Positions 1-64,000 of a stretch of DNA of 64,000 nt are shown piece by piece. The position numbers and the translations under genes are program-made. The notes under the pieces are model-generated. The model did no database searches, was not told the DNA's origin, and saw only the letters and a program-made list of their open reading frames with translations. Source of the stretch: Bacteroidia bacterium (GTDB taxonomy: Bacteria > Bacteroidota > Bacteroidia > UBA4408); contig JADLFI010000042.1 of NCBI GenBank assembly GCA_020845635.1, positions 124,001 through 188,000 on the forward strand. Direction: 5' to 3'. How positions within the stretch are numbered: the stretch's first letter is position 1; each line of letters starts with the position of its first letter.

Positions 1-344
1 TCACTTTTTCCGTACGGAGTACTATCGTTAGAGTTTTCATTTTCTAAGAACTCTTCCGACAATCAATATGCTAACTTAAATTATAGCTTTCCTTTTCATT
101 ACGATTATTCGTACACAAACATGGAATCTAAATAATTTGGGTGTTATATAAATTTATTTTTTCCCTTTTTGAGAGCTTTTTTACCTTATTTTTTGTAGTA
201 GTTAAGTACAATACTTGCTTTTTGTTAAAATTGGTATTAGCAGTAATATATTGATTTGAACAATAGAGTGTTAATTACAATATGCTAATATGTTTAATAA
301 ACTTAAGAGAGTATCTTATTTTTGATTTTAAAATATTTGGTACC
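1..344. other. 5' intergenic region / possible divergent gene start
   Basis: No complete gene is seen here. On the minus strand an ATG at 40-38 opens a frame that runs off the left edge (13 codons), and a second minus frame over the same bases is also open. Either could be the start of a divergent gene, but the stretch is too short to decide. The rest is AT-rich spacer ending in the putative ftsK promoter. Confidence 0.35.
293..324 (+). promoter_or_regulatory. Putative ftsK promoter (TTTA-N20-TATTTTTG)
   Basis: TATTTTTG at 317-324 matches the Bacteroidota -7 consensus TAnnTTTG. A TTTA at 293-296 is a 3-of-4 match to the -33 TTTG, at 20 bp spacing. The predicted mRNA start is near 330. That rules out the upstream in-frame ATG at 282 and supports translation from 345. 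Confidence 0.35.
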
Positions 345-2951
345 ATGGAAACATTAGATAAGGCTGAAGAAGTAAAAGAGAAGAAAGAAAGGAAGAAAAA
401 GAACATTTCTGAACCTAAGGCAGATAAGGCAAACAAACCGGAACAAGCAGGAGTAGAAAATCAACCTAATAATTCTGCTTCTTTAAAAAAGAAAAGAATA
501 AGATTAATAGGTGGTACATTGTTTATATTGTCTTCTCTTTATTTAACGGTTGCGTTAATTTCTTATTTCTTTACTTGGACAACCGATCAGGACAAAGTAA
601 CAGATGGGTATTGGGCATTGTTATTCGACAAAAACATTCAGGTTGAAAACTGGCTGGGGAAATTTGGTGCTATTGTTTCGCATTTTTTCATGCACCGAGG
701 ATTTGGTATTTCATCACTTTTACTAGCGCCTTTATTACTCGGTATTGGAACTAAGCTGGCTTTTAAGATAAAAATATTGCCATTAGGCCGAACAATAAAA
801 CATACTTTTATACTTACCATTTTGTTGTCCTCTGTTTTATCGTTTACGTTTAATCACGTGTTAAGTACAGAGTGGTTTTTCTTAGGAGGGAATTTTGGCT
901 ATCAGGTTAACGTATGGCTCATTTCATTTTTTGGGGTTATTGGAACCGCTTTATTGTTGGTGGCATTAACGTCAGGATATATTTATTTGGGCTTTAACTG
1001 GACTAATATTTTGCATAAAGACAACACAAATCTGTCAAATATAAATGCTGTAGTTTCAACAGAAACATTGGCTGTTCAAGCAGTAGAGAACACTGAGAAT
1101 AGCTTAAAACAAAAGAAAAGCGGAAAACCTGACTGGAACAAATTGATTGATGAAGAAGAAGAAAACTTATCGGAAACTATCATTAAAGGTGCCGTAAATA
1201 CGGTTGAGGTAGCAGATGAAAACACTTACACTGAAAGTAGCCTCAATAATAAAACTATCGAAAATAACAGCATTACCCAAGAGTTTGAAATAAATAATAG
1301 CCATAAGGTTATTGATAAAATTCCAGCTAAGGACGAAAATGATGTGGAGTTAATTGTAGAACATCAGAAAAATGATGAACCTGAGTTTGTAGCTCCAAGC
1401 TTTTCCGGTGAACCTGATGAAAACGGAATGGTACATGCACAAGGCGATTATGATCCGGGAGCAGATTTATCTTCATACGTATTTCCTGATATAGAATTAT
1501 TGGAAAAACATGGCAATGACTCAATAACCATTAACAACGAAGAGTTACAAGCCAACAAAGAACGTATTCTTGAAACTTTAAAAAACTACAGTATAGAGAT
1601 TGAAAAAATTAAAGCCACAATTGGCCCAACAGTTACCCTATACGAGATAGTGCCGGCTCCCGGAATAAGAATATCAAAAATTAAAAACCTTGAGGATGAT
1701 ATTGCTTTAAGTTTATCGGCCTTAGGAATTAGAATTATAGCCCCAATGCCGGGCAAAGGAACTATTGGAATTGAAGTTCCTAATCAAAAACCTGAGGTAG
1801 TAAGTATGCGTAGCATCATAGCTTCCGAAAAATTTCAAAATACAAGTTTTGATTTGCCTGTTGCCTTAGGAAAAACAATAACCAACGAAACGTTTATTGC
1901 CGATTTGGCCAAAATGCCTCACTTGCTTATGGCAGGTGCCACCGGACAAGGAAAATCAGTAGGACTTAATGCTATTTTGGTTTCTTTATTGTATAAAAAA
2001 CATCCCTCACAAATTAAGTTTGTTTTGGTTGACCCCAAAAAAGTAGAGTTAACTTTGTTTAACACCATTGAGCGTCACTTCCTTGCCAAATTGCCAAATG
2101 CCGAAGAAAGCATTATTACAGATACCAAAAAAGTAATTCATACGCTCAACTCGTTGTGTATTTTAATGGACACTCGATACGAGTTACTTAAAAATGCTAT
2201 GGTGCGCAACATTAAAGAGTACAATGCCAAGTTCATAAGCCGTAAACTAAATCCACTTGAAGGCCACCATTACATGCCTTATATTGTTTTGGTAATTGAT
2301 GAGTTTGCTGATTTAATTATGACGGCAGGAAAAGAAGTTGAAATGCCGATTGCTCGTTTGGCACAGTTGGCCCGTGCTATAGGTATTCATTTAATTATAG
2401 CCACTCAACGCCCTTCAGTAAACATTATTACAGGAACTATAAAAGCAAATTTCCCTGCACGTATTGCATTTAGAGTATCGGCCAAGATTGACTCACGTAC
2501 AATTTTGGATGCCGGAGGTGCCGAGCAATTAATAGGTAGAGGAGATATGCTGCTCTCCACCGGAAACGATTTAATACGCATTCAGTGTGCTTTTGTTGAT
2601 ACCCCTGAAGTTGATAAAATAACTGAATTTATTGGTGCTCAAAGAGCCTATCCGCACCCGTATTTATTACCTGAATACGTTGACGAAGGCGAAAGTTCAG
2701 AAAAAGAAAATATTGACTTGTCGCAGCGCGACAGTTTCTTTGAGGAAGCTGCTAAAATAATAGTTCAACACCAGCAGGGCTCCACCTCGTTAATACAAAG
2801 AAGATTAAAATTAGGGTATAACCGTGCAGGTCGAATTATTGATCAATTAGAGGCTGCCGGAATTATTGGCCCATTTGAAGGAAGCAAGGCCAGACAAGTA
2901 CTTGTAAAGGACGAACAAAGTTTGGAACAGATTTTGAAGAGCTTAGTTTAA
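345..2951 (+). CDS. ftsK: DNA translocase FtsK/SpoIIIE
   Basis: This is the septal dsDNA translocase that pumps chromosome ends across the closing septum and helps dimer resolution. It has 868 residues from the chosen start. Four hydrophobic segments lie between about residues 55 and 215, followed by a long acidic, low-complexity linker. The motor carries Walker A GATGQGKS near residue 531 and Walker B LVIDEFADLI near residue 649. A C-terminal winged-helix gamma domain (about 795-860) ends in a typical SKARQVLV strand and would read KOPS-like polar sequences. An in-frame ATG at 282 would add 21 residues, but a promoter-like box lies inside that extension. The gene is followed after 46 bp by the lolA-like gene, so the two may be co-transcribed. 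FtsK assignment is firm; the start is inferred. Confidence 0.95.
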   Translation: METLDKAEEVKEKKERKKKNISEPKADKANKPEQAGVENQPNNSASLKKKRIRLIGGTLFILSSLYLTVALISYFFTWTTDQDKVTDGYWALLFDKNIQVENWLGKFGAIVSHFFMHRGFGISSLLLAPLLLGIGTKLAFKIKILPLGRTIKHTFILTILLSSVLSFTFNHVLSTEWFFLGGNFGYQVNVWLISFFGVIGTALLLVALTSGYIYLGFNWTNILHKDNTNLSNINAVVSTETLAVQAVENTENSLKQKKSGKPDWNKLIDEEEENLSETIIKGAVNTVEVADENTYTESSLNNKTIENNSITQEFEINNSHKVIDKIPAKDENDVELIVEHQKNDEPEFVAPSFSGEPDENGMVHAQGDYDPGADLSSYVFPDIELLEKHGNDSITINNEELQANKERILETLKNYSIEIEKIKATIGPTVTLYEIVPAPGIRISKIKNLEDDIALSLSALGIRIIAPMPGKGTIGIEVPNQKPEVVSMRSIIASEKFQNTSFDLPVALGKTITNETFIADLAKMPHLLMAGATGQGKSVGLNAILVSLLYKKHPSQIKFVLVDPKKVELTLFNTIERHFLAKLPNAEESIITDTKKVIHTLNSLCILMDTRYELLKNAMVRNIKEYNAKFISRKLNPLEGHHYMPYIVLVIDEFADLIMTAGKEVEMPIARLAQLARAIGIHLIIATQRPSVNIITGTIKANFPARIAFRVSAKIDSRTILDAGGAEQLIGRGDMLLSTGNDLIRIQCAFVDTPEVDKITEFIGAQRAYPHPYLLPEYVDEGESSEKENIDLSQRDSFFEEAAKIIVQHQQGSTSLIQRRLKLGYNRAGRIIDQLEAAGIIGPFEGSKARQVLVKDEQSLEQILKSLV

Positions 2952-2997
2952 AAAGTTATTTACTTTGTATTTTTATTAATCTAAAAAAAGGATCTTT

Positions 2998-3651
2998 ATG
3001 AAAAAAGCACTTTTGTCTTTAATGGCATTAATAATCAGTTTTTCTGTTCATGCTCAAAATGATGCTCGAGCCAAAAAAGTTTTAGATGACTTATCGGCTA
3101 AAACAAAAACATATAGCACCATTAATGCCGACTTTACTATTACCATAGAAAATAAGAAAAATAAAACAACTGATACACAAAGTGGGAAATTAGCATTGAA
3201 AGGCAGTAAGTATAAATTGGAGGTTAACAATCAGGTTATTATTAGTGACGGAAAAACAAGTTGGACGGTGTTAAAAGATGCATCGGAAGTTCAGGTAAAC
3301 ACTGTTGAAAGCAAAGAAAAAGAAACAGGTTTAAATCCTTCAAATATTTTTACTATTTATGAGAAAGGTTTTAAATACGAGTTTGTAAAAGACGAAAAAC
3401 AAAAAAATGGAGAAACTTATCAGATTGTAAAGTTATTTCCTGATGAGCCTAAGAAGAAAAATTTTCATACCATTGTTTTAACAGTGAGCAAAGAAAAAAT
3501 GCAAATAGTTAACATTAAAGTGCTGGGCAAAGATGGTACCGATATGACTTATGCTGTAAAATCGTTTACTGTAAATAATAATTTCCCTGATGCTACTTTT
3601 TCTTTTAGCGAAAAGAATTACCCCGGCTATGAGGTTATTGATTTAAGATAA
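2998..3651 (+). CDS. lolA: LolA-like outer-membrane lipoprotein carrier
   Basis: This is a periplasmic protein of 217 residues. It has a clear Sec signal peptide (MKKALLSLMALIISFSVHA, cleavage before QND) and then the LolA-type fold: an N-terminal helix ending in KTYSTINADFTIT, and alternating strands such as GKLALKGSKYKLEVNNQVIISDG. LolA proteins shield the acyl chains of lipoproteins on the way to the outer membrane. Bacteroidota proteins of this family sit directly after ftsK in many genomes (family knowledge), as here. Sequence identity across the family is low, so the fold assignment is better supported than strict LolA function. Confidence 0.78.
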   Translation: MKKALLSLMALIISFSVHAQNDARAKKVLDDLSAKTKTYSTINADFTITIENKKNKTTDTQSGKLALKGSKYKLEVNNQVIISDGKTSWTVLKDASEVQVNTVESKEKETGLNPSNIFTIYEKGFKYEFVKDEKQKNGETYQIVKLFPDEPKKKNFHTIVLTVSKEKMQIVNIKVLGKDGTDMTYAVKSFTVNNNFPDATFSFSEKNYPGYEVIDLR

Positions 3652-3711
3652 AGTAATTGTTCTATTCTACCCAATAAGGAATAGTGGTTTTAAAGATTTT
3701 TAGTCATCAAA

Positions 3712-4182
3712 ATGCGTGTAGTGTTTTTTCTGATTGGTTGTTTTGTGATGTCTTGTGTTGCACAGCAAGAAAGCAAGAAGATTTATGAATCAGAAATTGT
3801 TGCAGTTTATAGCCAAACTTTTGCTGGTGGAGTAAAAGGTACACCCCAAGGAATTAAATACAAAATTTTGATGGTAGCTCCGGGAAATAACGAACATTTT
3901 AATATTATTGGTTGTTGGATAAATGATGAGTATGCTATTGCTAAACCTTTTAAAGATAAACCCGGAATCAATAAAATTCTATTCAACAAAGGTGATACAG
4001 TAACCCTATCGGTAAATTTAACTTTAACCCCCGAGGGCTATAAAGCTACTGCAATTGAAAAACCTATTAGCAAACCCACAGGTTTTAACGATAAAATCTT
4101 GGTGCGCTATGAAGTTAATAATAGAGTAAATTATATAGGCTTTAATAAGATTACAGAATTAAGTCCGGAACTACGCCCATGA
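3712..4182 (+). CDS. Exported hypothetical protein, possible lipoprotein
   Basis: This small protein of 156 residues is of unknown function. The N-terminus is hydrophobic and ends VMSC-VAQQ, which can be read as a lipobox with Cys15 as the lipidated residue or as a plain signal peptide cut after CVA. The remainder is strand-rich with no motif I recognise. Its last 12 bases overlap the convergent DUF4199 gene end to end. It lies 60 bp after lolA on the same strand and may be read through from it. Confidence 0.7.
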   Translation: MRVVFFLIGCFVMSCVAQQESKKIYESEIVAVYSQTFAGGVKGTPQGIKYKILMVAPGNNEHFNIIGCWINDEYAIAKPFKDKPGINKILFNKGDTVTLSVNLTLTPEGYKATAIEKPISKPTGFNDKILVRYEVNNRVNYIGFNKITELSPELRP

Positions 4183-4692
4183 AGCATTTGAAGAACCTCT
4201 GTTCTTGAGTATAAAAGCCAGAATGGAACTTATTAAAGTTCCGAAAACAAATGTTCCAATTACAGACTGAATGGTGTAACTAACTATGCCAAAATATAGT
4301 TTGGCATCTTCTACCGCTTTTAAAGCGTCTTTTCCTTCAATTAAAGCTTCTTTTTTGGTTTCTTCCAAAACGGTGTAATACCAGTCGGGATTAATAAAAT
4401 TATAGAATATGTAAATAACCGGAATTATCAAAATACTATTCATAATGGTTATTCTAAACCCAATTCCAAAACCTTTTTGAAAAGAATATTTTGAAATTCT
4501 TCTCATTCTAAATTCTTTTATAGCAAACCATATCCCAAAAGTAGGAATAAGCAACTTTATATTAGTTACTATTTTGTACCATTCAAAATATTCATCTTGT
4601 AATCCCGAAACATTCTCAAACGTAAACCATAGGAGGGTAAAAACAGTAATTATAAGAGCATATTTTAATTCTAATCCAAAGGTTTTTGACAT
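4171..4692 (-). CDS. DUF4199 family integral membrane protein
   Basis: A 173-residue protein with four predicted membrane segments: ALIITVFTLLWFTF, IKLLIPTFGIWFAIKEF, MNSILIIPVIYIFYNFI and TIQSVIGTFVFGTLISSILAFI. A charged loop (EETKKEALIEGKDALKAVED) separates the third and fourth. This arrangement matches DUF4199, a family largely confined to Bacteroidota and without known function. It converges with and slightly overlaps the preceding exported protein gene. No terminator is seen between them. Confidence 0.75.
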   Translation of the reverse strand: MSKTFGLELKYALIITVFTLLWFTFENVSGLQDEYFEWYKIVTNIKLLIPTFGIWFAIKEFRMRRISKYSFQKGFGIGFRITIMNSILIIPVIYIFYNFINPDWYYTVLEETKKEALIEGKDALKAVEDAKLYFGIVSYTIQSVIGTFVFGTLISSILAFILKNRGSSNASWA

Positions 4693-4851
4693 TATTTTTT
4701 GTTGAAAAATGTTTATATTAAAAATCTAAGGTATAAAAAAATAATGAAATACAAACCTAATTTGAATCTATTTAATTCTACAACGGCTTTCACAAGAAAC
4801 ATCATTTCTCTATGGAAGGTTGTATATTTAATGAATAGTTGACTAGTGAAT

Positions 4852-4883
4852 AAAAAAAGAATCACTCCCAAAGGAGTGATTCT
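4852..4883 (-). terminator. Rho-independent terminator of sucC
   Basis: There is a perfect 11-bp stem (AGAATCACTCC at 4858-4868, partner at 4873-4883) with a 4-nt loop. On the minus strand a seven-U run (4852-4858) follows it. It lies 21 bp beyond the sucC stop codon, so it ends the minus-strand transcript. Confidence 0.9.
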
Positions 4884-4904
4884 TCAACTATCAAAAAAGT
4901 AATA

Positions 4905-6116
4905 TTAACTTAAAACTTTCTTTACTAAATCGGCAGCTTCTTGCAATTGAATGGCAGAGAAAACCTTTAAGCCTGATGCATCAATAATGTTTTTTGCTTC
5001 TTCGGCATTAGTACCTTGTAATCTTACAATGATAGGAACATTAATATTTCCCATATTTTGGTAGGCATCTACAATACCTTGTGCAACTCTGTCGCAGCGA
5101 ACAATACCACCAAAAATATTTACTAATATGGCTTTTACGTTAGGGTCTTTTAGAATAATTCTAAAGGCTTGTTCTACTCTTTGGGCATTGGCAGTACCTC
5201 CAACATCTAAAAAGTTAGCAGGCTCACCACCTGAAAGTTTAATAATATCCATAGTTGCCATCGCTAAGCCTGCACCATTTACCATGCAACCAACATTACC
5301 ATCAAGCTTAACATAGTTTAAATTATGCTCTCCGGCTTCAACTTCTGTAGGGTCTTCTTCTGAAAGGTCGCGCATGGCTTCTAAATCAGGATGACGATAC
5401 AAAGCATTCTCATCCAAGTTTACTTTAGAGTCAACCGCAATAATACGGTTATCAGAAGTTTTTAAAACAGGATTTATTTCAAACATAGAAGCATCAATAG
5501 AGTCGTATGCCTTATATAGGGAAGTTACAAAACGAACCATTTCTTTATGAGCCTTACCTTCCATACCTAAGTTAAAAGCTATTTTTCGCGCCTGAAATGC
5601 CTGTAACCCCACCTTAGGGTCAATTTCTTCTTTATGTATAAGGTGTGGCGTTTTGTGTGCTACTTCTTCAATATCCATACCTCCTTCGGTACTGTACATA
5701 ATAATATTGCGTCCGTTAGCGCGGTTTAAAAGCACACTCATGTATAATTCTTTAGGTTGCGATTCGCCAGGATAATAAACATCCTGAGCAATCAAAACCT
5801 TGTTTACTTTCTTTCCGGCCTCACCGGTTTGAATAGTAACCAACACATTTCCCAATATATTAGTTGAAATGGTTTTTACATCATCCAATGATTTAGCTAA
5901 GGCTACACCTCTTTGTTCGGTGCCAGCAATTTTACCTTTACCACGTCCTCCGGCATGTATTTGTGATTTAACTACCCACCATCCGGTACCTGTTTGTTTT
6001 TGAAGTTCTTTGGCAGCTTCTACAGCTTCTTCGGGGGTATTGGCAACAATACCTTCTTGTATAGCAACTCCAAACGATTTTAATACTTCTTTACCTTGAT
6101 ATTCGTGTATATTCAT
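4905..6116 (-). CDS. sucC: Succinyl-CoA synthetase beta subunit (ADP-forming)
   Basis: This is the TCA-cycle subunit that carries the nucleotide-binding ATP-grasp domain and works with SucD to interconvert succinyl-CoA and succinate plus ATP. It has 403 residues, slightly longer than typical. The N-terminus MNIHEYQGKEVLKSFGV is diagnostic. The C-terminal ligase domain shows GGTANAQRVEQAF and NIFGGIVRCDRVAQGI. sucD is not adjacent and is not in the window. The gene has a TACATTTG promoter box 18 bp upstream of its start and a strong terminator downstream, so it is probably monocistronic. Confidence 0.96.
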   Translation of the reverse strand: MNIHEYQGKEVLKSFGVAIQEGIVANTPEEAVEAAKELQKQTGTGWWVVKSQIHAGGRGKGKIAGTEQRGVALAKSLDDVKTISTNILGNVLVTIQTGEAGKKVNKVLIAQDVYYPGESQPKELYMSVLLNRANGRNIIMYSTEGGMDIEEVAHKTPHLIHKEEIDPKVGLQAFQARKIAFNLGMEGKAHKEMVRFVTSLYKAYDSIDASMFEINPVLKTSDNRIIAVDSKVNLDENALYRHPDLEAMRDLSEEDPTEVEAGEHNLNYVKLDGNVGCMVNGAGLAMATMDIIKLSGGEPANFLDVGGTANAQRVEQAFRIILKDPNVKAILVNIFGGIVRCDRVAQGIVDAYQNMGNINVPIIVRLQGTNAEEAKNIIDASGLKVFSAIQLQEAADLVKKVLS

Positions 6117-6133
6117 AATTTTAAATTAAAGTT

Positions 6134-6164
6134 CAAATGTACTTGATTTTTCAATATCTTCTAA
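6134..6164 (-). promoter_or_regulatory. Putative sucC promoter
   Basis: On the minus strand TACATTTG (6141-6134) matches TAnnTTTG. An imperfect -33 element TTAG (6164-6161) sits 19 bp upstream. The predicted transcript start near 6128 gives a leader of about 12 nt. Confidence 0.5.
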
Positions 6165-6191
6165 AAGAATAATTAACAAATTCTTAAAAGA

Positions 6192-7436
6192 TTAACTTTT
6201 TTCTTCCCAAATTTGGGCTAAATGTATTATAGTATCTACCGCTCGGTGCATATCTTGTACGCTCACCCATTCCAATTTACTGTGGAAAGCGTGTTCGCCT
6301 GCAAATATGTTAGGGCAGGGAAGTCCCATAAAAGATAAGCGCGAGCCATCGGTACCTCCCCGAATGCTTGAAAGGTGGGGTTTTAAACCACTACGTTTTA
6401 CTGCTTCAACAGCGTACTCGGTAATTTTAGGGTGCTTATCCAACACCTCTTTCATATTGCGATATTGTTCCTTGACTTCAAAACTATATCCGGTTCCGGG
6501 GTATCGGGCTATTACTTCTTTTACTATATTTTCCAGTTCATCTTCATGTGCTTTTAATTTTGCCTGTTCAAAATCACGAATGATAAAATGAATAGTTGTG
6601 GTTTCAATAGCACCGTTAATACTTACCGGGTGTATAAAGCCTTCCTTACCTTCGGTGGTTTCTGGCGAGAGCCTGTTTTTAGGTAAGGCATCAATTATGG
6701 CCGAGGCTATTTTTATGGCACTTTGCATTTTATTTTTGGCAAAACCCGGATGAGTGCTTATGCCGTTGATAGTTAATATTACAGCATCGGCACTGAAGGT
6801 TTCATTTTCAATATGTCCTGCCGTTTCGCCATCAATAGTATAACCGTATTGGGCACCTAGCTTTTCCAGATCAACATATTTTACGCCTTGCCCTATCTCT
6901 TCATCTGGAGTAAATAGTATTTTAATGTCACCATGTTTTATTTCAGGATGATGAATTAATTGGTAAACTGCATCCATTATTTCTGCTACACCTGCTTTGT
7001 TGTCAGCGCCTAATAGTGTTGTTCCATCAGCAGTAATTATGTCATTCCCAATTTGGTTAAGTAGTTCAGGATGTTCCGAAGGTTTTAATATCTGTGTGGC
7101 ATCGGCAGGCAAAATAATATCATGTCCGGTATAATTGTAATGAATAACGGGATTTACATTCTTACCACTACAATCGGGCGAAGTGTCCACATGCGAACAA
7201 AAACAAATAACAGGAACATTCTTTTTTGAACTGTTGGAAGGTAAGGTGGCATACACATAACCATATTGATCAAGTTGGGCATCTTTAATACCCATGTCGT
7301 GCAGTTCTTTTACCAGAATTTTACTTAAATTCTTTTGTTTTTCAGTAGAAGGAAAAGTATTTGACTCGGGATCTGATTGTGTATCTATTTGCACATAACG
7401 CAGAAAGCGTTCTGTAACGGTATATTGGTGGCTCAT
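6192..7436 (-). CDS. pepT: Peptidase T (tripeptide aminopeptidase)
   Basis: This is a cytosolic zinc tripeptidase of family M20B that releases the N-terminal residue from tripeptides. It has 414 residues, close to the family norm of about 410. Diagnostic stretches are the N-terminus TERFLRYVQIDTQSDP, the first metal motif CSHVDTSP, the bridging-Asp region TTLLGADNKAGVAEIM, the catalytic FTPDEEIG and the C-terminal metal histidine in AGEHAFHSKLEW. Only 6 bp separate it from the upstream M1 aminopeptidase gene, so the two are probably one transcript that pairs extracellular peptide trimming with intracellular tripeptide hydrolysis. Confidence 0.95.
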   Translation of the reverse strand: MSHQYTVTERFLRYVQIDTQSDPESNTFPSTEKQKNLSKILVKELHDMGIKDAQLDQYGYVYATLPSNSSKKNVPVICFCSHVDTSPDCSGKNVNPVIHYNYTGHDIILPADATQILKPSEHPELLNQIGNDIITADGTTLLGADNKAGVAEIMDAVYQLIHHPEIKHGDIKILFTPDEEIGQGVKYVDLEKLGAQYGYTIDGETAGHIENETFSADAVILTINGISTHPGFAKNKMQSAIKIASAIIDALPKNRLSPETTEGKEGFIHPVSINGAIETTTIHFIIRDFEQAKLKAHEDELENIVKEVIARYPGTGYSFEVKEQYRNMKEVLDKHPKITEYAVEAVKRSGLKPHLSSIRGGTDGSRLSFMGLPCPNIFAGEHAFHSKLEWVSVQDMHRAVDTIIHLAQIWEEKS

Positions 7437-7442
7437 GTTATT

Positions 7443-9860
7443 TTAGTTAATAATTATTAGTTTGCTTGTTTCCTGATAAATTCCGTCATTCATATTTATT
7501 AAATATATCCCTTCCGATAAGCCTTCTGTACTTAGCTCGTATGGTGTACTGCGGGATTCAATTTTTAAGTTTTTTATCCAGCGGCCTTCAAAATTGTAAA
7601 GGTTTAATTCAATAATATTGTTTGAAGCAGAAAAGCTTGAAAAGTCAATTTTTACTTTTCCTTTGGTGGGATTAGGGCTAATTTTAACCCCATCATAAGT
7701 TTTATATTTAGAAATTCCGGTATGGGCTATACGCATACCAAAAGTGTATTCGCCTTTTAAAATTGAGTCGAGCTTTACTGTTCCAAATTTATCGTTTGCA
7801 TTTCCCATAGCTTTGGTATAATACGGGTATTCCGACCAATTTTGTGCGGTAGAACTTCTATACAACAATACCAAACTATCTTCATTAAAGCCCTGTGTAA
7901 ACAACATATTATCAAGAAATTGATTTTGTGTTGGGGAGGTGCTTCTGCCATCATAAATTACGGTAGCTGTTCCTTTGAACCCTGACGGAAAAATCCCATC
8001 AATTAAGAAGTATCGGTTGGGCGATGCCTTATAACCGGTCCATTGTGGAGCAGGGTCGGGTTGAACAAAGTTATGCGTTACTCGTAATAATACAGAATCG
8101 CTAAGTTGAGATATATTAAAAGATATTTTTAAATCAGGGTAATTACTAACTCCTGTATTTTTAATAACTTTATATTGCGATACGGAAGCATCACTAATTT
8201 TAGCCTCCATATTAAGTGCGATAAATGAAGGATTAAATGGAACTGTAATATTAAATGATGCAGTTTGCCCTGACATTATTACCGTGCTGACAAATTTTTC
8301 AAAGGCATTGTTCATAAAAGTAATTTCTAAAGGTACATTGTTAAATAATTGTGGTGCTCCTGTAAGGCGTTGACGAACATATACATTTACATCAAATGTA
8401 TTGCCCAATGGGCTTACTGAAAATGAATCAATAGAAAAGTGAGCAAAACCCGGATTAAATACCCAATTTTCAAAACAATCATTTAGATTAATACCGCTAT
8501 AATTAGCAAGCTCATCACGTAAAGTATAGCTTGTTACCGGACTGAAAGCATGATTGCTAAAGTACTGTTTTAAGCCATTAAAGAATAATGAATCACCCAG
8601 ATATGCTCTGATGGTATGAGCCATATCGGCTCCTTTCATATAAACATGATCGCCATAAGTGTATTCGTGTGGAATACCGGAAACAGGTCGGTAGCCCCCT
8701 TCTTTAAGATGCGTAAATTGAAGTATTTGAGCATGATTACTTCTAATAGCATTTTTGTAGGCTTCATAACCGGATAGATTTTCAATAAAAATATAGGATG
8801 CAAAGCTTGCCCAACCCTCGTTTAACCACATATCTTCAGCAGTTTTGCAAGTAACCAAATCGCCAAACCAATGATGTGCCAATTCGTGAGCCATCAAATC
8901 TGCTTCATACAAAGTACTGCCCGAAGTTACAGCCAAACGTGGGTAAGCAATATTGGTAGCATGTTCCATAGCACCACCGTTAAAAGGAACTAATACATAT
9001 CCTACTTTATCCCACAGGTATGGGCCAAACTTATTTTCAAAAATATGAAACGCATTTTCAAGATGCACAAAGGAGTTTTTCATATTTGTGGTATCGCTTG
9101 GATTGGCTGTTAACTCCACCGGAATAATTCCATTACTACCATTAAAAGTCTGGTGTACAGTAGCATAATTAGATACCGCTACACAAGCCAGATAGCTTGG
9201 AATCTCTTGACTTAGTTGCCATTGCCATGTTTTAGTGCTGTCGGGATTAATAGTGCTGTTGGTAAGCAAGCCATTACAAACGGCTTTATGGTTCGATAAG
9301 GTAGTAATCTCAAAACTATAGGTTGCACGCTCTACAAAATTATCAAAACAAGGATGCCACACTCGTCCGTAAACATGAGGATTTGCACTGAACCCAACAC
9401 CTAAGTTGTAAGCGTATCCGCTCGAAAAACTAAAGCCTCCAAAACCACTGGCATCAGTTACAGGTATGCCGTGATAGGCTATTGTCAATAGCAGAGTGTC
9501 GCTAATATTATAATTGTTTCCTAAATTGATATGAAGCAAAGTATCGTTATAGCTGTAATTTAATAAATTATTATTCATCACTACGGAATCAATTGTCATC
9601 ATAAGCAAATCAAAGGTAACCTGATGTATATTATTTACTTTAGGAACTAACTTTATTTGTGAATAACCCGAAATAGGGGAGAGGGTCAAGCTTGTTATCT
9701 TTAAATTGACATGATTATGTAAAATGTTTACTGAATCGCTGCGATGGTTATAATCAATATTTAATGAGTCGGCTGTTAGACTTGAATTGGCAGCTTGAAC
9801 TGACAAAGGGAAAAATAAATAGGCAAATAATAATAAGACAAAAAATCTTTTAATAAACAT
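7443..9860 (-). CDS. T9SS-exported M1 family aminopeptidase
   Basis: A zinc aminopeptidase of 805 residues. The signal peptide ends VQAA near residue 24. The M1 exopeptidase motif GGAMEH comes first, followed by the zinc site HELAHHWFGD and, 18 residues after the second His, the third ligand in NEGWASF. The last 80 residues, starting at KISPNPTKGKVKI and ending YQETSKLIIIN, form a type A T9SS sorting domain. The protein should therefore cross the outer membrane and be released or anchored on the surface, where it would trim peptides. pepT follows immediately. Confidence 0.92.
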   Translation of the reverse strand: MFIKRFFVLLLFAYLFFPLSVQAANSSLTADSLNIDYNHRSDSVNILHNHVNLKITSLTLSPISGYSQIKLVPKVNNIHQVTFDLLMMTIDSVVMNNNLLNYSYNDTLLHINLGNNYNISDTLLLTIAYHGIPVTDASGFGGFSFSSGYAYNLGVGFSANPHVYGRVWHPCFDNFVERATYSFEITTLSNHKAVCNGLLTNSTINPDSTKTWQWQLSQEIPSYLACVAVSNYATVHQTFNGSNGIIPVELTANPSDTTNMKNSFVHLENAFHIFENKFGPYLWDKVGYVLVPFNGGAMEHATNIAYPRLAVTSGSTLYEADLMAHELAHHWFGDLVTCKTAEDMWLNEGWASFASYIFIENLSGYEAYKNAIRSNHAQILQFTHLKEGGYRPVSGIPHEYTYGDHVYMKGADMAHTIRAYLGDSLFFNGLKQYFSNHAFSPVTSYTLRDELANYSGINLNDCFENWVFNPGFAHFSIDSFSVSPLGNTFDVNVYVRQRLTGAPQLFNNVPLEITFMNNAFEKFVSTVIMSGQTASFNITVPFNPSFIALNMEAKISDASVSQYKVIKNTGVSNYPDLKISFNISQLSDSVLLRVTHNFVQPDPAPQWTGYKASPNRYFLIDGIFPSGFKGTATVIYDGRSTSPTQNQFLDNMLFTQGFNEDSLVLLYRSSTAQNWSEYPYYTKAMGNANDKFGTVKLDSILKGEYTFGMRIAHTGISKYKTYDGVKISPNPTKGKVKIDFSSFSASNNIIELNLYNFEGRWIKNLKIESRSTPYELSTEGLSEGIYLINMNDGIYQETSKLIIIN

Positions 9861-9899
9861 AAGCGAAATAATTATAAATGATTATATGATTACAAACTA

Positions 9900-9907
9900 C
9901 AAAGTTA
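9900..9907 (-). promoter_or_regulatory. Putative -7 box for the M1 aminopeptidase-pepT transcript
   Basis: TAACTTTG on the minus strand matches TAnnTTTG. No good -33 TTTG is seen at 18-20 bp. The predicted leader is about 34 nt. Confidence 0.35.
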
Positions 9908-10045
9908 AGTTTTTTATATAAATATTGATACTATTATACTTGTGGCATTGAATAGCAGTGTATTAACTAATAATTATTGACTTAACCCTTGTAAAATAAA
10001 AACAAAAAAAATTAGTTAAAGTTCATAGACTTAGAAATAATAATA

Positions 10046-10075
10046 TTTGTACTTTAAATAAAAGTTGTATCTTTG
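10046..10075 (+). promoter_or_regulatory. tRNA-Arg promoter (TTTG-N18-TATCTTTG)
   Basis: TTTG at 10046-10049 and TATCTTTG at 10068-10075 form a full Bacteroidota promoter with 18 bp spacing. The tRNA begins 65 bp downstream, which leaves room for a 5' leader to be removed by RNase P. Confidence 0.7.
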
Positions 10076-10139
10076 CCGCCCTGATACCGGAAAAAGAATT
10101 AATTTAGGATTTATCGGTATTATTATTTGAAAGATTATT

Positions 10140-10213
10140 GGTTCTGTAGCTTAATTGGATAGAGCATCTGACTACGGATCAGAAGGTTGGGGGTTCGACT
10201 CCCTCCAGGACCA
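10140..10213 (+). tRNA. tRNA-Arg (anticodon ACG)
   Basis: A 74-nt cloverleaf can be drawn by hand. The acceptor GGTTCTG pairs with CAGGACC and A is the discriminator base. The D arm is GCTT..GAGC. The anticodon stem TCTGA/TCAGA encloses CTACGGA, giving anticodon ACG (probably modified to ICG, reading CGN Arg codons). The T loop is TTCGACT. The 3' CCA is not encoded (CTA follows), so a nucleotidyltransferase must add it. Confidence 0.96.
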
Positions 10214-10224
10214 CTACCCATAAT

Positions 10225-10258
10225 GAGTAGAGATTTAATAATCTCTACTCAAAAAAAA
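10225..10258. other. Hairpin between tRNA-Arg and ywbE
   Basis: A perfect 11-bp inverted repeat (GAGTAGAGATT at 10225-10235, partner 10240-10250, loop TAAT) is followed on the plus strand by eight As. The T-run needed for an intrinsic terminator is on the wrong side for either strand. It may still help end the convergent tRNA and ywbE transcripts, or mark the tRNA 3' trailer for processing. Confidence 0.5.
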
Positions 10259-10280
10259 TCCACAATTTCGTAATATATTT

Positions 10281-10511
10281 CTAGGTTTCTTCGGGCATTA
10301 TTTCCTGCACACGACCTATTTGCCTGTTATCTAAAACTACCTTTATACCTCTGCTATGGTAAGCAGCACTGGTTAATATCCATTGTACTTTTCCATAAGT
10401 TCTCTTGCCGGTTTTTTGATTCTTCTTTAAAACTACTGCCACGGGCAAGCCTATTTTAATATTGGCTCTGTAATGCGCTTGATTACTGTCGTTCTCTTGG
10501 TTATATTTCAT
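10281..10511 (-). CDS. ywbE: YwbE family protein (DUF2196)
   Basis: A 76-residue soluble protein with the YwbE core: RANIKIGLPVAVVLKKNQKTGKRTYGKVQWILT, then SRGIKVVLDNRQIGRVQEI. The family is small, widespread in Firmicutes and Bacteroidota, and has no established function. The strand-rich core and the IGRVQ ending suggest a small beta-barrel, but that is inference. It is the last gene of the probable prfB > TraB > T9SS protein > ywbE run, 60 bp after its neighbour. Confidence 0.85.
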   Translation of the reverse strand: MKYNQENDSNQAHYRANIKIGLPVAVVLKKNQKTGKRTYGKVQWILTSAAYHSRGIKVVLDNRQIGRVQEIMPEET

Positions 10512-10571
10512 GATAATAAGAGGTAACAGAATAATTATTATATATCATACCTTATGAAGCCTAGGTTGTGA

Positions 10572-11438
10572 TTACCTGATGACAATTTTGTGTGAAACAA
10601 AATTTTGGGCACTGCCAATACCAATAAAATATATTCCTTTAGGCCAGTGATAAGCATCTATACATAAATTTCCGTTAAAGTTAGTGTTAAACATTTGTTT
10701 ACCTTCAATATTATACACTGCAACTTCTGCACTATTATTTATAGATCCTGAAATATAAATTTTGTTGTTTTCGTTAGTGTAAACCTTAAACCTGTTTTTA
10801 TTAACATTAACCGTTGAGGTAATAATTGTTGGGTGATTAATTTCAATACTGTCAATGTCAATGTAAAAGTTGTCGCCAAGATTTCCCTGATAAAACGAAA
10901 ATTTAAAATAGGCTGTTTTACCTGCATAGCTACTATCTAAATCTAAAACTACTTTTACATAGTCAACACTATCGGTATGATTTAAACTACTGATTCGGTA
11001 TAATTCTGTTTCAGGCTCGGCAACAGGGCCGCTGTAGGGCAAAATACTAACTTTTAATCCACCATCACCCCCTAAGGTATGAGGGGCATTAAAAGCAGCA
11101 TTTACAACACGATAATAAAAACTAAATTGGGTAGTGGCCACAAGGTCGCCTATGTATGGTGTAAGAATAGAGTCGTAGCTTATATTATCACTAAGATTAA
11201 TAGACATAGATAATGTACTGTCAATACCTCTGTTTAGATAAATACTTACATCGCTTGGAACTGCTCCAAAGAAATTGCCGTTCAACCAACCCGATTGTCC
11301 TTCTACACTTTGAAAAGGCAGAAAAGTATCAAAGTTTTGTGAATATGGATATATAGGGGTAACCCCCGGTTGAGCTTTTATTAAACTATATCCGAATAAT
11401 AAACTTACAAAAAGAGATAACGTAATTTTCTTTATCAT
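10572..11438 (-). CDS. T9SS-sorted secreted protein, unknown function
   Basis: A 288-residue secreted protein. The signal peptide ends SLIKAQ. The middle (about residues 30-205) is rich in beta strands and aromatic residues and looks like a jelly-roll, carbohydrate-binding-like module (for example YLNRGIDSTLSMSINLSDN); no catalytic motif is visible. The last 75 residues or so, from NRFKVYTNENNKIYI to FVSHKIVIR, are a type A T9SS sorting domain. Export is well supported; the cargo function is not recognised. Confidence 0.8.
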   Translation of the reverse strand: MIKKITLSLFVSLLFGYSLIKAQPGVTPIYPYSQNFDTFLPFQSVEGQSGWLNGNFFGAVPSDVSIYLNRGIDSTLSMSINLSDNISYDSILTPYIGDLVATTQFSFYYRVVNAAFNAPHTLGGDGGLKVSILPYSGPVAEPETELYRISSLNHTDSVDYVKVVLDLDSSYAGKTAYFKFSFYQGNLGDNFYIDIDSIEINHPTIITSTVNVNKNRFKVYTNENNKIYISGSINNSAEVAVYNIEGKQMFNTNFNGNLCIDAYHWPKGIYFIGIGSAQNFVSHKIVIR

Positions 11439-11470
11439 TTTTATTAGTGTTAAATTGTTTTACAAAAATA

Positions 11471-12346
11471 TCAAAAAACAGGAGTAATTGTATATCCCTT
11501 TTGTTTTAAAAGGTTTAGCACTCCATTGCTTCCGCCTAAATGAGCCGCGCCCACAGCAATAAATGTTGGTTGTATTTTTATTTGTTTTTCTATTACAGGA
11601 ATCCAACTTTCGTTTCTGTTGGTTAAAAATATATCCTCAAAGCCCGAAATTTCATTATCGCCACTAACAGTAAGTTGATGCAGTTTTTCTAAATCCTGCG
11701 ACTTATATACCTCAATCATTTCATTAAAGTTTCTTATACCGGCCTTTCCTTCTACAATAGATTTTACCATTTCTGATACTTGCTTATCAACCGGAATAGT
11801 ATCTAAAACACGCATCTGTAAAGCAATTTCTTCTAATCCAATTTGATTCATTTTTTTCTTCTTAGCTTTTTTAACGAATGTTTCTTCATAAGATTTACTG
11901 CCTTTCAGTTGTTCTTTAAGAAGCACACTTTGCAGATAAATAGGCTTTAGTCGAGAGTATAATTTAATTTTAATTCCTGCCATTTTTATAGTATCAACCA
12001 TAAAAGATTTAATTATTTTATATTGTTCTGCTGTACAATAATCTTCAAGCGTTTTTCCATCAGGTAATACAGCCGACTTTCCTACATTTTTTTTGGTTTC
12101 CTTGTCCATATTCAAATCAACCTCAAGCGCCAGAGTTTTACATTTATTAAAAGCATCTTCAGTACCTTTAGGCATAAAAAAGTCTTTTTTGCCAATTAAA
12201 TGGATGGTTCCAAAAACATAAGAATCTTGATTTAATCCATTTCCGCTAATTTTCCAGCATAGCGACTTTTGACTTGCATCTTGCGCAAAAACGTTTATGC
12301 CGAGGAATAAAAAAAGTAATAAAGGTGATAGTTTTTTGTTTTTCAT
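11471..12346 (-). CDS. TraB/GumN family protein
   Basis: A 291-residue exported protein with a signal peptide ending NVFAQ. The TraB/GumN fold is marked by SYVFGTIHLIG near the N-terminus and AVGAAHLGGSNGVLNLLKQKG at the C-terminus; each motif supplies a GxxH-type histidine. The family is related to Tiki-type metalloproteases and the erythromycin esterase-like fold, but activity of bacterial members is mostly unproven. It starts 17 bp after prfB and is probably in its transcript. Confidence 0.85.
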   Translation of the reverse strand: MKNKKLSPLLLFLFLGINVFAQDASQKSLCWKISGNGLNQDSYVFGTIHLIGKKDFFMPKGTEDAFNKCKTLALEVDLNMDKETKKNVGKSAVLPDGKTLEDYCTAEQYKIIKSFMVDTIKMAGIKIKLYSRLKPIYLQSVLLKEQLKGSKSYEETFVKKAKKKKMNQIGLEEIALQMRVLDTIPVDKQVSEMVKSIVEGKAGIRNFNEMIEVYKSQDLEKLHQLTVSGDNEISGFEDIFLTNRNESWIPVIEKQIKIQPTFIAVGAAHLGGSNGVLNLLKQKGYTITPVF

Positions 12347-12363
12347 TATTGTTAAATTATTGA

Positions 12364-13468
12364 TTATTGTGGTTTAGGTTTATGATTTGAAAATTGCATT
12401 AAGTAAGCTTTTATAAAAGGGTTTAGATTTCCGTCCATAACTTCTTGCACGTTGCTTGTTTCGTACTCGGTGCGTACATCTTTTACTAATTTGTATGGGT
12501 GCATTACATAATTTCTAATTTGCGACCCCCATTCAATCTTCATTTTGGTACCTTCAATAGCAGCCTGTGTTTCCATACGCTTGCGCAACTCAATTTCGTA
12601 TAATTGCGATTTAAGTAACCTGATGGCATTTTCTTTATTCTGTAACTGCGAGCGGCTTTCCTGATTTTTAATAATAATACCGGTTGGCTTGTGGTGTAAT
12701 CTTACAGCAGTTTCCACTTTGTTTACATTTTGTCCACCGGCACCACCCGAGCGAAAGGTATCCCACTCGATATCTCCCATGTTTATTTCTATTTCAATAG
12801 TGTCATCAATTAATGGGTAGGCGTAAACCGAGGCAAAGGAAGTATGCCTTTTGGCATTGGCATCAAAAGGAGATATTCTAACCAAACGATGCACACCGCT
12901 TTCCCCTTTTAAGTTTCCGTATGCAAACTCGCCTAAGATTTGAATGGTTACTGATTTTATTCCGGCTACATCGCCCTCTTGAAAGTCAGTTTCAATAATC
13001 TGAAACCCCTCGTTGGTCGCCCACATTTTGTACATACGCAACAACATACTTGCCCAATCGCAGCTTTCGGTTCCTCCGGCACCACTGTTAATGGTAAGTA
13101 CAGCACTCAATTTATCTTCTTTTGTACTTAGCATATTTTTAAACTCTAGGTCTTCCACAAGCTTCAAAGCCTCGTTATAGCTTAAGTCCATATCCTCCTC
13201 AGTGGCCAAACCTTCTTTCAGAAAGTCCATCATAGTGACAACCTCATCGGTTTGCTTAAGACATTTTTCATAAGCACTTGTCCAATTCTTTTTCGATTGA
13301 ATAATCTTTAGTAATTCTTCAGCTTTTTTTGAGTCTTCCCAGAAATCGGGTGCTAAGGTTTTTTCTTCTTCTTCCTCTATTTCTCTTTTTTTTCTATCTA
13401 TGTCAAAGATACCTCCTTAAGGCATCAGTTCGCTCTTTTAAATCTTTAATTTGCTCGGTAGTTATCAT
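12364..13468 (-). CDS. prfB: Peptide chain release factor 2, +1 programmed frameshift
   Basis: RF2 terminates translation at UGA and UAA. The product needs two frames. Codons 1-21 run from ATG at 13468 to CTT at 13408-13406; an in-frame TGA follows at 13405-13403. Skipping the T at 13405 continues at GAC (13404) to the stop at 12364, giving 367 residues, the usual RF2 length. The specificity motif SPF falls at about residues 199-201 and GGQ at 244-246, with the spacing of E. coli RF2. Without the frameshift only a truncated 289-residue frame from 13233 is seen, which lacks the N-terminal helical domain. An internal AGGAGG lies 3 nt before CTT. Low RF2 lets the ribosome pause at UGA and shift, which is the known autoregulation. 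Confidence 0.95.
13403..13417 (-). promoter_or_regulatory. prfB +1 frameshift element (AGGAGG TAT CTT TGA C)
   Basis: Reading the minus strand, AGGAGG (13417-13412), TAT, the slippery CTT and TGA followed by C reproduce the classical prfB site, including the 3-nt spacing between the Shine-Dalgarno-like element and the shift codon. Pairing of AGGAGG with 16S rRNA during elongation promotes the shift from CTT to TTT. Confidence 0.95.
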
Positions 13469-13473
13469 GGGTA

Positions 13474-13503
13474 CAAATGTAAATAAATTCGTTAATTTTC
13501 AAA
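13474..13503 (-). promoter_or_regulatory. prfB promoter (TTTG-N18-TACATTTG), predicts leaderless mRNA
   Basis: On the minus strand TTTG (13503-13500) and TACATTTG (13481-13474) are separated by 18 bp. The A of the prfB ATG is the sixth base after the box, about where transcription is expected to start. Confidence 0.7.
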
Positions 13504-13568
13504 AAACATAAAATCAGTTTGTTATATTCGTAATTTTAAAACGTATAAAAACTACTAAAATAAAAGTT

Positions 13569-15485
13569 ATGTCATCTTATCCTTATCAAATTAAATCGCT
13601 TGATGATTACAACCAACAGTATAAAAGAAGTGTTGAAGCTCCTGAAGAATTTTGGGGAGAGATAGCCTCGCATTTTACCTGGAGAAAAAAGTGGAACAAA
13701 ATACTGAATTGGGATTTTAGAACACCCCAAATAAAATGGTTTGAAGAGGGGAAACTCAATATTACCGAAAATTGCTTAGACCGCCATTTGGCCGATAAAG
13801 CCAATGTTCCGGCTATAGTTTGGGAGCCTAATAATCCTGAAGAGCATCATCGTGTGCTTACCTATAAAGATTTATATTTTAAAGTTTGCCAATTTGCCCA
13901 CGTTTTAAAAAACAATGGGGTTGAGAAAGGCGATAGGGTATGTATTTATATGGGAATGATTCCGGAATTAGTAATTGCCGTATTGGCTTGCGCGCGAATC
14001 GGGGCTATACATACTGTTGTGTTTGGTGGATTTTCAGCCAAATCAATTTCAGACCGACTACATGATACCAGAGCTGAATTTATTATTACTTGTGATGGTG
14101 CTTATCGTGGAGCTAAAGAAATTCCTTTAAAGGGGGTTATTGATGATGCTTTGATTGGATGTGATTTTGTGAAAAAAATTATTGTTTGTACCCGAACACA
14201 TACACCTGTTAGTATGATAAAAGGTCGCGATGTATGGTGGGAAGATGAAATTAAAAAGGTAGAAACTCAGGGTAACGCTGATTTTACGGCAGTTGAAACT
14301 GATGCCGAAGACCCGTTGTTTATACTTTACACTTCGGGTTCAACCGGTAAACCCAAAGGGGTGGTGCATACCTGCGCAGGATACATGATATGGACTAATT
14401 ACACTTTTGTAAATGTATTCCAATATCAACCCGGGCAAATGTATTTTTGTACGGCTGATATAGGTTGGATAACCGGACATAGTTATATTATTTACGGTCC
14501 GCTAAGCGCAGGTGCTACAAGTTTAATGTTTGAAGGCATTCCCACCTGGCCTGATGCAGGGCGCTTTTGGGAAATAGTAGAAAAGTATAAAGTAAATATT
14601 TTATACACTGCTCCAACCGCAATTAGAAGTTTAATGGCCTATGGTGATATGTATATTGAAGGTAAAGATTTGAGCAGTTTAAAAGTGTTGGGAAGTGTTG
14701 GGGAGCCCATTAACGAAGAAGCATGGCATTGGTATAACAGTAAAATTGGCAAAGGAGAAGCCCCAATTGTAGATACTTGGTGGCAGACTGAAACGGGAGG
14801 AATATTAATATCTAATTTAGCCGGTATAACCCCTTCAAAGCCTTCATTTGCTACCCTACCTTTACCCGGAGTACAACCTGTATTGATAGATGATAAATTA
14901 AATGAGGCTCAGGGAAATGATGTAAAAGGAAACCTATGTATGAAGGCTCCTTGGCCGGGCATGTGCCGTACTATATATGGTGACCATGAAAGATTCAGAA
15001 CCAATTATTTTTCTACCTATGAAAATTTATATTTCTCCGGAGACGGATGCCTGAGAGATATAGATGGTGATTACCGTATTACGGGGCGTGTTGATGATGT
15101 GTTGAATGTTAGCGGACATCGCATAGGAACTGCCGAAATAGAAAATGCTATCAATATGCACGAAGGAGTAATGGAAAGTGCCGTTGTTGGATATCCGCAC
15201 GATATTAAAGGGCAAGGAATTTATGCTTTTGTTATTTACCAAGGCTCGCACGGAAACAATGAAATGACCAGAAAGGATATTAACGAAACAGTAACTAAAA
15301 TTATAGGTGCTATAGCCAAGCCCGATAAAATTCAATTTGTAAGTAATTTACCGAAAACACGAAGCGGAAAAATTATGCGTAGAATATTAAGAAAGATTGC
15401 CGAAAATGAGATTAATGCATTAGGCGATACCACTACTTTGCTTGACCCTACTGTAGTTGATGAAATTATTAAAGGTAAATTATAA
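13569..15485 (+). CDS. acs: Acetyl-CoA synthetase (AMP-forming)
   Basis: Acs activates acetate to acetyl-CoA through acetyl-AMP, releasing PPi. It has 638 residues, the family norm being about 650. Visible are the N-terminal region KNWDF-like ILNWDFRTPQIKWFEEGKLN, the P-loop-like A3 motif YTSGSTGKPKG near residue 255, the TWWQTETGG motif, and the C-terminal PKTRSGKIMRR that holds the catalytic lysine, which is reversibly acetylated in many Acs enzymes. It is divergent from prfB across about 100 bp. A TATATTCG box at 13523-13530 is a near match to the -7 element. PPi made here could be used by the membrane pyrophosphatase at 23.3 kb. Confidence 0.97.
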   Translation: MSSYPYQIKSLDDYNQQYKRSVEAPEEFWGEIASHFTWRKKWNKILNWDFRTPQIKWFEEGKLNITENCLDRHLADKANVPAIVWEPNNPEEHHRVLTYKDLYFKVCQFAHVLKNNGVEKGDRVCIYMGMIPELVIAVLACARIGAIHTVVFGGFSAKSISDRLHDTRAEFIITCDGAYRGAKEIPLKGVIDDALIGCDFVKKIIVCTRTHTPVSMIKGRDVWWEDEIKKVETQGNADFTAVETDAEDPLFILYTSGSTGKPKGVVHTCAGYMIWTNYTFVNVFQYQPGQMYFCTADIGWITGHSYIIYGPLSAGATSLMFEGIPTWPDAGRFWEIVEKYKVNILYTAPTAIRSLMAYGDMYIEGKDLSSLKVLGSVGEPINEEAWHWYNSKIGKGEAPIVDTWWQTETGGILISNLAGITPSKPSFATLPLPGVQPVLIDDKLNEAQGNDVKGNLCMKAPWPGMCRTIYGDHERFRTNYFSTYENLYFSGDGCLRDIDGDYRITGRVDDVLNVSGHRIGTAEIENAINMHEGVMESAVVGYPHDIKGQGIYAFVIYQGSHGNNEMTRKDINETVTKIIGAIAKPDKIQFVSNLPKTRSGKIMRRILRKIAENEINALGDTTTLLDPTVVDEIIKGKL

Positions 15486-15503
15486 TCTCTATTTTGCCTT
15501 GAG

Positions 15504-16466
15504 ATGAGACTGTTTTTTTTTATATGGAGTAAACCAATGCTTTTGGGGTATTTAGTATGTTTTTTTTATCCCTTATTGACCATACAGGCACAAACTAACT
15601 TAAACAGTTATCGTTTGTTAGTTTCTGCAGTTGAGGCAGATGTAAAAATGATGGAAAAGATGAAACCCGAAGAGGCTGATTCATATAAAAAAGAAATTGA
15701 TAATTATAATGCGATGATAATAAAGCATATTGAGAAATACTGGAAACCGGAAAGAAGCATACAGTTCGTAAGTGCTGCTGAACTAAAGCAAATTATATTA
15801 AAGAAAGAACCACGTACTCTGTATATTTATAATTCAAAATACAGCATTAATTATGCCGACTATCATTCATATAAAACCACCCAAAAACTATATAAAAACA
15901 GACATGAGGTTGTTGAAAATTACAACAAAAAACACTTACCCTTAAGAGCTTCAAGTATTGAATTAAAGCGAACCGATTTGCCTGATGATAAAAGTACCGT
16001 TGCCTCTGCAGCTTTACCTTCAATAGCTCAGGAAGAATTTGAAATAGTATATGGTATAAAAAGCTTACTGTTGCAAATTGATTATAAAAGTAAAGGAACC
16101 ACTGAAATTCAATTAATGAAAATGTATATTAAAAATGCTCCTCGATTAAAAGACTTAACTTTAATGATAGATGCAACAGAGCTTGACAGTGAAACCAAAA
16201 AAGATATTAAATCTTTTTACAAGTTGCCTTTTGAACTATCTAACAAAAAGGCCATACAAGAAAGTATCATAAATGCAGATAGTAATAAAGCGGTTTTATT
16301 GGTGTTGCCTAATGCTGACGGTTCTTTTACCTTTAAAGCCATTGACGCATCAAGCATGGAAGTATTAGGACAATCGGGTTCCATACCACCTTCTGAGTAC
16401 TACCCCGAACTAAATGACAAAATAAAAGGAAATAATTTGGAAGAAATTACCCATTACTGTAATTAA
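15504..16466 (+). CDS. Exported hypothetical protein
   Basis: A 320-residue protein of unknown function. An extended N-terminal hydrophobic stretch (about residues 3-29, ending TIQAQ) reads as a signal peptide. The following region is helical and Lys/Glu-rich with many Tyr (YNSKYSINYADYHSYK). It has no motif I recognise. The spacing is 18 bp after acs and 5 bp before the PagL-like gene, which suggests co-transcription with both. Confidence 0.7.
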   Translation: MRLFFFIWSKPMLLGYLVCFFYPLLTIQAQTNLNSYRLLVSAVEADVKMMEKMKPEEADSYKKEIDNYNAMIIKHIEKYWKPERSIQFVSAAELKQIILKKEPRTLYIYNSKYSINYADYHSYKTTQKLYKNRHEVVENYNKKHLPLRASSIELKRTDLPDDKSTVASAALPSIAQEEFEIVYGIKSLLLQIDYKSKGTTEIQLMKMYIKNAPRLKDLTLMIDATELDSETKKDIKSFYKLPFELSNKKAIQESIINADSNKAVLLVLPNADGSFTFKAIDASSMEVLGQSGSIPPSEYYPELNDKIKGNNLEEITHYCN

Positions 16467-16471
16467 CAGCC

Positions 16472-17560
16472 ATGTTGAAGCACGTTCGCATCGTAATAGG
16501 TGTTGTTTTATGGAGTATTTGTTTTTCGGCTCAAGGGCAAAGCACTTTTGAAAATATTGTTATCGGGGCATGTGGTTCATATTCTTCTTTTATGGCTCAT
16601 AGGCCAAATTTAAAAGGTTACCCCAATGCTCATTTTGGCATGTTTGAAGCTAGTGTAGGCAAGCAGGCTAACGGTACAAAACTATGGCATAGAGATTATC
16701 ATTTTCCGGAAGCAGGTATAGGGGCTTTTTACAGCAATGTTGGTCATAACAAATACACAGGAGATATGTTTAGTGCTTATGCTTACATTAAATTTCCTTA
16801 CGTAAGATTTAGTAAATCAGGCTTTAATTTCAGATTAGGATTAGGGCCCGGTTGGGTTGAAAATAAATTTGACAGAACTCATAATTATAAAAACCTGGTA
16901 AGCGGGACTCATCTTAATGCTGCTATATTTCTATCAAACAGCTATAATTATCAGATCAATCCCAATCACAAAATTTCTATTGGATTAAATCTGGTTCATT
17001 TCTCTAATGGTGCTTTTCGTTTACCTAATTTAGGCGTAAATCTATTGGGCTTGGGGTTTGCATATCAGTTCCAAAAAAGTCAACATGTTTACTCTTTAAC
17101 GGACAGCCTAATACCCGTTCATAAAGTATATTATTCCTTAAGCTACAGTGTGGGTTTAAAAGAAGTATATCCGGTTTTGGGCAAACAGTATTTCGTTAGT
17201 AATTTATCATTTACAGGACTTTATCGTTATAGTACAAAAGCCGGACTTGGATTATTATTCGATTTCTTTGATGATTCCTCAGTAAATCACCAAATGAAAT
17301 TTGATAGTGACAGCAGCAACAATCATAAAAGCAATTTACAAGCAGGTGTGGGCGCTGTTTATGAAGTAATGATAGGAAAACTTTCCATTCCCCTTGCAGT
17401 TGGCTTTTATGCCTATAATAATTATAAAGAAATACCTTTTATGTATTTAAAAATGGGAATAAGTTATCACTTAACCAAGAATATAAACCTTAACTTTACC
17501 CTAAAGTCACATTATGCCAAAGCCGATTTTTTTGCCTACGGACTTGGCTATCGTTTCTAA
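16472..17560 (+). CDS. PagL-like acyloxyacyl hydrolase, outer-membrane barrel
   Basis: A 362-residue outer-membrane protein. The signal peptide ends CFSAQG. Alternating strands end in the C-terminal phenylalanine (AYGLGYRF) expected of a barrel. The key stretch is NLVHFSNGAFRLPNLGVNLLG: HFSNG matches the His-x-Ser-Asn-Gly catalytic motif of PagL lipid A 3-O-deacylases. In Bacteroidota this family is usually named acyloxyacyl hydrolase. At about twice the length of PagL (about 170 residues mature), it has extra strands or domains. Role in trimming lipid A is inferred from the motif. It lies next to sugar- and methyl-transferase genes. Confidence 0.75.
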   Translation: MLKHVRIVIGVVLWSICFSAQGQSTFENIVIGACGSYSSFMAHRPNLKGYPNAHFGMFEASVGKQANGTKLWHRDYHFPEAGIGAFYSNVGHNKYTGDMFSAYAYIKFPYVRFSKSGFNFRLGLGPGWVENKFDRTHNYKNLVSGTHLNAAIFLSNSYNYQINPNHKISIGLNLVHFSNGAFRLPNLGVNLLGLGFAYQFQKSQHVYSLTDSLIPVHKVYYSLSYSVGLKEVYPVLGKQYFVSNLSFTGLYRYSTKAGLGLLFDFFDDSSVNHQMKFDSDSSNNHKSNLQAGVGAVYEVMIGKLSIPLAVGFYAYNNYKEIPFMYLKMGISYHLTKNINLNFTLKSHYAKADFFAYGLGYRF

Positions 17561-17604
17561 GCTAGTATTTAGTTTTGCTTTATCTGATATTGATAAAATG
17601 TTTA

Positions 17605-18342
17605 TCAATCACAAACAAAAAAGAAATTGTGATGATGGTGTTTGTCTGGGCTATACAGGGTTAATTGATTATCTACTAAAGTGTATGCCTTGTAACCAAT
17701 GGCCTGTAAATCGTTAAAGCATGAGGTTCTGTTTTCATTATCCCACAATTCAATATATAAAACAGGTTTATGTTGTTTTATGGTGTTTATACCACCCTTT
17801 ACAACAAATTGCTCAAAATTTTCTACATCCATTTTTATTCCTTCAATTCTTTTTGGACTATTTTTTAAAGGTTCAAAATCATCTATTTTAAAAATGTCAA
17901 CTTCGGTAATCTCTCCATCATTATTTTCATGAATGCTCTCATGCAAAACATGGCTTAAGCCCTGAAAACGCACTTTATTGCGAATAGGCATTACCATTTT
18001 TATTTTTCCATTTTGATTGCCCAATGCCACCTGGTGAACAAAAATATTTTTTAAGCCAAAAAATGAAATAATCTTTTTCAAAGCACTAACATTTTGACTC
18101 ATGGGTTCAATAGCATGTATGGTAATTCCTTTATGCTTACGTGCTGCAATAGAAGTCATAATGCCTATATTAGCCCCAATGTCAATAAACACACCTTTGG
18201 GCGAAAGCATATTGATAAAGTGCAAAAAATGATTTTCGTTCTTATCCCATTTCAAGGTATAAACCTTAAAAACAGAAAATACAAACAAATATCTGTCAAA
18301 TCCTAAAATACGCTGTAATATATATTTAGCAGTGGTTTTCAA
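17605..18342 (-). CDS. FkbM family methyltransferase
   Basis: A 245-residue SAM-dependent methyltransferase. Motif I is FIDIGANIGIMTSIAARK near residue 51, the acidic loop is IHAIEPMSQNVSALKK, and the FkbM signature KMDVENFEQFVVKGG lies near residue 178. FkbM enzymes often O-methylate sugars of surface glycans or natural products. The best start is a TTG at 18342-18340; the next in-frame ATG is residue 44 and would remove most of the N-terminal region. It converges with the PagL-like gene and is divergent from the glycosyltransferase, which fits surface glycan modification. Confidence 0.85.
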   Translation of the reverse strand: MKTTAKYILQRILGFDRYLFVFSVFKVYTLKWDKNENHFLHFINMLSPKGVFIDIGANIGIMTSIAARKHKGITIHAIEPMSQNVSALKKIISFFGLKNIFVHQVALGNQNGKIKMVMPIRNKVRFQGLSHVLHESIHENNDGEITEVDIFKIDDFEPLKNSPKRIEGIKMDVENFEQFVVKGGINTIKQHKPVLYIELWDNENRTSCFNDLQAIGYKAYTLVDNQLTLYSPDKHHHHNFFFVCD

Positions 18343-18515
18343 CGATTCTATAAAGTAAAATGATATAAGTTTTATTGAATAATAATTGTTTAAAGGCAGG
18401 CAAAGGAAAATAAAAATAAGGAAATCAACAACTTAATGTTAAGTAATTGCCCTATTTATAGGTGTAAAGCCTTATTTTATAAAGTAATTTCGCCTTGAAA
18501 TAAAAATTATCAATA

Positions 18516-19643
18516 TTGAAAATTGTTGTAAATACACGGCTTTTGCAGCATAATAAGCTGGAAGGTATTGGGCGCTTTATGTTTGAAACCCTCAGCCGTA
18601 TTACATCCAATCATCCGGAGCATCATTTTTATTTTATTTTTGATAGACCCTTTCACGAAAGTTTTATCTTTTCAGATAATGTTACACCTATCATTGCCGG
18701 ACCTCCGGCACGACACCCATTTTTGTTTGTTTATTGGTTTGAATTTGTTATTTGCGATTTATTAAATCGTTTAAAGGCCGATTTGTTTCTATCATGTGAC
18801 GGATATTTGTCGCTACGCAGTTCGGTTAAGCAGGTAGCCGTAATACATGATATTAACTTTCATCATTTTCCCAACGATTTGCCTTGGCTGGTGGAGAAAT
18901 ATTATAATTATTATTTTCCACGCTTTGCCCGTAAAGCTAATCGTATTGTTACCGTGTCTGAATTTTCTAAGAACGACATTGCCAAGAGTTATAATATTGA
19001 ACCGTCCCATATTGATGTAGTGTATAATGGTTGTAGTGCAGGTTTCCGACCTGTTGACACTACAGTTAAGAACAAGGTAATGAATGAGCGCAGTTTGGGA
19101 ATGCCATATTTTCTTTACGTAGGTTCTATACATCCACGAAAAAATTTACAGCGTTTGTTCAAGGCCTACGATAGTTTTAAAAAGAAAAGCAAGGCTCCGC
19201 ATAAATTGCTTATTGCCGGGCAAGCCTATTTTTGGAATAGGGAAATGAAAAAGAGTTTAAACGATTGTGAATATAAAGATGAGATTATTTTTTTGGGTAG
19301 GGTAGAGGAGAAAGAGCTGCATAAAATAACTGCTTCAGCATTTGCCTTAGTTTATGTTCCGGTATTTGAAGGCTTTGGTATTCCGGTGTTGGAAGCTATG
19401 AATTGCGATGTTCCGGTAATTACCTCCAATTTGAGCAGTTTGCCCGAAGTAGCCGGGAATGCTGCTTTGCTGAGCAATCCCCTCGATGAACAGGACATTG
19501 CACAAGCCATGATTAACTTATATGAGAATAAAGCCTTGGCTGCTGATATTGTTAAGAAAGGGCAGGAGCAAAGAGAAAAATTCAGTTGGGATAAAACGGC
19601 CGAATTGTTATGGAATAGTTGTGATAAAGTTTTAAAAGTATAA
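18516..19643 (+). CDS. GT4-type glycosyltransferase (TTG start)
   Basis: A 375-residue GT-B glycosyltransferase with a Glycos_transf_1 domain. The start MKIVVNTRLLQ..LEGIGRF is the conserved first strand and glycine loop of the family and forces a TTG start codon at 18516; the first ATG is 22 codons further in. The C-terminal half has YVGSIHPRKNLQRL and the donor-binding E-x7-E motif EGFGIPVLE near residue 285. The acceptor is unknown, probably surface polysaccharide or LPS. A TAATTTCG box at 18485-18492 is a near match to the -7 consensus. rnhB follows after 3 bp. Confidence 0.9.
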   Translation: MKIVVNTRLLQHNKLEGIGRFMFETLSRITSNHPEHHFYFIFDRPFHESFIFSDNVTPIIAGPPARHPFLFVYWFEFVICDLLNRLKADLFLSCDGYLSLRSSVKQVAVIHDINFHHFPNDLPWLVEKYYNYYFPRFARKANRIVTVSEFSKNDIAKSYNIEPSHIDVVYNGCSAGFRPVDTTVKNKVMNERSLGMPYFLYVGSIHPRKNLQRLFKAYDSFKKKSKAPHKLLIAGQAYFWNREMKKSLNDCEYKDEIIFLGRVEEKELHKITASAFALVYVPVFEGFGIPVLEAMNCDVPVITSNLSSLPEVAGNAALLSNPLDEQDIAQAMINLYENKALAADIVKKGQEQREKFSWDKTAELLWNSCDKVLKV

Positions 19644-19646
19644 AAA

Positions 19647-20288
19647 ATGTTGAGGGTAAGTATGCAAATAAACAAAATAGAAGCCGGGTGTGATGAAGCC
19701 GGTAGAGGTTGTTTGGCAGGACCGGTGTTTGCGGCTGCCGTGATTTTACCTGAAAATTTTAAACATGACGAACTTAACGACTCAAAAAAACTAAACGAGA
19801 ACACACGCTATAAACTTAGAGAAATAATTGAAAAGGAGGCTTTGGCTTATGGAGTTGCAATGATTGACAACCATGAGATAGATAAAATAAATATTTTAAA
19901 TGCTTCTATTTTAGCCATGCACAAGGCTTTGGATAAATTAAAAACAAAGCCTGAGCATATTGTTATTGATGGCAATCGCTTTAAACAATACAATCAAATA
20001 GTGCATACCACGGTGGTAAAAGGCGATAGTAAATATGCCAATATTGCAGCAGCCTCGGTGCTGGCCAAAACATACAGAGACGATTTTATGAATAAAATAC
20101 ATGAAAAGTATCCTCGATATGGTTGGAAACAAAACAAAGGATACCCAACTGTAAAACACCGAAGAGCAATTGCAGAGTACGGAATAACACCATATCACCG
20201 CAAAACTTTTAGCTTATTGCCTAAACAAATGGAAATATTTTTTGATACATTAAGTAGTTCAACCACCAACAAAATAAAACTATGCTGA
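19647..20288 (+). CDS. rnhB: Ribonuclease HII
   Basis: RNase HII cuts RNA in RNA-DNA hybrids and excises single ribonucleotides from DNA. The catalytic DEAGRG lies near residue 17 (IEAGCDEAGRGCLAGP), followed by HIVIDGNRF and GDSKYANIAAASVLAK, which provide the other acidic residues. The protein has 213 residues, the family norm. I kept the ATG at 19647; an alternative ATG at 19662 would leave only four residues before IEAGCDEAGRG. It is tightly coupled: 3 bp after the glycosyltransferase and overlapping the next gene by 7 bp. Confidence 0.95.
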   Translation: MLRVSMQINKIEAGCDEAGRGCLAGPVFAAAVILPENFKHDELNDSKKLNENTRYKLREIIEKEALAYGVAMIDNHEIDKINILNASILAMHKALDKLKTKPEHIVIDGNRFKQYNQIVHTTVVKGDSKYANIAAASVLAKTYRDDFMNKIHEKYPRYGWKQNKGYPTVKHRRAIAEYGITPYHRKTFSLLPKQMEIFFDTLSSSTTNKIKLC

Positions 20289-23059
20289 AAAAGATACTAA
20301 TAACATTTCTGATAGTTCCTGTTGTAGGAGGTGCCATCTACGGTTATTTTTACTTTAAGCAGGTAAAAACACCGCTGACACCGGTTTTAAAAGCTATTCC
20401 TGACAATGCTGTTTGCATAACAGAGGCGCACGATTTTAGCGAAACATGGAAAAGCTTCTCGGAAGAAAACTCTATCTGGAAAGAACTGTTGAATATAGAA
20501 TCATTGCAAAACATCAATAAGAAAGTTAACTTTTTTGATTCTGTTTTTGTGCATGGTCGGGAAGTATTGAAAATTAAAGAAGATACTAAAATATATTTAT
20601 CAGTTCATGCCGATACCGCTCAGGGGGTTGACTTTCTGTTAGCCTTTAACATACCGCTCACTGCCGAAAGAAGAGCAGTAAATGAAATTATTGAAAAAGC
20701 AATTCCGGTAATGTACACTAAAAGCGACACAATGGTGGCAGGTATTGCGGTACACCAATATAAGCTTCGCGATGGCAAGAAGTTTTATTACTATCTTAAC
20801 AATATGATTTTTGCTTTGAGCTATTCGCCCGATTTAATTGAACAATCGGCAAGAACTCTGGTTTCTGATGTTTCATTAATGCAAAATAATTCTTTTGCTC
20901 AGGTATTAAAAACCACCGGAAATCAAAGTAAAGCCAATGTATTTGTGAACTTTAAAAACCTTTCGGGCATTATGCCTCAATATCTGAATGAGGAAAATCG
21001 TGACTTTGTAAACATTATGTCAAACTTTGCACAATGGATTTCAATGGACTTGAATTTTAAGAAAGACATTATTGTGCTCAATGGTTTCTCATACAGCAGC
21101 GACTCTTTACACGATTTTTTATCTTTATTCAAAAGTCAAAATGCACCTAAGATTGAGTTAACCAATGTGTTACCTACTAATACTGCTTTCTTTACATATA
21201 CCGGTGTGTCTGATGCTTCAAAGTATATAAAAGAACTAAACAGGTTTAACAATACCGAAGGAAAACAAAAACAAAACCTTAAGGAGTTAGAATCAAAATT
21301 TGGGATTGATTTGAATGCCTTTTTCAATAGCTGGGTGGGCAACGAAATGGCCTCAGTTTATACAGAAACTTATGGCGATTATTATGCCCCTGACAAGTTT
21401 GCAGTATTTAAAGCTAGGGACATAAATAAAGCCTTAAATGCTTTTAGTGAACTTAACCAAAGTGTACAAGTAAATATAGGTAATTCAGAAAGTGAAAATG
21501 AAGATACTGAGGAGTATCGTAATCACAAAATATATCCTTTGCAATTATCATCAATACTACCTATGATTTTTGGAAAGTCTTTCCCTGATTTTGCACAACA
21601 TTATTATATGGCTTTAAAAGATTATATTATTATTTCTGATAATCAGGCTGCACTACGAAGCCTGTTAAACTTTTACCTGGCCGACCGAACCTTAGCTAAA
21701 GATAAAGACTACAAGAAATTTGCCGAGAGTTTATCCGATAACACTAATTTCTTTATATACTCTGCGGTAGCACGCTCACCTCAATTATTGTCAAAGCAAG
21801 TGGATAAAAAGTTGTCTAAAGAAATTGAGAAAAATGTTCCTTTGTTCAGAAAGTTTCAGTCATTGGCACTACAATTTAAAGGAAACGGTAATTTGTTCTA
21901 CAATAACTTATGTTTAAAATATAATCCTGTTTATCGCCCTGAGTTTAACACCTTATGGGATATTGAAAACGATACAACATTTATTACACCTCCATTTTTG
22001 ATTAAAAACCCGCTTGACTCAAGCGATATGTTTGTGTTGCAAGATGCTAACCTGAAGCTGCACGTTTATGACAAAGATGGCAAACAACTGTGGGAGAAAA
22101 GCTTAAACGAAAGAGTGTTGGGTAAAATATATCAAACCAATGTTCAGAATAACGGAAATTATGTTTTGGCATTTGTATCAGAATCATATTTGTATTTGAT
22201 AGACAATAATGGAAATGATGTAGGTCAATCGCCTACTAAATTACAAGCAAAGGCCACCACCGGACTAGGTTGTATTAATTTACGTAACAATGAAGAGCCT
22301 TTATTGTTAGTAGCCTGCGATAATCTGATAATTTATAATTATTCCACTAATGGAAAACTTGATAAGGACTGGTATACCGAACGTTTAAAAGCTGAGCTTA
22401 AAGGTGAGTTTATGAGTATTTACAGTGACGGCAGAGAGATGATTTGCTTTGCGGATAAAGAACTAAATTTACGTCTTATTGATAAGAAGGGGAACTGGGT
22501 AGTAAGGTTCAAAGAAAAACTACCCGGCTTACATAACAATATGATATATACCGATATTAAGAAAACACTAAGCACATCGAGCATATTTGTGAGCGATGAT
22601 GAGGGAGTGGTTTATCGCTATAATTTTAAGGGGAAGTTCGATGCCCAACAAATGATGCCTAAGCTTGGAAAGAATTTTTATTTTACCTACTCAGATTTAG
22701 ACTATGATGGTAATATGGAATACATTTATGCTGATGGGAAGCGTTTAAATGTTTTAAATAAAGACCGCACCGTTAAATTCAACTTTAACTTTAACTCTGA
22801 TATTTCAGGAATGCCTCAAATTATTTCTTTAAGCGATACCAGCAGATTGTTGGCTGTATCAACACTTAATGAAGGTTTGTTTATAATTAATAGTGAGGGA
22901 GAATTAAACCGAGGAACATCATTAGCCGGAGTTACACCAATTACAATAACAGCCATCGAAAAATTGAAATATCATTTTATTGTCACTACGTACGGAAGGC
23001 GACTCTTGGCGCATGCCATAGAAGTAGAGAAACCTGAAAAGAAAGTAAACTTACCTTAA
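20282..23059 (+). CDS. Large DUF3352-like envelope protein
   Basis: A 925-residue protein with one N-terminal membrane segment (ILITFLIVPVVGGAIYGYFYF, about residues 5-25), so it is probably anchored in the inner membrane with a periplasmic bulk. Residues 30-570 resemble DUF3352, with repeated halves of the type NTAFFTYTGVSDASKYIKEL and NTNFFIYSAVARSPQLLSKQ. Residues 580-910 look like a beta-propeller of the quinoprotein kind, with repeated strands such as LKLHVYDKDGKQLWEKSL, YLYLIDNNGNDVG and LNLRLIDKKGNWVVRF. Function is unknown. It overlaps rnhB by 7 bp and is part of that transcript. Confidence 0.8.
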   Translation: MLKKILITFLIVPVVGGAIYGYFYFKQVKTPLTPVLKAIPDNAVCITEAHDFSETWKSFSEENSIWKELLNIESLQNINKKVNFFDSVFVHGREVLKIKEDTKIYLSVHADTAQGVDFLLAFNIPLTAERRAVNEIIEKAIPVMYTKSDTMVAGIAVHQYKLRDGKKFYYYLNNMIFALSYSPDLIEQSARTLVSDVSLMQNNSFAQVLKTTGNQSKANVFVNFKNLSGIMPQYLNEENRDFVNIMSNFAQWISMDLNFKKDIIVLNGFSYSSDSLHDFLSLFKSQNAPKIELTNVLPTNTAFFTYTGVSDASKYIKELNRFNNTEGKQKQNLKELESKFGIDLNAFFNSWVGNEMASVYTETYGDYYAPDKFAVFKARDINKALNAFSELNQSVQVNIGNSESENEDTEEYRNHKIYPLQLSSILPMIFGKSFPDFAQHYYMALKDYIIISDNQAALRSLLNFYLADRTLAKDKDYKKFAESLSDNTNFFIYSAVARSPQLLSKQVDKKLSKEIEKNVPLFRKFQSLALQFKGNGNLFYNNLCLKYNPVYRPEFNTLWDIENDTTFITPPFLIKNPLDSSDMFVLQDANLKLHVYDKDGKQLWEKSLNERVLGKIYQTNVQNNGNYVLAFVSESYLYLIDNNGNDVGQSPTKLQAKATTGLGCINLRNNEEPLLLVACDNLIIYNYSTNGKLDKDWYTERLKAELKGEFMSIYSDGREMICFADKELNLRLIDKKGNWVVRFKEKLPGLHNNMIYTDIKKTLSTSSIFVSDDEGVVYRYNFKGKFDAQQMMPKLGKNFYFTYSDLDYDGNMEYIYADGKRLNVLNKDRTVKFNFNFNSDISGMPQIISLSDTSRLLAVSTLNEGLFIINSEGELNRGTSLAGVTPITITAIEKLKYHFIVTTYGRRLLAHAIEVEKPEKKVNLP

Positions 23060-23238
23060 AATGAAATTATAATACACTTTCGAAGTTCTAGTTAAAATTT
23101 CTATTAATTATTAGATAATGATACTTAAAATGTTTTTGAGTTAAAAATATTTTAATTGTAAATAATTGACTATAATGGTGTTAATCCTAAATTATAGAAA
23201 AGAAATAAATGTAAATTAATCATATCAATATATTTTAT

Positions 23239-23295
23239 TACTTTTGCCTTCCTTTTTTTAGGAGGAATTAACTTAAAATGTTGATTAATAAATAA
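23239..23295 (+). promoter_or_regulatory. hppA promoter box and leader with AGGAGG and a mini-ORF
   Basis: TACTTTTG (23239-23246) matches TAnnTTTG; no clear -33 element is seen. The predicted 5' UTR of about 74 nt contains AGGAGG (23260-23265) and a five-codon frame MLINK ending in TAA (23278-23295), before the hppA ATG at 23326. AGGAGG is 12 nt from the mini-ORF ATG, longer than usual for initiation. Confidence 0.4.
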
Positions 23296-23325
23296 TAACA
23301 AACAATAAACTATTAATATTTTAAA

Positions 23326-25800
23326 ATGAATCAAGTAATTTATTTAGTTCCGGCCTTAGGAATAATAGGGCTGATAGTTATGGCAGTAAAATCTGCCTGG
23401 GTAAGCAAACAAGATGCAGGCGACAAAAACATGCAGGAATTGGCCGGTTATATTGCTCAAGGTGCAATGGCCTTTTTAAAAGCAGAGTGGAAAGTACTTA
23501 GTATTTTTGTGCTTATAGCGGCCGTATTATTGGCTTATTCAGGAACTATTAAAGAAGTAAACGGGGTAGAAATTCACTCTAGTTGGATAATTTCTATAGC
23601 TTTTATCATAGGTGCTGTATTTTCGGCTACTGCCGGATACATAGGAATGAAAGTTGCTACAAAGGCTAACGTGCGTACCACACAAGCTGCAAGAACCAGC
23701 TTAGCGCAAGCATTAAAAGTATCATTTACCGGTGGTACCGTTATGGGTTTAGGAGTAGCCGGTTTAGCAGTATTAGGTTTAGGAAGTTTATTTATTATTT
23801 TCCTTAATATTTTTAGCGATTTGGGCGAAAATACCATCAAAACAGCTATTGAAGTATTAACGGGATTTTCTTTAGGAGCCGAATCAATTGCTTTGTTTGC
23901 TCGTGTTGGAGGTGGTATTTATACCAAAGCTGCTGATGTAGGGGCAGATTTAGTAGGTAAAGTTGAAGCAGGAATTCCTGAGGATGATGTAAGAAACCCT
24001 GCCACCATTGCCGATAACGTAGGTGATAATGTGGGAGATGTTGCCGGTATGGGTGCTGACTTATTCGGGTCTTATGTTGCTACAATATTAGCTACTATGG
24101 TTTTGGGTCAGGAAATTTATGTTGATGATAACTTTGGTGGCATGTCACCTATATTATTGCCCATGTTAATTTGCGGGTTAGGAATTGTTTTCTCGATTGT
24201 AGGAACATGGTTTGTTAAAGTTAAAGACGAAAAATCAAATGTGCAAGCAGCCTTAAACATAGGAAATTGGTTAGCTATGATTTTAACCGTTATAGCTTCG
24301 TATTTTGTGGTTAACTATATGTTGCCTGATGACGAACTTACATTACGCGGAGTTCCATTTACTAAAAATGGTGTATTTATGGCTATTATTATCGGAACTA
24401 TTGTTGGAGCCATTATGAGTATTGTTACCGAGTATTATACCGCAATGGGTAAGCGCCCTGTTAATTCTATCATTAAAAAATCTGCTACCGGTCATGCTAC
24501 CAATATCATTGGTGGATTATCGGTAGGTATGGAAAGTACCGTTGTACCAATGATTGTGCTTGCTGCCGGAATTATGGGGTCGTACCATTTCGCTGGCTTA
24601 TATGGAGTAGCTATAGCTGCTGCAGGAATGATGGCCACTACAGCCATGCAGTTGGCTATTGATGCTTTTGGTCCTATTGCAGATAATGCAGGGGGTATTG
24701 CCGAAATGAGTCAATTGCCTCCTGAAGTACGTGAACGTACTGATAATTTAGATGCTGTAGGAAATACTACCGCTGCCACCGGAAAAGGGTTTGCTAGTGC
24801 TTCAGCTGCTTTAACTTCATTGGCTTTATTTGCTGCTTTTGTTGGAATTGCCGGTATATCGGCTATTGATATATACAAGGCTCCGGTGTTGGCAGGATTG
24901 TTTGTAGGTGCAATGATTCCGTTTATATTCTCTGCATTAGCTATTGAAGCAGTTGGAAAAGCTGCTATGGATATGGTTCAGGAAGTAAGACGTCAGTTTA
25001 GAGAAATTCCGGGAATTATGGAATACAAGGCCAAGCCTGAGTATGAGAAATGTGTTGAAATTTCAACCCGTGCTTCCATTCGTGAAATGATGTTACCGGG
25101 CGCTATAGCTTTAATTACACCTATTATTATAGGCTTTTTATTTGGTCCTGAAGTATTAGGCGGATTACTAGCCGGTGTTACCGTTTCAGGGGTATTAATG
25201 GGTATTTTTCAAAGCAATGCCGGAGGTGCATGGGATAATGCAAAAAAATCTTTTGAAAAAGGGGTAGAAATTAACGGAGAGATTTATTATAAAAAATCTG
25301 AACCGCATAAAGCCTCTGTTACCGGAGACACTGTTGGTGATCCTTTTAAAGATACTTCTGGTCCATCTATGAATATATTAATTAAGCTCATGAGTATTGT
25401 TTCATTGGTCATTGCTCCGTATATCGCTGTTCCTAATACAGGTGGAACGGTAGGTGGTGCCTGCTGTATGGAAGGTAAAATGGAAATGTCGGGCAAGTGC
25501 GATTTGGATAAATGTGCTAAAATGACCCCGGAGGAATGTGCTTCATATTGTGACAAAATGGGATGCTCAGCCGAAGAAAAAGAGGCTTGTATGCATATGT
25601 CAAAAAAGCACCATGGCAATTCTTCATGCATGGCCGGCTGTGAGCACAATTGTAGCAATAAAGAGGAGTGCCAAAAAAATTGTGGTGATCAATGTGCTTC
25701 AATGCATGCCTCAAATCATACATGTGGCGATAGTTGTGAACATCAGTGCAGCAGCCAAGACGAATGCCAAAAAAACTGTAACGGTAAATGCTCTTCTTAA
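23326..25800 (+). CDS. hppA: Membrane ion-translocating pyrophosphatase with Cys-rich C-terminal tail
   Basis: This integral pump couples PPi hydrolysis to export of H+ and/or Na+. Residues 1-709 are a complete M-PPase: the substrate loop [18 protein letters not shown] with [28 protein letters not shown], then a second acidic region DNAGGIAEM and C-terminal [23 protein letters not shown] near residues 479-488 has Ala and Gly where K+-independent enzymes have Lys and Thr, so it should be K+-dependent; the pumped ion is not decided. Residues 710-824 are an added tail with 20 Cys and several His and Met. Family members normally end near residue 700-750. M-PPase C-termini face the periplasm, so the tail should be outside the cytoplasm. 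Confidence 0.96.
25453..25797 (+). repeat. Cys-rich tail of the pyrophosphatase with an internal duplication
   Basis: The tail has 115 residues with 20 Cys, in pairs and C-x3-C type spacings. A 15-residue unit occurs twice, [15 protein letters not shown] and [15 protein letters not shown], 32 residues apart. The two DNA copies differ at many synonymous sites, so the duplication is not recent. The composition suggests metal binding or a disulfide-knotted domain. Confidence 0.8.
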
Positions 25801-25913
25801 TTCCAAATTATTGGAAAAGTTATTTAAATCGTTAACTCTCTTTTAAAAAAGAAGTAAATAATTAATAAGTTGGTTTCTATTGTTTTACCATTAAAATCAG
25901 CTTGTTTTTTTTG

Positions 25914-25941
25914 TTCTTATCCGTACCAGTACGGATAAGAA
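25914..25941. promoter_or_regulatory. Near-perfect palindrome upstream of the lipoprotein gene
   Basis: A 13-bp inverted repeat (TTCTTATCCGTAC, 25914-25926, and its complement at 25929-25941) is separated by CA. It lies 20 bp before the -33 element of the lipoprotein promoter. The T-run is on the 5' side, so it is not a plus-strand intrinsic terminator. It could be a dimeric repressor or activator site, or an mRNA 3'-end hairpin for hppA. Confidence 0.55.
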
Positions 25942-25960
25942 TATACCCACTGGCAGGTAT

Positions 25961-25990
25961 TTTGTAAAAAAATGTTATTTTGTAATTTTG
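25961..25990 (+). promoter_or_regulatory. Lipoprotein promoter (TTTG-N18-TAATTTTG)
   Basis: TTTG at 25961-25964 and TAATTTTG at 25983-25990 form a full promoter. The predicted leader is about 20 nt before the ATG at 26016. Confidence 0.7.
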
Positions 25991-26015
25991 TGTTAAATTC
26001 TAAAATAAAGAAATT

Positions 26016-26813
26016 ATGAAAAAGCCAATTTACCTCTTATTATTAGTATTTATGAGTGGGTTAATGTTCTCTCTTAGTTCATGCGATAGGAATGAAGATG
26101 AAGTGCCTGAACCAACTCCAACTCCTACACCTGCTCCCCCTCCGGCACAGGCTACGCCTCCTTCTAATCCAACACCAACTCCAACTGATGCAAATGGGGT
26201 TTTAGTGGCTGTAAAATCAATTTCCTCGGTTACAGTGCCTATCGTGGGGCCTCAAAAAATAGAGACTGGTATTCCGGTGGCACTCTTTTTTGATACGCCC
26301 AACACTTATTTAGATGCAGGGGTAGTAAGTTGTAATTCAATTAATTTAACCAAGCAAACTAATAATTCGTATGTTTACACCGTTGACGCCACTACACCCA
26401 CCGGAGTTAGTTACAGCAGTGGTGTGACTTGGTCTGTTGAGGGAAATACTTCTACAGGAGTTCCTGCCATTAACCACTCGCCTTCAAATCCGTTTCCTGT
26501 GTTAGACAGCATTGGTGGTAATATTTCAAAGGTAACTAAAGCCAATGGCGTAACTATAGCTGCAACAAATACAATCACAGGAGCCGACTCTGTTATTTTT
26601 GGAGTTTACGCTCCTAACGGTGGTGTTGTTCAGGTTACCAAGAGTGGTAATTATAGTTCACATACATTCTCCGCAGCAGATTTAAATGGGCTATCTACAG
26701 GGAACGGTTATATTCAAATTGCTGCCTATAGTATAGACGATAAAACGGTAGGAGGAAAGAAATATTACTTCATAAAAGAAGCAGTATTCACTAAAATGGT
26801 AGCTATAGAATAA
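26016..26813 (+). CDS. Putative surface lipoprotein with Pro/Thr linker
   Basis: A 265-residue lipoprotein. The signal peptide ends in the lipobox LSSC, so Cys23 is lipidated; the following DRNEDE is acidic. A proline/threonine-rich spacer (about residues 31-60, repeats of PTPTP and PPP) leads to a beta-rich domain that begins NGVLVAVKSISSVTVP. No enzyme motif is recognised. Such linkers often hold a binding domain away from the outer membrane. It has its own promoter, an upstream palindrome and a strong terminator, so it is a single-gene unit. Confidence 0.8.
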   Translation: MKKPIYLLLLVFMSGLMFSLSSCDRNEDEVPEPTPTPTPAPPPAQATPPSNPTPTPTDANGVLVAVKSISSVTVPIVGPQKIETGIPVALFFDTPNTYLDAGVVSCNSINLTKQTNNSYVYTVDATTPTGVSYSSGVTWSVEGNTSTGVPAINHSPSNPFPVLDSIGGNISKVTKANGVTIAATNTITGADSVIFGVYAPNGGVVQVTKSGNYSSHTFSAADLNGLSTGNGYIQIAAYSIDDKTVGGKKYYFIKEAVFTKMVAIE

Positions 26814-26850
26814 CAAAATAACCAAAGTCAACCAACCAAGCCCTAAGGGC

Positions 26851-26887
26851 AAAAGCGTGTTAGAATAATTCTAATACGCTTTTTTTT
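26851..26887 (+). terminator. Rho-independent terminator after the lipoprotein gene
   Basis: A stem GCGTGTTAGAA/TTCTAATACGC (one G-U pair), extended by AAAA/TTTT, is followed by eight Ts. It lies 38 bp beyond the stop codon. Confidence 0.9.
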
Positions 26888-26955
26888 CTCCCAATCCAAG
26901 CCAAATACTCTATAATTTCTTAAAATATTTGTTAGTTAAATTCACTCGGTTATTA

Positions 26956-26987
26956 TTTGACAAGTTCGTTTTTATACCATATTTTTG
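26956..26987 (+). promoter_or_regulatory. Ferredoxin promoter (TTTG-N20-TATTTTTG)
   Basis: TTTG at 26956-26959 and TATTTTTG at 26980-26987 are spaced by 20 bp. The box covers an upstream in-frame ATG at 26985, so translation must start at 27024. Confidence 0.7.
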
Positions 26988-27023
26988 CAGTTCATAATTA
27001 ATAATTTATTTAATCAAATAATA

Positions 27024-27371
27024 ATGGCAATAAAAATCACTGATGAATGTATAAATTGTGGAGCTTGTGAACCAGAATGCCCTAATAATGCAATTTATGA
27101 AGGTGGTAACGAATGGCGTTTTTCTGATGGTACTAGTTTGAAGGGAGATATTGTTACACTTAAAGGAAAAGCCTATAATGCCGATGAACCACAGATTCCC
27201 GTAGCCATGGATGTTTATTATATTGTAACCGATAAATGCACCGAATGTGTTGGATTTCATGATGAACCTCAATGTGCAGCCGTTTGCCCGGTAGATTGTT
27301 GTATTGATGATGAAGACAACCGGGAAACCCAAGAAGAATTGTTAGCCAAAAAGGCTTTTATGCATGTGTAA
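27024..27371 (+). CDS. 2[4Fe-4S] ferredoxin
   Basis: A soluble electron carrier of 115 residues from the ATG at 27024. The first cluster motif is C9-x2-C12-x2-C15-x3-C19 ([11 protein letters not shown]). The second is C72-x2-C75-x8-C84-x3-C88, with the longer loop seen in YfhL-like and Chromatium-type ferredoxins. Between the motifs is an insertion of about 50 residues, common in Bacteroidota versions. Partners are not shown by the context; the gene is flanked by its own promoter and a non-coding gap. Confidence 0.93.
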
Positions 27372-27738
27372 ATTTCGTTAAAGGTTTACGAATTAATGAA
27401 CTGAGAAAGAACCTTTTTGACCATAACATCTCAAATTATCTTTTGTTTGTTATTTTAAAATAGATGTCAAAGGATTTCTCAATACTTGCCTTTTTGTTAT
27501 TGCAAGTATTGATTAGATGAGTATATTCTTATCTAATTCACTTGATATGAATACGAATTGTTCGACAGTTGGTTAATGGTGGCGTATCTGCTAGGCTGAG
27601 TATTTATTTTGCAGTGGTTCATGTAACACTAAAATTACCATAGTCTTTTTGGGTCTATCCTCACACATATTAGGCTGTGTAGAATAATTACCTTTAATGG
27701 TAAAACATTAAGGGTTTCAATAACGATAATAGGAAAAC
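27372..27738. other. Non-coding gap with inverted repeats
   Basis: No convincing gene is seen in this gap between the convergent ferredoxin and mazG genes. A weak AAAGGTT/AACCTTT pairing followed by Ts (27380-27418) may end the ferredoxin mRNA. An 11-bp inverted repeat, TCAATACTTGC at 27479-27489 and its complement at 27502-27512, encloses a 12-nt loop. It abuts a second, 7-bp repeat, ATTAGAT (27512-27518) and ATCTAAT (27531-27537). Confidence 0.5.
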
Positions 27739-28533
27739 TTAGTGATTAAAATTCTTTTTAGCCTCTTCCCAATATACATCCATTTCAGCTAAAGTCATAT
27801 TATCAAGCCTTTTTCCCTCCTGACCCGATTTTTGTTCCATATATTGAAATCTTTGAATAAACTTTCGATTAGTTTTTTCCAAGGCATCTTCAGGATTAAT
27901 ACCTACGAAACGAGCGTAATTAATAAGACTAAATAAAATATCACCAAACTCATTTTCTTTTTTATCCAAATCGGCATTGCTCACAACTTCGGTATGAAAC
28001 TCTTGAAGTTCTTCATTGACTTTATTCCATACTTGCGAGGAGTTTTCCCAATCAAATCCAATGGCTTTAACCTTTTCCTGAATACGCTGCGCTTTTATCA
28101 TGGCAGGTAGCGATACGGGTACACCTCCCAATACAGATTTATTCCCTTCTTTCATCTTTAACTTTTCCCAGTTCTCTTTAACTTGTTGTTCATTTTCAAC
28201 CTGTACCAATTCTTCACTATCAGGACTTTTGTATATATGTGGGTGTCTGAAAATAAGTTTTTCGCACAAACTGTTAATCACTGAGGTAATATCAAAGTTA
28301 TTGGTTTCTGATCCCATTTTTGCATAAAAAACTATATGTAACAAAACATCGCCAACTTCTTTTTTTATTTCGTTCATGTCTTTTTTTACAATAGCATCAC
28401 TAAGTTCATATACCTCTTCAATAGTTAAATGTCGTAGAGTATCAAAGGTTTGTTTTTTATCCCAAGGACACTTCTCGCGTAAATCGTTCATAATGTTTAA
28501 CAAACGTTCAAAAGCTTGTAGTTCGGGTTTCAT
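27739..28533 (-). CDS. mazG: Nucleoside triphosphate pyrophosphohydrolase MazG
   Basis: MazG hydrolyses NTPs and dNTPs to monophosphates and PPi, which cleans the nucleotide pool. From the ATG at 28533 the protein has 264 residues, almost the length of E. coli MazG. CPWDKKQTFDTLRHLTIEEVYELSDAI and the acidic EVGDVLLHIVFYAKM give the EExxE..ExxD metal site of the first domain; a second MazG domain follows (EFGDILFSLINYARF). A frame extending to a GTG at 28563 overlaps a promoter box, so the shorter start is preferred. Confidence 0.93.
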   Translation of the reverse strand: MKPELQAFERLLNIMNDLREKCPWDKKQTFDTLRHLTIEEVYELSDAIVKKDMNEIKKEVGDVLLHIVFYAKMGSETNNFDITSVINSLCEKLIFRHPHIYKSPDSEELVQVENEQQVKENWEKLKMKEGNKSVLGGVPVSLPAMIKAQRIQEKVKAIGFDWENSSQVWNKVNEELQEFHTEVVSNADLDKKENEFGDILFSLINYARFVGINPEDALEKTNRKFIQRFQYMEQKSGQEGKRLDNMTLAEMDVYWEEAKKNFNH

Positions 28534-28562
28534 TAAAATATAGTCTATTAAGTTTAATGACA

Positions 28563-28570
28563 CAAACTTA
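28563..28570 (-). promoter_or_regulatory. Putative mazG -7 box (TAAGTTTG)
   Basis: TAAGTTTG on the minus strand matches TAnnTTTG, with only a weak TTTT at the -33 position. The predicted leader is about 24 nt to the ATG at 28533. Confidence 0.4.
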
Positions 28571-28943
28571 ATTAAAATATAGCTAAATAAAACTGATTAT
28601 TTATTACAAATTATACCCACCATTTTTATACCGGATTTTTGTTGAACAAAAAAAAATATCTTCTGAATATTTATAGTTGCAAGTTCCATTATTTTTGCTT
28701 AGATAATTCAATAAATATTAACTCAGACTAGCTTATCTGTAAACATAAGTTATGAATTTGATTATATTCATATTAGTCATTTTTTATATCATGAAATATG
28801 AGATTATTAACAGGAACATAGAAGGGCGCACACTTGCAAATTAAATTAATTGTAAGAAAAAATAAAATGAGATTGTTTTTTTTACTATCTTTGCGATAGT
28901 TTAAGATTATATTAATTAATTAATTTACCAAAATTAAAAAGAG
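28571..28943. other. Intergenic region between mazG and the PA-domain gene
   Basis: This is AT-rich divergent spacer. No ORF of interest, repeat or RNA gene was found beyond the promoter box of the downstream gene. Confidence 0.5.
28886..28893 (+). promoter_or_regulatory. Putative -7 box of the PA-domain gene (TATCTTTG)
   Basis: TATCTTTG is a full match to TAnnTTTG. No TTTG lies at the expected -33 spacing. The predicted leader is about 45 nt. Confidence 0.4.
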
Positions 28944-30653
28944 ATGAAAAAAATTTTACTTACTATTTTAATGAGCGCGGCTTTTTATATAGCACAAGCG
29001 CAAATTATTGTCAAAGTTTTAGAACCCGCTAATTTGGTGGGAACTTACGCCTTTACCTATGGCGACATTCCTGGTGGATGGGGCAGTCCGGACCTAAACA
29101 TACCGGCCAATGCAGTTCAAGATACACTTGCTTTTGTGAATGATGGATCTGTAGGTGATTCTTTGGGCTGTAATCCGCTTGTAAACGATAGTTTAATAAG
29201 CGGCAAAATTGCTGTAGTTTATCGTGGCAGTTGCGAGTTTGGCGAGAAAGCTTTTAGGGCAATGAATGCAGGTGCTGTTGCGGTAATTATAATTAATAAT
29301 ATAGGGGGCGCTCCGGTAGGCATGGCTCCAGGGACTTACGGTGCTCAGGTAACTATTCCGGTTGTAATGATTTCACAATCAGACGGTGCAGTATTGAGAA
29401 GTGAGATAGAAGCCGGCAACGTGGTAGCCTTTATTGGTAGCAAGGCAGGTGTTTTTGCTGACGACCTTGGTTTCTTAAAAGGCGATGTGCAAAGAGCAAG
29501 AAGATTCTCAAACATTAGTATGCTTTCGCAAAACGCTTCTGAATTCAACTCTAGAATGGGTTCATGGGTTCGTAACTATGGAAATCAAAATCAAACCGAT
29601 GCACTTTTAAATGCAACTGTGGTTTTTGGCAGCGATACTATTTATAACCAAACTTCGCTTCCTTTCAGTGTAAATTCAGGTGACTCTGCTTATGTATCCT
29701 TACCTACTTTCTCTCAAGCTTCTTATCCTGTTGGGTATTATTCTGTAAAATATACTGTTACTACCTTAAATCCGGATGGTGATAATAGCGATAACTCAGT
29801 TAACTCTGATTTTGCAATTAGCGAAAGTGAATACTCTTATGCGGCTACAAACCCCGTTACAGGAAAAGTAATACGCTCTGCGCATTATCGTCCAAGCGAT
29901 GTAACCGGTGAGTTTCAAAACTGTGTTGCTTTTCAAGATGCTAATGCAGGCAGGTTAAAAACAACAGGTATGAGTTTTGCTGTTACATCAAGCAACGATA
30001 CAGTACTTAATGATGAGTATATTCAGTTAAGAGCTTATAAGTGGGAAGATGTGTTTACAGACATTAATGATGTTACTTATGATAATTTAGTTTCAGTAGG
30101 TGAGATAGACTATAATTTCCCTGGTGATTTCCAAGACTCACTTATTTACTTATCTTTCCCTACTCCTATTCTTTTGGAGAATGATGCAAGATATTTGTTC
30201 TGCTTCTCTACCCCAAGTACTATCATGTATCTGGGTTCAAACCAAAGTATTGATTACAACACTGCCCAAGATACTATAGCGCAACCGTCATTTCCACTTT
30301 TTGTAGATAACTCTGCCTACCTTAATGGTTTTGGAACAGATATTGTACCTGCTTTATCAGTAAGAATGGAGTCAGCAACCGGAATTAATGAACAAAGCGC
30401 TGCCTCAAGAATAGTTCCTTTCCCTAATCCTGCTAATGATATCATTAATATTTCAGTAGGAAATTATACAGGTACTGCACAGTTAGAAGTGTTTGATATT
30501 ACCGGTAAAATGGTAAAATCAGAAAATGTAACTATTGGCAAAACATCTGTTTTACAATTAAATATTTCTGACATAAACAATGGGGTTTATGTATTTAAAC
30601 TTACTGCCAATGGTGAAACACCTAAATCGTTTAATGTGGTGATAAGTAAATAA
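28944..30653 (+). CDS. T9SS-sorted protein with PA domain
   Basis: A 569-residue secreted protein with a signal peptide ending IAQAQ. Residues about 60-160 form a protease-associated (PA) domain: SGKIAVVYRGSCEFGEKA, then AGAVAVIIINN and IPVVMISQSDGAVL. PA domains are lids or binding modules of surface proteases, yet no catalytic motif follows here. The middle is beta-rich. The last 80 residues or so (PFPNPANDIINISVG to PKSFNVVISK) are a type A T9SS sorting domain. It has its own promoter box and terminator. It is the first of three consecutive T9SS cargo genes. Confidence 0.85.
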   Translation: MKKILLTILMSAAFYIAQAQIIVKVLEPANLVGTYAFTYGDIPGGWGSPDLNIPANAVQDTLAFVNDGSVGDSLGCNPLVNDSLISGKIAVVYRGSCEFGEKAFRAMNAGAVAVIIINNIGGAPVGMAPGTYGAQVTIPVVMISQSDGAVLRSEIEAGNVVAFIGSKAGVFADDLGFLKGDVQRARRFSNISMLSQNASEFNSRMGSWVRNYGNQNQTDALLNATVVFGSDTIYNQTSLPFSVNSGDSAYVSLPTFSQASYPVGYYSVKYTVTTLNPDGDNSDNSVNSDFAISESEYSYAATNPVTGKVIRSAHYRPSDVTGEFQNCVAFQDANAGRLKTTGMSFAVTSSNDTVLNDEYIQLRAYKWEDVFTDINDVTYDNLVSVGEIDYNFPGDFQDSLIYLSFPTPILLENDARYLFCFSTPSTIMYLGSNQSIDYNTAQDTIAQPSFPLFVDNSAYLNGFGTDIVPALSVRMESATGINEQSAASRIVPFPNPANDIINISVGNYTGTAQLEVFDITGKMVKSENVTIGKTSVLQLNISDINNGVYVFKLTANGETPKSFNVVISK

Positions 30654-30699
30654 AAAGTTATTCTTTCAACTTTCGGTTAAACCCAAAAGTAGGACATAC

Positions 30700-30736
30700 A
30701 AAAAGGGGTGCATTTTAAAAGAATGCACCCCTTTTT
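30700..30736 (+). terminator. Rho-independent terminator after the PA-domain gene
   Basis: A perfect 15-bp stem (AAAAAGGGGTGCATT with AATGCACCCCTTTTT) encloses a 7-nt loop and ends in five Ts, 47 bp beyond the stop codon. Confidence 0.9.
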
Positions 30737-30773
30737 AGTGAGTCATAACTTGTTCTCAGTATATAACTACTTC

Positions 30774-30812
30774 ACATAAATAGTAAGCAAATCTTTTGCT
30801 TACTATTTATGT
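30774..30812. repeat. Perfect 18-bp inverted repeat
   Basis: ACATAAATAGTAAGCAAA (30774-30791) is repeated exactly as its complement at 30795-30812 with a 3-nt spacer TCT. There is no T-run after it, and a proper terminator already lies just upstream. It sits 35 bp before the -33 element of the next gene, so it may be an operator or a transcription-insulating hairpin. Confidence 0.75.
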
Positions 30813-30846
30813 ACACCGTTAAAGAAATTGCAGTTTTGATAATATT

Positions 30847-30877
30847 TTTGTTTTCAATAAATGCATTTCTAAATTTG
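30847..30877 (+). promoter_or_regulatory. Promoter (TTTG-N19-TAAATTTG) of the second T9SS cargo gene
   Basis: TTTG at 30847-30850 and TAAATTTG at 30870-30877 are spaced by 19 bp. The box overlaps an upstream in-frame GTG, so the ATG at 30922 is the start; the leader is about 38 nt. Confidence 0.75.
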
Positions 30878-30921
30878 TGTTTAATAAATCTATTAATAAT
30901 TATTATATAAATAAAACAAAG

Positions 30922-32886
30922 ATGAAGAAAAATCTACTTTTAGCTTTGGGTGTCGGGTTCTGCTTTTCTGCATTTGCACAGGCGCAATACCAACCTATAA
31001 AGCAAGATCGAATAGGTCTGAAATTTAATAAAAACGAAGGTGTTAACTTTAATGCAGTTGGTCATCCAAAATCTGTTCCTTCTATTAATAATAAAGGAAA
31101 TTCAAACAGAGCCGTTACCAAAACTGCATTTACCGGATCAAGAAATGCCTATGGTTTAATTGTTACCGAGTCAACATGTTTATCTGCTAACCAACAAACA
31201 AATACTATTTTGTTTACTCACCGCATTAGCGATTTGTTTACCTTACCGAACGACAATAGCGGTTTTATCCAAAACACTTTTTCTTCAAACTATGGTGCAA
31301 CCTGGGACTCGTTAATTCAAACCAACCACACTACACATTTGTGTCGTTACCCTAGTGGTGTTATTTTTAACCCTGCCGGAAATACTACTCCAGGCAACGC
31401 CTTTGCTACTGTTTCAGGTCCTATCACCGAAGGTTCAGGTTGGTTAGGAAATTTCTTTTCTTCGGCTAAATTAGATAGCACTAACATTTACCCATTTTAC
31501 CAAATGGATAACAATCCTGGAGTTACCAAGCAAGGTTTTGCCCGTATAGGGTACAACGCAACTGATGTAATGACTGTGGTTACCGGTGGTCTATATTTAG
31601 ACCCTAATGGTACTACTGTAGGTGCACAAGGATATAGGGGAGCTGTATTAAACTACGCCAGACCGGATAGTGCTAATCCAAATGCATTTGTTTGGACTAT
31701 TGATTCTATTAAACCTAATTTTAAAACTGATAATGCAGGTGACCGTTATGCTTGGACAATGGCTCTTACCGCTTGGAACAAGGCCGGAACCATTGGCTAT
31801 GTAATGTTTAATGCCATTGACGATTCTGCTTCAGGCCCTATGGCTTCATATACTCCGCTTGTTTACAAAACCACCGATGGTGGAACAAGTTGGAATCAAT
31901 TACCTCTATTTGATTTCTCCTCTTTGCCTGAAATAGCGCCAACTTTAATCCCCTCTACAGGTGGTGGTGCACAGAAAGCTTTCTTTGCTACCAATAAAGG
32001 AATAGATGCGGCAGTGGATGAGAATGGCCAATTACACGTTTTCTCTACTATAGTTAGTGGGTATTCTAACCATCCTGATTCATTAGATTATACTTATGCT
32101 TATAATGCAACCTCTCAGGTAAAAACATTCTATATGTTTGACACTTATACTACTGCTAATGGTTGGAATGCTACCTTGGTTGACTCTTTAAATACTGATA
32201 ATGCTGTAGATTACTCTCCTTTTATTGATGAAAATAGCGCTCCTTTTGAAATTGATGCCAGATTACAGATGAGCCGCTCAGATGATGGTTCTAAATTGTT
32301 CTTCTTTTGGTTAGACTCTGAGGCCGATATTAATGAACAAGTTGAAAATAGTAAACCAAATATTTTTGGTAAAGGATATGATGTAACTAATCAAAAATGG
32401 ACTTATACAAAGAAATTTACTGATGATGATCAAAATTATTTCATGTACGTTTCTGATATTGCCTTACAATCAGGAACAAACTATAAAATACCGGCAACAA
32501 TTTCTTTGCCTGCCCTTTGGCCAAATGATGTTAATATGATAAACCCAATGAGACATTATTTTGTAAGTGGTATTGAGTTTGATCAAGCTGATTTTGTAAA
32601 TGTTAAAAACATTGGTAAAGCTGATGCTTTTGAAGTTTCTGCCAATATTCCTAACCCTTTTAGTCAACTAACATCTTTCTATATCAATTTAACCCAATCT
32701 TCCAATGTTACTATTGATATTTATAACACCTTGGGTACAAAAGTTGTTTCTTACAATAAAGGAAACCTAACTGCCGGAAAGCATACTATAACTATTGACG
32801 GATCTGATTTAGCCTCTGGTTTGTACTTCTACACAGTTAATTCAGGAGGAAAAAGTGTAACCCGTAAAATGATCGTTAAAAAATAA
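30922..32886 (+). CDS. T9SS-sorted surface protein, unknown function
   Basis: A 654-residue protein from the ATG at 30922, which places the signal peptide (MKKNLLLALGVGFCFSAFAQA) correctly; an upstream in-frame GTG at 30877 lies in the promoter. The body contains BNR/sialidase-like stretches, such as NYGATWDSLIQT, VYKTTDGGTSWNQLPLF and LQMSRSDDGSKLFFFWLDSE, which suggest a beta-propeller. No catalytic Asp-box set is complete enough to call an enzyme. The C-terminus (NIPNPFSQLTSFYINL to VTRKMIVKK) is a type A T9SS sorting domain. Strong hairpins flank it on both sides. Confidence 0.85.
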   Translation: MKKNLLLALGVGFCFSAFAQAQYQPIKQDRIGLKFNKNEGVNFNAVGHPKSVPSINNKGNSNRAVTKTAFTGSRNAYGLIVTESTCLSANQQTNTILFTHRISDLFTLPNDNSGFIQNTFSSNYGATWDSLIQTNHTTHLCRYPSGVIFNPAGNTTPGNAFATVSGPITEGSGWLGNFFSSAKLDSTNIYPFYQMDNNPGVTKQGFARIGYNATDVMTVVTGGLYLDPNGTTVGAQGYRGAVLNYARPDSANPNAFVWTIDSIKPNFKTDNAGDRYAWTMALTAWNKAGTIGYVMFNAIDDSASGPMASYTPLVYKTTDGGTSWNQLPLFDFSSLPEIAPTLIPSTGGGAQKAFFATNKGIDAAVDENGQLHVFSTIVSGYSNHPDSLDYTYAYNATSQVKTFYMFDTYTTANGWNATLVDSLNTDNAVDYSPFIDENSAPFEIDARLQMSRSDDGSKLFFFWLDSEADINEQVENSKPNIFGKGYDVTNQKWTYTKKFTDDDQNYFMYVSDIALQSGTNYKIPATISLPALWPNDVNMINPMRHYFVSGIEFDQADFVNVKNIGKADAFEVSANIPNPFSQLTSFYINLTQSSNVTIDIYNTLGTKVVSYNKGNLTAGKHTITIDGSDLASGLYFYTVNSGGKSVTRKMIVKK

Positions 32887-33195
32887 TTATGAAATAACTA
32901 CAAAGCCTGCCTTAAGGTTTTGACGGTTTATAAAAAGCAATGCGGCAGTTCATGTTGAACAGCCGCATTGCTTTTTATATTAACCTTTCTTTAAAGTATT
33001 ATTTACCAATTTATTACTGAGAACCACTAAAGGTTTAATATCCTTTATTTTAGCTTTACATATATTTTCAAATCAACTACTGAAAAATAATTAATTGTAA
33101 GCTGATATTGTTTAGAAGAAAACAATATTTATTTCTCTCATAAACGTTAAATAATTGACTATTACAGACAAATCTTTTTTTTTATTAAATATTTA
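32887..33195. other. Intergenic region before the giant repeat-protein gene
   Basis: This spacer holds the terminator described separately and AT-rich sequence. No further gene, RNA or repeat was found. Confidence 0.5.
32932..32976 (+). terminator. Strong bipartite rho-independent terminator
   Basis: The outer stem AAAAAGCAATGCGGC/GCCGCATTGCTTTTT (15 bp) and the inner stem GTTCA/TGAAC are separated by A-A mismatches, with a TGT loop and five Ts. It lies 45 bp beyond the stop codon. Confidence 0.92.
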
Positions 33196-33226
33196 TTTGT
33201 CGCTATAATACAAATGTTTATCTTTG
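33196..33226 (+). promoter_or_regulatory. Promoter (TTTG-N19-TATCTTTG) of the giant repeat protein
   Basis: TTTG at 33196-33199 and TATCTTTG at 33219-33226 are spaced by 19 bp. The box covers the upstream in-frame ATG at 33214, so 33259 is the true start with a leader of about 26 nt. Confidence 0.75.
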
Positions 33227-33258
33227 ATATTGTAAAATTTAAAGAAAAACGCATCAAC

Positions 33259-36200
33259 ATGAAAAAAGTATTATTCTTAGCTATTTTTATAGTACTAAAA
33301 GTTAATCTTTTGGCACAGCAGATAGTAGTTACATACCCTAACGGTGGTGAAGTACTTGTTGCAAACAGCAATAATTACATTATGTGGACAGATGCCTCAT
33401 TGCCTCAGGTTAAACTTGAGTATAGCACCAATGGCGGTAGCTCATGGAATTTTATTGACTTTGCTACTTCATTTTCCGGTAATGGGTTTTATACATGGTC
33501 AGTTCCCAATATACTTTCAACTAATTGCTTGGTAAGGGTTACCAATTCTGCTAACAACTCTGATTATGATGTAAGCAACAATCCATTTGAAATAAGTGCG
33601 CCCTATATAACGCTTTATTATCCCAACACTTTTCAATACTTTGCAGTTGGGGACTCAGAGGAAATTGCATGGAGTGCCCCGGGAGTTGATTTTATTGATA
33701 TAGAATATTCTATTGACGGAGGTTCTACTTTTATTCCTATTGCTTCCAATGTTGATGCATCTTTGGGACAATACACTTGGGGGCCCATTCCGAACACTCC
33801 ATCAAGTAACTGCCGGGTAAGACTAAAGCAAAGCAGCAATGCCCTAATTAATGATATGTCAGACTATGATTTTAGTATTGAAAACCCATTTATAACTGTA
33901 GACTACCCCGATGGTGGCGAAAGTTTTATTATTAACACAGGCGAATATATAGAGTGGAGTTCTGCAGGGGTGAGTGCTGTAAACATTGAATATTCTACTG
34001 ATGGTGGAGTTAATTGGGTTTCTTTGGCAACAAATATTTCTACCGTATGGTATTGGTGGGAGCCTATCCCAAATACACCATCTTCAAATTGTAAGGTAAG
34101 AGTAACTGATGCAAACAACCCACAGCTAAGTGATGAGTCAGATGGGGAATTTAGCATTGAGGGAGGAAGTATCACATTGTACTCGCCTAGCGGTGGTTCA
34201 AGTTATGCTATTGGTACCACTTGTCAAGTATGGTGGGATTCACAGGGGATTTCAGATGTTTTGATTGAATTTTCAAGTGATTCAATGGCAACATGGAGTA
34301 CAGTTATTAGTAATTATACTACGCCAGATTATTATGATTGGATTGTTCCGAACGTTATTTCAGACAAGTGTTTTATTAAAGTAAGTAATTCAAACGATTT
34401 ATCAGTATATGGTATAAATGATCAACCATTTTCTATCTCAACCCCAACATTAACATTGCTTTCGCCTAATGGTGGAGAAACTTTACAATCTGGAAATACG
34501 TTTTATTTAACTTATGACATATTTGGGATTGATTCGGTTGAAATTGACTATAGTATTGACGGTGGAAATAGTTGGATTAGTATAGGTACTCATGTTTACA
34601 CCTATGATGGTGTCAATTATTTTTCATGGGTAGTTCCCAATACTCCTTCTAATAATTGTTTGCTGAGGGTTACAGATGAAGCCACCGGCTTAATTACCGA
34701 TGTGAGTGATTTCCCATTTGCAATTGTGTTTGGCGGATTACCCACTTGTGCAAACGGATTCTTTCCACCTGATGGTATAACATCATACAGCAGAAATCCG
34801 ATACTTACATGGTATTCACCAATAACCCCCATTCAGGTTGATGCTTATGATTTATATTTTGGGACAAACTCTACGCCTCCTTTATATCAGGATAGTATAG
34901 TAAATACATCAATTGCGATTCAGAATTTGCTACCTGCAACAACTTACTATTGGAAAGTGGTTCCTAAGAGTGTTAATGGTGACGCTACAGGTTGTGTAAT
35001 TAATAGTTTCACTACTTCTGCCGCTAACGAGTATAACATGGATAACCAAACCGAAAATACATGCAGTGGTACATTTTATGATTTCTCAGGCCCTTGGTTA
35101 GATTATAGTTCTGAGGAGGATTATACTAAAACATTTTTCCCAACAACAGCCGGACAAGTTTTGAAATTTGATTTCGATATTTTTGAAACAGAACAAAGTT
35201 ATGATAAGCTTACTATTTATGATGGGGTAGATGTTAATGCCCCCATCATTGGTACATATAGTGGTGTAAACGGACCGGGTGCCGTGGTGGCTACTAATCC
35301 TCAGGGGGCTTTAACTTTTTTATGGCATTCTGACTATACATTTAATTTACCGGGTTGGAGTGCAAGCATATCTTGTGTTTCTCCGGGTACTCAGACTATT
35401 ACATTAATGTCGCCAAACGGTGGTGAAAGTTGGATAGGCAATACTTCTAAAACTATTTCATGGATTGCACAGAATATTACAAACGTTGACTTGCAATACT
35501 CTATTGATAGTGGAAATACATGGCTAACAATTGCTACTAATTTGGTCAATACCGGAAGTTATAATTGGCAAGTGCCTTTGCCTGCTTCAACAAATTGTTT
35601 TGTTAAAGTTATTTCCTCCAATAATCCTGCTGTTTTCGATGTAAGCAATGCCCGTTTTGAAATTCAATACGTGCCTATATATATTGATTTAATAAGCCCT
35701 AATACTGCACAAACCTTCTTAATTGGAACTAACACAACTATTTATTGGCAAAGTATGTTTGTTTCAAGTGTAAATATAGAATATTCAATAGACGCAGGAA
35801 ATTCTTGGTTAAGTATCATCTCCGGTTTGGCAACCAGTGATGGAAATAATTATTACTCATGGACTATTCCCGCCACCCCAAGTAATTTATGTTTGGTAAG
35901 GGTGAGTGATGCTACTAATCCTGCTATAAATGATTTTAGCCAAAGTGCATTTTACATTGTAGAGCCTTACCTTGAAGTATTTTCGCCTAATGGGGGAGAG
36001 GTTTTAAATGGGAACACTTATACTACCATTACCTGGAAAGGTTATTTGAATACCAATGCCGTAAAAATACAATATAGCAATAACAACGGATTTTCATGGA
36101 ATACCATAGCATCAAATATTTACCACATCAATGGAAATACAAATTACTATTCTTGGTTTGTAAACAATACTAATAGCAATAATTGCAGAGTAAAAGTGAG

Positions 36201-39147
36201 TCAAGTCTCGGATACCACCGTATTTGATGAAAGCAATAATGTGTTTACCATTAATTCCAGCGTTAGCCAAATAGAAATTATTCAAGCCAATGGGGGGGAA
36301 GTGTTAAGTGGCGGACTTAATTATAGTTTTCAATGGAGCTCGAGTTTTGTGTCGGGTAATTTTAAAGTACAACTTTCCACCAATAATGGAAGTTCGTGGA
36401 TAACATTGGCCAACAACGTGGTTAATTCAGGATATTTTAACTGGCTGGTACCAAATTTTGATAAAGATAGCTGCTTGCTTAAGGTCAGTGATGCACTAGA
36501 CACAACAATTTTTGATGTAAGTGACGGAATGTTTAGCATTGCACAAACTATCCCTTCAATAACTAACATAACTCCCGGGGGAGGCGAAATTTTAACAGCA
36601 GGTAGTTATGTACCTATTACTTGGAATAGCGTATTGGTGCCTTTGGTAGATATTTTATTTTCTAGCGATGGTGGTAATACTTACACTACCATAATTACTA
36701 ATTTAAATAATATTAATTACTTCCATTGGCTTGTACCAACAGTAGTTTCAACAGATTGCAGGATTAAAGTTAGAGCTGCCGGCAACAGCAATTTGTTTGA
36801 TGTTAGTCAAGCTAACTTCAGTATCATACAGGGAACTCCATTTATTTCTGTTGTACAACCCAATGGAGGAGAAAGTTTTATACAAAATACCGCAGGAAAC
36901 ATTATCAAATGGAGCGGTTCGGGCATTGGTTCTATTATAAAACTGGAATACTCTGCCGATGGAGGTGTAAGTTGGAATACTATTATCAATTCCTTTGCCT
37001 CTGCCAATAACATGTATTATTGGTTTACACCAAATATCATTTCTAGTCAATGCTTGGTTAAGGTTACAAGTGTTTCTAATCCGGCCTTATTTGACATAAG
37101 TGATGCTGAATTTAGCATAGGAGCTTCAACACCAACTTTAACTGTTGTTTCTCCTAACGGAGGAGAGTATTTGAATCAGGGATATTGGTTTAACATTACA
37201 TGGAATCGATATAATGTTCCATTGATTGACCTCAGTTTTAGTGATGATAACGGAACTACATGGAATCCTTTAATTACAGGAGTTAATGCCGATAGTTATT
37301 ATTGGAATGTCCCTAACATATCTTCAACACAATGTTTAGTAAAAGTAGAAAAAGCCGGTACAGGTACTCCTTTAAACGATATTAGTGATGCTGTGTTTAC
37401 CATTGGACCTGCATTACCTAACAGTAATACTTTACATATTGACTCCATAGTTTCGATACCTTTTTGTAAGTTAGATACTTTCTATGTCTACTACACAGCT
37501 AATGGTACTTACAATGCAGGTAATTCGTTTGATGTTCAGCTATCAGATAGTGTTGGAAATTTTAATAATGCTACTCTTATTGGGCATATATTTTCAACAG
37601 CAAATAGCGGTGTAATACCTTGCATAGTGCCTACTACAATTGGAAATGGTATTGGTTACAGAATAAGGATTCAATCAAGCAACTTACCAGCTACTAGTAT
37701 TGATAATGGCTTCGATATTATAATAAATAGTCCTCAGTTCGACTTTGCGGCAAACCAGCTTATTAAATATTTACCGGACGGAGCTGTAACCTTTTTTGTA
37801 ATCCCTCCACAAAGTCCTACCGCTACCTACAGTTGGGATTTTGGTGATGGTGCCACATCTACTAGTGCGCAACCAACACATAATTATTCTACCATCGGTA
37901 AATTTGATGTAAGTTTAACCATTGAAGATGCCGGTTGTATTGTTTCGGTTGATAAAACCAATTACATAAGAGTAGAACAATTATTTCCAAGCTATTCAAT
38001 AAATACCAATACTTTGGTAGATATTACTGACGTATCGATGCTTACACCCGATACTGCATTAATGACTTTAAGAGATGGAAGTTGTATTCGATCTTTTGAT
38101 GGAGGACTTACTTGGACACCACTAGTTACCGGATTAACTGCAGGTGTTGATACTTTACTCTCGTGCGATGTATATCCAAATATATGGAGAGTAGTAGGGT
38201 CTAATGGGAAAATATTAGAATCGCAGGATAACGGGCAAAGTTGGATACCTATGAATAGTAATACTACACAAAGAATGTATGGCGTTGCAACTTTTGATAA
38301 CAACAAAGCTTTTGCTGTTGCCGATTCAGGAGTAATTGTTAATTATGATGGTAATCAATGGACACAACAAAATACCGGAATAACTACACGCTTTTGGGAT
38401 GTTGCTGTTGATAAATCATCTCCTGCGGGCAATGCCTACGCTGTTGGTGGGGCAGGAGTAATTTTTAAGTATGATGGAACAAACTGGAATCCACAAGTGT
38501 CCGGTATCTCGGTTTCTTTATTCGGAACAAGTGTTATAGGAAATGATACGGTTTATGCCGTTGGTGGAGTTAATCAAGGGATTATCTTAAAAACTACTGA
38601 CGGAGGGCAAAATTGGAACACAGTTTTAAGTGGTGTAGATGTTAGCTTTAGAAGTGTTACCGGAATAGCTGATACGGCCTGGGCCAGTGCTACTGATGGA
38701 ATTGTTTATGAAACCAGAGATGGAGGGTTAAGCTGGGTAAGGTATAGTACCGGAAATACTCTTAATAATAATGGAATTGCTTTCAAGAAATCAAAAGGAT
38801 TAGTAGTAGGAACCAATGGACACGGAAGAGCCTTTGGTTTACAAACACCGCCAGATACAACATTGAAAGTAAAACAAAAATTTTATGCGCCTGATCAACT
38901 CATCTTATTCCCAAATCCGGCACAACACCTCATTACACTGAAAGGTAAATTTGATAAATCAACCGAAGTTTATTTCTCTATTAAAGACATTGAAGGAAAA
39001 GAAGTGATGACTTTACCTAAGCAAATTATTACTAATGGGGTTCTTAACTATAGTTTCAATACCGATAAATTAAGTAATGGTATTTACTTTGTATTTGTTA
39101 ATGATGGAATTAATTATTTTGTTAAACGATTAGTAATATCGCGTTAG
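33259..39147 (+). CDS. Giant T9SS-sorted multidomain surface protein with Ig-like repeats
   Basis: A 1,962-residue secreted protein; the signal peptide ends LLAQ. Domains in order are: five repeats of about 93 residues (21-490), each starting near PNGGE and containing a W-S/T strand, EYSxDGGxxW, W-x-VP and CLVRV; a fibronectin III-like domain (about 493-587, ATTYYWKVVPKS); a CUB-like domain (about 594-709, YDKLTIYDGVDVNAP); seven more repeats (about 713-1383); a beta-rich spacer; a PKD domain (about 1495-1573, YSWDFGDGATSTSAQPTHNY); a YCF48/BNR propeller (about 1583-1864); and a type A T9SS sorting domain (about 1883-1962). The repeats resemble the Ser/Thr-rich Kre9/KNH-type Ig fold. The likely role is adhesion or matrix building, by inference. 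It has its own promoter and terminator. Confidence 0.9.
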   Translation: MKKVLFLAIFIVLKVNLLAQQIVVTYPNGGEVLVANSNNYIMWTDASLPQVKLEYSTNGGSSWNFIDFATSFSGNGFYTWSVPNILSTNCLVRVTNSANNSDYDVSNNPFEISAPYITLYYPNTFQYFAVGDSEEIAWSAPGVDFIDIEYSIDGGSTFIPIASNVDASLGQYTWGPIPNTPSSNCRVRLKQSSNALINDMSDYDFSIENPFITVDYPDGGESFIINTGEYIEWSSAGVSAVNIEYSTDGGVNWVSLATNISTVWYWWEPIPNTPSSNCKVRVTDANNPQLSDESDGEFSIEGGSITLYSPSGGSSYAIGTTCQVWWDSQGISDVLIEFSSDSMATWSTVISNYTTPDYYDWIVPNVISDKCFIKVSNSNDLSVYGINDQPFSISTPTLTLLSPNGGETLQSGNTFYLTYDIFGIDSVEIDYSIDGGNSWISIGTHVYTYDGVNYFSWVVPNTPSNNCLLRVTDEATGLITDVSDFPFAIVFGGLPTCANGFFPPDGITSYSRNPILTWYSPITPIQVDAYDLYFGTNSTPPLYQDSIVNTSIAIQNLLPATTYYWKVVPKSVNGDATGCVINSFTTSAANEYNMDNQTENTCSGTFYDFSGPWLDYSSEEDYTKTFFPTTAGQVLKFDFDIFETEQSYDKLTIYDGVDVNAPIIGTYSGVNGPGAVVATNPQGALTFLWHSDYTFNLPGWSASISCVSPGTQTITLMSPNGGESWIGNTSKTISWIAQNITNVDLQYSIDSGNTWLTIATNLVNTGSYNWQVPLPASTNCFVKVISSNNPAVFDVSNARFEIQYVPIYIDLISPNTAQTFLIGTNTTIYWQSMFVSSVNIEYSIDAGNSWLSIISGLATSDGNNYYSWTIPATPSNLCLVRVSDATNPAINDFSQSAFYIVEPYLEVFSPNGGEVLNGNTYTTITWKGYLNTNAVKIQYSNNNGFSWNTIASNIYHINGNTNYYSWFVNNTNSNNCRVKVSQVSDTTVFDESNNVFTINSSVSQIEIIQANGGEVLSGGLNYSFQWSSSFVSGNFKVQLSTNNGSSWITLANNVVNSGYFNWLVPNFDKDSCLLKVSDALDTTIFDVSDGMFSIAQTIPSITNITPGGGEILTAGSYVPITWNSVLVPLVDILFSSDGGNTYTTIITNLNNINYFHWLVPTVVSTDCRIKVRAAGNSNLFDVSQANFSIIQGTPFISVVQPNGGESFIQNTAGNIIKWSGSGIGSIIKLEYSADGGVSWNTIINSFASANNMYYWFTPNIISSQCLVKVTSVSNPALFDISDAEFSIGASTPTLTVVSPNGGEYLNQGYWFNITWNRYNVPLIDLSFSDDNGTTWNPLITGVNADSYYWNVPNISSTQCLVKVEKAGTGTPLNDISDAVFTIGPALPNSNTLHIDSIVSIPFCKLDTFYVYYTANGTYNAGNSFDVQLSDSVGNFNNATLIGHIFSTANSGVIPCIVPTTIGNGIGYRIRIQSSNLPATSIDNGFDIIINSPQFDFAANQLIKYLPDGAVTFFVIPPQSPTATYSWDFGDGATSTSAQPTHNYSTIGKFDVSLTIEDAGCIVSVDKTNYIRVEQLFPSYSINTNTLVDITDVSMLTPDTALMTLRDGSCIRSFDGGLTWTPLVTGLTAGVDTLLSCDVYPNIWRVVGSNGKILESQDNGQSWIPMNSNTTQRMYGVATFDNNKAFAVADSGVIVNYDGNQWTQQNTGITTRFWDVAVDKSSPAGNAYAVGGAGVIFKYDGTNWNPQVSGISVSLFGTSVIGNDTVYAVGGVNQGIILKTTDGGQNWNTVLSGVDVSFRSVTGIADTAWASATDGIVYETRDGGLSWVRYSTGNTLNNNGIAFKKSKGLVVGTNGHGRAFGLQTPPDTTLKVKQKFYAPDQLILFPNPAQHLITLKGKFDKSTEVYFSIKDIEGKEVMTLPKQIITNGVLNYSFNTDKLSNGIYFVFVNDGINYFVKRLVISR
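33318..34730 (+). repeat. Ig-like repeats 1-5
   Basis: Five diverged in-frame units of about 280 bp, with anchor PNGGE-type codons near 33340, 33613, 33903, 34182 and 34460. Copies 2 and 4 have lost the exact PNGGE. DNA identity between units is modest, so this is an old protein repeat rather than a recent DNA duplication. Confidence 0.85.
35395..37405 (+). repeat. Ig-like repeats 6-12
   Basis: Seven in-frame units of about 290 bp, with anchors near 35406, 35692, 35980, 36282, 36568, 36854 and 37149. Each has the EYSxDGGxxW-like, VP and C-x-V(K/R)V positions, although units 9 and 10 are the most diverged. Confidence 0.85.
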
Positions 39148-39175
39148 TATAATAGATGAAATATAAGGAAGAACT

Positions 39176-39207
39176 ATAAAGGGTAGATATTTTAATCTAC
39201 CCTTTAT
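39176..39207 (+). terminator. Hairpin terminator after the giant protein gene
   Basis: A perfect 13-bp stem ATAAAGGGTAGAT/ATCTACCCTTTAT encloses a 6-nt loop, 28 bp beyond the stop codon. The T-run is short (TTTAT), so termination may be partial. Confidence 0.7.
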
Positions 39208-39250
39208 GGTTTATAAAACCTTTGATTCTATTAATCAGAGAAATTATTTC

Positions 39251-39281
39251 TTTGATTTCAAAAATACTTGTCTTAGGTTTG
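39251..39281 (+). promoter_or_regulatory. Sensor-gene promoter (TTTG-N19-TAGGTTTG), predicts leaderless mRNA
   Basis: TTTG at 39251-39254 and TAGGTTTG at 39274-39281 are spaced by 19 bp. The A of the ATG is the sixth base after the box, so transcription should start at or next to the start codon. Confidence 0.7.
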
Positions 39282-39286
39282 TAAAT

Positions 39287-42200
39287 ATGAATAGGCTATT
39301 CATTATATTATTTTTTACCCTGATTATTCCGCAAACTGTTTGTGGGCAGGGCAATAGTTTGTTAAGACAATTTTTGCCAAAAGAATATGGGGGGCTTGAC
39401 CAAAATTGGAGTATTGTTCAGGATAATGATGGGCTAATATATATCGGGAACAATATGGGATTGCTTATTTATGATGGGGTGAAATGGCAATCTTTAAAAA
39501 TTAATAAATCAGCCGTTCGGAGTTTAGATAAAAGTAATAACAATGTTATATATTATGGAGCCCAAGGCGATTTTGGATATTTAGTTGCCAATAGTAATGG
39601 CACCTTAGGTTTTAAAAGCCTGGTAAATTTACTTCCCGATTCATTGAAACAATTTGGCGATGTTTGGAAAACATATTGCCTTAATAACAAAGTTATTTTT
39701 CAGACCTATGATTATTTGTTTGTATATGAAAACCAAAAGTTAAGTGTTATAGAGTCAGAAAATTTATTTCATTTTGGTTATAAAAATGGGAATGAGTTTT
39801 TTATTATAGACAGAGGAATTGGATTAAAAAAGCTGGTAGGAAACTCTCTTGAATTATTGAATAGAGGAGATTTTTTTGCCAACCTGAGAATATATGGTTG
39901 GATAAATCAAAAGAACTATTCGCTTATTGCAACCAGAGAAAGTGGAATTTTTAAAATAAGTTTAAGTAATGATGGAATTGAAAATATTGAGCGTTTTGAA
40001 ACAGAAATAGATAAAAATTTAAAGGAGGGCGAAGTTTATTGTGCCAAATTATTAAATAACGGGAATATGGCATTTGGCACCCTTTATCAGGGATTGTTTA
40101 TTACCGACTCAAATGGTAAATTATTGCAGGTTATTGATAAATTAACCGGATTGAAAAGCGAAATGATAAATGATTTTTATGAGGATTATCAAGAAGGTTT
40201 ATGGCTGGCTTTAGATATTGGTATAGCACGTGTTGAGGCCAATAGCGGGTTTAAATTTATTAATGAAGTTGATGGTTTGGAAGGAATAGTGACCTCGGTT
40301 GTTAATTTTAATGATTATTTATATTGCTCAACTAATAAAGGGCTTTTCAAAATCTCAAAAAATAAAGTACAAAAGGTTGAAAATTTTAATCAAGATATAA
40401 GGCAGTTGCTGGTTGTTGGTGAAGACAAATCAGCTTCTCTACTCATCTTAACGGAATCAGGTACCTATAAATTATCACAATCAGGGCAAATTCTCCAATT
40501 AAATAAAGAAGATGGTAGGTACATTTTACCTAGTAAATTTTATTCGGGTTATTATTATTTAGGAACTAAATCAGGTCTTTGTGTTCTGAACCTGAATGAA
40601 AATCATTTGAAAAAATATGATGAACAGGATATTTTTGAAGTAAGACGGATAGTTGAAGAAAATGATTCTATAATTTGGATAGGCACTGCCTATAATGGCG
40701 TTTATAGGATAGCAAATGCAATAAATGGAAAATATAGAACAAAACTTTATTCAACAGATAACGGACTGCCTACAGAGTTATACAATTTACCTTTTGAAGT
40801 CAATCAAAAAATTCTTTTTGGAACTTTTAGGGGAATTTATGAATATAATAAATCTTCCGATAGGTTTGAGCTATCAAATAATTTAGCACCAAACAATTAT
40901 ACTCAGAATGACCAAATATACCAAATAATTGAAGGGTACGATAACAACATTTGGTTATTTAGAACAAATGAAGAATTACATGAGTTTATTTTATTCAATA
41001 CCAAAACCGGAAGCGCTAAATTTCCGTTAAGGCGACTTGCAGAATATGATATTTATCAAACCATTTATGTAGAAAGCAAATCAATAACCTGGTTTGGAGG
41101 CACAGACGGATTATTTCGGTATGATGCTTCTATTTCAGATGTGGGGAGTATGAATTTTAAAACAAAAATTAGAGGAGTATATAGTGGAAATGATACGCTT
41201 TTTGGAGGATATTTTGAAGGAGATGAAACAAATGAAGAAGTAAGGGCTAAGTTAAATTATAACCTCAATAACATAAATTTTGATTTTGTTGGACTTAGCT
41301 TTGATAATGACAAAGAAAATGTTTACAGCTATTACCTTGAAGGGTTTGATAATTCTTGGAGTAATTGGACAAGTGAATCGAAAAAGAGTTACACCAATCT
41401 TTATGAAGGTACATACACCTTTCATGTAAAATCAAAAAATATTTATGGAAAAGAAGGAGCTGAGGACGTATATGAATTTGTTATTCTGCCCCCTTGGTAT
41501 CGTACAGGTTGGGCATATCTCTTATACACAATAGGAATAATATTATTGATTTACTTAATTACACAAATAAGCGTTAGAAGATTAAAGAGAGCAAAAATTA
41601 AACTGGAAGCTATTGTAGAAAGCAGAACTGCTGAGGTAGTTGCAGAAAAAGAGGAGGTAGAAAAACAAAAGAAAATTATAGAACTAAAAAACAAAGATAT
41701 TACCGATAGTATAAACTATGCTCAAAAAATACAGCAAGCCATACTTCCATTACCTGAAGATTTCAGCAAAGTATTTCCTAATTCCTTTATATATTTTCAA
41801 CCACGAGATATTGTAAGTGGTGATTTTTATTGGTTTTATAAACCAATAAAAAGCGAATTTAATCATGTGTATTTTGCCATGGCCGATTGCACCGGGCACG
41901 GAGTACCCGGGGCTTTCATGAGTATGATTGGAAATACTCTTTTAAATGAAATATTAAATGAGAAACAAATTTATAATACTGATGAAATATTAAATCATTT
42001 ACACAAAGAAGTGCGCGAAGTACTAAAACAAAATATAGCCCAAAACACCACTAATGATGGAATGGATATTGCCTTATGTAGGCTCAATTTAGATACTTTT
42101 GAACTTCAATATTCAGGTGCCAACAGGCCATTGTATATTTTTAAACATTTACCCAATCAAATAGAGTTTTTTGATATAAAACCCAATAAGTTTCCTATTG

Positions 42201-42475
42201 GAGGTTACCAAAATGAAGAAGCCAGAAATTTCAATGCTCATTTAATACAATTAAGCAAAAATGATACTTTCTATATATTTAGTGATGGTTATGCCGACCA
42301 GTTTGGCGGTGAGTTAAACAAAAAGTTTATGGTAAGGCGTTTGCAGAAAGAGCTTATGGCAATGCAAACCAAGCCTATGTCAACACAAAGACAATTGGTT
42401 GAAAAACTTATTATGGACTGGAAAGGCTCAAGAGAGCAGGTTGATGATATCTTAATGATAGGGGTTAGATTGTAA
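39287..42475 (+). CDS. Two-component-propeller sensor with SpoIIE/PP2C phosphatase output
   Basis: A 1,062-residue membrane sensor from the ATG at 39287 (a longer frame to 39206 lies over the terminator and promoter). The signal peptide ends TVCGQ. Periplasmic Reg_prop propeller blades follow (about 30-650; for example WSIVQDNDGLIYIGNNMGLLIYDG), then a Y_Y_Y domain (about 655-735), one membrane helix (about 742-762), a coiled coil, and a SpoIIE domain (about 835-1062) with FQPRDIVSGDFYWF and MADCTGHGVPGAFMSMIGN supplying the metal-binding Asp residues. Such proteins probably dephosphorylate anti-sigma antagonists or related targets in response to an external ligand. No partner gene is adjacent. 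Confidence 0.93.
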   Translation: MNRLFIILFFTLIIPQTVCGQGNSLLRQFLPKEYGGLDQNWSIVQDNDGLIYIGNNMGLLIYDGVKWQSLKINKSAVRSLDKSNNNVIYYGAQGDFGYLVANSNGTLGFKSLVNLLPDSLKQFGDVWKTYCLNNKVIFQTYDYLFVYENQKLSVIESENLFHFGYKNGNEFFIIDRGIGLKKLVGNSLELLNRGDFFANLRIYGWINQKNYSLIATRESGIFKISLSNDGIENIERFETEIDKNLKEGEVYCAKLLNNGNMAFGTLYQGLFITDSNGKLLQVIDKLTGLKSEMINDFYEDYQEGLWLALDIGIARVEANSGFKFINEVDGLEGIVTSVVNFNDYLYCSTNKGLFKISKNKVQKVENFNQDIRQLLVVGEDKSASLLILTESGTYKLSQSGQILQLNKEDGRYILPSKFYSGYYYLGTKSGLCVLNLNENHLKKYDEQDIFEVRRIVEENDSIIWIGTAYNGVYRIANAINGKYRTKLYSTDNGLPTELYNLPFEVNQKILFGTFRGIYEYNKSSDRFELSNNLAPNNYTQNDQIYQIIEGYDNNIWLFRTNEELHEFILFNTKTGSAKFPLRRLAEYDIYQTIYVESKSITWFGGTDGLFRYDASISDVGSMNFKTKIRGVYSGNDTLFGGYFEGDETNEEVRAKLNYNLNNINFDFVGLSFDNDKENVYSYYLEGFDNSWSNWTSESKKSYTNLYEGTYTFHVKSKNIYGKEGAEDVYEFVILPPWYRTGWAYLLYTIGIILLIYLITQISVRRLKRAKIKLEAIVESRTAEVVAEKEEVEKQKKIIELKNKDITDSINYAQKIQQAILPLPEDFSKVFPNSFIYFQPRDIVSGDFYWFYKPIKSEFNHVYFAMADCTGHGVPGAFMSMIGNTLLNEILNEKQIYNTDEILNHLHKEVREVLKQNIAQNTTNDGMDIALCRLNLDTFELQYSGANRPLYIFKHLPNQIEFFDIKPNKFPIGGYQNEEARNFNAHLIQLSKNDTFYIFSDGYADQFGGELNKKFMVRRLQKELMAMQTKPMSTQRQLVEKLIMDWKGSREQVDDILMIGVRL

Positions 42476-42523
42476 GGAAGAATATACAATAAATCGGTTT
42501 TAAGATTAATGAATAAGCACTAT

Positions 42524-43690
42524 TTATTTCTTCTTTTTTGACCCCTCATAAATATCAAACTTTAAAAATCTACATTCTAACTGTCCGTTGTAAACAATAA
42601 TCTTTTTTGATGAGTGCAGGCCTATTGACTTTGCTGCATCACGATTAGCAGTAATAATCCAGGCAGTATAACCGTTGTATTTATTCTTCAGTGTATTCCC
42701 AATTTGACTATACAGTAATTCAATATTTTCCTTACTGTTTAAACGGCCTCCATAAGGAGGATTCATGACAAGTATTCCGGGCTTGTCCGGAGGGTCTGAT
42801 TTATTAAAATCAGCTAATTGTGTTTTAATAATACTCGAAAAGCCTGCATAATTAATATTTTCTCTGGCAATAGTTAAGCTTTTTATATTATTATCCTTCC
42901 CCAATATATGAAGTTCAACTTTTAAATTCCTCTTTTTGTCAGCTTCTTGTTTAATTTGATTAAAAACGGCTAAATCAAAGTTTTTCCATTTTTCAAAGCC
43001 AAAAGAACTACGGTAATATCCCGCAGGCGTATTAGTCCCACTCATGGCAGCCTCAATAAGAAAAGTTCCCGAACCGCACATAAAATCATAAAATGGTTCA
43101 TGTATTGTCCAGTTGCTAAGTTTAATTAATCCTGCTGCCAGAACCTCGTTTATTGGTGCTTTATTAACACCTTGCCTATAGCCTCTTTGGTGTAATGAAC
43201 TCCCCGATGAATCTAATAAAACTGTAGCTTTCTCCTTAAAAATATGAACCTGTATCCTTAAATCCGGAGAATCATTATTTACAGAAGGTCTAATGCCTGT
43301 TCTGTGTCTGAAATAATCGGCAATGGCATCCTTGGCACGCATTGACACAAACATGGAATTATCAAAAGCTGATTGATTGCAGATACTGTTAATAGCTATG
43401 GTATTCTTTTCATTAATTATTTCATCCCAAGGTATATCGTAAATATCTTCGTATAGCGTATTACTATCAGATACTTCAAAGGAAGCTACCTTAATCAATA
43501 CCTTTAATGCCAAACGACTTTCATAGTTAATTTTATAAACCAAGCCCATATCGGCTTCTCCCGAAATAGCCCTATTGTAAATTTGAATGTTTTTTAAGCC
43601 AATTTCTTTCAACTCTTCGGCTAATAATTCTTCAAAACCGTAATGACATGAAACTACGATGGAGAGTGCTCCTGATAAGATATTTTTCAC
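42524..43690 (-). CDS. THUMP-domain RNA guanine-N2 methyltransferase (RlmL/YpsC-like)
   Basis: A 388-residue enzyme. Residues about 5-165 hold a ferredoxin-like/THUMP RNA-binding part (IVVSCHYGFEELLAEELKEIG, then KEKATVLLDSSGSSLHQRGYR). The Rossmann methyltransferase follows with motif I FYDFMCGSGTFLIEAAM and the catalytic NPPY in ILVMNPPYGGRL. The family methylates 23S rRNA guanine N2 (m2G2445 in E. coli by RlmL), although the second, RlmK-like domain of the E. coli protein is absent. The start is 8 bp after tatA, so both share one transcript. Confidence 0.9.
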   Translation of the reverse strand: MKNILSGALSIVVSCHYGFEELLAEELKEIGLKNIQIYNRAISGEADMGLVYKINYESRLALKVLIKVASFEVSDSNTLYEDIYDIPWDEIINEKNTIAINSICNQSAFDNSMFVSMRAKDAIADYFRHRTGIRPSVNNDSPDLRIQVHIFKEKATVLLDSSGSSLHQRGYRQGVNKAPINEVLAAGLIKLSNWTIHEPFYDFMCGSGTFLIEAAMSGTNTPAGYYRSSFGFEKWKNFDLAVFNQIKQEADKKRNLKVELHILGKDNNIKSLTIARENINYAGFSSIIKTQLADFNKSDPPDKPGILVMNPPYGGRLNSKENIELLYSQIGNTLKNKYNGYTAWIITANRDAAKSIGLHSSKKIIVYNGQLECRFLKFDIYEGSKKKK

Positions 43691-43698
43691 AAAATTAA

Positions 43699-43965
43699 TT
43701 ACTTGCTATTATCGTTAAGATGAGAATCTATTTCTTTTTGTATGTTCTGACTGGCTTTTTTCATTTCGTCAGTAACGGGTTCTGCACTTTGCTCTATTTC
43801 TTTCTTTATTCCGTCAGCAGCATCTCTAAATTCACGCATACCTTTACCTAGGCCACGCGCTAAATTGGGGATATTTTTTGAGCCAAAAAAAAGTAAAACT
43901 ACCACCAAAATGAGCATCACCTCTGAACCACCCAAATTTAAAAAAAGAAGATTGAGTAAAATCAT
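43699..43965 (-). CDS. tatA: Twin-arginine translocase subunit TatA
   Basis: An 88-residue subunit of the Tat pore, which exports folded proteins. One N-terminal membrane helix (about residues 13-28, EVMLILVVVLLFF) leads into the hinge FGSKNIPNLARGLGKGMREF and an amphipathic helix. A charged, disordered tail (KKEIEQSAEPVTDEMKK) follows. tatC is not in the window. A TACCTTTG box lies just upstream. Confidence 0.92.
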   Translation of the reverse strand: MILLNLLFLNLGGSEVMLILVVVLLFFGSKNIPNLARGLGKGMREFRDAADGIKKEIEQSAEPVTDEMKKASQNIQKEIDSHLNDNSK

Positions 43966-43985
43966 AAAATATAGTTTTCAACGTA

Positions 43986-43993
43986 CAAAGGTA
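43986..43993 (-). promoter_or_regulatory. Putative tatA -7 box (TACCTTTG)
   Basis: TACCTTTG on the minus strand is a full match to TAnnTTTG. No TTTG is seen at -33. The predicted leader is about 15 nt. Confidence 0.4.
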
Positions 43994-44121
43994 TTATTTA
44001 CTCTAAGAGTATAGTAATAAATAACTTTAAAGTTTTTAAAAATTATGAATTTGAATTATTTTAGATATGAATTATCCATTTTTTGCCTATTTTAGTCCGC
44101 TCAAATAATTACTATTAAATT

Positions 44122-44736
44122 ATGCACATAGCAATTGCCGGAAATATAGGTTCAGGTAAAACTACTTTAACTACTCAACTCTCTAAGCACTATAATTGGC
44201 AAGCCCATTTTGAAGATGCTGATGATAATCCATATTTGAATGATTTTTATGAAGATATGCAGCGATGGAGTTTTAATCTCCAGATTTATTTCTTAAACAG
44301 CCGCTTTAACCAAATTTTGGAAATTAGAAAAAGCGGTAAAAACGTAATTCAGGATCGCACCATCTATGAAGATGCATTTATTTTTGCACCTAATTTACAT
44401 AGTATGGGTTTAATGACAACCCGTGATTTTGAAAATTATTTTACCTTGTTCAACCTAATGAACACCTTAGTACAACCACCCGATTTATTAATATATTTAA
44501 GAGCATCGGTTCCAACCTTAGTCAACCAAATTCAGAAAAGAGGTCGAGAGTATGAAAATTCCATACGATTAGATTATCTAAAAAGACTGAATGAGCGCTA
44601 TGAAGCTTGGGTTTCTACCTATAATCATGGTAAACTTTTAATTATTGAAGTTGATAATCTTAACTTTGCCGAGTCTAACGAAGACCTTGGTGTTATAGTG
44701 AATAAGATTGATGCTGAAATAAACGGCTTGTTCTAA
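44122..44736 (+). CDS. Deoxynucleoside kinase
   Basis: A 204-residue salvage kinase that phosphorylates deoxynucleosides, mainly deoxyadenosine or deoxyguanosine in the bacterial family. The P-loop GNIGSGKTT is at residues 7-15. FEDADDNPYLNDFYEDMQRWSFNLQIYFL supplies the catalytic Glu and substrate pocket, VIQDRTIYED is the DR(S/T) motif, and the LID arginines lie in KRGREYE. The length fits the family. It is 38 bp upstream of the S46 peptidase gene. A TATTTTAG sequence at 44089-44096 is a near match to the -7 box. Confidence 0.92.
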   Translation: MHIAIAGNIGSGKTTLTTQLSKHYNWQAHFEDADDNPYLNDFYEDMQRWSFNLQIYFLNSRFNQILEIRKSGKNVIQDRTIYEDAFIFAPNLHSMGLMTTRDFENYFTLFNLMNTLVQPPDLLIYLRASVPTLVNQIQKRGREYENSIRLDYLKRLNERYEAWVSTYNHGKLLIIEVDNLNFAESNEDLGVIVNKIDAEINGLF

Positions 44737-44774
44737 AAAATTCCAAATCTTAATATTATTACACAAACAATTTT

Positions 44775-46943
44775 ATGAAAAAAATTATTCTTCTTTTTAT
44801 TACCGCTGTATTTATAGGACAGGTTAATGTACATGCCACACCTGATGAAGGAATGTGGTTGCCTTTATTAATTAAAAGATTGAATGCCGAAGATATGGCC
44901 AAGCAAGGATGCAAACTTACCGCAGATGAAATATATCAGGTAAATAATGCGGCCTTAAAAGATGCTATTGTTAGCCTTGGATTTTGTACAGCCGAAATAG
45001 TTTCAGTAAATGGTTTGTTATTTACCAACCATCATTGCGCCTATAGTGCTATTCAGGAAAATAGTTCCGTTGAACATAATTATTTAGACAATGGTTTTTG
45101 GGCTAAATCTTATTCGGAGGAACTTAGAATTCCCGGACAAACTGCTTCTATTTTAGTAAGAATGGAAGACGTAACAGCCAAGGTTTTAGAAGGAATAAAT
45201 GATAATTCTAATACTGCAGAAAGAACAAATCAAATAAGTACAGTTACTAAGGAGATTGAAAAAACAGCATCTGAAAATGGGAGGTATAAAGCCTTGGTAA
45301 AGGATATGTTTAATGGAAACGGGTATTATTTATTTGTTTATGAGACATTTAATGATGTGCGTTTGGTAGGTGCTCCTCCACAATCTATCGGGAAATTTGG
45401 AGGTGATACCGATAATTGGATGTGGCCAAGACATACAGGAGATTTTGCCTTATTAAGAATTTATGCTAATAAGGATAATCAACCTGCCGAGTTTTCGGTA
45501 GATAATGTACCGTACAAACCAAAGCATGTTATACCGGTATCACTTAAAGGTTATAAAGAAGATGATTTTGCCATGATTATGGGTTTTCCGGGTCGCACTA
45601 ACAGATATATCACACCGGCAGCTATGGAAATGCAAATGAAAAATATTAATCCTACGCAGATTAAATTGTTTGGGAAAAAGTTAGAAATATGGAAAAAAGA
45701 CATGGATGCCGATATTAAAGTAAAAATACAATATGCTGCAAAATATGCAACTTACTCAAATAGCTGGAAATATTACATAGGGCAAACAGAAGGACTGGAA
45801 AGATTAAATGTAATTGAAACCCGTCAAAAAGAAGAGGATGCCTATAAAGCATGGGCCAATTCAAACCAACAAACCAAGAAATATGCAACTGTAATAGATG
45901 AATATACCCAAGCTATAAACAATTATAAAAATTCAATACAAGAAATACTTTATTTTTCATTTGCCGGGCGAAGTTCAGAAGCTGCCTCAATGATAAATGT
46001 TTTGGAGGCTGTGAAAAGTGAAGTATCAAAACAACCTATTGATCCCAAATTGCTTGATAATGCCATGAAAGCGGCTACAGAGAGAGGAAAAGATTTTTAT
46101 AAGGACTACAACACAGCTACTGATTTTAATGTAATGAGAGAGTTACTTGTTACTTATATTAACGATATACCCGCCATTCAACTACCACCCGCTATTGCCA
46201 AAATTGCCGGAATGAAAGGAAAAACTACCCATGAGAAAGTTGAAAAATGGCTGACCAAACTATTTGACAAAAGTATTTTTACCTCAGAAGAAAAGTATAA
46301 TAACTGGCTAAAAAAGCCTGATGCAAAGTCTTTTGATAAAGACCCTTTAGTGGTGTTTAATAACGATATTCTTAATTTTTTTAGAACTAATTTGTTGGTA
46401 AAACAACAAAAGTATATGAGTGAATCTGAAAATTATAAACGTTTATATTTAGAGGGATTAATGGAATATAAGAAAAATCATAAATTTTATCCTGATGCTA
46501 ATAGCACCGAACGTTTAACCTACGGAACTATTAAGTCATACAATCCAAAAGATGCCGTGCATTTTGATTATTATACCACTGCTGAGGGTATTCTTCAGAA
46601 ATTTAGCAAAGAACCAACCTCTGAATTTTATGTGCCTGAAAAATTAATTGATTTAATTAAAAAGAAAGATTACGGACAATATGCAGAAGAAGGGCAACTA
46701 AAAGTGGCATTTTTAACTAACAATGATATTACCGGAGGTAATTCAGGAAGTCCTGTTATGAACAATAAAGGCGAGTTAATTGGAATAGCTTTTGATGGCA
46801 ATTGGGAGGCAATGACAGGCGATTTGGTGTTTGATTCAGAATTAAAACGCACTATTTGTGTGGATATTAGATACGTACTTTTTATCATGGATAAATTTGC
46901 GGGAGCTAGTAATTTAATTAGCGAAATGCAATTAATCAAATAA
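44775..46943 (+). CDS. S46 family dipeptidyl peptidase, DPP7-type specificity
   Basis: A 722-residue periplasmic serine exopeptidase that releases dipeptides. The signal peptide ends NVHA. The catalytic His is in FTNHHCAYSAI (86/87), the Asp region is GGDTDNWMWPRHTGDFAL, and the nucleophile is Ser657 in TGGNSGSPV. Gly675, 18 residues after the Ser (FDGNWEAM), matches Gly666 of Porphyromonas gingivalis DPP7. The acidic-specific DPP11 has Arg673 there. A preference for hydrophobic or small P1 residues is therefore predicted. The family is typical of peptide-fermenting and environmental Bacteroidota. It may share a transcript with the upstream kinase gene. Confidence 0.93.
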   Translation: MKKIILLFITAVFIGQVNVHATPDEGMWLPLLIKRLNAEDMAKQGCKLTADEIYQVNNAALKDAIVSLGFCTAEIVSVNGLLFTNHHCAYSAIQENSSVEHNYLDNGFWAKSYSEELRIPGQTASILVRMEDVTAKVLEGINDNSNTAERTNQISTVTKEIEKTASENGRYKALVKDMFNGNGYYLFVYETFNDVRLVGAPPQSIGKFGGDTDNWMWPRHTGDFALLRIYANKDNQPAEFSVDNVPYKPKHVIPVSLKGYKEDDFAMIMGFPGRTNRYITPAAMEMQMKNINPTQIKLFGKKLEIWKKDMDADIKVKIQYAAKYATYSNSWKYYIGQTEGLERLNVIETRQKEEDAYKAWANSNQQTKKYATVIDEYTQAINNYKNSIQEILYFSFAGRSSEAASMINVLEAVKSEVSKQPIDPKLLDNAMKAATERGKDFYKDYNTATDFNVMRELLVTYINDIPAIQLPPAIAKIAGMKGKTTHEKVEKWLTKLFDKSIFTSEEKYNNWLKKPDAKSFDKDPLVVFNNDILNFFRTNLLVKQQKYMSESENYKRLYLEGLMEYKKNHKFYPDANSTERLTYGTIKSYNPKDAVHFDYYTTAEGILQKFSKEPTSEFYVPEKLIDLIKKKDYGQYAEEGQLKVAFLTNNDITGGNSGSPVMNNKGELIGIAFDGNWEAMTGDLVFDSELKRTICVDIRYVLFIMDKFAGASNLISEMQLIK

Positions 46944-47013
46944 TAATTACCAAATATTTTATTGAATTAATATTTAGGTTAAGTTTGTATTTTAACCTGT
47001 AAATTGTTGCGCC

Positions 47014-48111
47014 ATGTCAATTTCAAGAAAAGTAATTTTCTTTTTTAATGTTATGGCCATAGCCGTATTGCTTTTGTGCTTTATTAGTCCGTATGTTAGT
47101 CCCGGAAAATTTTGGCCTTTATCTTTTTTTGGGTTAATATATCCACTCATTTTTACTATTAATTTAATTTTTGTTTTTTATTGGTTATTACGTAAAAGCC
47201 CTATAGCACTCTTGTCAGGTCTGTTATTGGCGTATTCGCTCTTTCATTATACTGTTATTTTCAAATTCAGATGGAATGACGAAATAGTTGATAACTCGAA
47301 AAATTCAATAAAAGTAATGAGCTTTAATGTACGTTTGTTCGACTTGTACAATTGGAGCAAAAACAAAGAAACCCGTGAAAAAATATTTGAATTGATTGAA
47401 AAGGAAAAGCCTGATATATTAGCTATTCAGGAGTTTTATGCCGATGATGTAAATGATTTTATTAATATAAATACATTAAAACAAAGATTTAATCTACCCT
47501 ACGAAGATTATGAGTTTACCCTATCGCTCAGAAATATACACCATTGGGGAATAGCCACCTTTAGCAAATTCAAAATTGTGGGTTCAGGGCATGTTAACTT
47601 TAGGTTAAAAAGCAATAATATATGTATTTATAGCGATTTGCTTATAGGTAAAGATACCGTAAGAGTATATAATATGCACCTTCAAAGTATTCATTTGGGT
47701 AAAGAAGATTATGTTTTCTTAAAAGCACTTGGTTCCGAAAAAGCTGATGTTGATGAATATCAGGGAACAAGGCGCATAGCCGGACGTTTAAAAAGAGCTT
47801 TTATTAAAAGAGCCGAACAGGTTGATAGCGTTGCCAAAAGTATTCAAGACTCACCATATGCCAAAATTGTTTGTGGCGATTTTAACGATACACCTATTTC
47901 ATATACTTACCGCTCTCTAACCCGAAACCTTAAAGATGCTTTTGTTACCGCAGGAAAAGGGTTAGGAGGCACCTATAATGAGTTTTATCCGGGGTATAGG
48001 ATAGATTACATATTGTATGATAATAAATTCAATGCCCACAACTTTGTTACTCACCAAGAGAAACTTTCAGACCACAACGCTATAAGTTGTATTTTTACCT
48101 TAAATAAGTAG
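47014..48111 (+). CDS. Membrane-anchored endonuclease/exonuclease/phosphatase family protein
   Basis: A 365-residue protein with three N-terminal membrane helices (about residues 8-28, 33-58 and 62-80), followed by an EEP domain. Visible EEP motifs are KVMSFNVRLFDLYNW, ILAIQEFY (metal Glu), YNMHLQSIHLG, VCGDFNDTPISYTY and LSDHNAISC (catalytic His). Substrates of this family range from DNA to inositol phosphates and sphingomyelin; membrane anchoring argues for a phosphodiesterase or lipid-linked substrate, which is inference. Confidence 0.88.
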   Translation: MSISRKVIFFFNVMAIAVLLLCFISPYVSPGKFWPLSFFGLIYPLIFTINLIFVFYWLLRKSPIALLSGLLLAYSLFHYTVIFKFRWNDEIVDNSKNSIKVMSFNVRLFDLYNWSKNKETREKIFELIEKEKPDILAIQEFYADDVNDFININTLKQRFNLPYEDYEFTLSLRNIHHWGIATFSKFKIVGSGHVNFRLKSNNICIYSDLLIGKDTVRVYNMHLQSIHLGKEDYVFLKALGSEKADVDEYQGTRRIAGRLKRAFIKRAEQVDSVAKSIQDSPYAKIVCGDFNDTPISYTYRSLTRNLKDAFVTAGKGLGGTYNEFYPGYRIDYILYDNKFNAHNFVTHQEKLSDHNAISCIFTLNK

Positions 48112-48429
48112 AGCCATAAGTAATTTTAAACCACCCCGATTTGATGTTTCTTTTTTGAAAACCACCTAATCAATTTTTGGTATTGAAAGAATACATACAA
48201 ATTTTTCTGCTTCCTACAAACGGCTACAGTCCCTCTTTTATAGTTTATTTAACCCTCTTTTGGTAATAACTGCATGTAAAATGAATATTTTTACACAAAT
48301 TTTTTTTTATAAATATTTGCAAGACAAACATTTACATAAAAATACTATGAGATGTTAAAAAAGCAACTCAATTATTTGTCAACTATTTGTATATTCGCAG
48401 CCCTAAATTGATAAATAAAAAAATTAGAA
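48112..48429. other. Intergenic region upstream of the PpiD-like gene
   Basis: No gene, hairpin or repeat of note is seen. TATATTCG at 48390-48397 is a near match to the -7 box, 32 bp before the ATG; a TTTG lies only 11 bp upstream of it, so the promoter call is weak. Confidence 0.4.
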
Positions 48430-50532
48430 ATGAGCCTACTTAAAGATATCCGTAACCGTTCCGGATTACTTGTAACCATTATTGCAATTGCATTGTTGAT
48501 TTTTATTTTGGAAAGCGCCCTTGAATCAAGAAGAGGCTTATCGGTTTCCGATCAAAGTAAAGTTGCGGTAATAAACGGTAAAGATGTTAGTATTATTGAG
48601 TTTCAAGATAAATTAGATCAAGCAGAAACTAATCAAAAGTCGCAATCGCCTAACGGAACCATTGATGAAAATATGCGCGATAATCTTCGTCAACAGGTAT
48701 GGAATCAAATTTTGATAGAATATATTGTAAAACCTAGATACAGTCAATTGGGATTAGGAGTTTCTACTGATGAATTATATGACATGGTTCAAGGCAAAGA
48801 TCCGCATCCGCAAATTAAACAAGCCTTTAGCGACCCTAATACTAAAGAGTTTAAGCCTGAAAACGTAGTTAATTTCCTGAAAAACATGGAAAAGGACGAA
48901 ACGGGCGATACAAAGCACCGTTGGATTGTTTTTGAACAAGCCATGAAAGAAGAAAGGGTTTCACAAAAGTACACTGCAATGGTTAAAAAAGGTATTTATA
49001 TAACCACTGCCGAGGCCAAAAGAAATTATGCAGGAACTACACAAACAGCTAACTTCAGATTTGTAGCAAAGCGTTATTCAGATATTCAAGACAGTACTAT
49101 CACTGTTTCTGAAGATGAGATTAAAAAATATTATAACGAAAATAAGAACAAGTATAAGCAGACCGAAACTGTTCGTGGATTTGATTATGTAGAATTTAAT
49201 GTTGTTCCTTCTAACGATGACCGCCAAGCTGCCTTAGAAAGTATGGAAAAATTAAAACCTGAATTTATTAAGGCAGAGGTTGATTCTGATTTTGTTAATC
49301 AAAACTCTGACAACAGATATGTAGCAAAATATATTGACCGTGGTGCAGGATTTATTTATTTTGATAGCCTATTACGTTCTCCAATAGGAACAGTAGTTGG
49401 TCCTTATGTAGAAGGTACCGTATTTAAAATATCAAAACTCTCCGGTACTGCCATGATGCCTGATTCGGTTAAAGCACGTCATATATTAATTAGCATTGAA
49501 AATGGCAATGTGGCAAAGGCAAAAGAAAAAGCCGATAGCTTAAAAAACGCAATAAAAGGGGGTAAAAAGTTTGAGGATTTAGCCATGGAGTTTTCAAAAG
49601 ACCCAGGTTCGGCAGCCAAAGGCGGAGATTTGGGATGGTTTAAAGAAGGAATGATGGTTAAACCTTTTAATGATGCTTGTTTTCATGGTAAAATTGGCGA
49701 TTTACAAGTGGTTGAAAGTCAATTCGGGGTACATTTAATAGAAGTTACCGCCAAAGGGGTTGAGACCAAAAAATTATTGTTATCTACGGTTGATCATAAC
49801 TTAATGCCAAGCTCTGCCACATATCAGTATTATTATGGTAAAGCCAATGAGTTTGCAGGAAAAAACAACCAAAAAGCTACTTTTGAAAGTACTGTTAAAG
49901 AACAAGGTTTAAACAAAAGAAGTGCCGACAATATTAGAGAAACAGATAAAAACTTTAATGGAATTGAAAATGCACGTGAAGTGGTAAGATGGGCTTACGG
50001 GGCAAAAAAGGATGAAGTGTCGCAAGTGTTTCAGATAGGTGACCGTTATATTATTGCTATGCTTACCAAAATTAAGGAGAAAGGAATTTTACCTTTAGAG
50101 GAAGTTCATGAATCTGTTGAAAACGAAGCTAAGAAGCAAAAGAAAGCCGAAAAATATATTGCCGAGTTTGAAAGTAATTTAAAAGGCGCTACCTCTATTG
50201 ACCAAGTAGCGCAAAAAATGAACTTACAGGTAGAAGAGAGTGGACCACAAACTTTTATAACCGGTATGCTAAACGGATATGGTAGAGAAGCAGCGATTAT
50301 TGGCGATGTATTTGGTTCAAAAGTAAAAACATTGAGCAAAGCAAGTAAAGGAGAGAATGCAGTATTTATATATGAAGTATCTGAACTTTCAGAACTGCAA
50401 CCTTCTGCCGATAATTATAAATCAAATAGAGAGAAAGTTGGAAATAGCCTTAGACAACGAGTTGATTATGAAATTTTTGACGCTTTGAAAAATAAAGCAG
50501 ATATCGAAGATAGAAGAGCCATATTTTTCTAA
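48430..50532 (+). CDS. PpiD-like periplasmic peptidyl-prolyl isomerase chaperone
   Basis: A 700-residue protein with one N-terminal membrane anchor (LLVTIIAIALLIFILESAL). A SurA_N/PpiD-like helical chaperone region follows (about residues 35-200). A parvulin domain lies at about 345-445: VKARHILISIENG, GGKKFEDLAMEFSKDPGSAAKGGDLGWF and FGVHLIEVT are its signature. A C-terminal helical region (about 455-690) completes the chaperone. PpiD and SurA help periplasmic and outer-membrane proteins fold. The single inner-membrane anchor makes PpiD the closer match. A terminator follows. Confidence 0.92.
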   Translation: MSLLKDIRNRSGLLVTIIAIALLIFILESALESRRGLSVSDQSKVAVINGKDVSIIEFQDKLDQAETNQKSQSPNGTIDENMRDNLRQQVWNQILIEYIVKPRYSQLGLGVSTDELYDMVQGKDPHPQIKQAFSDPNTKEFKPENVVNFLKNMEKDETGDTKHRWIVFEQAMKEERVSQKYTAMVKKGIYITTAEAKRNYAGTTQTANFRFVAKRYSDIQDSTITVSEDEIKKYYNENKNKYKQTETVRGFDYVEFNVVPSNDDRQAALESMEKLKPEFIKAEVDSDFVNQNSDNRYVAKYIDRGAGFIYFDSLLRSPIGTVVGPYVEGTVFKISKLSGTAMMPDSVKARHILISIENGNVAKAKEKADSLKNAIKGGKKFEDLAMEFSKDPGSAAKGGDLGWFKEGMMVKPFNDACFHGKIGDLQVVESQFGVHLIEVTAKGVETKKLLLSTVDHNLMPSSATYQYYYGKANEFAGKNNQKATFESTVKEQGLNKRSADNIRETDKNFNGIENAREVVRWAYGAKKDEVSQVFQIGDRYIIAMLTKIKEKGILPLEEVHESVENEAKKQKKAEKYIAEFESNLKGATSIDQVAQKMNLQVEESGPQTFITGMLNGYGREAAIIGDVFGSKVKTLSKASKGENAVFIYEVSELSELQPSADNYKSNREKVGNSLRQRVDYEIFDALKNKADIEDRRAIFF

Positions 50533-50552
50533 TTAATAATATTTAATTAGTT

Positions 50553-50581
50553 AAAAGGATAGAATTTTCTATCCTTTTTTT
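50553..50581 (+). terminator. Rho-independent terminator after the PpiD-like gene
   Basis: A 10-bp stem AAAAGGATAG/CTATCCTTTT encloses the loop AATTTT and continues into a run of seven Ts in total, 20 bp beyond the stop codon. Confidence 0.9.
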
Positions 50582-50692
50582 ATTTATAAAAAAATAATTA
50601 ACTACCTTAGCCTACCTATAACTTTATAAAGTTAAAAGTTAAGTAACCAATTGTATTAATTTATTCCAAACAAAAAGAAACATCTGTTTGAT

Positions 50693-52441
50693 ATGAAAAA
50701 AAGATGGAGTTTACAAGAAGATGTTGATAGGAGTGTAATAGGACTACTTAGCCTGCAGTTAGGTGTAAAACCCTTGCTGAGCCGTATTCTTTATTTACGT
50801 GGCATAAAAAATTGGGATGACGCCAAAAATTTCTTTAGACCCGAACTATCTAAATTACATGACCCATTCTTGATGAGTGGAATGGATTTGGCCATTACAC
50901 GCATTGAGGCAGCTATAAAAAATAATGAAAAAATTTTGGTTTATGGCGACTATGATGTTGATGGTACTACTGCAGTAGCTTTAGTTTACTCATTCTTTAA
51001 AACATTCTATGAAAATCTTGATTTTTATATCCCAGATAGATATAGTGAAGGATATGGAATATCGTTTCAAGGAATAGATTATGCCCATAAAAATGATTTT
51101 AAATTAATTATAGCCCTAGATTGTGGTATAAAATCAACCGACAAAATTGATTATGCCAATGAAAAAGGAATTGATTTCATAATTTGCGACCATCATTTGC
51201 CCGGAAACAGATTGCCTAACGCGGTAGCTGTTTTAGACCCTAAAATTGAACACTGTAAGTATCCTTTCAAAGAACTTTCAGGCTGTGGAATTGGATACAA
51301 ATTAATACAAGCCTATTCTAAACGAAATAACTTACCCGAATCAGACTTAGAGCAATATTTAGATTTGGTGGCCGTAAGCATAGCTTCAGATATTGTACCG
51401 ATAGTTGATGAGAACAGAATCTTAGCCTACTACGGTTTACAGGTACTTAACAATAGAAAGAGAAAAGGATTTGATGCTATTTTAACCCTAGCCGGATTTA
51501 ATAAAAAACTAAGCATTACCGATATTGTCTTTACAATTGCTCCGCGAATTAATGCTGCCGGCCGTATTGCCAGTGGAAGAACAGCCGTTGAACTACTTAT
51601 ATCAGATACCCCCGAGGAGGCCTTAAATTCTAGCGAAGAAATTAATATTTCTAACGCTGAGCGTAGAACACTTGACCAGAATACCACCAAACAGGCATTA
51701 AGCATGTTGGAAGAGCTTGATGACAATGCCAATAAAAAAAGCACTGTATTGTACAATCCCGAATGGCATAAAGGTGTTGTGGGTATTGTGGCTTCACGCT
51801 TAACCGACAAATACTATAGACCAACAGTAATACTTACTTCATCAAATGGAATGGCAACAGGTTCGGCACGTTCAGTTAAAGATTTTGATGTTTACAAGGC
51901 ACTGGAGGCATGTAGTGATTTATTGGAACAATATGGTGGACATAAGTACGCTGCAGGGCTTACTTTAAAAACAGAAAATGTTAATGCATTTATGGCAAAA
52001 TTTGAAATGGTAGTTTCACAAACTATTGAAACGCGTTTACTGACACCCGAAGTAGAAATTGATGCTGAAGTTAGGTTAGAAGATTTAGATGCTAAATTCC
52101 TGCGTATTTTAAAGCAGTTGGCACCGTTTGGTCCGGGAAACATGATGCCTGTTTTTTTGGTTAGAGGGGTAAAAGATAAAGGTTTTGCGAGGCTTGTTGG
52201 AAATAATCATTTAAAATTAGATATTTATCAGGATGACTATAAACAATCGTTTCCGGCTATAGCCTTTAATGCCGGAGATAAATACGAAAAACTGCTTGAA
52301 AACTCAAGCTTTGACATTTGCTTTACGGTAGAAGAAAATGAATTTAATGGAAATGTTTCCTTGCAATTAAATATAAAAGATATTAAATTTGAATACCAAA
52401 AAACATATTGTCCAAAAGCATTTTTAGATAAGAATAGTTAA
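50693..52441 (+). CDS. recJ: Single-stranded-DNA-specific exonuclease RecJ
   Basis: RecJ degrades ssDNA 5' to 3' in recombination and mismatch repair. It has 582 residues. The DHH phosphoesterase core shows [14 protein letters not shown] near residue 83, ALDCGIKS and CDHHLPG near residue 164. The DHHA1 domain has [23 protein letters not shown] and the [11 protein letters not shown] motif. An OB-fold C-terminal domain ([17 protein letters not shown]) follows. The architecture is complete. paaA begins 17 bp downstream on the same strand. Confidence 0.96.
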
Positions 52442-52458
52442 ACCAAAACTATAACACT

Positions 52459-53394
52459 ATGGAAGATGAAGCTTTATTAAAAAAATTTCAGGAGAAGATT
52501 GATAGCGGGATAAAAATTGAACCTAAAGATTGGATGCCTGAAGCTTATAGAAAACAACTCATACGTATGATTAGTCAACATGCACATTCCGAAATTGTTG
52601 GAATGTTGCCTGAAGGTAATTGGGTTACTCGAGCACCTAGCCTAAAACGTAAAGCGGTTTTATTGGCCAAGATTCAAGATGAAGCAGGGCATGGTTTGTA
52701 CTTATATAGTGCTGCCGAAACCCTAGGCATTGATAGAACCGAAATGCTTCAACAACTACTTAGTGGTAAAGCAAAATACTCTAGTATTTTTAACTATCCT
52801 TCGTTAACCTGGGCCGATATGGGCGCAATAGGTTGGTTAGTTGATGGTGCAGCTATTATGAATCAAACGATGTTAGCCAAAGGGTCTTATGGCCCGTACT
52901 CACGTGCTATGGTTAGAATATGTAAAGAAGAAAGTTTTCATAATCGTCAAGGTTACGAAATTATGCATACATTAGCCAATGGTACACCTGAGCAAAGAGC
53001 AATGGCACAAGATGCACTTAACCGTTGGTGGTGGTCGGCAATTATGATGCTTGGCCCTTCTGACTCGCAATCACCAAACTCGGAACAACTGATGAAATGG
53101 AAAATTAAATTAGAGTCAAATGACCAGATAAGACAACGATTTATTGACCGTACTGTTCCACAAGCTGAGTTTTTGGGATTGCAAATTCCTGATAAAGACT
53201 TAAAGTTTAATGAAAAAACAGGTCATTATGAGCATGGCGAAATTAACTGGAAAGAGTTTTTTGATGTAATTGCAGGTAATGGTCCTTGCAATAAGAAAAG
53301 AATGATTGACCGTATTAATGCCGATAAAAACGGTGCTTGGGTTAGAGCTGCTGCAAACGCATATGCTGCTAAAAAAGCTATGGCAACGGCATAG
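52459..53394 (+). CDS. paaA: Phenylacetyl-CoA epoxidase catalytic subunit PaaA, isolated gene
   Basis: PaaA is the diiron catalytic subunit of the phenylacetyl-CoA 1,2-epoxidase. It has 311 residues, the normal length. The ferritin-like iron site is intact: Glu45 (HSEIVG), the E75-x2-H78 pair in QDEAGHG and the E158-x2-H161 pair in KEESFH. Substrate-side stretches such as [13 protein letters not shown] and [15 protein letters not shown] are conserved. The partners PaaB, PaaC, PaaD and PaaE, which the E. coli complex needs, are absent here: the gene sits between recJ (17 bp upstream) and convergent folC. Either the other subunits are encoded elsewhere or the protein acts differently. Confidence 0.93.
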
Positions 53395-53428
53395 ACAAGA
53401 AACTGCTTGAGGAGTTTACTCTACGTTA

Positions 53429-54715
53429 TTATATTATTTCTGCTACAGTAAAGGTTGAACCTCCAACAAAGATTAAATCATTTGTTAAGGCTTGTTTTTT
53501 AGCTGCATTTAATGCTTTACGCACACTTCCATACACTTTACCTCTAAGGTTAAAAATATTAGCCTCTTGAGCTAGTGTATCGGCCTGCATTCCGCGCGGA
53601 ATGTTTGCCTTGCAAAAATAATATTCGGCATTTTTAGGGAGCATACTTAATATTTTGGTAACATCTTTGTCGTTAACCATCCCCAATACAAAGTGTAATT
53701 TCTGATACGATAAGCTATTAATTTGTTTGAGAACGAAAGAAATTCCGGCCTCATTATGCCCCGTATCGGCAATAATCAATGGCTTTTTATGGATTACCTG
53801 CCAACGTCCGTATAATCCTGTATTATCTACCACCTTTTCAATTCCGGCTTTAATATCCTTCTTGCGTATATTAAATTTTGCTTTTTGCAACAATTTCACG
53901 GTTTGCAGCACTGTCAATATATTTTCTTGCTGATAAATTCCTTTTAATTGCGGACAAACTTTTTTGAAAACTAAAGTATTCCCTTCATATACGGCAAATG
54001 CAGAATCTTGCTTATTAATAGATTTCAGACAAAAATTCTGGTCGGAAAAAAATATTGGGGCGCTACACACCTTGGCTTTATCAATAAAAATTGAGCTTAC
54101 TTCGGGCTGACTTTTGCCAATTACTACCGGGGTATTATTTTTTATAATGCCTGCTTTTTCGCCAGCTATTGAAACTAAATCGTTTCCTAACAAAGTTACA
54201 TGGTCTTTACTGATATTCGTAATAACACTTACTAGAGGTTGAATAATGTTTGTGCTGTCGAGCCTACCACCGAGTCCGGTTTCAATAATTGCAATATCAA
54301 CTTTCTTTTCTTTAAAATATTGAAAGGCCATACCTACTGTCATTTCAAAAAATGAAGGTTTAATAATTTCGAAATCTTTTTGATATTGACTTATGAATTC
54401 AGTTACGTATTTTTTAGAAACCTTCTTTCCGTTAATTTTAATTCTTTCTCTAAAATCTTTTAAATGAGGTGAAGTATATAAGCCTGTTTTATAACCAGCC
54501 TGTTGCAAAATTGAGGCTATGCTGTGGCTTACAGAACCTTTACCATTAGTTCCTGCAATATGAATACTTTTAAATGACCAATGTGGATGATTTAATAGTC
54601 GGTCAATAGCAAAAGTATTATCTAAGTTGTTTTTATATGCAGCACTTCCTACTCGATGAAACATCGGCAAATGATTATACATATAGCCTAATGCATCTTG
54701 ATAAGATAAGGGCAT
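53429..54715 (-). CDS. folC: Bifunctional folylpolyglutamate/dihydrofolate synthase
   Basis: A 428-residue Mur-ligase-like enzyme that joins glutamate to dihydropteroate and adds further glutamates to folates. The P-loop is HIAGTNGKGSVSHSIASIL, followed by YTSPHLKDFRERIKING, the metal/ATP motif IIETGLGGRLDSTN, and the C-terminal DTGHNEAG with VLGMVNDKD. All are characteristic. It starts 2 bp after the tonB-like gene and so is transcribed with the exbBD-tonB group. Confidence 0.95.
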   Translation of the reverse strand: MPLSYQDALGYMYNHLPMFHRVGSAAYKNNLDNTFAIDRLLNHPHWSFKSIHIAGTNGKGSVSHSIASILQQAGYKTGLYTSPHLKDFRERIKINGKKVSKKYVTEFISQYQKDFEIIKPSFFEMTVGMAFQYFKEKKVDIAIIETGLGGRLDSTNIIQPLVSVITNISKDHVTLLGNDLVSIAGEKAGIIKNNTPVVIGKSQPEVSSIFIDKAKVCSAPIFFSDQNFCLKSINKQDSAFAVYEGNTLVFKKVCPQLKGIYQQENILTVLQTVKLLQKAKFNIRKKDIKAGIEKVVDNTGLYGRWQVIHKKPLIIADTGHNEAGISFVLKQINSLSYQKLHFVLGMVNDKDVTKILSMLPKNAEYYFCKANIPRGMQADTLAQEANIFNLRGKVYGSVRKALNAAKKQALTNDLIFVGGSTFTVAEII

Positions 54716-54717
54716 AA

Positions 54718-55581
54718 TTATTTTAGAATAAAGTTATAGGTAATGGTACCTTTTTGTTCTTCAGGAGCATCAGAAGAAGAGTTAAATTTGGCTGATAATG
54801 CTGCTTTACGAGCTATTTCAAGCAAATTTGGATTAGAGGTAGTTGAACCTTTTACACCGGGTTTAGCATTAATTACATTTCCATTTTTATCTACCGTAAT
54901 TTCAACTACTACTTTGCCCTCTTCTTGGAAAGCCGCCTTGGGTACCGGAATACTTCTGGCATTTCTATTGGCAAGGGAATATCGCGGACCACCAAGACCA
55001 TCGCCTCCGGGACCACCACCTGTTCCCGGGCTATTGCCTGTACCGCCTCCGGGACCGTGATACGTAGCTGTTCTGCTGCCATCTTTAGAACCCTGATCAC
55101 CCGGGGTATTAGTTTTTCCTTCACCTGAAGATGTACTGCCTCCGCTTTGATTTTTTCCTTTATATAAAGCTGCCGGGTTTGCTTTTCGTGGTTCAGGTTT
55201 TACTTGCTCGGTATTTGAGTTGTTAAGGTCATCGGTATTATCAGTTTTGGCAACTTCGGGTGCTTCCTCTGTTTGTTGTGTTAATATGGGCTTTACGGAA
55301 GGCCTCACCGGAGTTGATATTTTTAAGTGAGCTTCAGAAACTTCTTCGGCTGTGGCGGTATTGTTACTGGAGTTAATGACATAATCTTCGGGTTGAATGT
55401 CGCCCATTCCATCATCTGAAGTACCAAAGTTAACTTCAATACCATTGCCTCCCGTATCAGGAAATGGAGGGATGGGAGTTTTAAAGATGATAAGAATAAA
55501 GAGTACAAACAACAATACGTGAAACAATATTGTTCCGCCTAAAGCTATATATCTATCTGTTTCTGTTTGTTGTTTAGCCAT
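54718..55581 (-). CDS. tonB: TonB-like energy transducer
   Basis: A 287-residue protein with one N-terminal membrane helix (about residues 13-34, LGGTILFHVLLFVLFILIIF). A periplasmic linker rich in Pro, Thr and then Gly (GPGGGTGNSPGTGGGPGGDG, about 172-192) follows. The C-terminal TonB domain has PKAAFQEEGKVVVEITVDKNGNVINAKP and a final KGTITYNFILK strand. It transmits proton-motive force from ExbBD to outer-membrane receptors. The unusually glycine-rich linker replaces the common Pro-Lys linker. It follows exbD by 34 bp. Confidence 0.88.
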   Translation of the reverse strand: MAKQQTETDRYIALGGTILFHVLLFVLFILIIFKTPIPPFPDTGGNGIEVNFGTSDDGMGDIQPEDYVINSSNNTATAEEVSEAHLKISTPVRPSVKPILTQQTEEAPEVAKTDNTDDLNNSNTEQVKPEPRKANPAALYKGKNQSGGSTSSGEGKTNTPGDQGSKDGSRTATYHGPGGGTGNSPGTGGGPGGDGLGGPRYSLANRNARSIPVPKAAFQEEGKVVVEITVDKNGNVINAKPGVKGSTTSNPNLLEIARKAALSAKFNSSSDAPEEQKGTITYNFILK

Positions 55582-55615
55582 TATAAATTGATTTTTGAAT
55601 TTAATAACAGCACCT

Positions 55616-56017
55616 TTATTTAGGGGCTTGAGTAGCCATAATCATTTTTACTTTTAGTTTATTGCCAATAGCCAAAACATCTACTAAATCTTGAACTGAG
55701 AGTCCGTTATCAATGCGTAAAACAACGGTAGGTTCATTAACACCGGCAACGCTTTGAGTTAATTTAGGTTCAATTTGGTCAAAAGTTATTTTTTCTCCAT
55801 TCAAAGAAAACTGCTTATCGAGCGACATTTCTAGAGTAAATTGCTGTTTGTTTACCGATTGAGATGAGCTGGCCTTCGGGAGCATTAATTTTATTACGCT
55901 TGGATTTACCAAGGTAGATACAATTAAAAAGAACAGCATCAGAAAAAACATAATATCACTCATGCTGGAAGCACCTACCTCTGCTTCAAATCTTTTTCTG
56001 TTTCGTCTAAGGTTCAT
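55616..56017 (-). CDS. exbD: ExbD/TolR family biopolymer transport protein
   Basis: A 133-residue inner-membrane protein. A basic N-terminus (NLRRNRKRFEAEVGASSMSDIMFFLMLFF) leads into one membrane helix with the functional Asp in MSDIMFFL. A periplasmic domain follows, typical for ExbD (VVLRIDNGLSVQDLVDVLAIGN). It forms the proton-driven motor with ExbB. Its ATG overlaps the exbB stop by 4 bp. Confidence 0.93.
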   Translation of the reverse strand: MNLRRNRKRFEAEVGASSMSDIMFFLMLFFLIVSTLVNPSVIKLMLPKASSSQSVNKQQFTLEMSLDKQFSLNGEKITFDQIEPKLTQSVAGVNEPTVVLRIDNGLSVQDLVDVLAIGNKLKVKMIMATQAPK

Positions 56018-56718
56018 GATTTTGCATCTTGTAACATGTCAATAAATTCTATTGAGCTTGCCTCAATTTTGTAAATATTCCTATCAATCATTAAGTTTAA
56101 ATAGTGGTAGCTCACAAAGGCAAACACACCCACAACTAATCCGGCAGCACTCGTTATCATTTTTTCGTACAAGCCACCCGAAATTAAACCTATACTGATA
56201 TTATCGGCTAAAGAAATATTGTAAAAAATTTTTATTACCCCTGATATGGTTCCTATAAACCCAAACATTGGAGCAATACCGGCTATTATACCTAATATGC
56301 TGAGGTTTTTTTCCATTTTGGCTACTTCAAGTTTTCCAATACCTTCCATAGCTGTTTCAATTTCTTTGATAGGCTTTCCTATACGGCTTATACCTTTATC
56401 AATTACGTTAGAAATAGCAGATGGGTTACTTTTGCATATAGAACTGGCACCTTCTAAATTCCCCTTTTTAATTTGTTCGAACACATTTTCTAAAAGCGTA
56501 CTGTTATACTTTCCCGATTTTTTTATATTTAAATATTTCTCGATAAGAACATAAATACTCACCAAAGACAATATTCCAATCGGAATCATAATATAACCAC
56601 CCTTTAATAATAAATCAAAAAGTGATAGGGTGTCCTCTTTAGGAGCTTCCTGAGCCACTGTTGGGATAGCTGCACCCGTGGCTGTTTCTGTTATTTGCAA
56701 AATCAGTGTTAACAACAT
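56014..56718 (-). CDS. exbB: ExbB/TolQ/MotA family proton channel
   Basis: A 234-residue channel protein. Three membrane helices are seen at about residues 35-55 (GGYIMIPIGILSLVSIYVLIEKY), 140-162 (LSILGIIAGIAPMFGFIGTISGVI) and 183-208 (SGGLYEKMITSAAGLVVGVFAFVSYHY). The second and third carry the family's conserved Gly, Thr and Pro positions. An extra hydrophobic N-terminus, MLLTLILQ, is followed by a Glu/Ala-rich stretch. It is the first gene of exbB-exbD-tonB-folC. Confidence 0.94.
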   Translation of the reverse strand: MLLTLILQITETATGAAIPTVAQEAPKEDTLSLFDLLLKGGYIMIPIGILSLVSIYVLIEKYLNIKKSGKYNSTLLENVFEQIKKGNLEGASSICKSNPSAISNVIDKGISRIGKPIKEIETAMEGIGKLEVAKMEKNLSILGIIAGIAPMFGFIGTISGVIKIFYNISLADNISIGLISGGLYEKMITSAAGLVVGVFAFVSYHYLNLMIDRNIYKIEASSIEFIDMLQDAKS

Positions 56719-57228
56719 ATTAGATTCTTGTTTTTTTATGCTAAATTAATTTTAACTATCTGCCTTAATTGGGGGTGTTTTTTATAATTATAAACAAATT
56801 GTTGTTAGTTGCAAATTTTGTCAATTATTCATTCATCCTATTTTTCTACCGATGTGGTATAATCAAATGAATGTTTAGTAATAAAAAGTACAACAGGCTC
56901 TTTGTTACATCTTATATAAAACTATTAAATTGCGCCAAGTAGAAGTGTATGTATAATAGGCTGAATTTGGTTAAGCATTTTACTATTATAACCACTTACG
57001 TTATTTTTTTTTGAAGGTTTTTCGGTTAACACTTTTTGATATAGTTGTGCAATGATTGTAAAGGTTTGCAAATGGATGAAATTGATTTAATGTTTTTGAA
57101 AGCAATCAAATACAATGATACTTATGTTACAGTTATTTTCACTAGGTTAGTCATAACTTTGCACTTTAAATCAACGTTTGAAATAGTCCTAATTATAATT
57201 ACTTTTGTAGCATATATAATAAACAATT
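56719..57228. other. Divergent intergenic region between exbB and the M28 peptidase
   Basis: A gap of about 510 bp holds the M28 promoter at its right end and no gene. An additional -7-like TAACTTTG lies at 57154-57161 but lacks a -33 partner. No repeat, RNA gene or strong hairpin is seen. The 76-codon frame across 57045-57275 is judged spurious. Confidence 0.5.
57177..57207 (+). promoter_or_regulatory. M28 peptidase promoter (TTTG-N19-TACTTTTG)
   Basis: TTTG at 57177-57180 and TACTTTTG at 57200-57207 are spaced by 19 bp. The predicted leader is about 16 nt before the ATG at 57229. Confidence 0.75.
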
Positions 57229-58464
57229 ATGAGAAAAATTACCTTACTATGTTTTGTTTGGGTTACGGCATTTAATAATCTTCATGCACAACAAATAGAA
57301 ATCAATAAAATTAAGAGTCATATAACTTTTCTGGCTTCTGACGAGTTAAAAGGAAGGGGTACCGGTACCGAAGATGAGCTTAAGGCAGCCAATTACATAG
57401 CCGAACAATTTAAAGATATAAAACTAATTCCTAAAGGCGAAAAGGGCACTTATTTGCAAAAGTATGAGTTTACAGAGCCTGCCAACCCGCATGCTACGGT
57501 TGATACTAACGGACGTAAGAGAGAACTCACAAACGTTATTGGCTATTTAGATAATAAGGCAGCATACACCATTATTATTGGCGCTCACTACGACCACTTA
57601 GGTTTAGGTCATGACGGAAACTCTTTAGATGCTAATCCTAAAGATAAAATACATAACGGTGCTGATGATAATGCCAGTGGAACTGCCGGAGTTATTGAAC
57701 TGGCACGTTATTATGCCAACAATAATATTAAAGAAGCTTATAACTTTTTGTTTATTTGCTTTTCGGGTGAGGAGTTAGGATTGTTTGGGTCAAAGAAGTA
57801 TTGTGAAAATCCCGCAATGCCGCTTACCGATGTTAATATGATGATTAACATGGATATGGTAGGGCGTTTGGAACCGCAAAGTAAAAAGTTAATGGTTTAT
57901 GGGGTGGGTACTGCACCTGAGTTTGTAGATATTATATCTTCTATAAAAACGGATATGAACGTAATGACTGATAGTTCGGGAGTTGGCCCAAGTGATCATA
58001 CCTCTTTTTACTTAAAAGATATTCCGGTATTACATTTCTTTACCGGGCAACACTCCGATTATCATAAGCCAGGTGACGATACCGAGAAAATTAATTTTGA
58101 AGGAGAGGAAGAAGTATTGCAATTTATTATTAGCATTATATCGCAAGTTGAAAAGTTACCAAAATTAAAGTTTCTTAAAACCAGAAGCAGTAAGAGCGAT
58201 ACCCCTGCCTTTAAAGTAACCTTAGGGATTATGCCCGACTATATGTTTGGCGGAGTGGGCGTTCATGTAGATGGTGTTACTGATGGTAAACCCGCTCATA
58301 AGGCTGGATTAAAGCAAGGCGATGTAATTGTAAAACTTGGAGAATATACGATTAAGGATATGCAAAGTTACATGGAAGCTCTTTCAAAATTTAAGAAAGG
58401 CGACACCACAACAGTACAGGTTTTACGCGGTAATGATTTAGTTGAAGGCAAAATTACATTTTAA
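57229..58464 (+). CDS. M28 family metallopeptidase with C-terminal PDZ domain
   Basis: A 411-residue exported zinc aminopeptidase-like enzyme; the signal peptide ends NNLHAQ. Metal and catalytic residues follow the M28 pattern: H120 and D122 (GAHYDHLGLG), D146/D147 (NGADDNASG), E181/E182 (CFSGEELGLFG), D209 (NMDMVGR) and a His in SDHTSF or HSDYHKPGDD. Residues about 325-410 form a PDZ domain (GVHVDGVTDGKPAHKAGLKQGDVIVKLG) that may bind substrates or position the enzyme. It has its own promoter, and the large fusion gene follows after 148 bp. Confidence 0.93.
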   Translation: MRKITLLCFVWVTAFNNLHAQQIEINKIKSHITFLASDELKGRGTGTEDELKAANYIAEQFKDIKLIPKGEKGTYLQKYEFTEPANPHATVDTNGRKRELTNVIGYLDNKAAYTIIIGAHYDHLGLGHDGNSLDANPKDKIHNGADDNASGTAGVIELARYYANNNIKEAYNFLFICFSGEELGLFGSKKYCENPAMPLTDVNMMINMDMVGRLEPQSKKLMVYGVGTAPEFVDIISSIKTDMNVMTDSSGVGPSDHTSFYLKDIPVLHFFTGQHSDYHKPGDDTEKINFEGEEEVLQFIISIISQVEKLPKLKFLKTRSSKSDTPAFKVTLGIMPDYMFGGVGVHVDGVTDGKPAHKAGLKQGDVIVKLGEYTIKDMQSYMEALSKFKKGDTTTVQVLRGNDLVEGKITF

Positions 58465-58500
58465 TCCCTCAAAAAATTTAAGAATGTATTTATTCCTTTT

Positions 58501-58519
58501 ATAGAATTATTAATTCTAT
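58501..58519 (+). terminator. Weak hairpin after the M28 peptidase gene
   Basis: ATAGAATT/AATTCTAT is an 8-bp stem with a 3-nt loop, followed after 4 nt by a short T-run (TTTTT). The stem is AT-rich, so termination here is uncertain. Confidence 0.35.
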
Positions 58520-58612
58520 GTCATTTTTCTTAGTTTATTTTTTTATAGACAATAATTTAGTATAAATATATTTATATAATTAGTTATTTTAGCCGATTAT
58601 TAAGCAAAGGGG

Positions 58613-61600
58613 ATGAAATTTTTCAGATATATCTATTTTTTGTTTTTTCTTATAAGTATAAGCCATAGTTCCCGGGCACAATTTTACTACGGAACACAAA
58701 TGGATTTCGGAAAAAACAGAATACAATTTTCACCCTACAAATGGGAGTACTTTAGATTTGAAAAATTTGATACTTATTTTTACAAGAATGGTCGCGAACT
58801 GGCGGCTTATATTTCAGAATCGGTAGAGAAAAATTTGAAAGATATTGAAGAGTTTTACGATTTTCAGTTAGAGTCGCGTATACAGATAGTTGTTTATAAT
58901 AAACTGAGTGACTTTAGAACAAGCAATTTAGGCTTAAGCACCGACCCTGTTTTTAATTTAGGAGGAAGCAATAAATTAGCCGGTTCAAAAATTCTTATTT
59001 ATAACAATGGCAACCATTTCGATTTGGAAAGGCAAATAAGAATGGGACTTGCTGAGGTTTTATTTAATCAAATGTTTTATGGTGGCGATTGGAAAGATGT
59101 GGTTAGAAACTCAGCTCTTATCAGTTTTCCGGAGTGGTACACTCAGGGCTTGTTTGCCTACATAGCTTCAAAATGGGATGAAGAAACTGATGTTATTGTA
59201 AAAGAAGGCATACTTTCTAATAAGTTTAAAAACCTGAACAGATTAAATGGTAAAAGTGCCCGTTATGCGGGTCATGCCGTATGGAAGTACATTGCTGACT
59301 CTTACGGTTCGGGGGTAATTCCTAATATCATATACATGGCCAAAGTAAGCCATAACCTCGAAAACGGATTTGGTTTTGTTTTAGGACAAACTCTTAAATC
59401 AATAGATAGAGATTGGAAACAGTATTACAAAAATAAATACAAATCACCTCCCGGAATTGACCCAATTCCATTTTATCATGATGAGGTAATTAAAAAGACT
59501 TTTAAGAAAAGAGAATACAGCCAGTTTAAAATTAGTCCCGATGGTAAATACGCAGCCTACGCAACAAATGAAATGGGGCAAATGAAAGTGTTTATTTACA
59601 ACTTGGAAACCAAAAAACAGAAAAGAATATTTAAAGCAGAAAAAAAACTTGAACGCATTAATGATTATACCTATCCGGTATTAGCTTGGCATCCATCATC
59701 ACAACTACTAAGTTTTGTGTATGAAAAAAAAGGAGAGGTTAATTTAAATTATTACAATGTTGAAAGCAAAAAGATAGAGAAAAGACCTCCACTCTATAAT
59801 TTTGAGAAAATACTGGATTACAGCTATGCCAGCGATGGTAAAACTCTTGTAATGAGTGCTGTTCAGAAAGGACAAACAGATATTTTTGTTTATAACCTTA
59901 CCTCAAATTTTACCGAACAGATTACCAAAGACTTGTATGATGATTTAACACCACGCTTTATAAATGGCGATAGGCAAATCATATTTGCATCAAATAGAGT
60001 AGATGACACTTTGCGAATAGATGGGAAAACCATGTACCAGAAATTAGGAACTAAGAATGATTTGTTTTTATATAATTATAAGAATAAATCCAACATACTA
60101 CGAAGAGTGACTAATACGCCTGATATTAATGAAAGTAGCCCTTACCCTTTTGGGAATAACAATATTACTTATTTGGGCGAAAAAAACTACACTAATCAGC
60201 GCTTTGTAGCCCGTTTTGATAGTGCTATTAGTTATATTGACACAACAGAACACTATCGTTATTTTGCAATAAGCAAGCAGGCGGGCTTAAACAGCAGAAG
60301 TATTTTAATGCAAGATGTAAACCCAAAAAATAATGTTACCTCTGAGCTGTATTTATATAATGGCAGATATAAATTATTAAGTACTACTTTAAAGCCATTT
60401 GATGAAGTAAGCAATATTGAAAGTAAAACAGATACCGATAATGTAGAGGGGAATAACGCTCAGCAAAAAGATAGCAAAAAAGCCTCACAGCAAGGCATTA
60501 AAGTAGGGCAAGCCGTGAAAATTCCTAATAATACTTTACAACCTAATTTAAAAAACCCTAATTCTATAGATATTAGTAATTACATTTTTGAGAATGAGAA
60601 AAGAGACACCATGAGGTACTCTTCCAAAAAGCTTCCTGATACATTAAGTATTACCACCGTACCGGCCAATGTAGGAAACATGGGAATTACTCAGCCTCCG
60701 TTTGTGATTCCTAAACAAAGAAATTATTTACGTACCTATAGCATTGATCAAATGGTTACACAGTTTGATAATTCGTTTTTAAGTAACGGATACCAACGTT
60801 TTACAGGTAGCGAGGTTTTATATAATCCGGGATTAAACGGACTTTTTAAGGTGGGTGCCAGCGATGTTTTTGAAGATTACAGGATTACCGGTGGCTTTAA
60901 ATTAGGATTTGATTTAAAAAGTAATGAATTCTTTTTAAGTACCGAAAACAGAGTGAAGCGATTGGATAAGCAATGGCTTTTTTATCGCCAAAGTTTACCG
61001 GTTACTGATGTTTTTGGTTCTCCAAAGCAATTATCGCATCAAATAAGATATAGTATAAGATATCCGTTTAACGAAGTGGCATCAGTACGTGCATCATTTA
61101 CAGGGCGTGCAGACAAAAGCACCTATCTGTCAACCGACCTGACCAATATGCAAAAATCATCTACCTTTGAGTTTTGGGGCATTGGTAAATTAGAGTATAT
61201 TTACGATGATACCCGTAGTGGTGGAGTTAATATATTGTATGGAACACGCTATAAAATATTTACCGAGTATTATAATCGAATTGATGAATCAAGTAAGAAT
61301 ATTGCCATTATAGGGCTTGATATTAGGAACTATCAGAAAATATACAGAAATTTAATATGGGCTAACCGTTTAGCAGCCAGCACAAATACTGGCTCGCAAC
61401 GCCTAGTGTATTATTTGGGAAGCGTGGATAATTGGATTAACTTTAGTTCTGTACCTACTTTTAATCGCAACTTGCCGGTGGCTCTCAATCAAAATTATGC
61501 GTACCAAACTTTAGCCTCAAATTTGAGAGGCTTTTCGCAAAATGTACGAAATGGAAACAGTTTTGTTGTTTTAAACTCAGAAATACGATGGCCAATATTT

Positions 61601-61915
61601 TCTTTTTTGTTTGATCGACCTCTCAAAAATGAATTTGTCAATACTTTTCAGTTAATTGCATTTGGAGACATTGGTACCGCCTGGACAGGAAAAAATCCTT
61701 ATGACGCTAGTAATACATTTAATATTCAAACCATTAATCAATACCCAATAACAATTACCATTCAAAACGAACAAGAGCCATTAGTAGGCGGTTATGGATG
61801 GGGTATGCGCAGCAAAATATTAGGCTATTTTGTTCGGGCCGACTGGGCTTGGGGAATTGATGACGGAGAAGTTAAACCGCGAATTTTTTATTTATCTTTA
61901 TCACTCGATTTTTAA
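58613..61915 (+). CDS. Peptidase MA-like / TolB-type propeller / outer-membrane barrel fusion
   Basis: A 1,100-residue exported protein; the signal peptide ends SSRAQ. Residues about 40-285 resemble the peptidase MA-like group, with the acidic ISFPEWYTQGLFAYIASKWDEE, but lack a full HExxH. Residues about 300-560 are WD40-like PD40/TolB repeats (ISPDGKYAAYATNEMG, YASDGKTLVMSAVQKGQTDIFVYNL). The C-terminal 400 residues are strand-rich, contain GFKLGFDLKSNEF and SGGVNILYGTRYKIF, and end in FYLSLSLDF with the terminal Phe of an outer-membrane barrel, similar to BamA-type surface antigens. Bacteroidota genomes often annotate it as a TolB-like translocation protein. Function is unproven. Its stop overlaps the next start by 1 bp. 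Confidence 0.85.
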   Translation: MKFFRYIYFLFFLISISHSSRAQFYYGTQMDFGKNRIQFSPYKWEYFRFEKFDTYFYKNGRELAAYISESVEKNLKDIEEFYDFQLESRIQIVVYNKLSDFRTSNLGLSTDPVFNLGGSNKLAGSKILIYNNGNHFDLERQIRMGLAEVLFNQMFYGGDWKDVVRNSALISFPEWYTQGLFAYIASKWDEETDVIVKEGILSNKFKNLNRLNGKSARYAGHAVWKYIADSYGSGVIPNIIYMAKVSHNLENGFGFVLGQTLKSIDRDWKQYYKNKYKSPPGIDPIPFYHDEVIKKTFKKREYSQFKISPDGKYAAYATNEMGQMKVFIYNLETKKQKRIFKAEKKLERINDYTYPVLAWHPSSQLLSFVYEKKGEVNLNYYNVESKKIEKRPPLYNFEKILDYSYASDGKTLVMSAVQKGQTDIFVYNLTSNFTEQITKDLYDDLTPRFINGDRQIIFASNRVDDTLRIDGKTMYQKLGTKNDLFLYNYKNKSNILRRVTNTPDINESSPYPFGNNNITYLGEKNYTNQRFVARFDSAISYIDTTEHYRYFAISKQAGLNSRSILMQDVNPKNNVTSELYLYNGRYKLLSTTLKPFDEVSNIESKTDTDNVEGNNAQQKDSKKASQQGIKVGQAVKIPNNTLQPNLKNPNSIDISNYIFENEKRDTMRYSSKKLPDTLSITTVPANVGNMGITQPPFVIPKQRNYLRTYSIDQMVTQFDNSFLSNGYQRFTGSEVLYNPGLNGLFKVGASDVFEDYRITGGFKLGFDLKSNEFFLSTENRVKRLDKQWLFYRQSLPVTDVFGSPKQLSHQIRYSIRYPFNEVASVRASFTGRADKSTYLSTDLTNMQKSSTFEFWGIGKLEYIYDDTRSGGVNILYGTRYKIFTEYYNRIDESSKNIAIIGLDIRNYQKIYRNLIWANRLAASTNTGSQRLVYYLGSVDNWINFSSVPTFNRNLPVALNQNYAYQTLASNLRGFSQNVRNGNSFVVLNSEIRWPIFSFLFDRPLKNEFVNTFQLIAFGDIGTAWTGKNPYDASNTFNIQTINQYPITITIQNEQEPLVGGYGWGMRSKILGYFVRADWAWGIDDGEVKPRIFYLSLSLDF

Positions 61916-62283
61916 TGACAATTCAACAAATTTCACTCTTATTATTAATAGGTATATGTGCAGGTTTTCTTAGTGGTATGGTTGGCATAGGTGGCGGTAT
62001 TGTAATCGTTCCTATGCTGGTTTACCTGCTGGGTTTTGAACAACATACAGCACAAGGTACTACTTTATTTATGTTTTTGTTTCCTATTGGAATATTAGGT
62101 GTATTGAACTATTATAACAAAGGATTTGTTGATATGAAGGCAGCTGCATTTATATGTATAACCTTTATTTTAGGAAGTTATTTGGGCTCGAAATTAGCAT
62201 TAAGTATTGATAAAACAGCTATAACCAGAGTGTTTGGATTTATCTTTTTATTAATATCATTAAAAATGATTTTTACGAAATGA
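61915..62283 (+). CDS. Half-size TauE/SafE family permease
   Basis: A 122-residue protein with four membrane helices, half the usual 8-helix TauE/SafE size (about 250 residues). The family hallmark is the N-terminal GICAGFLSGMVGIGGGIVIVPMLV, and the first-half end GSYLGSKLALSID matches the family's G-x-x-x-G-x-x-A region. Full-length relatives export sulfite or other organosulfur anions. A half-size protein would need to dimerise. Its start overlaps the preceding stop (TAATG), and its own end overlaps the next start (ATGA), so it is translationally coupled on both sides. Confidence 0.88.
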   Translation: MTIQQISLLLLIGICAGFLSGMVGIGGGIVIVPMLVYLLGFEQHTAQGTTLFMFLFPIGILGVLNYYNKGFVDMKAAAFICITFILGSYLGSKLALSIDKTAITRVFGFIFLLISLKMIFTK

Positions 62284-63485
62284 TTCCCGACATCAATAAT
62301 GAATTACTAAAACTTTCTGCTGAATTTTTTAAAGAAACTATAAGTAATCGCCATTATTTGCATCAGCATCCCGAATTATCTTTTCAGGAATTTAATACTG
62401 CTTTGTATGTTGAGCAGAAACTCAAAAATATAGGATTAACGGAGGTTCACCGCCTTAGTAATACCGGAGTTGTGGCTTTACTGAAAGCCGATAAAAATGT
62501 ACAAGGTAAAGTTGTTGCCCTGCGTGCCGACTTAGATGCTTTACCAATTATAGAAACTAATGATATTCCCTATAAATCATTAAATAAAGGTGTAATGCAT
62601 GCCTGTGGGCACGATGTACACACTGCTGTTTTATTGACAGTAGCTAAAATTTTATTTAAGTTAAAAGATAAAATTGAAGGAAATATAAAATTTATTTTTC
62701 AACCTGGAGAGGAGCTTTTACCGGGTGGGGCTTCATTGATGATTGATGAAGGGGTATTAAAGAACCCTGAAGTAGATTGTTTGATTGCACAACATGTTAC
62801 TCCTGATATTCCTGCCGGAAAGATTGGTTTTAGACCAGGGTTATTTATGGCATCAACCGATGAAATATATATTAAAGTGAAAGGGAAAGGTGGTCATGCA
62901 GCCATGCCCCACACATATAATAATCCTTTGTTACTGTCCTCGGCTATTATCACTGAGTTACATAAAATTTTTATGATTGAAAAACAAGGAAATACTCACG
63001 AAATACCTACGGTATTGGCCTTTGGGAAAATAATAGGAGAGGGTGCAACCAATGTTATACCTAACGAAGTTAATATGGCCGGTACTTTCAGGACTTTAAA
63101 TGAAGAGTGGAGAAAGCGTTGTCATCAAACCATTAAAGAAACCGTAAAAAACTTATCACAACTTTATGGCGGCATTTGCGATATAGAAATAAAATACGGA
63201 TACCCTTGTTTGGTAAATGATGAAACACTAACCGAAGCATGCATTAAAACAGCTCGTAATATTTTAGGAAATGATAATATTTTATCATTAGACTATAGAA
63301 TGACTGCCGAAGACTTTGCTTTTTATAGTCACCATAAACCGGTATGTTTTTACCGCTTAGGAACCGGAAACAAATTGAAAAATACTTGTAACGGTGTTCA
63401 TACCTCTGTATTTAATATTGATGAAGATGTATTAGAGTATGCTCCGGCTATAATGGCAGCAATGGCTATCAATGAACTCTCATAA
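62280..63485 (+). CDS. M20D family amidohydrolase
   Basis: A 401-residue cytosolic zinc hydrolase of the IAA-amino acid/hippurate hydrolase group. Motifs are RADLDALPI, MHACGHDVHTAVLL (metal Cys and His), FQPGEELLPGGA (catalytic Glu), LIAQHVTPD and the dimerisation loop GKGGHAAMPH. The family cleaves N-acyl amino acids or N-acetylated amino acids and peptides. The ATG overlaps the TauE stop by 4 bp. Confidence 0.93.
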   Translation: MIPDINNELLKLSAEFFKETISNRHYLHQHPELSFQEFNTALYVEQKLKNIGLTEVHRLSNTGVVALLKADKNVQGKVVALRADLDALPIIETNDIPYKSLNKGVMHACGHDVHTAVLLTVAKILFKLKDKIEGNIKFIFQPGEELLPGGASLMIDEGVLKNPEVDCLIAQHVTPDIPAGKIGFRPGLFMASTDEIYIKVKGKGGHAAMPHTYNNPLLLSSAIITELHKIFMIEKQGNTHEIPTVLAFGKIIGEGATNVIPNEVNMAGTFRTLNEEWRKRCHQTIKETVKNLSQLYGGICDIEIKYGYPCLVNDETLTEACIKTARNILGNDNILSLDYRMTAEDFAFYSHHKPVCFYRLGTGNKLKNTCNGVHTSVFNIDEDVLEYAPAIMAAMAINELS

Positions 63486-63594
63486 CTTTTTGTACTATCT
63501 ATATTTATTATAGTCAGTATTTCTATCCTTTAAGATATACATTAAAATGTGGATAAAAATTATTTTGGTATAGATTTAGTTTACTAAGTAAATA

Positions 63595-63602
63595 TAAATT
63601 TG
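63595..63602 (+). promoter_or_regulatory. Putative tamL -7 box (TAAATTTG)
   Basis: TAAATTTG is a full match to TAnnTTTG; the nearest TTTG is too far upstream (27 bp), so the -33 element is weak. The predicted transcript start is near 63608, 20 nt before the CTG codon. Confidence 0.4.
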
Positions 63603-63627
63603 TAGAATAGAGGACTAAATAAACAAT

Positions 63628-64000
63628 CTGAAAAATACAGTTTACATATTAATAATCATATTCTTTGCGTCCATATTGTGGTCGTGCAGGCCTACTCGTT
63701 TTGTGCCGGAGGGAAAGTATTTATTGGATAATATGGCCATAAAAACCAAGGATCTTAATTTAGATAAAGATGAAATGTTGGCCATTGTGAAACAAAAACC
63801 TAATCGAAAAATTTTAGGCATAATAAGATTTCATTTAGGAGTATATAACTTTGCGCATAAAGATACAACAAAAAGATTCAGACAATGGCTGGAGCGCACT
63901 GTAGGAGAGCCTCCATTAATTTTAGACGCCACCTTAACTCAACGAACAGCTTATCAATTACAACTGTATATGAATAAGAATGGGTATTTTAAAGCTGAAG
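63628..64000 (+). CDS. TamL-type outer-membrane lipoprotein (TamA/BamA family), 5' part
   Basis: The gene is cut by the right edge. The visible 124 codons read LKNTVYILIIIFFASILWSC-RPTRFVPEGKYLLDN, a lipoprotein signal with lipobox ILWSC and then the typical N-terminus of TamL, a lipidated BamA/TamA relative of Bacteroidota that precedes POTRA domains. An in-frame TAA at 63616-63618 leaves only a CTG at 63628 as a start that keeps the signal peptide; the first ATG is about 35 codons downstream, after the lipobox. It should sit in the outer membrane and help assemble or transport envelope components. Confidence 0.75.
   Translation, partial: MKNTVYILIIIFFASILWSCRPTRFVPEGKYLLDNMAIKTKDLNLDKDEMLAIVKQKPNRKILGIIRFHLGVYNFAHKDTTKRFRQWLERTVGEPPLILDATLTQRTAYQLQLYMNKNGYFKAE

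Follow-up and report, generated by a model that had tools for sequence, protein, structure and literature searches.

A putative T9SS surface protein with twelve Ig-like Asp-box repeats and an FnIII-CUB cassette, encoded beside a predicted SpoIIE-type sensor in Bacteroidia

Large surface proteins exported by the type IX secretion system (T9SS) are numerous in Bacteroidia, and most of them are poorly understood. Among those described, SprB carries a type B sorting domain and RemA one of type A, and type A domains are cleaved while their substrates are joined to A-LPS by PorU (PMC10202324). In the PorA-PorXY signalling of Porphyromonas gingivalis, the sorting-domain surface protein PorA has been suggested to pass a signal from the cell surface on to an envelope sensor (PMC7712824). 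As for the modules relevant here, chitobiase (CHB_HEX_C) and sulfite oxidase (Mo-co_dimer) have Ig-like domains with a single Asp-box hairpin (PMC2716378), and the periplasmic part of BT4663 binds disaccharides (PMC5121618). Our literature search, outside which most subscription papers fell, found nothing on the repeat described below, on FnIII-CUB in Bacteroidota or on pairs of T9SS and SpoIIE genes.

We analysed a stretch of 64,000 nucleotides from a Bacteroidia genome (the window), which encodes a putative surface protein resembling type A T9SS cargo (PF18962/TIGR04183) in its signal-peptide-like N-terminus, its type A sorting domain and the translocon present in the genome. It is unlike other type A cargo in its specific module order, an architecture that none of the Pfam or NCBIfam models matched names: a signal-peptide-like N-terminus, five repeats, an FnIII-like domain, a CUB domain, seven repeats, an unnamed domain (D13), a PKD domain, a propeller and the sorting domain. 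The composition is Asn/Ser/Thr-rich and acidic, with a net charge of about -91. The protein class and its building blocks are ordinary in the group; what is new is the pairing of the surface gene with an adjacent sensor gene. At the 5′ end of the surface gene we placed three features.

33196..33226, + strand: promoter-like box of the Bacteroidota type (TTTG-N19-TATCTTTG) in front of the surface gene
33259..39147, + strand: surface protein gene, 1,962 aa, with a start common to two orthologs
33259..33318, + strand: putative signal peptide, suggested by the hydrophobic N-terminus of the sequence

The open frame runs over 33214..39147 (+), or 1977 aa counted from its first ATG. We preferred the start at 33259 because this Met is the aligned start in both orthologs with complete 5′ ends, and because the promoter-like box ends at 33226, within the longer version; a protein of 1,962 residues at 33259-39147, as originally predicted, is thus in line with the orthologs and with the open frame. 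Boxes made of TTTG, a spacer of 18-20 bases (19 here) and TAnnTTTG, which we take to be the Bacteroidota promoter consensus, number 11 in the window where 2.78 would be expected, a total reached in 0/100 shuffles.

The repeats are 93-99 aa long (n=12) and arranged 5 + 7. All were placed by leave-one-out HMM and alignment, with AlphaFold2 in addition for repeats 10 and 11.

33319..33600, + strand: Ig-like Asp-box repeat 1
33601..33885, + strand: Ig-like Asp-box repeat 2
33886..34164, + strand: Ig-like Asp-box repeat 3
34165..34446, + strand: Ig-like Asp-box repeat 4, Asp-box degenerate
34447..34734, + strand: Ig-like Asp-box repeat 5
35398..35682, + strand: Ig-like Asp-box repeat 6
35683..35973, + strand: Ig-like Asp-box repeat 7
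35974..36261, + strand: Ig-like Asp-box repeat 8
36262..36552, + strand: Ig-like Asp-box repeat 9
36553..36837, + strand: Ig-like Asp-box repeat 10
36838..37128, + strand: Ig-like Asp-box repeat 11
37129..37425, + strand: Ig-like Asp-box repeat 12

Leave-one-out HMMs recovered 12/12 omitted repeats at 72.5-99.1 bits, against a best score of 6.7 bits in 200 shuffles of the protein. These searches uphold the original prediction of twelve repeats split 5 + 7, and the structural model of repeats 10-11 below upholds its reading of them as Ig-like. Pairwise protein identity between repeats averages 35.7% (26.6-51.1), and one Ser, Trp, Cys, Phe and Ile are invariant in the 12-repeat alignment. The repeats have a P-N-G-G-E opening motif, and each carries an Asp-box (S-x-D-x-G-x-T-W type) at the equivalent place, degenerate in repeat 4. 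A lone Cys is conserved in 12/12 repeats here and in 45/47 across four orthologs. A disulfide role for it was considered and rejected, as the C-x-I-x-V strand pattern would point it inward and several paralog repeats substitute it (by eye); the simpler reading is that it would be a buried core residue.

AlphaFold2, run with an alignment of 18 repeat pairs taken from the window and from L045, modelled repeats 10-11 as Ig-like two-sheet beta sandwiches (pLDDT 94.5), and the fold of the other ten repeats is assigned by alignment to these two. Searches with the model returned tandem FnIII/Ig modules in Foldseek (top hits CbhA FnIII-like, E 5.7e-7, and titin Z1Z2, 3.9e-6) and, in VIA-align, complement C3/C5 chains and titin FnIII tandems, with a biofilm-associated protein domain matching the single domain at Z 8.3 (2.7 A, 87 residues). 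For so common a fold, modelled matches at Z 8-9 speak to the fold class only. The array may form an extended rod, its inter-repeat geometry being uncertain at a pTM of 0.63.

No Pfam or NCBIfam match over cut-off spans a whole repeat. Single repeats match CHB_HEX_C (2/12, best E 0.15), Kre9_KNH (2/12, 0.034) and Mo-co_dimer (1/12, 0.095) weakly, and further weak matches to BNR, DUF6580, a GH49 N-terminal Ig domain, F5/8 type C and Big_7 were judged to be chance or fold-level. The repeat shares an Ig-like sandwich with the chitobiase, sulfite oxidase and Kre9_KNH domains, and the Asp-box hairpin with the first two, but differs from all three in its tandem array of 12, its lone conserved Cys and its P-N-G-G-E opening. 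Chitobiase and sulfite oxidase domains are absent among the matches listed by VIA-align and Foldseek, which excludes neither.

The one strong Pfam match in this region is to the Reelin subrepeat B model (PF21471), which scores 59.5 bits over the whole protein (cut-off 27). When single repeats were scanned, repeat 1 reached 19.7 bits (cut-off 27), the best of the twelve had an E of 2e-4 and 7/12 matched at E <=1. The match arises because each repeat contains an Asp-box hairpin and the score is summed over the array. Like Reelin subrepeats, the repeats have one Asp-box per module; unlike Reelin, the protein has no EGF match (E 0.1) and covers the subrepeat model only in part, the best stretch spanning model positions 57-112 of 127, and we therefore rejected Reelin homology. 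A repeat that is widespread yet surfaces only as a misleading Reelin match is better annotated as an Asp-box Ig module.

A two-domain unit separates repeats 5 and 6.

34735..35031, + strand: FnIII-like domain, first half of the cassette, with a conserved Cys pair (profile match to titin and neogenin)
35032..35388, + strand: CUB domain, the latter half of the cassette, with a conserved Cys pair (over the Pfam CUB cut-off when scanned alone)

Pfam CUB (PF00431) scores 26.0 bits for the domain scanned alone (cut-off 21.4) and 20.7, just below, in the whole protein, while fn3 (PF00041) gives 18.8 bits for its domain alone, below the cut-off of 25. A profile of 18 FnIII-CUB units matches cubilin (6.2e-26), neuropilin-2 (1.8e-16), titin (2.5e-8) and neogenin (2.4e-6); we use the label FnIII-like because fn3 stays below its Pfam cut-off yet the 18-row profile matches the FnIII domains of titin and neogenin. 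The FnIII- and CUB-like domains proposed earlier are borne out in this graded sense, CUB by Pfam on its own and FnIII through the wider profile. All four cassette Cys are invariant in 18/18 aligned units. At what we take to be the CUB calcium-site positions the window has Glu/Asp/Asp, the third being Asn in the ortholog of G003. AlphaFold2 run on two FnIII-CUB sequences gave a poor model (pLDDT 46.7).

Equivalent two-domain units, with the same four invariant Cys, occur in tandem in giant proteins (frames of 3,283-3,782 aa) from another Bacteroidia family, where four genomes (G009, G055, G091, G123) repeat the unit several to many times, whereas the window protein has one copy inside its Ig array. 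In the family to which the window's genome belongs, one 2,513-aa frame of G006 holds at least three units. Across the phylum, the repeat profile matches 93/198 sampled genomes, and the FnIII-CUB profile 110/149 genomes of the class (own genome included in both), most of the matches listed covering mainly the CUB part. By these counts, neither the repeats nor FnIII-CUB would be peculiar to animals, both being common in the phylum or class; the suggestion that animal-like modules point to an adhesin or matrix protein is accordingly a weak one, though we consider an adhesin or matrix role plausible.

The part of the protein behind the repeats comprises four domains.

37426..37743, + strand: unnamed conserved domain D13, with a Cys pair (ortholog conservation)
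37744..37983, + strand: PKD domain (PKD_4 51.8 bits, cut-off 27)
37984..38868, + strand: YCF48/BNR Asp-box propeller (PSII_BNR 44.1 and BNR 32.3 bits, cut-off 27 each)
38899..39144, + strand: type A T9SS C-terminal sorting domain (PF18962 38.3 bits, cut-off 27; TIGR04183 24.2, cut-off 23)

The PKD domain, the YCF48/BNR propeller and the T9SS sorting domain had been predicted to follow the repeats, and all exceed their family cut-offs. Every module on the original list lies where it was claimed; D13, between repeat 12 and PKD, had been overlooked. D13 is 74-78% identical among four orthologs, which keep its Cys pair in 4/4, and the own genome encodes it in further proteins; it has no Pfam match and no PDB match at E 1. 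The propeller is of the Ycf48 kind without being a true Ycf48 (NF010237 39.3 bits against an equivalog cut-off of 326). Among the Pfam and NCBIfam matches of the surface protein there is no catalytic domain at cut-off. The T9SS translocon protein SprA is over cut-off in 11/11 genomes searched, own included, and the own genome has at least 122 sorting-domain matches (150 of 171 candidates scored; two with stop codons).

With this domain set, we favour the reading that the protein is probably a T9SS-exported surface rod acting as an adhesin or matrix element. It would be exported by Sec and then by type IX secretion; following the known pathway, it would lose its C-terminal domain by cleavage at the outer surface and become attached to lipopolysaccharide. 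The propeller would then lie near the membrane and repeats 1-5 farthest out, on a rod of perhaps 40-60 nm if extended (estimated from ~4 nm per module), and the CUB/FnIII cassette and outer repeats would be exposed to glycans, adjacent cells or the matrix.

A gliding adhesin of the SprB/RemA kind, moved by the GldLM motor, seems quite improbable, a role that the evidence neither supports nor contradicts. GldJ, which is also linked to secretion, is over cut-off in the genome, and the protein is a long, repetitive T9SS surface protein. RemA, a gliding adhesin, also carries a type A sorting domain (PMC10202324). However, a type B domain (PF13585/TIGR04131), the signal of the main adhesin SprB, has no match in the surface protein at E 0.1, so that its sorting domain is like that of RemA and unlike that of SprB. 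Similarly, gldG and gldF lie ~5 kb from the G001 ortholog, but on the other strand, and none of the 20 window genes compared is related to them.

The surface protein is conserved in the genus, with orthologs in 3/3 genus mates (G001, G002, G003) that are 62-65% identical and keep the domain order. The three complete copies, own included, have 12 repeats in a 5+7 split, and the ortholog whose 5′ end is missing shows 11 repeats in unchanged order. A tree of 97 repeats that also takes in those of the paralogs (branch supports not printed) has 12/12 repeat positions monophyletic across the four genomes. Codon-aligned DNA identity between repeats averages 48.2% (43.0-55.6). Between the repeats of the protein, pS is 0.72, against 0.73 for random codon pairs, and pN is 0.46 against 0.71, with pS above pN in 66/66 repeat pairs; between three orthologs pS is 0.71-0.74 and pN 0.23. 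These values support the view that the repeats are ancient and constrained at the protein level, and the original description of old repeats with little DNA identity under protein-level selection holds, synonymous change being random-like and nonsynonymous change reduced.

Conservation is 57.2% for repeats 1-5 with FnIII and CUB and 66.1% for repeats 6-12 (Mann-Whitney p 0.007, 7 vs 7 domains, a grouping picked after the values were seen; p 0.018 for repeats 1-5 alone). Lower conservation of the outer part would fit a region that meets variable partners, which is suggestive only: the sorting domain, at 51.8%, is as variable as the outer part, so variability by itself is no marker of a binding region.

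The same conservation bears on a passive surface-layer or matrix scaffold, in which the array would be a spacer or coat lacking a specific ligand and the sensor would be unrelated. The acidic, Asn/Ser/Thr-rich composition, the occurrence of the repeats in 93/198 genomes and the lack of a catalytic domain at cut-off agree with it. We nevertheless think it unlikely, as cassette, propeller and repeat order are kept over 35-38% protein divergence, which a mere spacer would not need, while repeat number in the paralogs, by contrast, varies from 11 to 14, and as the sensor gene stays adjacent while other tested neighbours change.

Two proteins encoded in the own genome contain the repeat (12 and 11 copies), and there is one further weak match. 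The paralog (contig C3, 1,633 aa) has 11 repeats, D13, a PKD-like domain, a propeller and a sorting domain, without FnIII-CUB; its counterparts have 14 repeats (G001), 11 (G003) and, split over two frames, 11 plus 3 (G002). G007, from another genus of the same family, encodes a protein in which a different N-terminal part precedes 5 repeats, D13, PKD and propeller, again without FnIII-CUB, and a second related G007 copy (contig C148) runs off its contig. When the tail (D13-PKD-propeller) was searched in 8 genomes of the family, the long matches were the four orthologs, two G007 contigs and four paralogs. In a tail tree of 10 rows, G007 groups with the window type (support 90/91, midpoint rooting), the G014 row being long-branched. 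By these matches, the C-terminal half is a chassis common to the surface protein, the paralogs and G007. FnIII-CUB is missing in both the paralog and the more distant relative, so the cassette probably interrupted the array; its insertion in the ancestor of the genus is likely, the alternative being loss elsewhere. A separate scan of the genome contigs returned one relative.

Downstream of the surface gene lies a partner gene, which the original prediction also overlooked.

39176..39207, no strand: terminator-like inverted repeat between the two genes, a weak call
39251..39281, + strand: promoter-like box of the sensor gene, a few bases before the ATG
39287..42475, + strand: partner gene, 1,062 aa, with a hydrophobic N-terminus, Reg_prop propeller, Y_Y_Y domain, TM helix and SpoIIE-type phosphatase

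Reg_prop, Y_Y_Y and SpoIIE are over their Pfam cut-offs, one TM helix lies at residues 740-764, and acidic motifs in the C-terminus are presumably the SpoIIE-type phosphatase motifs; the predicted topology is that of a sensor with a periplasmic propeller and a cytoplasmic phosphatase. The SiaA biofilm phosphatase (NF038263) also has such a C-terminal phosphatase, but the partner gene is no SiaA, as it scores ~169.6 bits against a cut-off of 700 and its C-terminal part alone aligns. Each gene has its own promoter-like box, and a hairpin lies between the two genes, which need not be co-transcribed; terminator-like inverted repeats were found at 5 sites, where shuffles would give 6.0.

The sensor follows the surface gene directly, on the same strand, in 5/5 judgeable loci (the own genome, G000, and G001, G002, G003 and G007), which cover two genera of one family; it is cut by a contig end in G002 and G007. 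The G007 sensor is 34% identical to that of the window and, when scored against nine SpoIIE proteins of the window's genome, matches the window sensor best (446 bits, next 387); its surface protein lacks FnIII-CUB and was counted as a relative on account of its tail (265 bits when compared with that of the window protein, plus the tail tree). Relatives of the sensor abound: each genome has 12-21 matching stretches, part of which are pieces of one gene or cover the sensor part only. The sensor is thus not single-copy, and the kept pairing cannot be put down to that.

Given at least 122 sorting-domain matches, a T9SS gene beside a sensor would not be rare in itself. We rejected a general rule linking T9SS cargo to SpoIIE sensors, since a sorting-domain gene lies immediately upstream, in the same orientation, at only 1/8 of the remaining SpoIIE loci in this genome, and in convergent orientation at another 1/8. 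The sensor was likewise not found within 12-13 kb around 4/4 paralog loci. The pairing therefore looks like a property of this surface gene rather than a general rule, as far as gene order tells. That the surface protein is functionally tied to the adjacent sensor is a separate and weaker reading, which we hold tentatively. More doubtful still is a full outside-in pair, in which a T9SS-displayed Ig/FnIII/CUB rod would sense contact or a ligand; the sensor's periplasmic propeller would detect a signal, from the envelope or a ligand, that is coupled to the surface protein's state, and hand this signal on to the cytoplasmic phosphatase, which would dephosphorylate an anti-sigma-factor antagonist or a similar switch. 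PorA sets a precedent for a sorting-domain surface protein acting on an envelope sensor, but PorA bears a FimH-like domain and signals via a sensor kinase, in place of which a propeller/SpoIIE phosphatase would serve here. If true, surface sensing in part of the phylum ends in a phosphatase instead of a histidine kinase.

Carbohydrate processing or glycan sensing, with the propeller or repeats binding or cleaving a polysaccharide and the sensor responding to the released sugar, would draw on the same two genes and appears quite improbable. Many Asp-box propeller proteins are glycosidases (PMC2716378), and the sensor's Reg_prop/Y_Y_Y make-up is also found in disaccharide sensors, among them BT4663, whose periplasmic part is of the same kind (PMC5121618). 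Yet the propeller is over cut-off for the YCF48 and plain BNR models and for no glycoside hydrolase family, and no polysaccharide-utilisation genes were recognised among the five neighbouring proteins scanned.

For the putative surface rod with its neighbouring sensor, the fixed order of 12 beads, the cassette and above all the partner sensor give a testable entry to how such proteins may be tied to signalling. Of 20 window genes compared with stretches of 6-30 kb at the related loci, the surface and sensor genes alone had a full-length relative there, and the other 18 had none. One further neighbour match, a stretch of 72 residues at 29% identity, is to another ORF that the sorting-domain query also matches.

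Three successive window genes running in the same direction encode products with type A T9SS sorting domains, as detected by Pfam and NCBIfam profile scans, the third being the gene for the 1,962-residue repeat protein (the surface gene):

28944-30653, type A T9SS sorting-domain gene 1, PA domain present
30877-32886, type A T9SS sorting-domain gene 2, from profile scans
33259-39147, type A T9SS sorting-domain gene 3, the surface gene, from profile scans

Comparison of the 28944-30653 product with M36 metallopeptidase models gave partial matches only. Within the surface gene, one domain with a conserved cysteine pair, termed D13, returned no match in Pfam or the PDB:

37426-37743, + strand, domain D13

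In the same genome, D13 was matched wholly or partly in at least seven further proteins, not counting the paralog, a related repeat protein that lacks the FnIII-CUB unit.

The next gene downstream, encoding a sensor with a SpoIIE-type phosphatase domain, carries a promoter-like box of the TAnnTTTG type, TAGGTTTG, a few bases 5′ of its start codon in the window and in the genus mates G001 and G003; of these three, only the window and G001 yielded the complete two-part box.

39251-39289, region with the TAGGTTTG box a few bases before the sensor-gene start codon

Such a position would be consistent with a 5′ leader that is very short or missing. A second pair in this genome (contig C30, L121 3476-7499) consists of a T9SS sorting-domain gene followed directly by a shorter SpoIIE-type gene.

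In G001, gldG and gldF lie on the opposite strand ~5 kb upstream of the surface-gene ortholog (L048 2758-5227), and none of the 20 window genes compared is related to them. Many tandem FnIII-CUB units occur in frames of 3,283-3,782 residues in one Bacteroidia family (L083, L082, L081, L028). The paralog of genus mate G002 (contig C207, L050) is split between two adjoining frames with 11 and 3 repeats, and its G001 counterpart is a single frame of 14 repeats.
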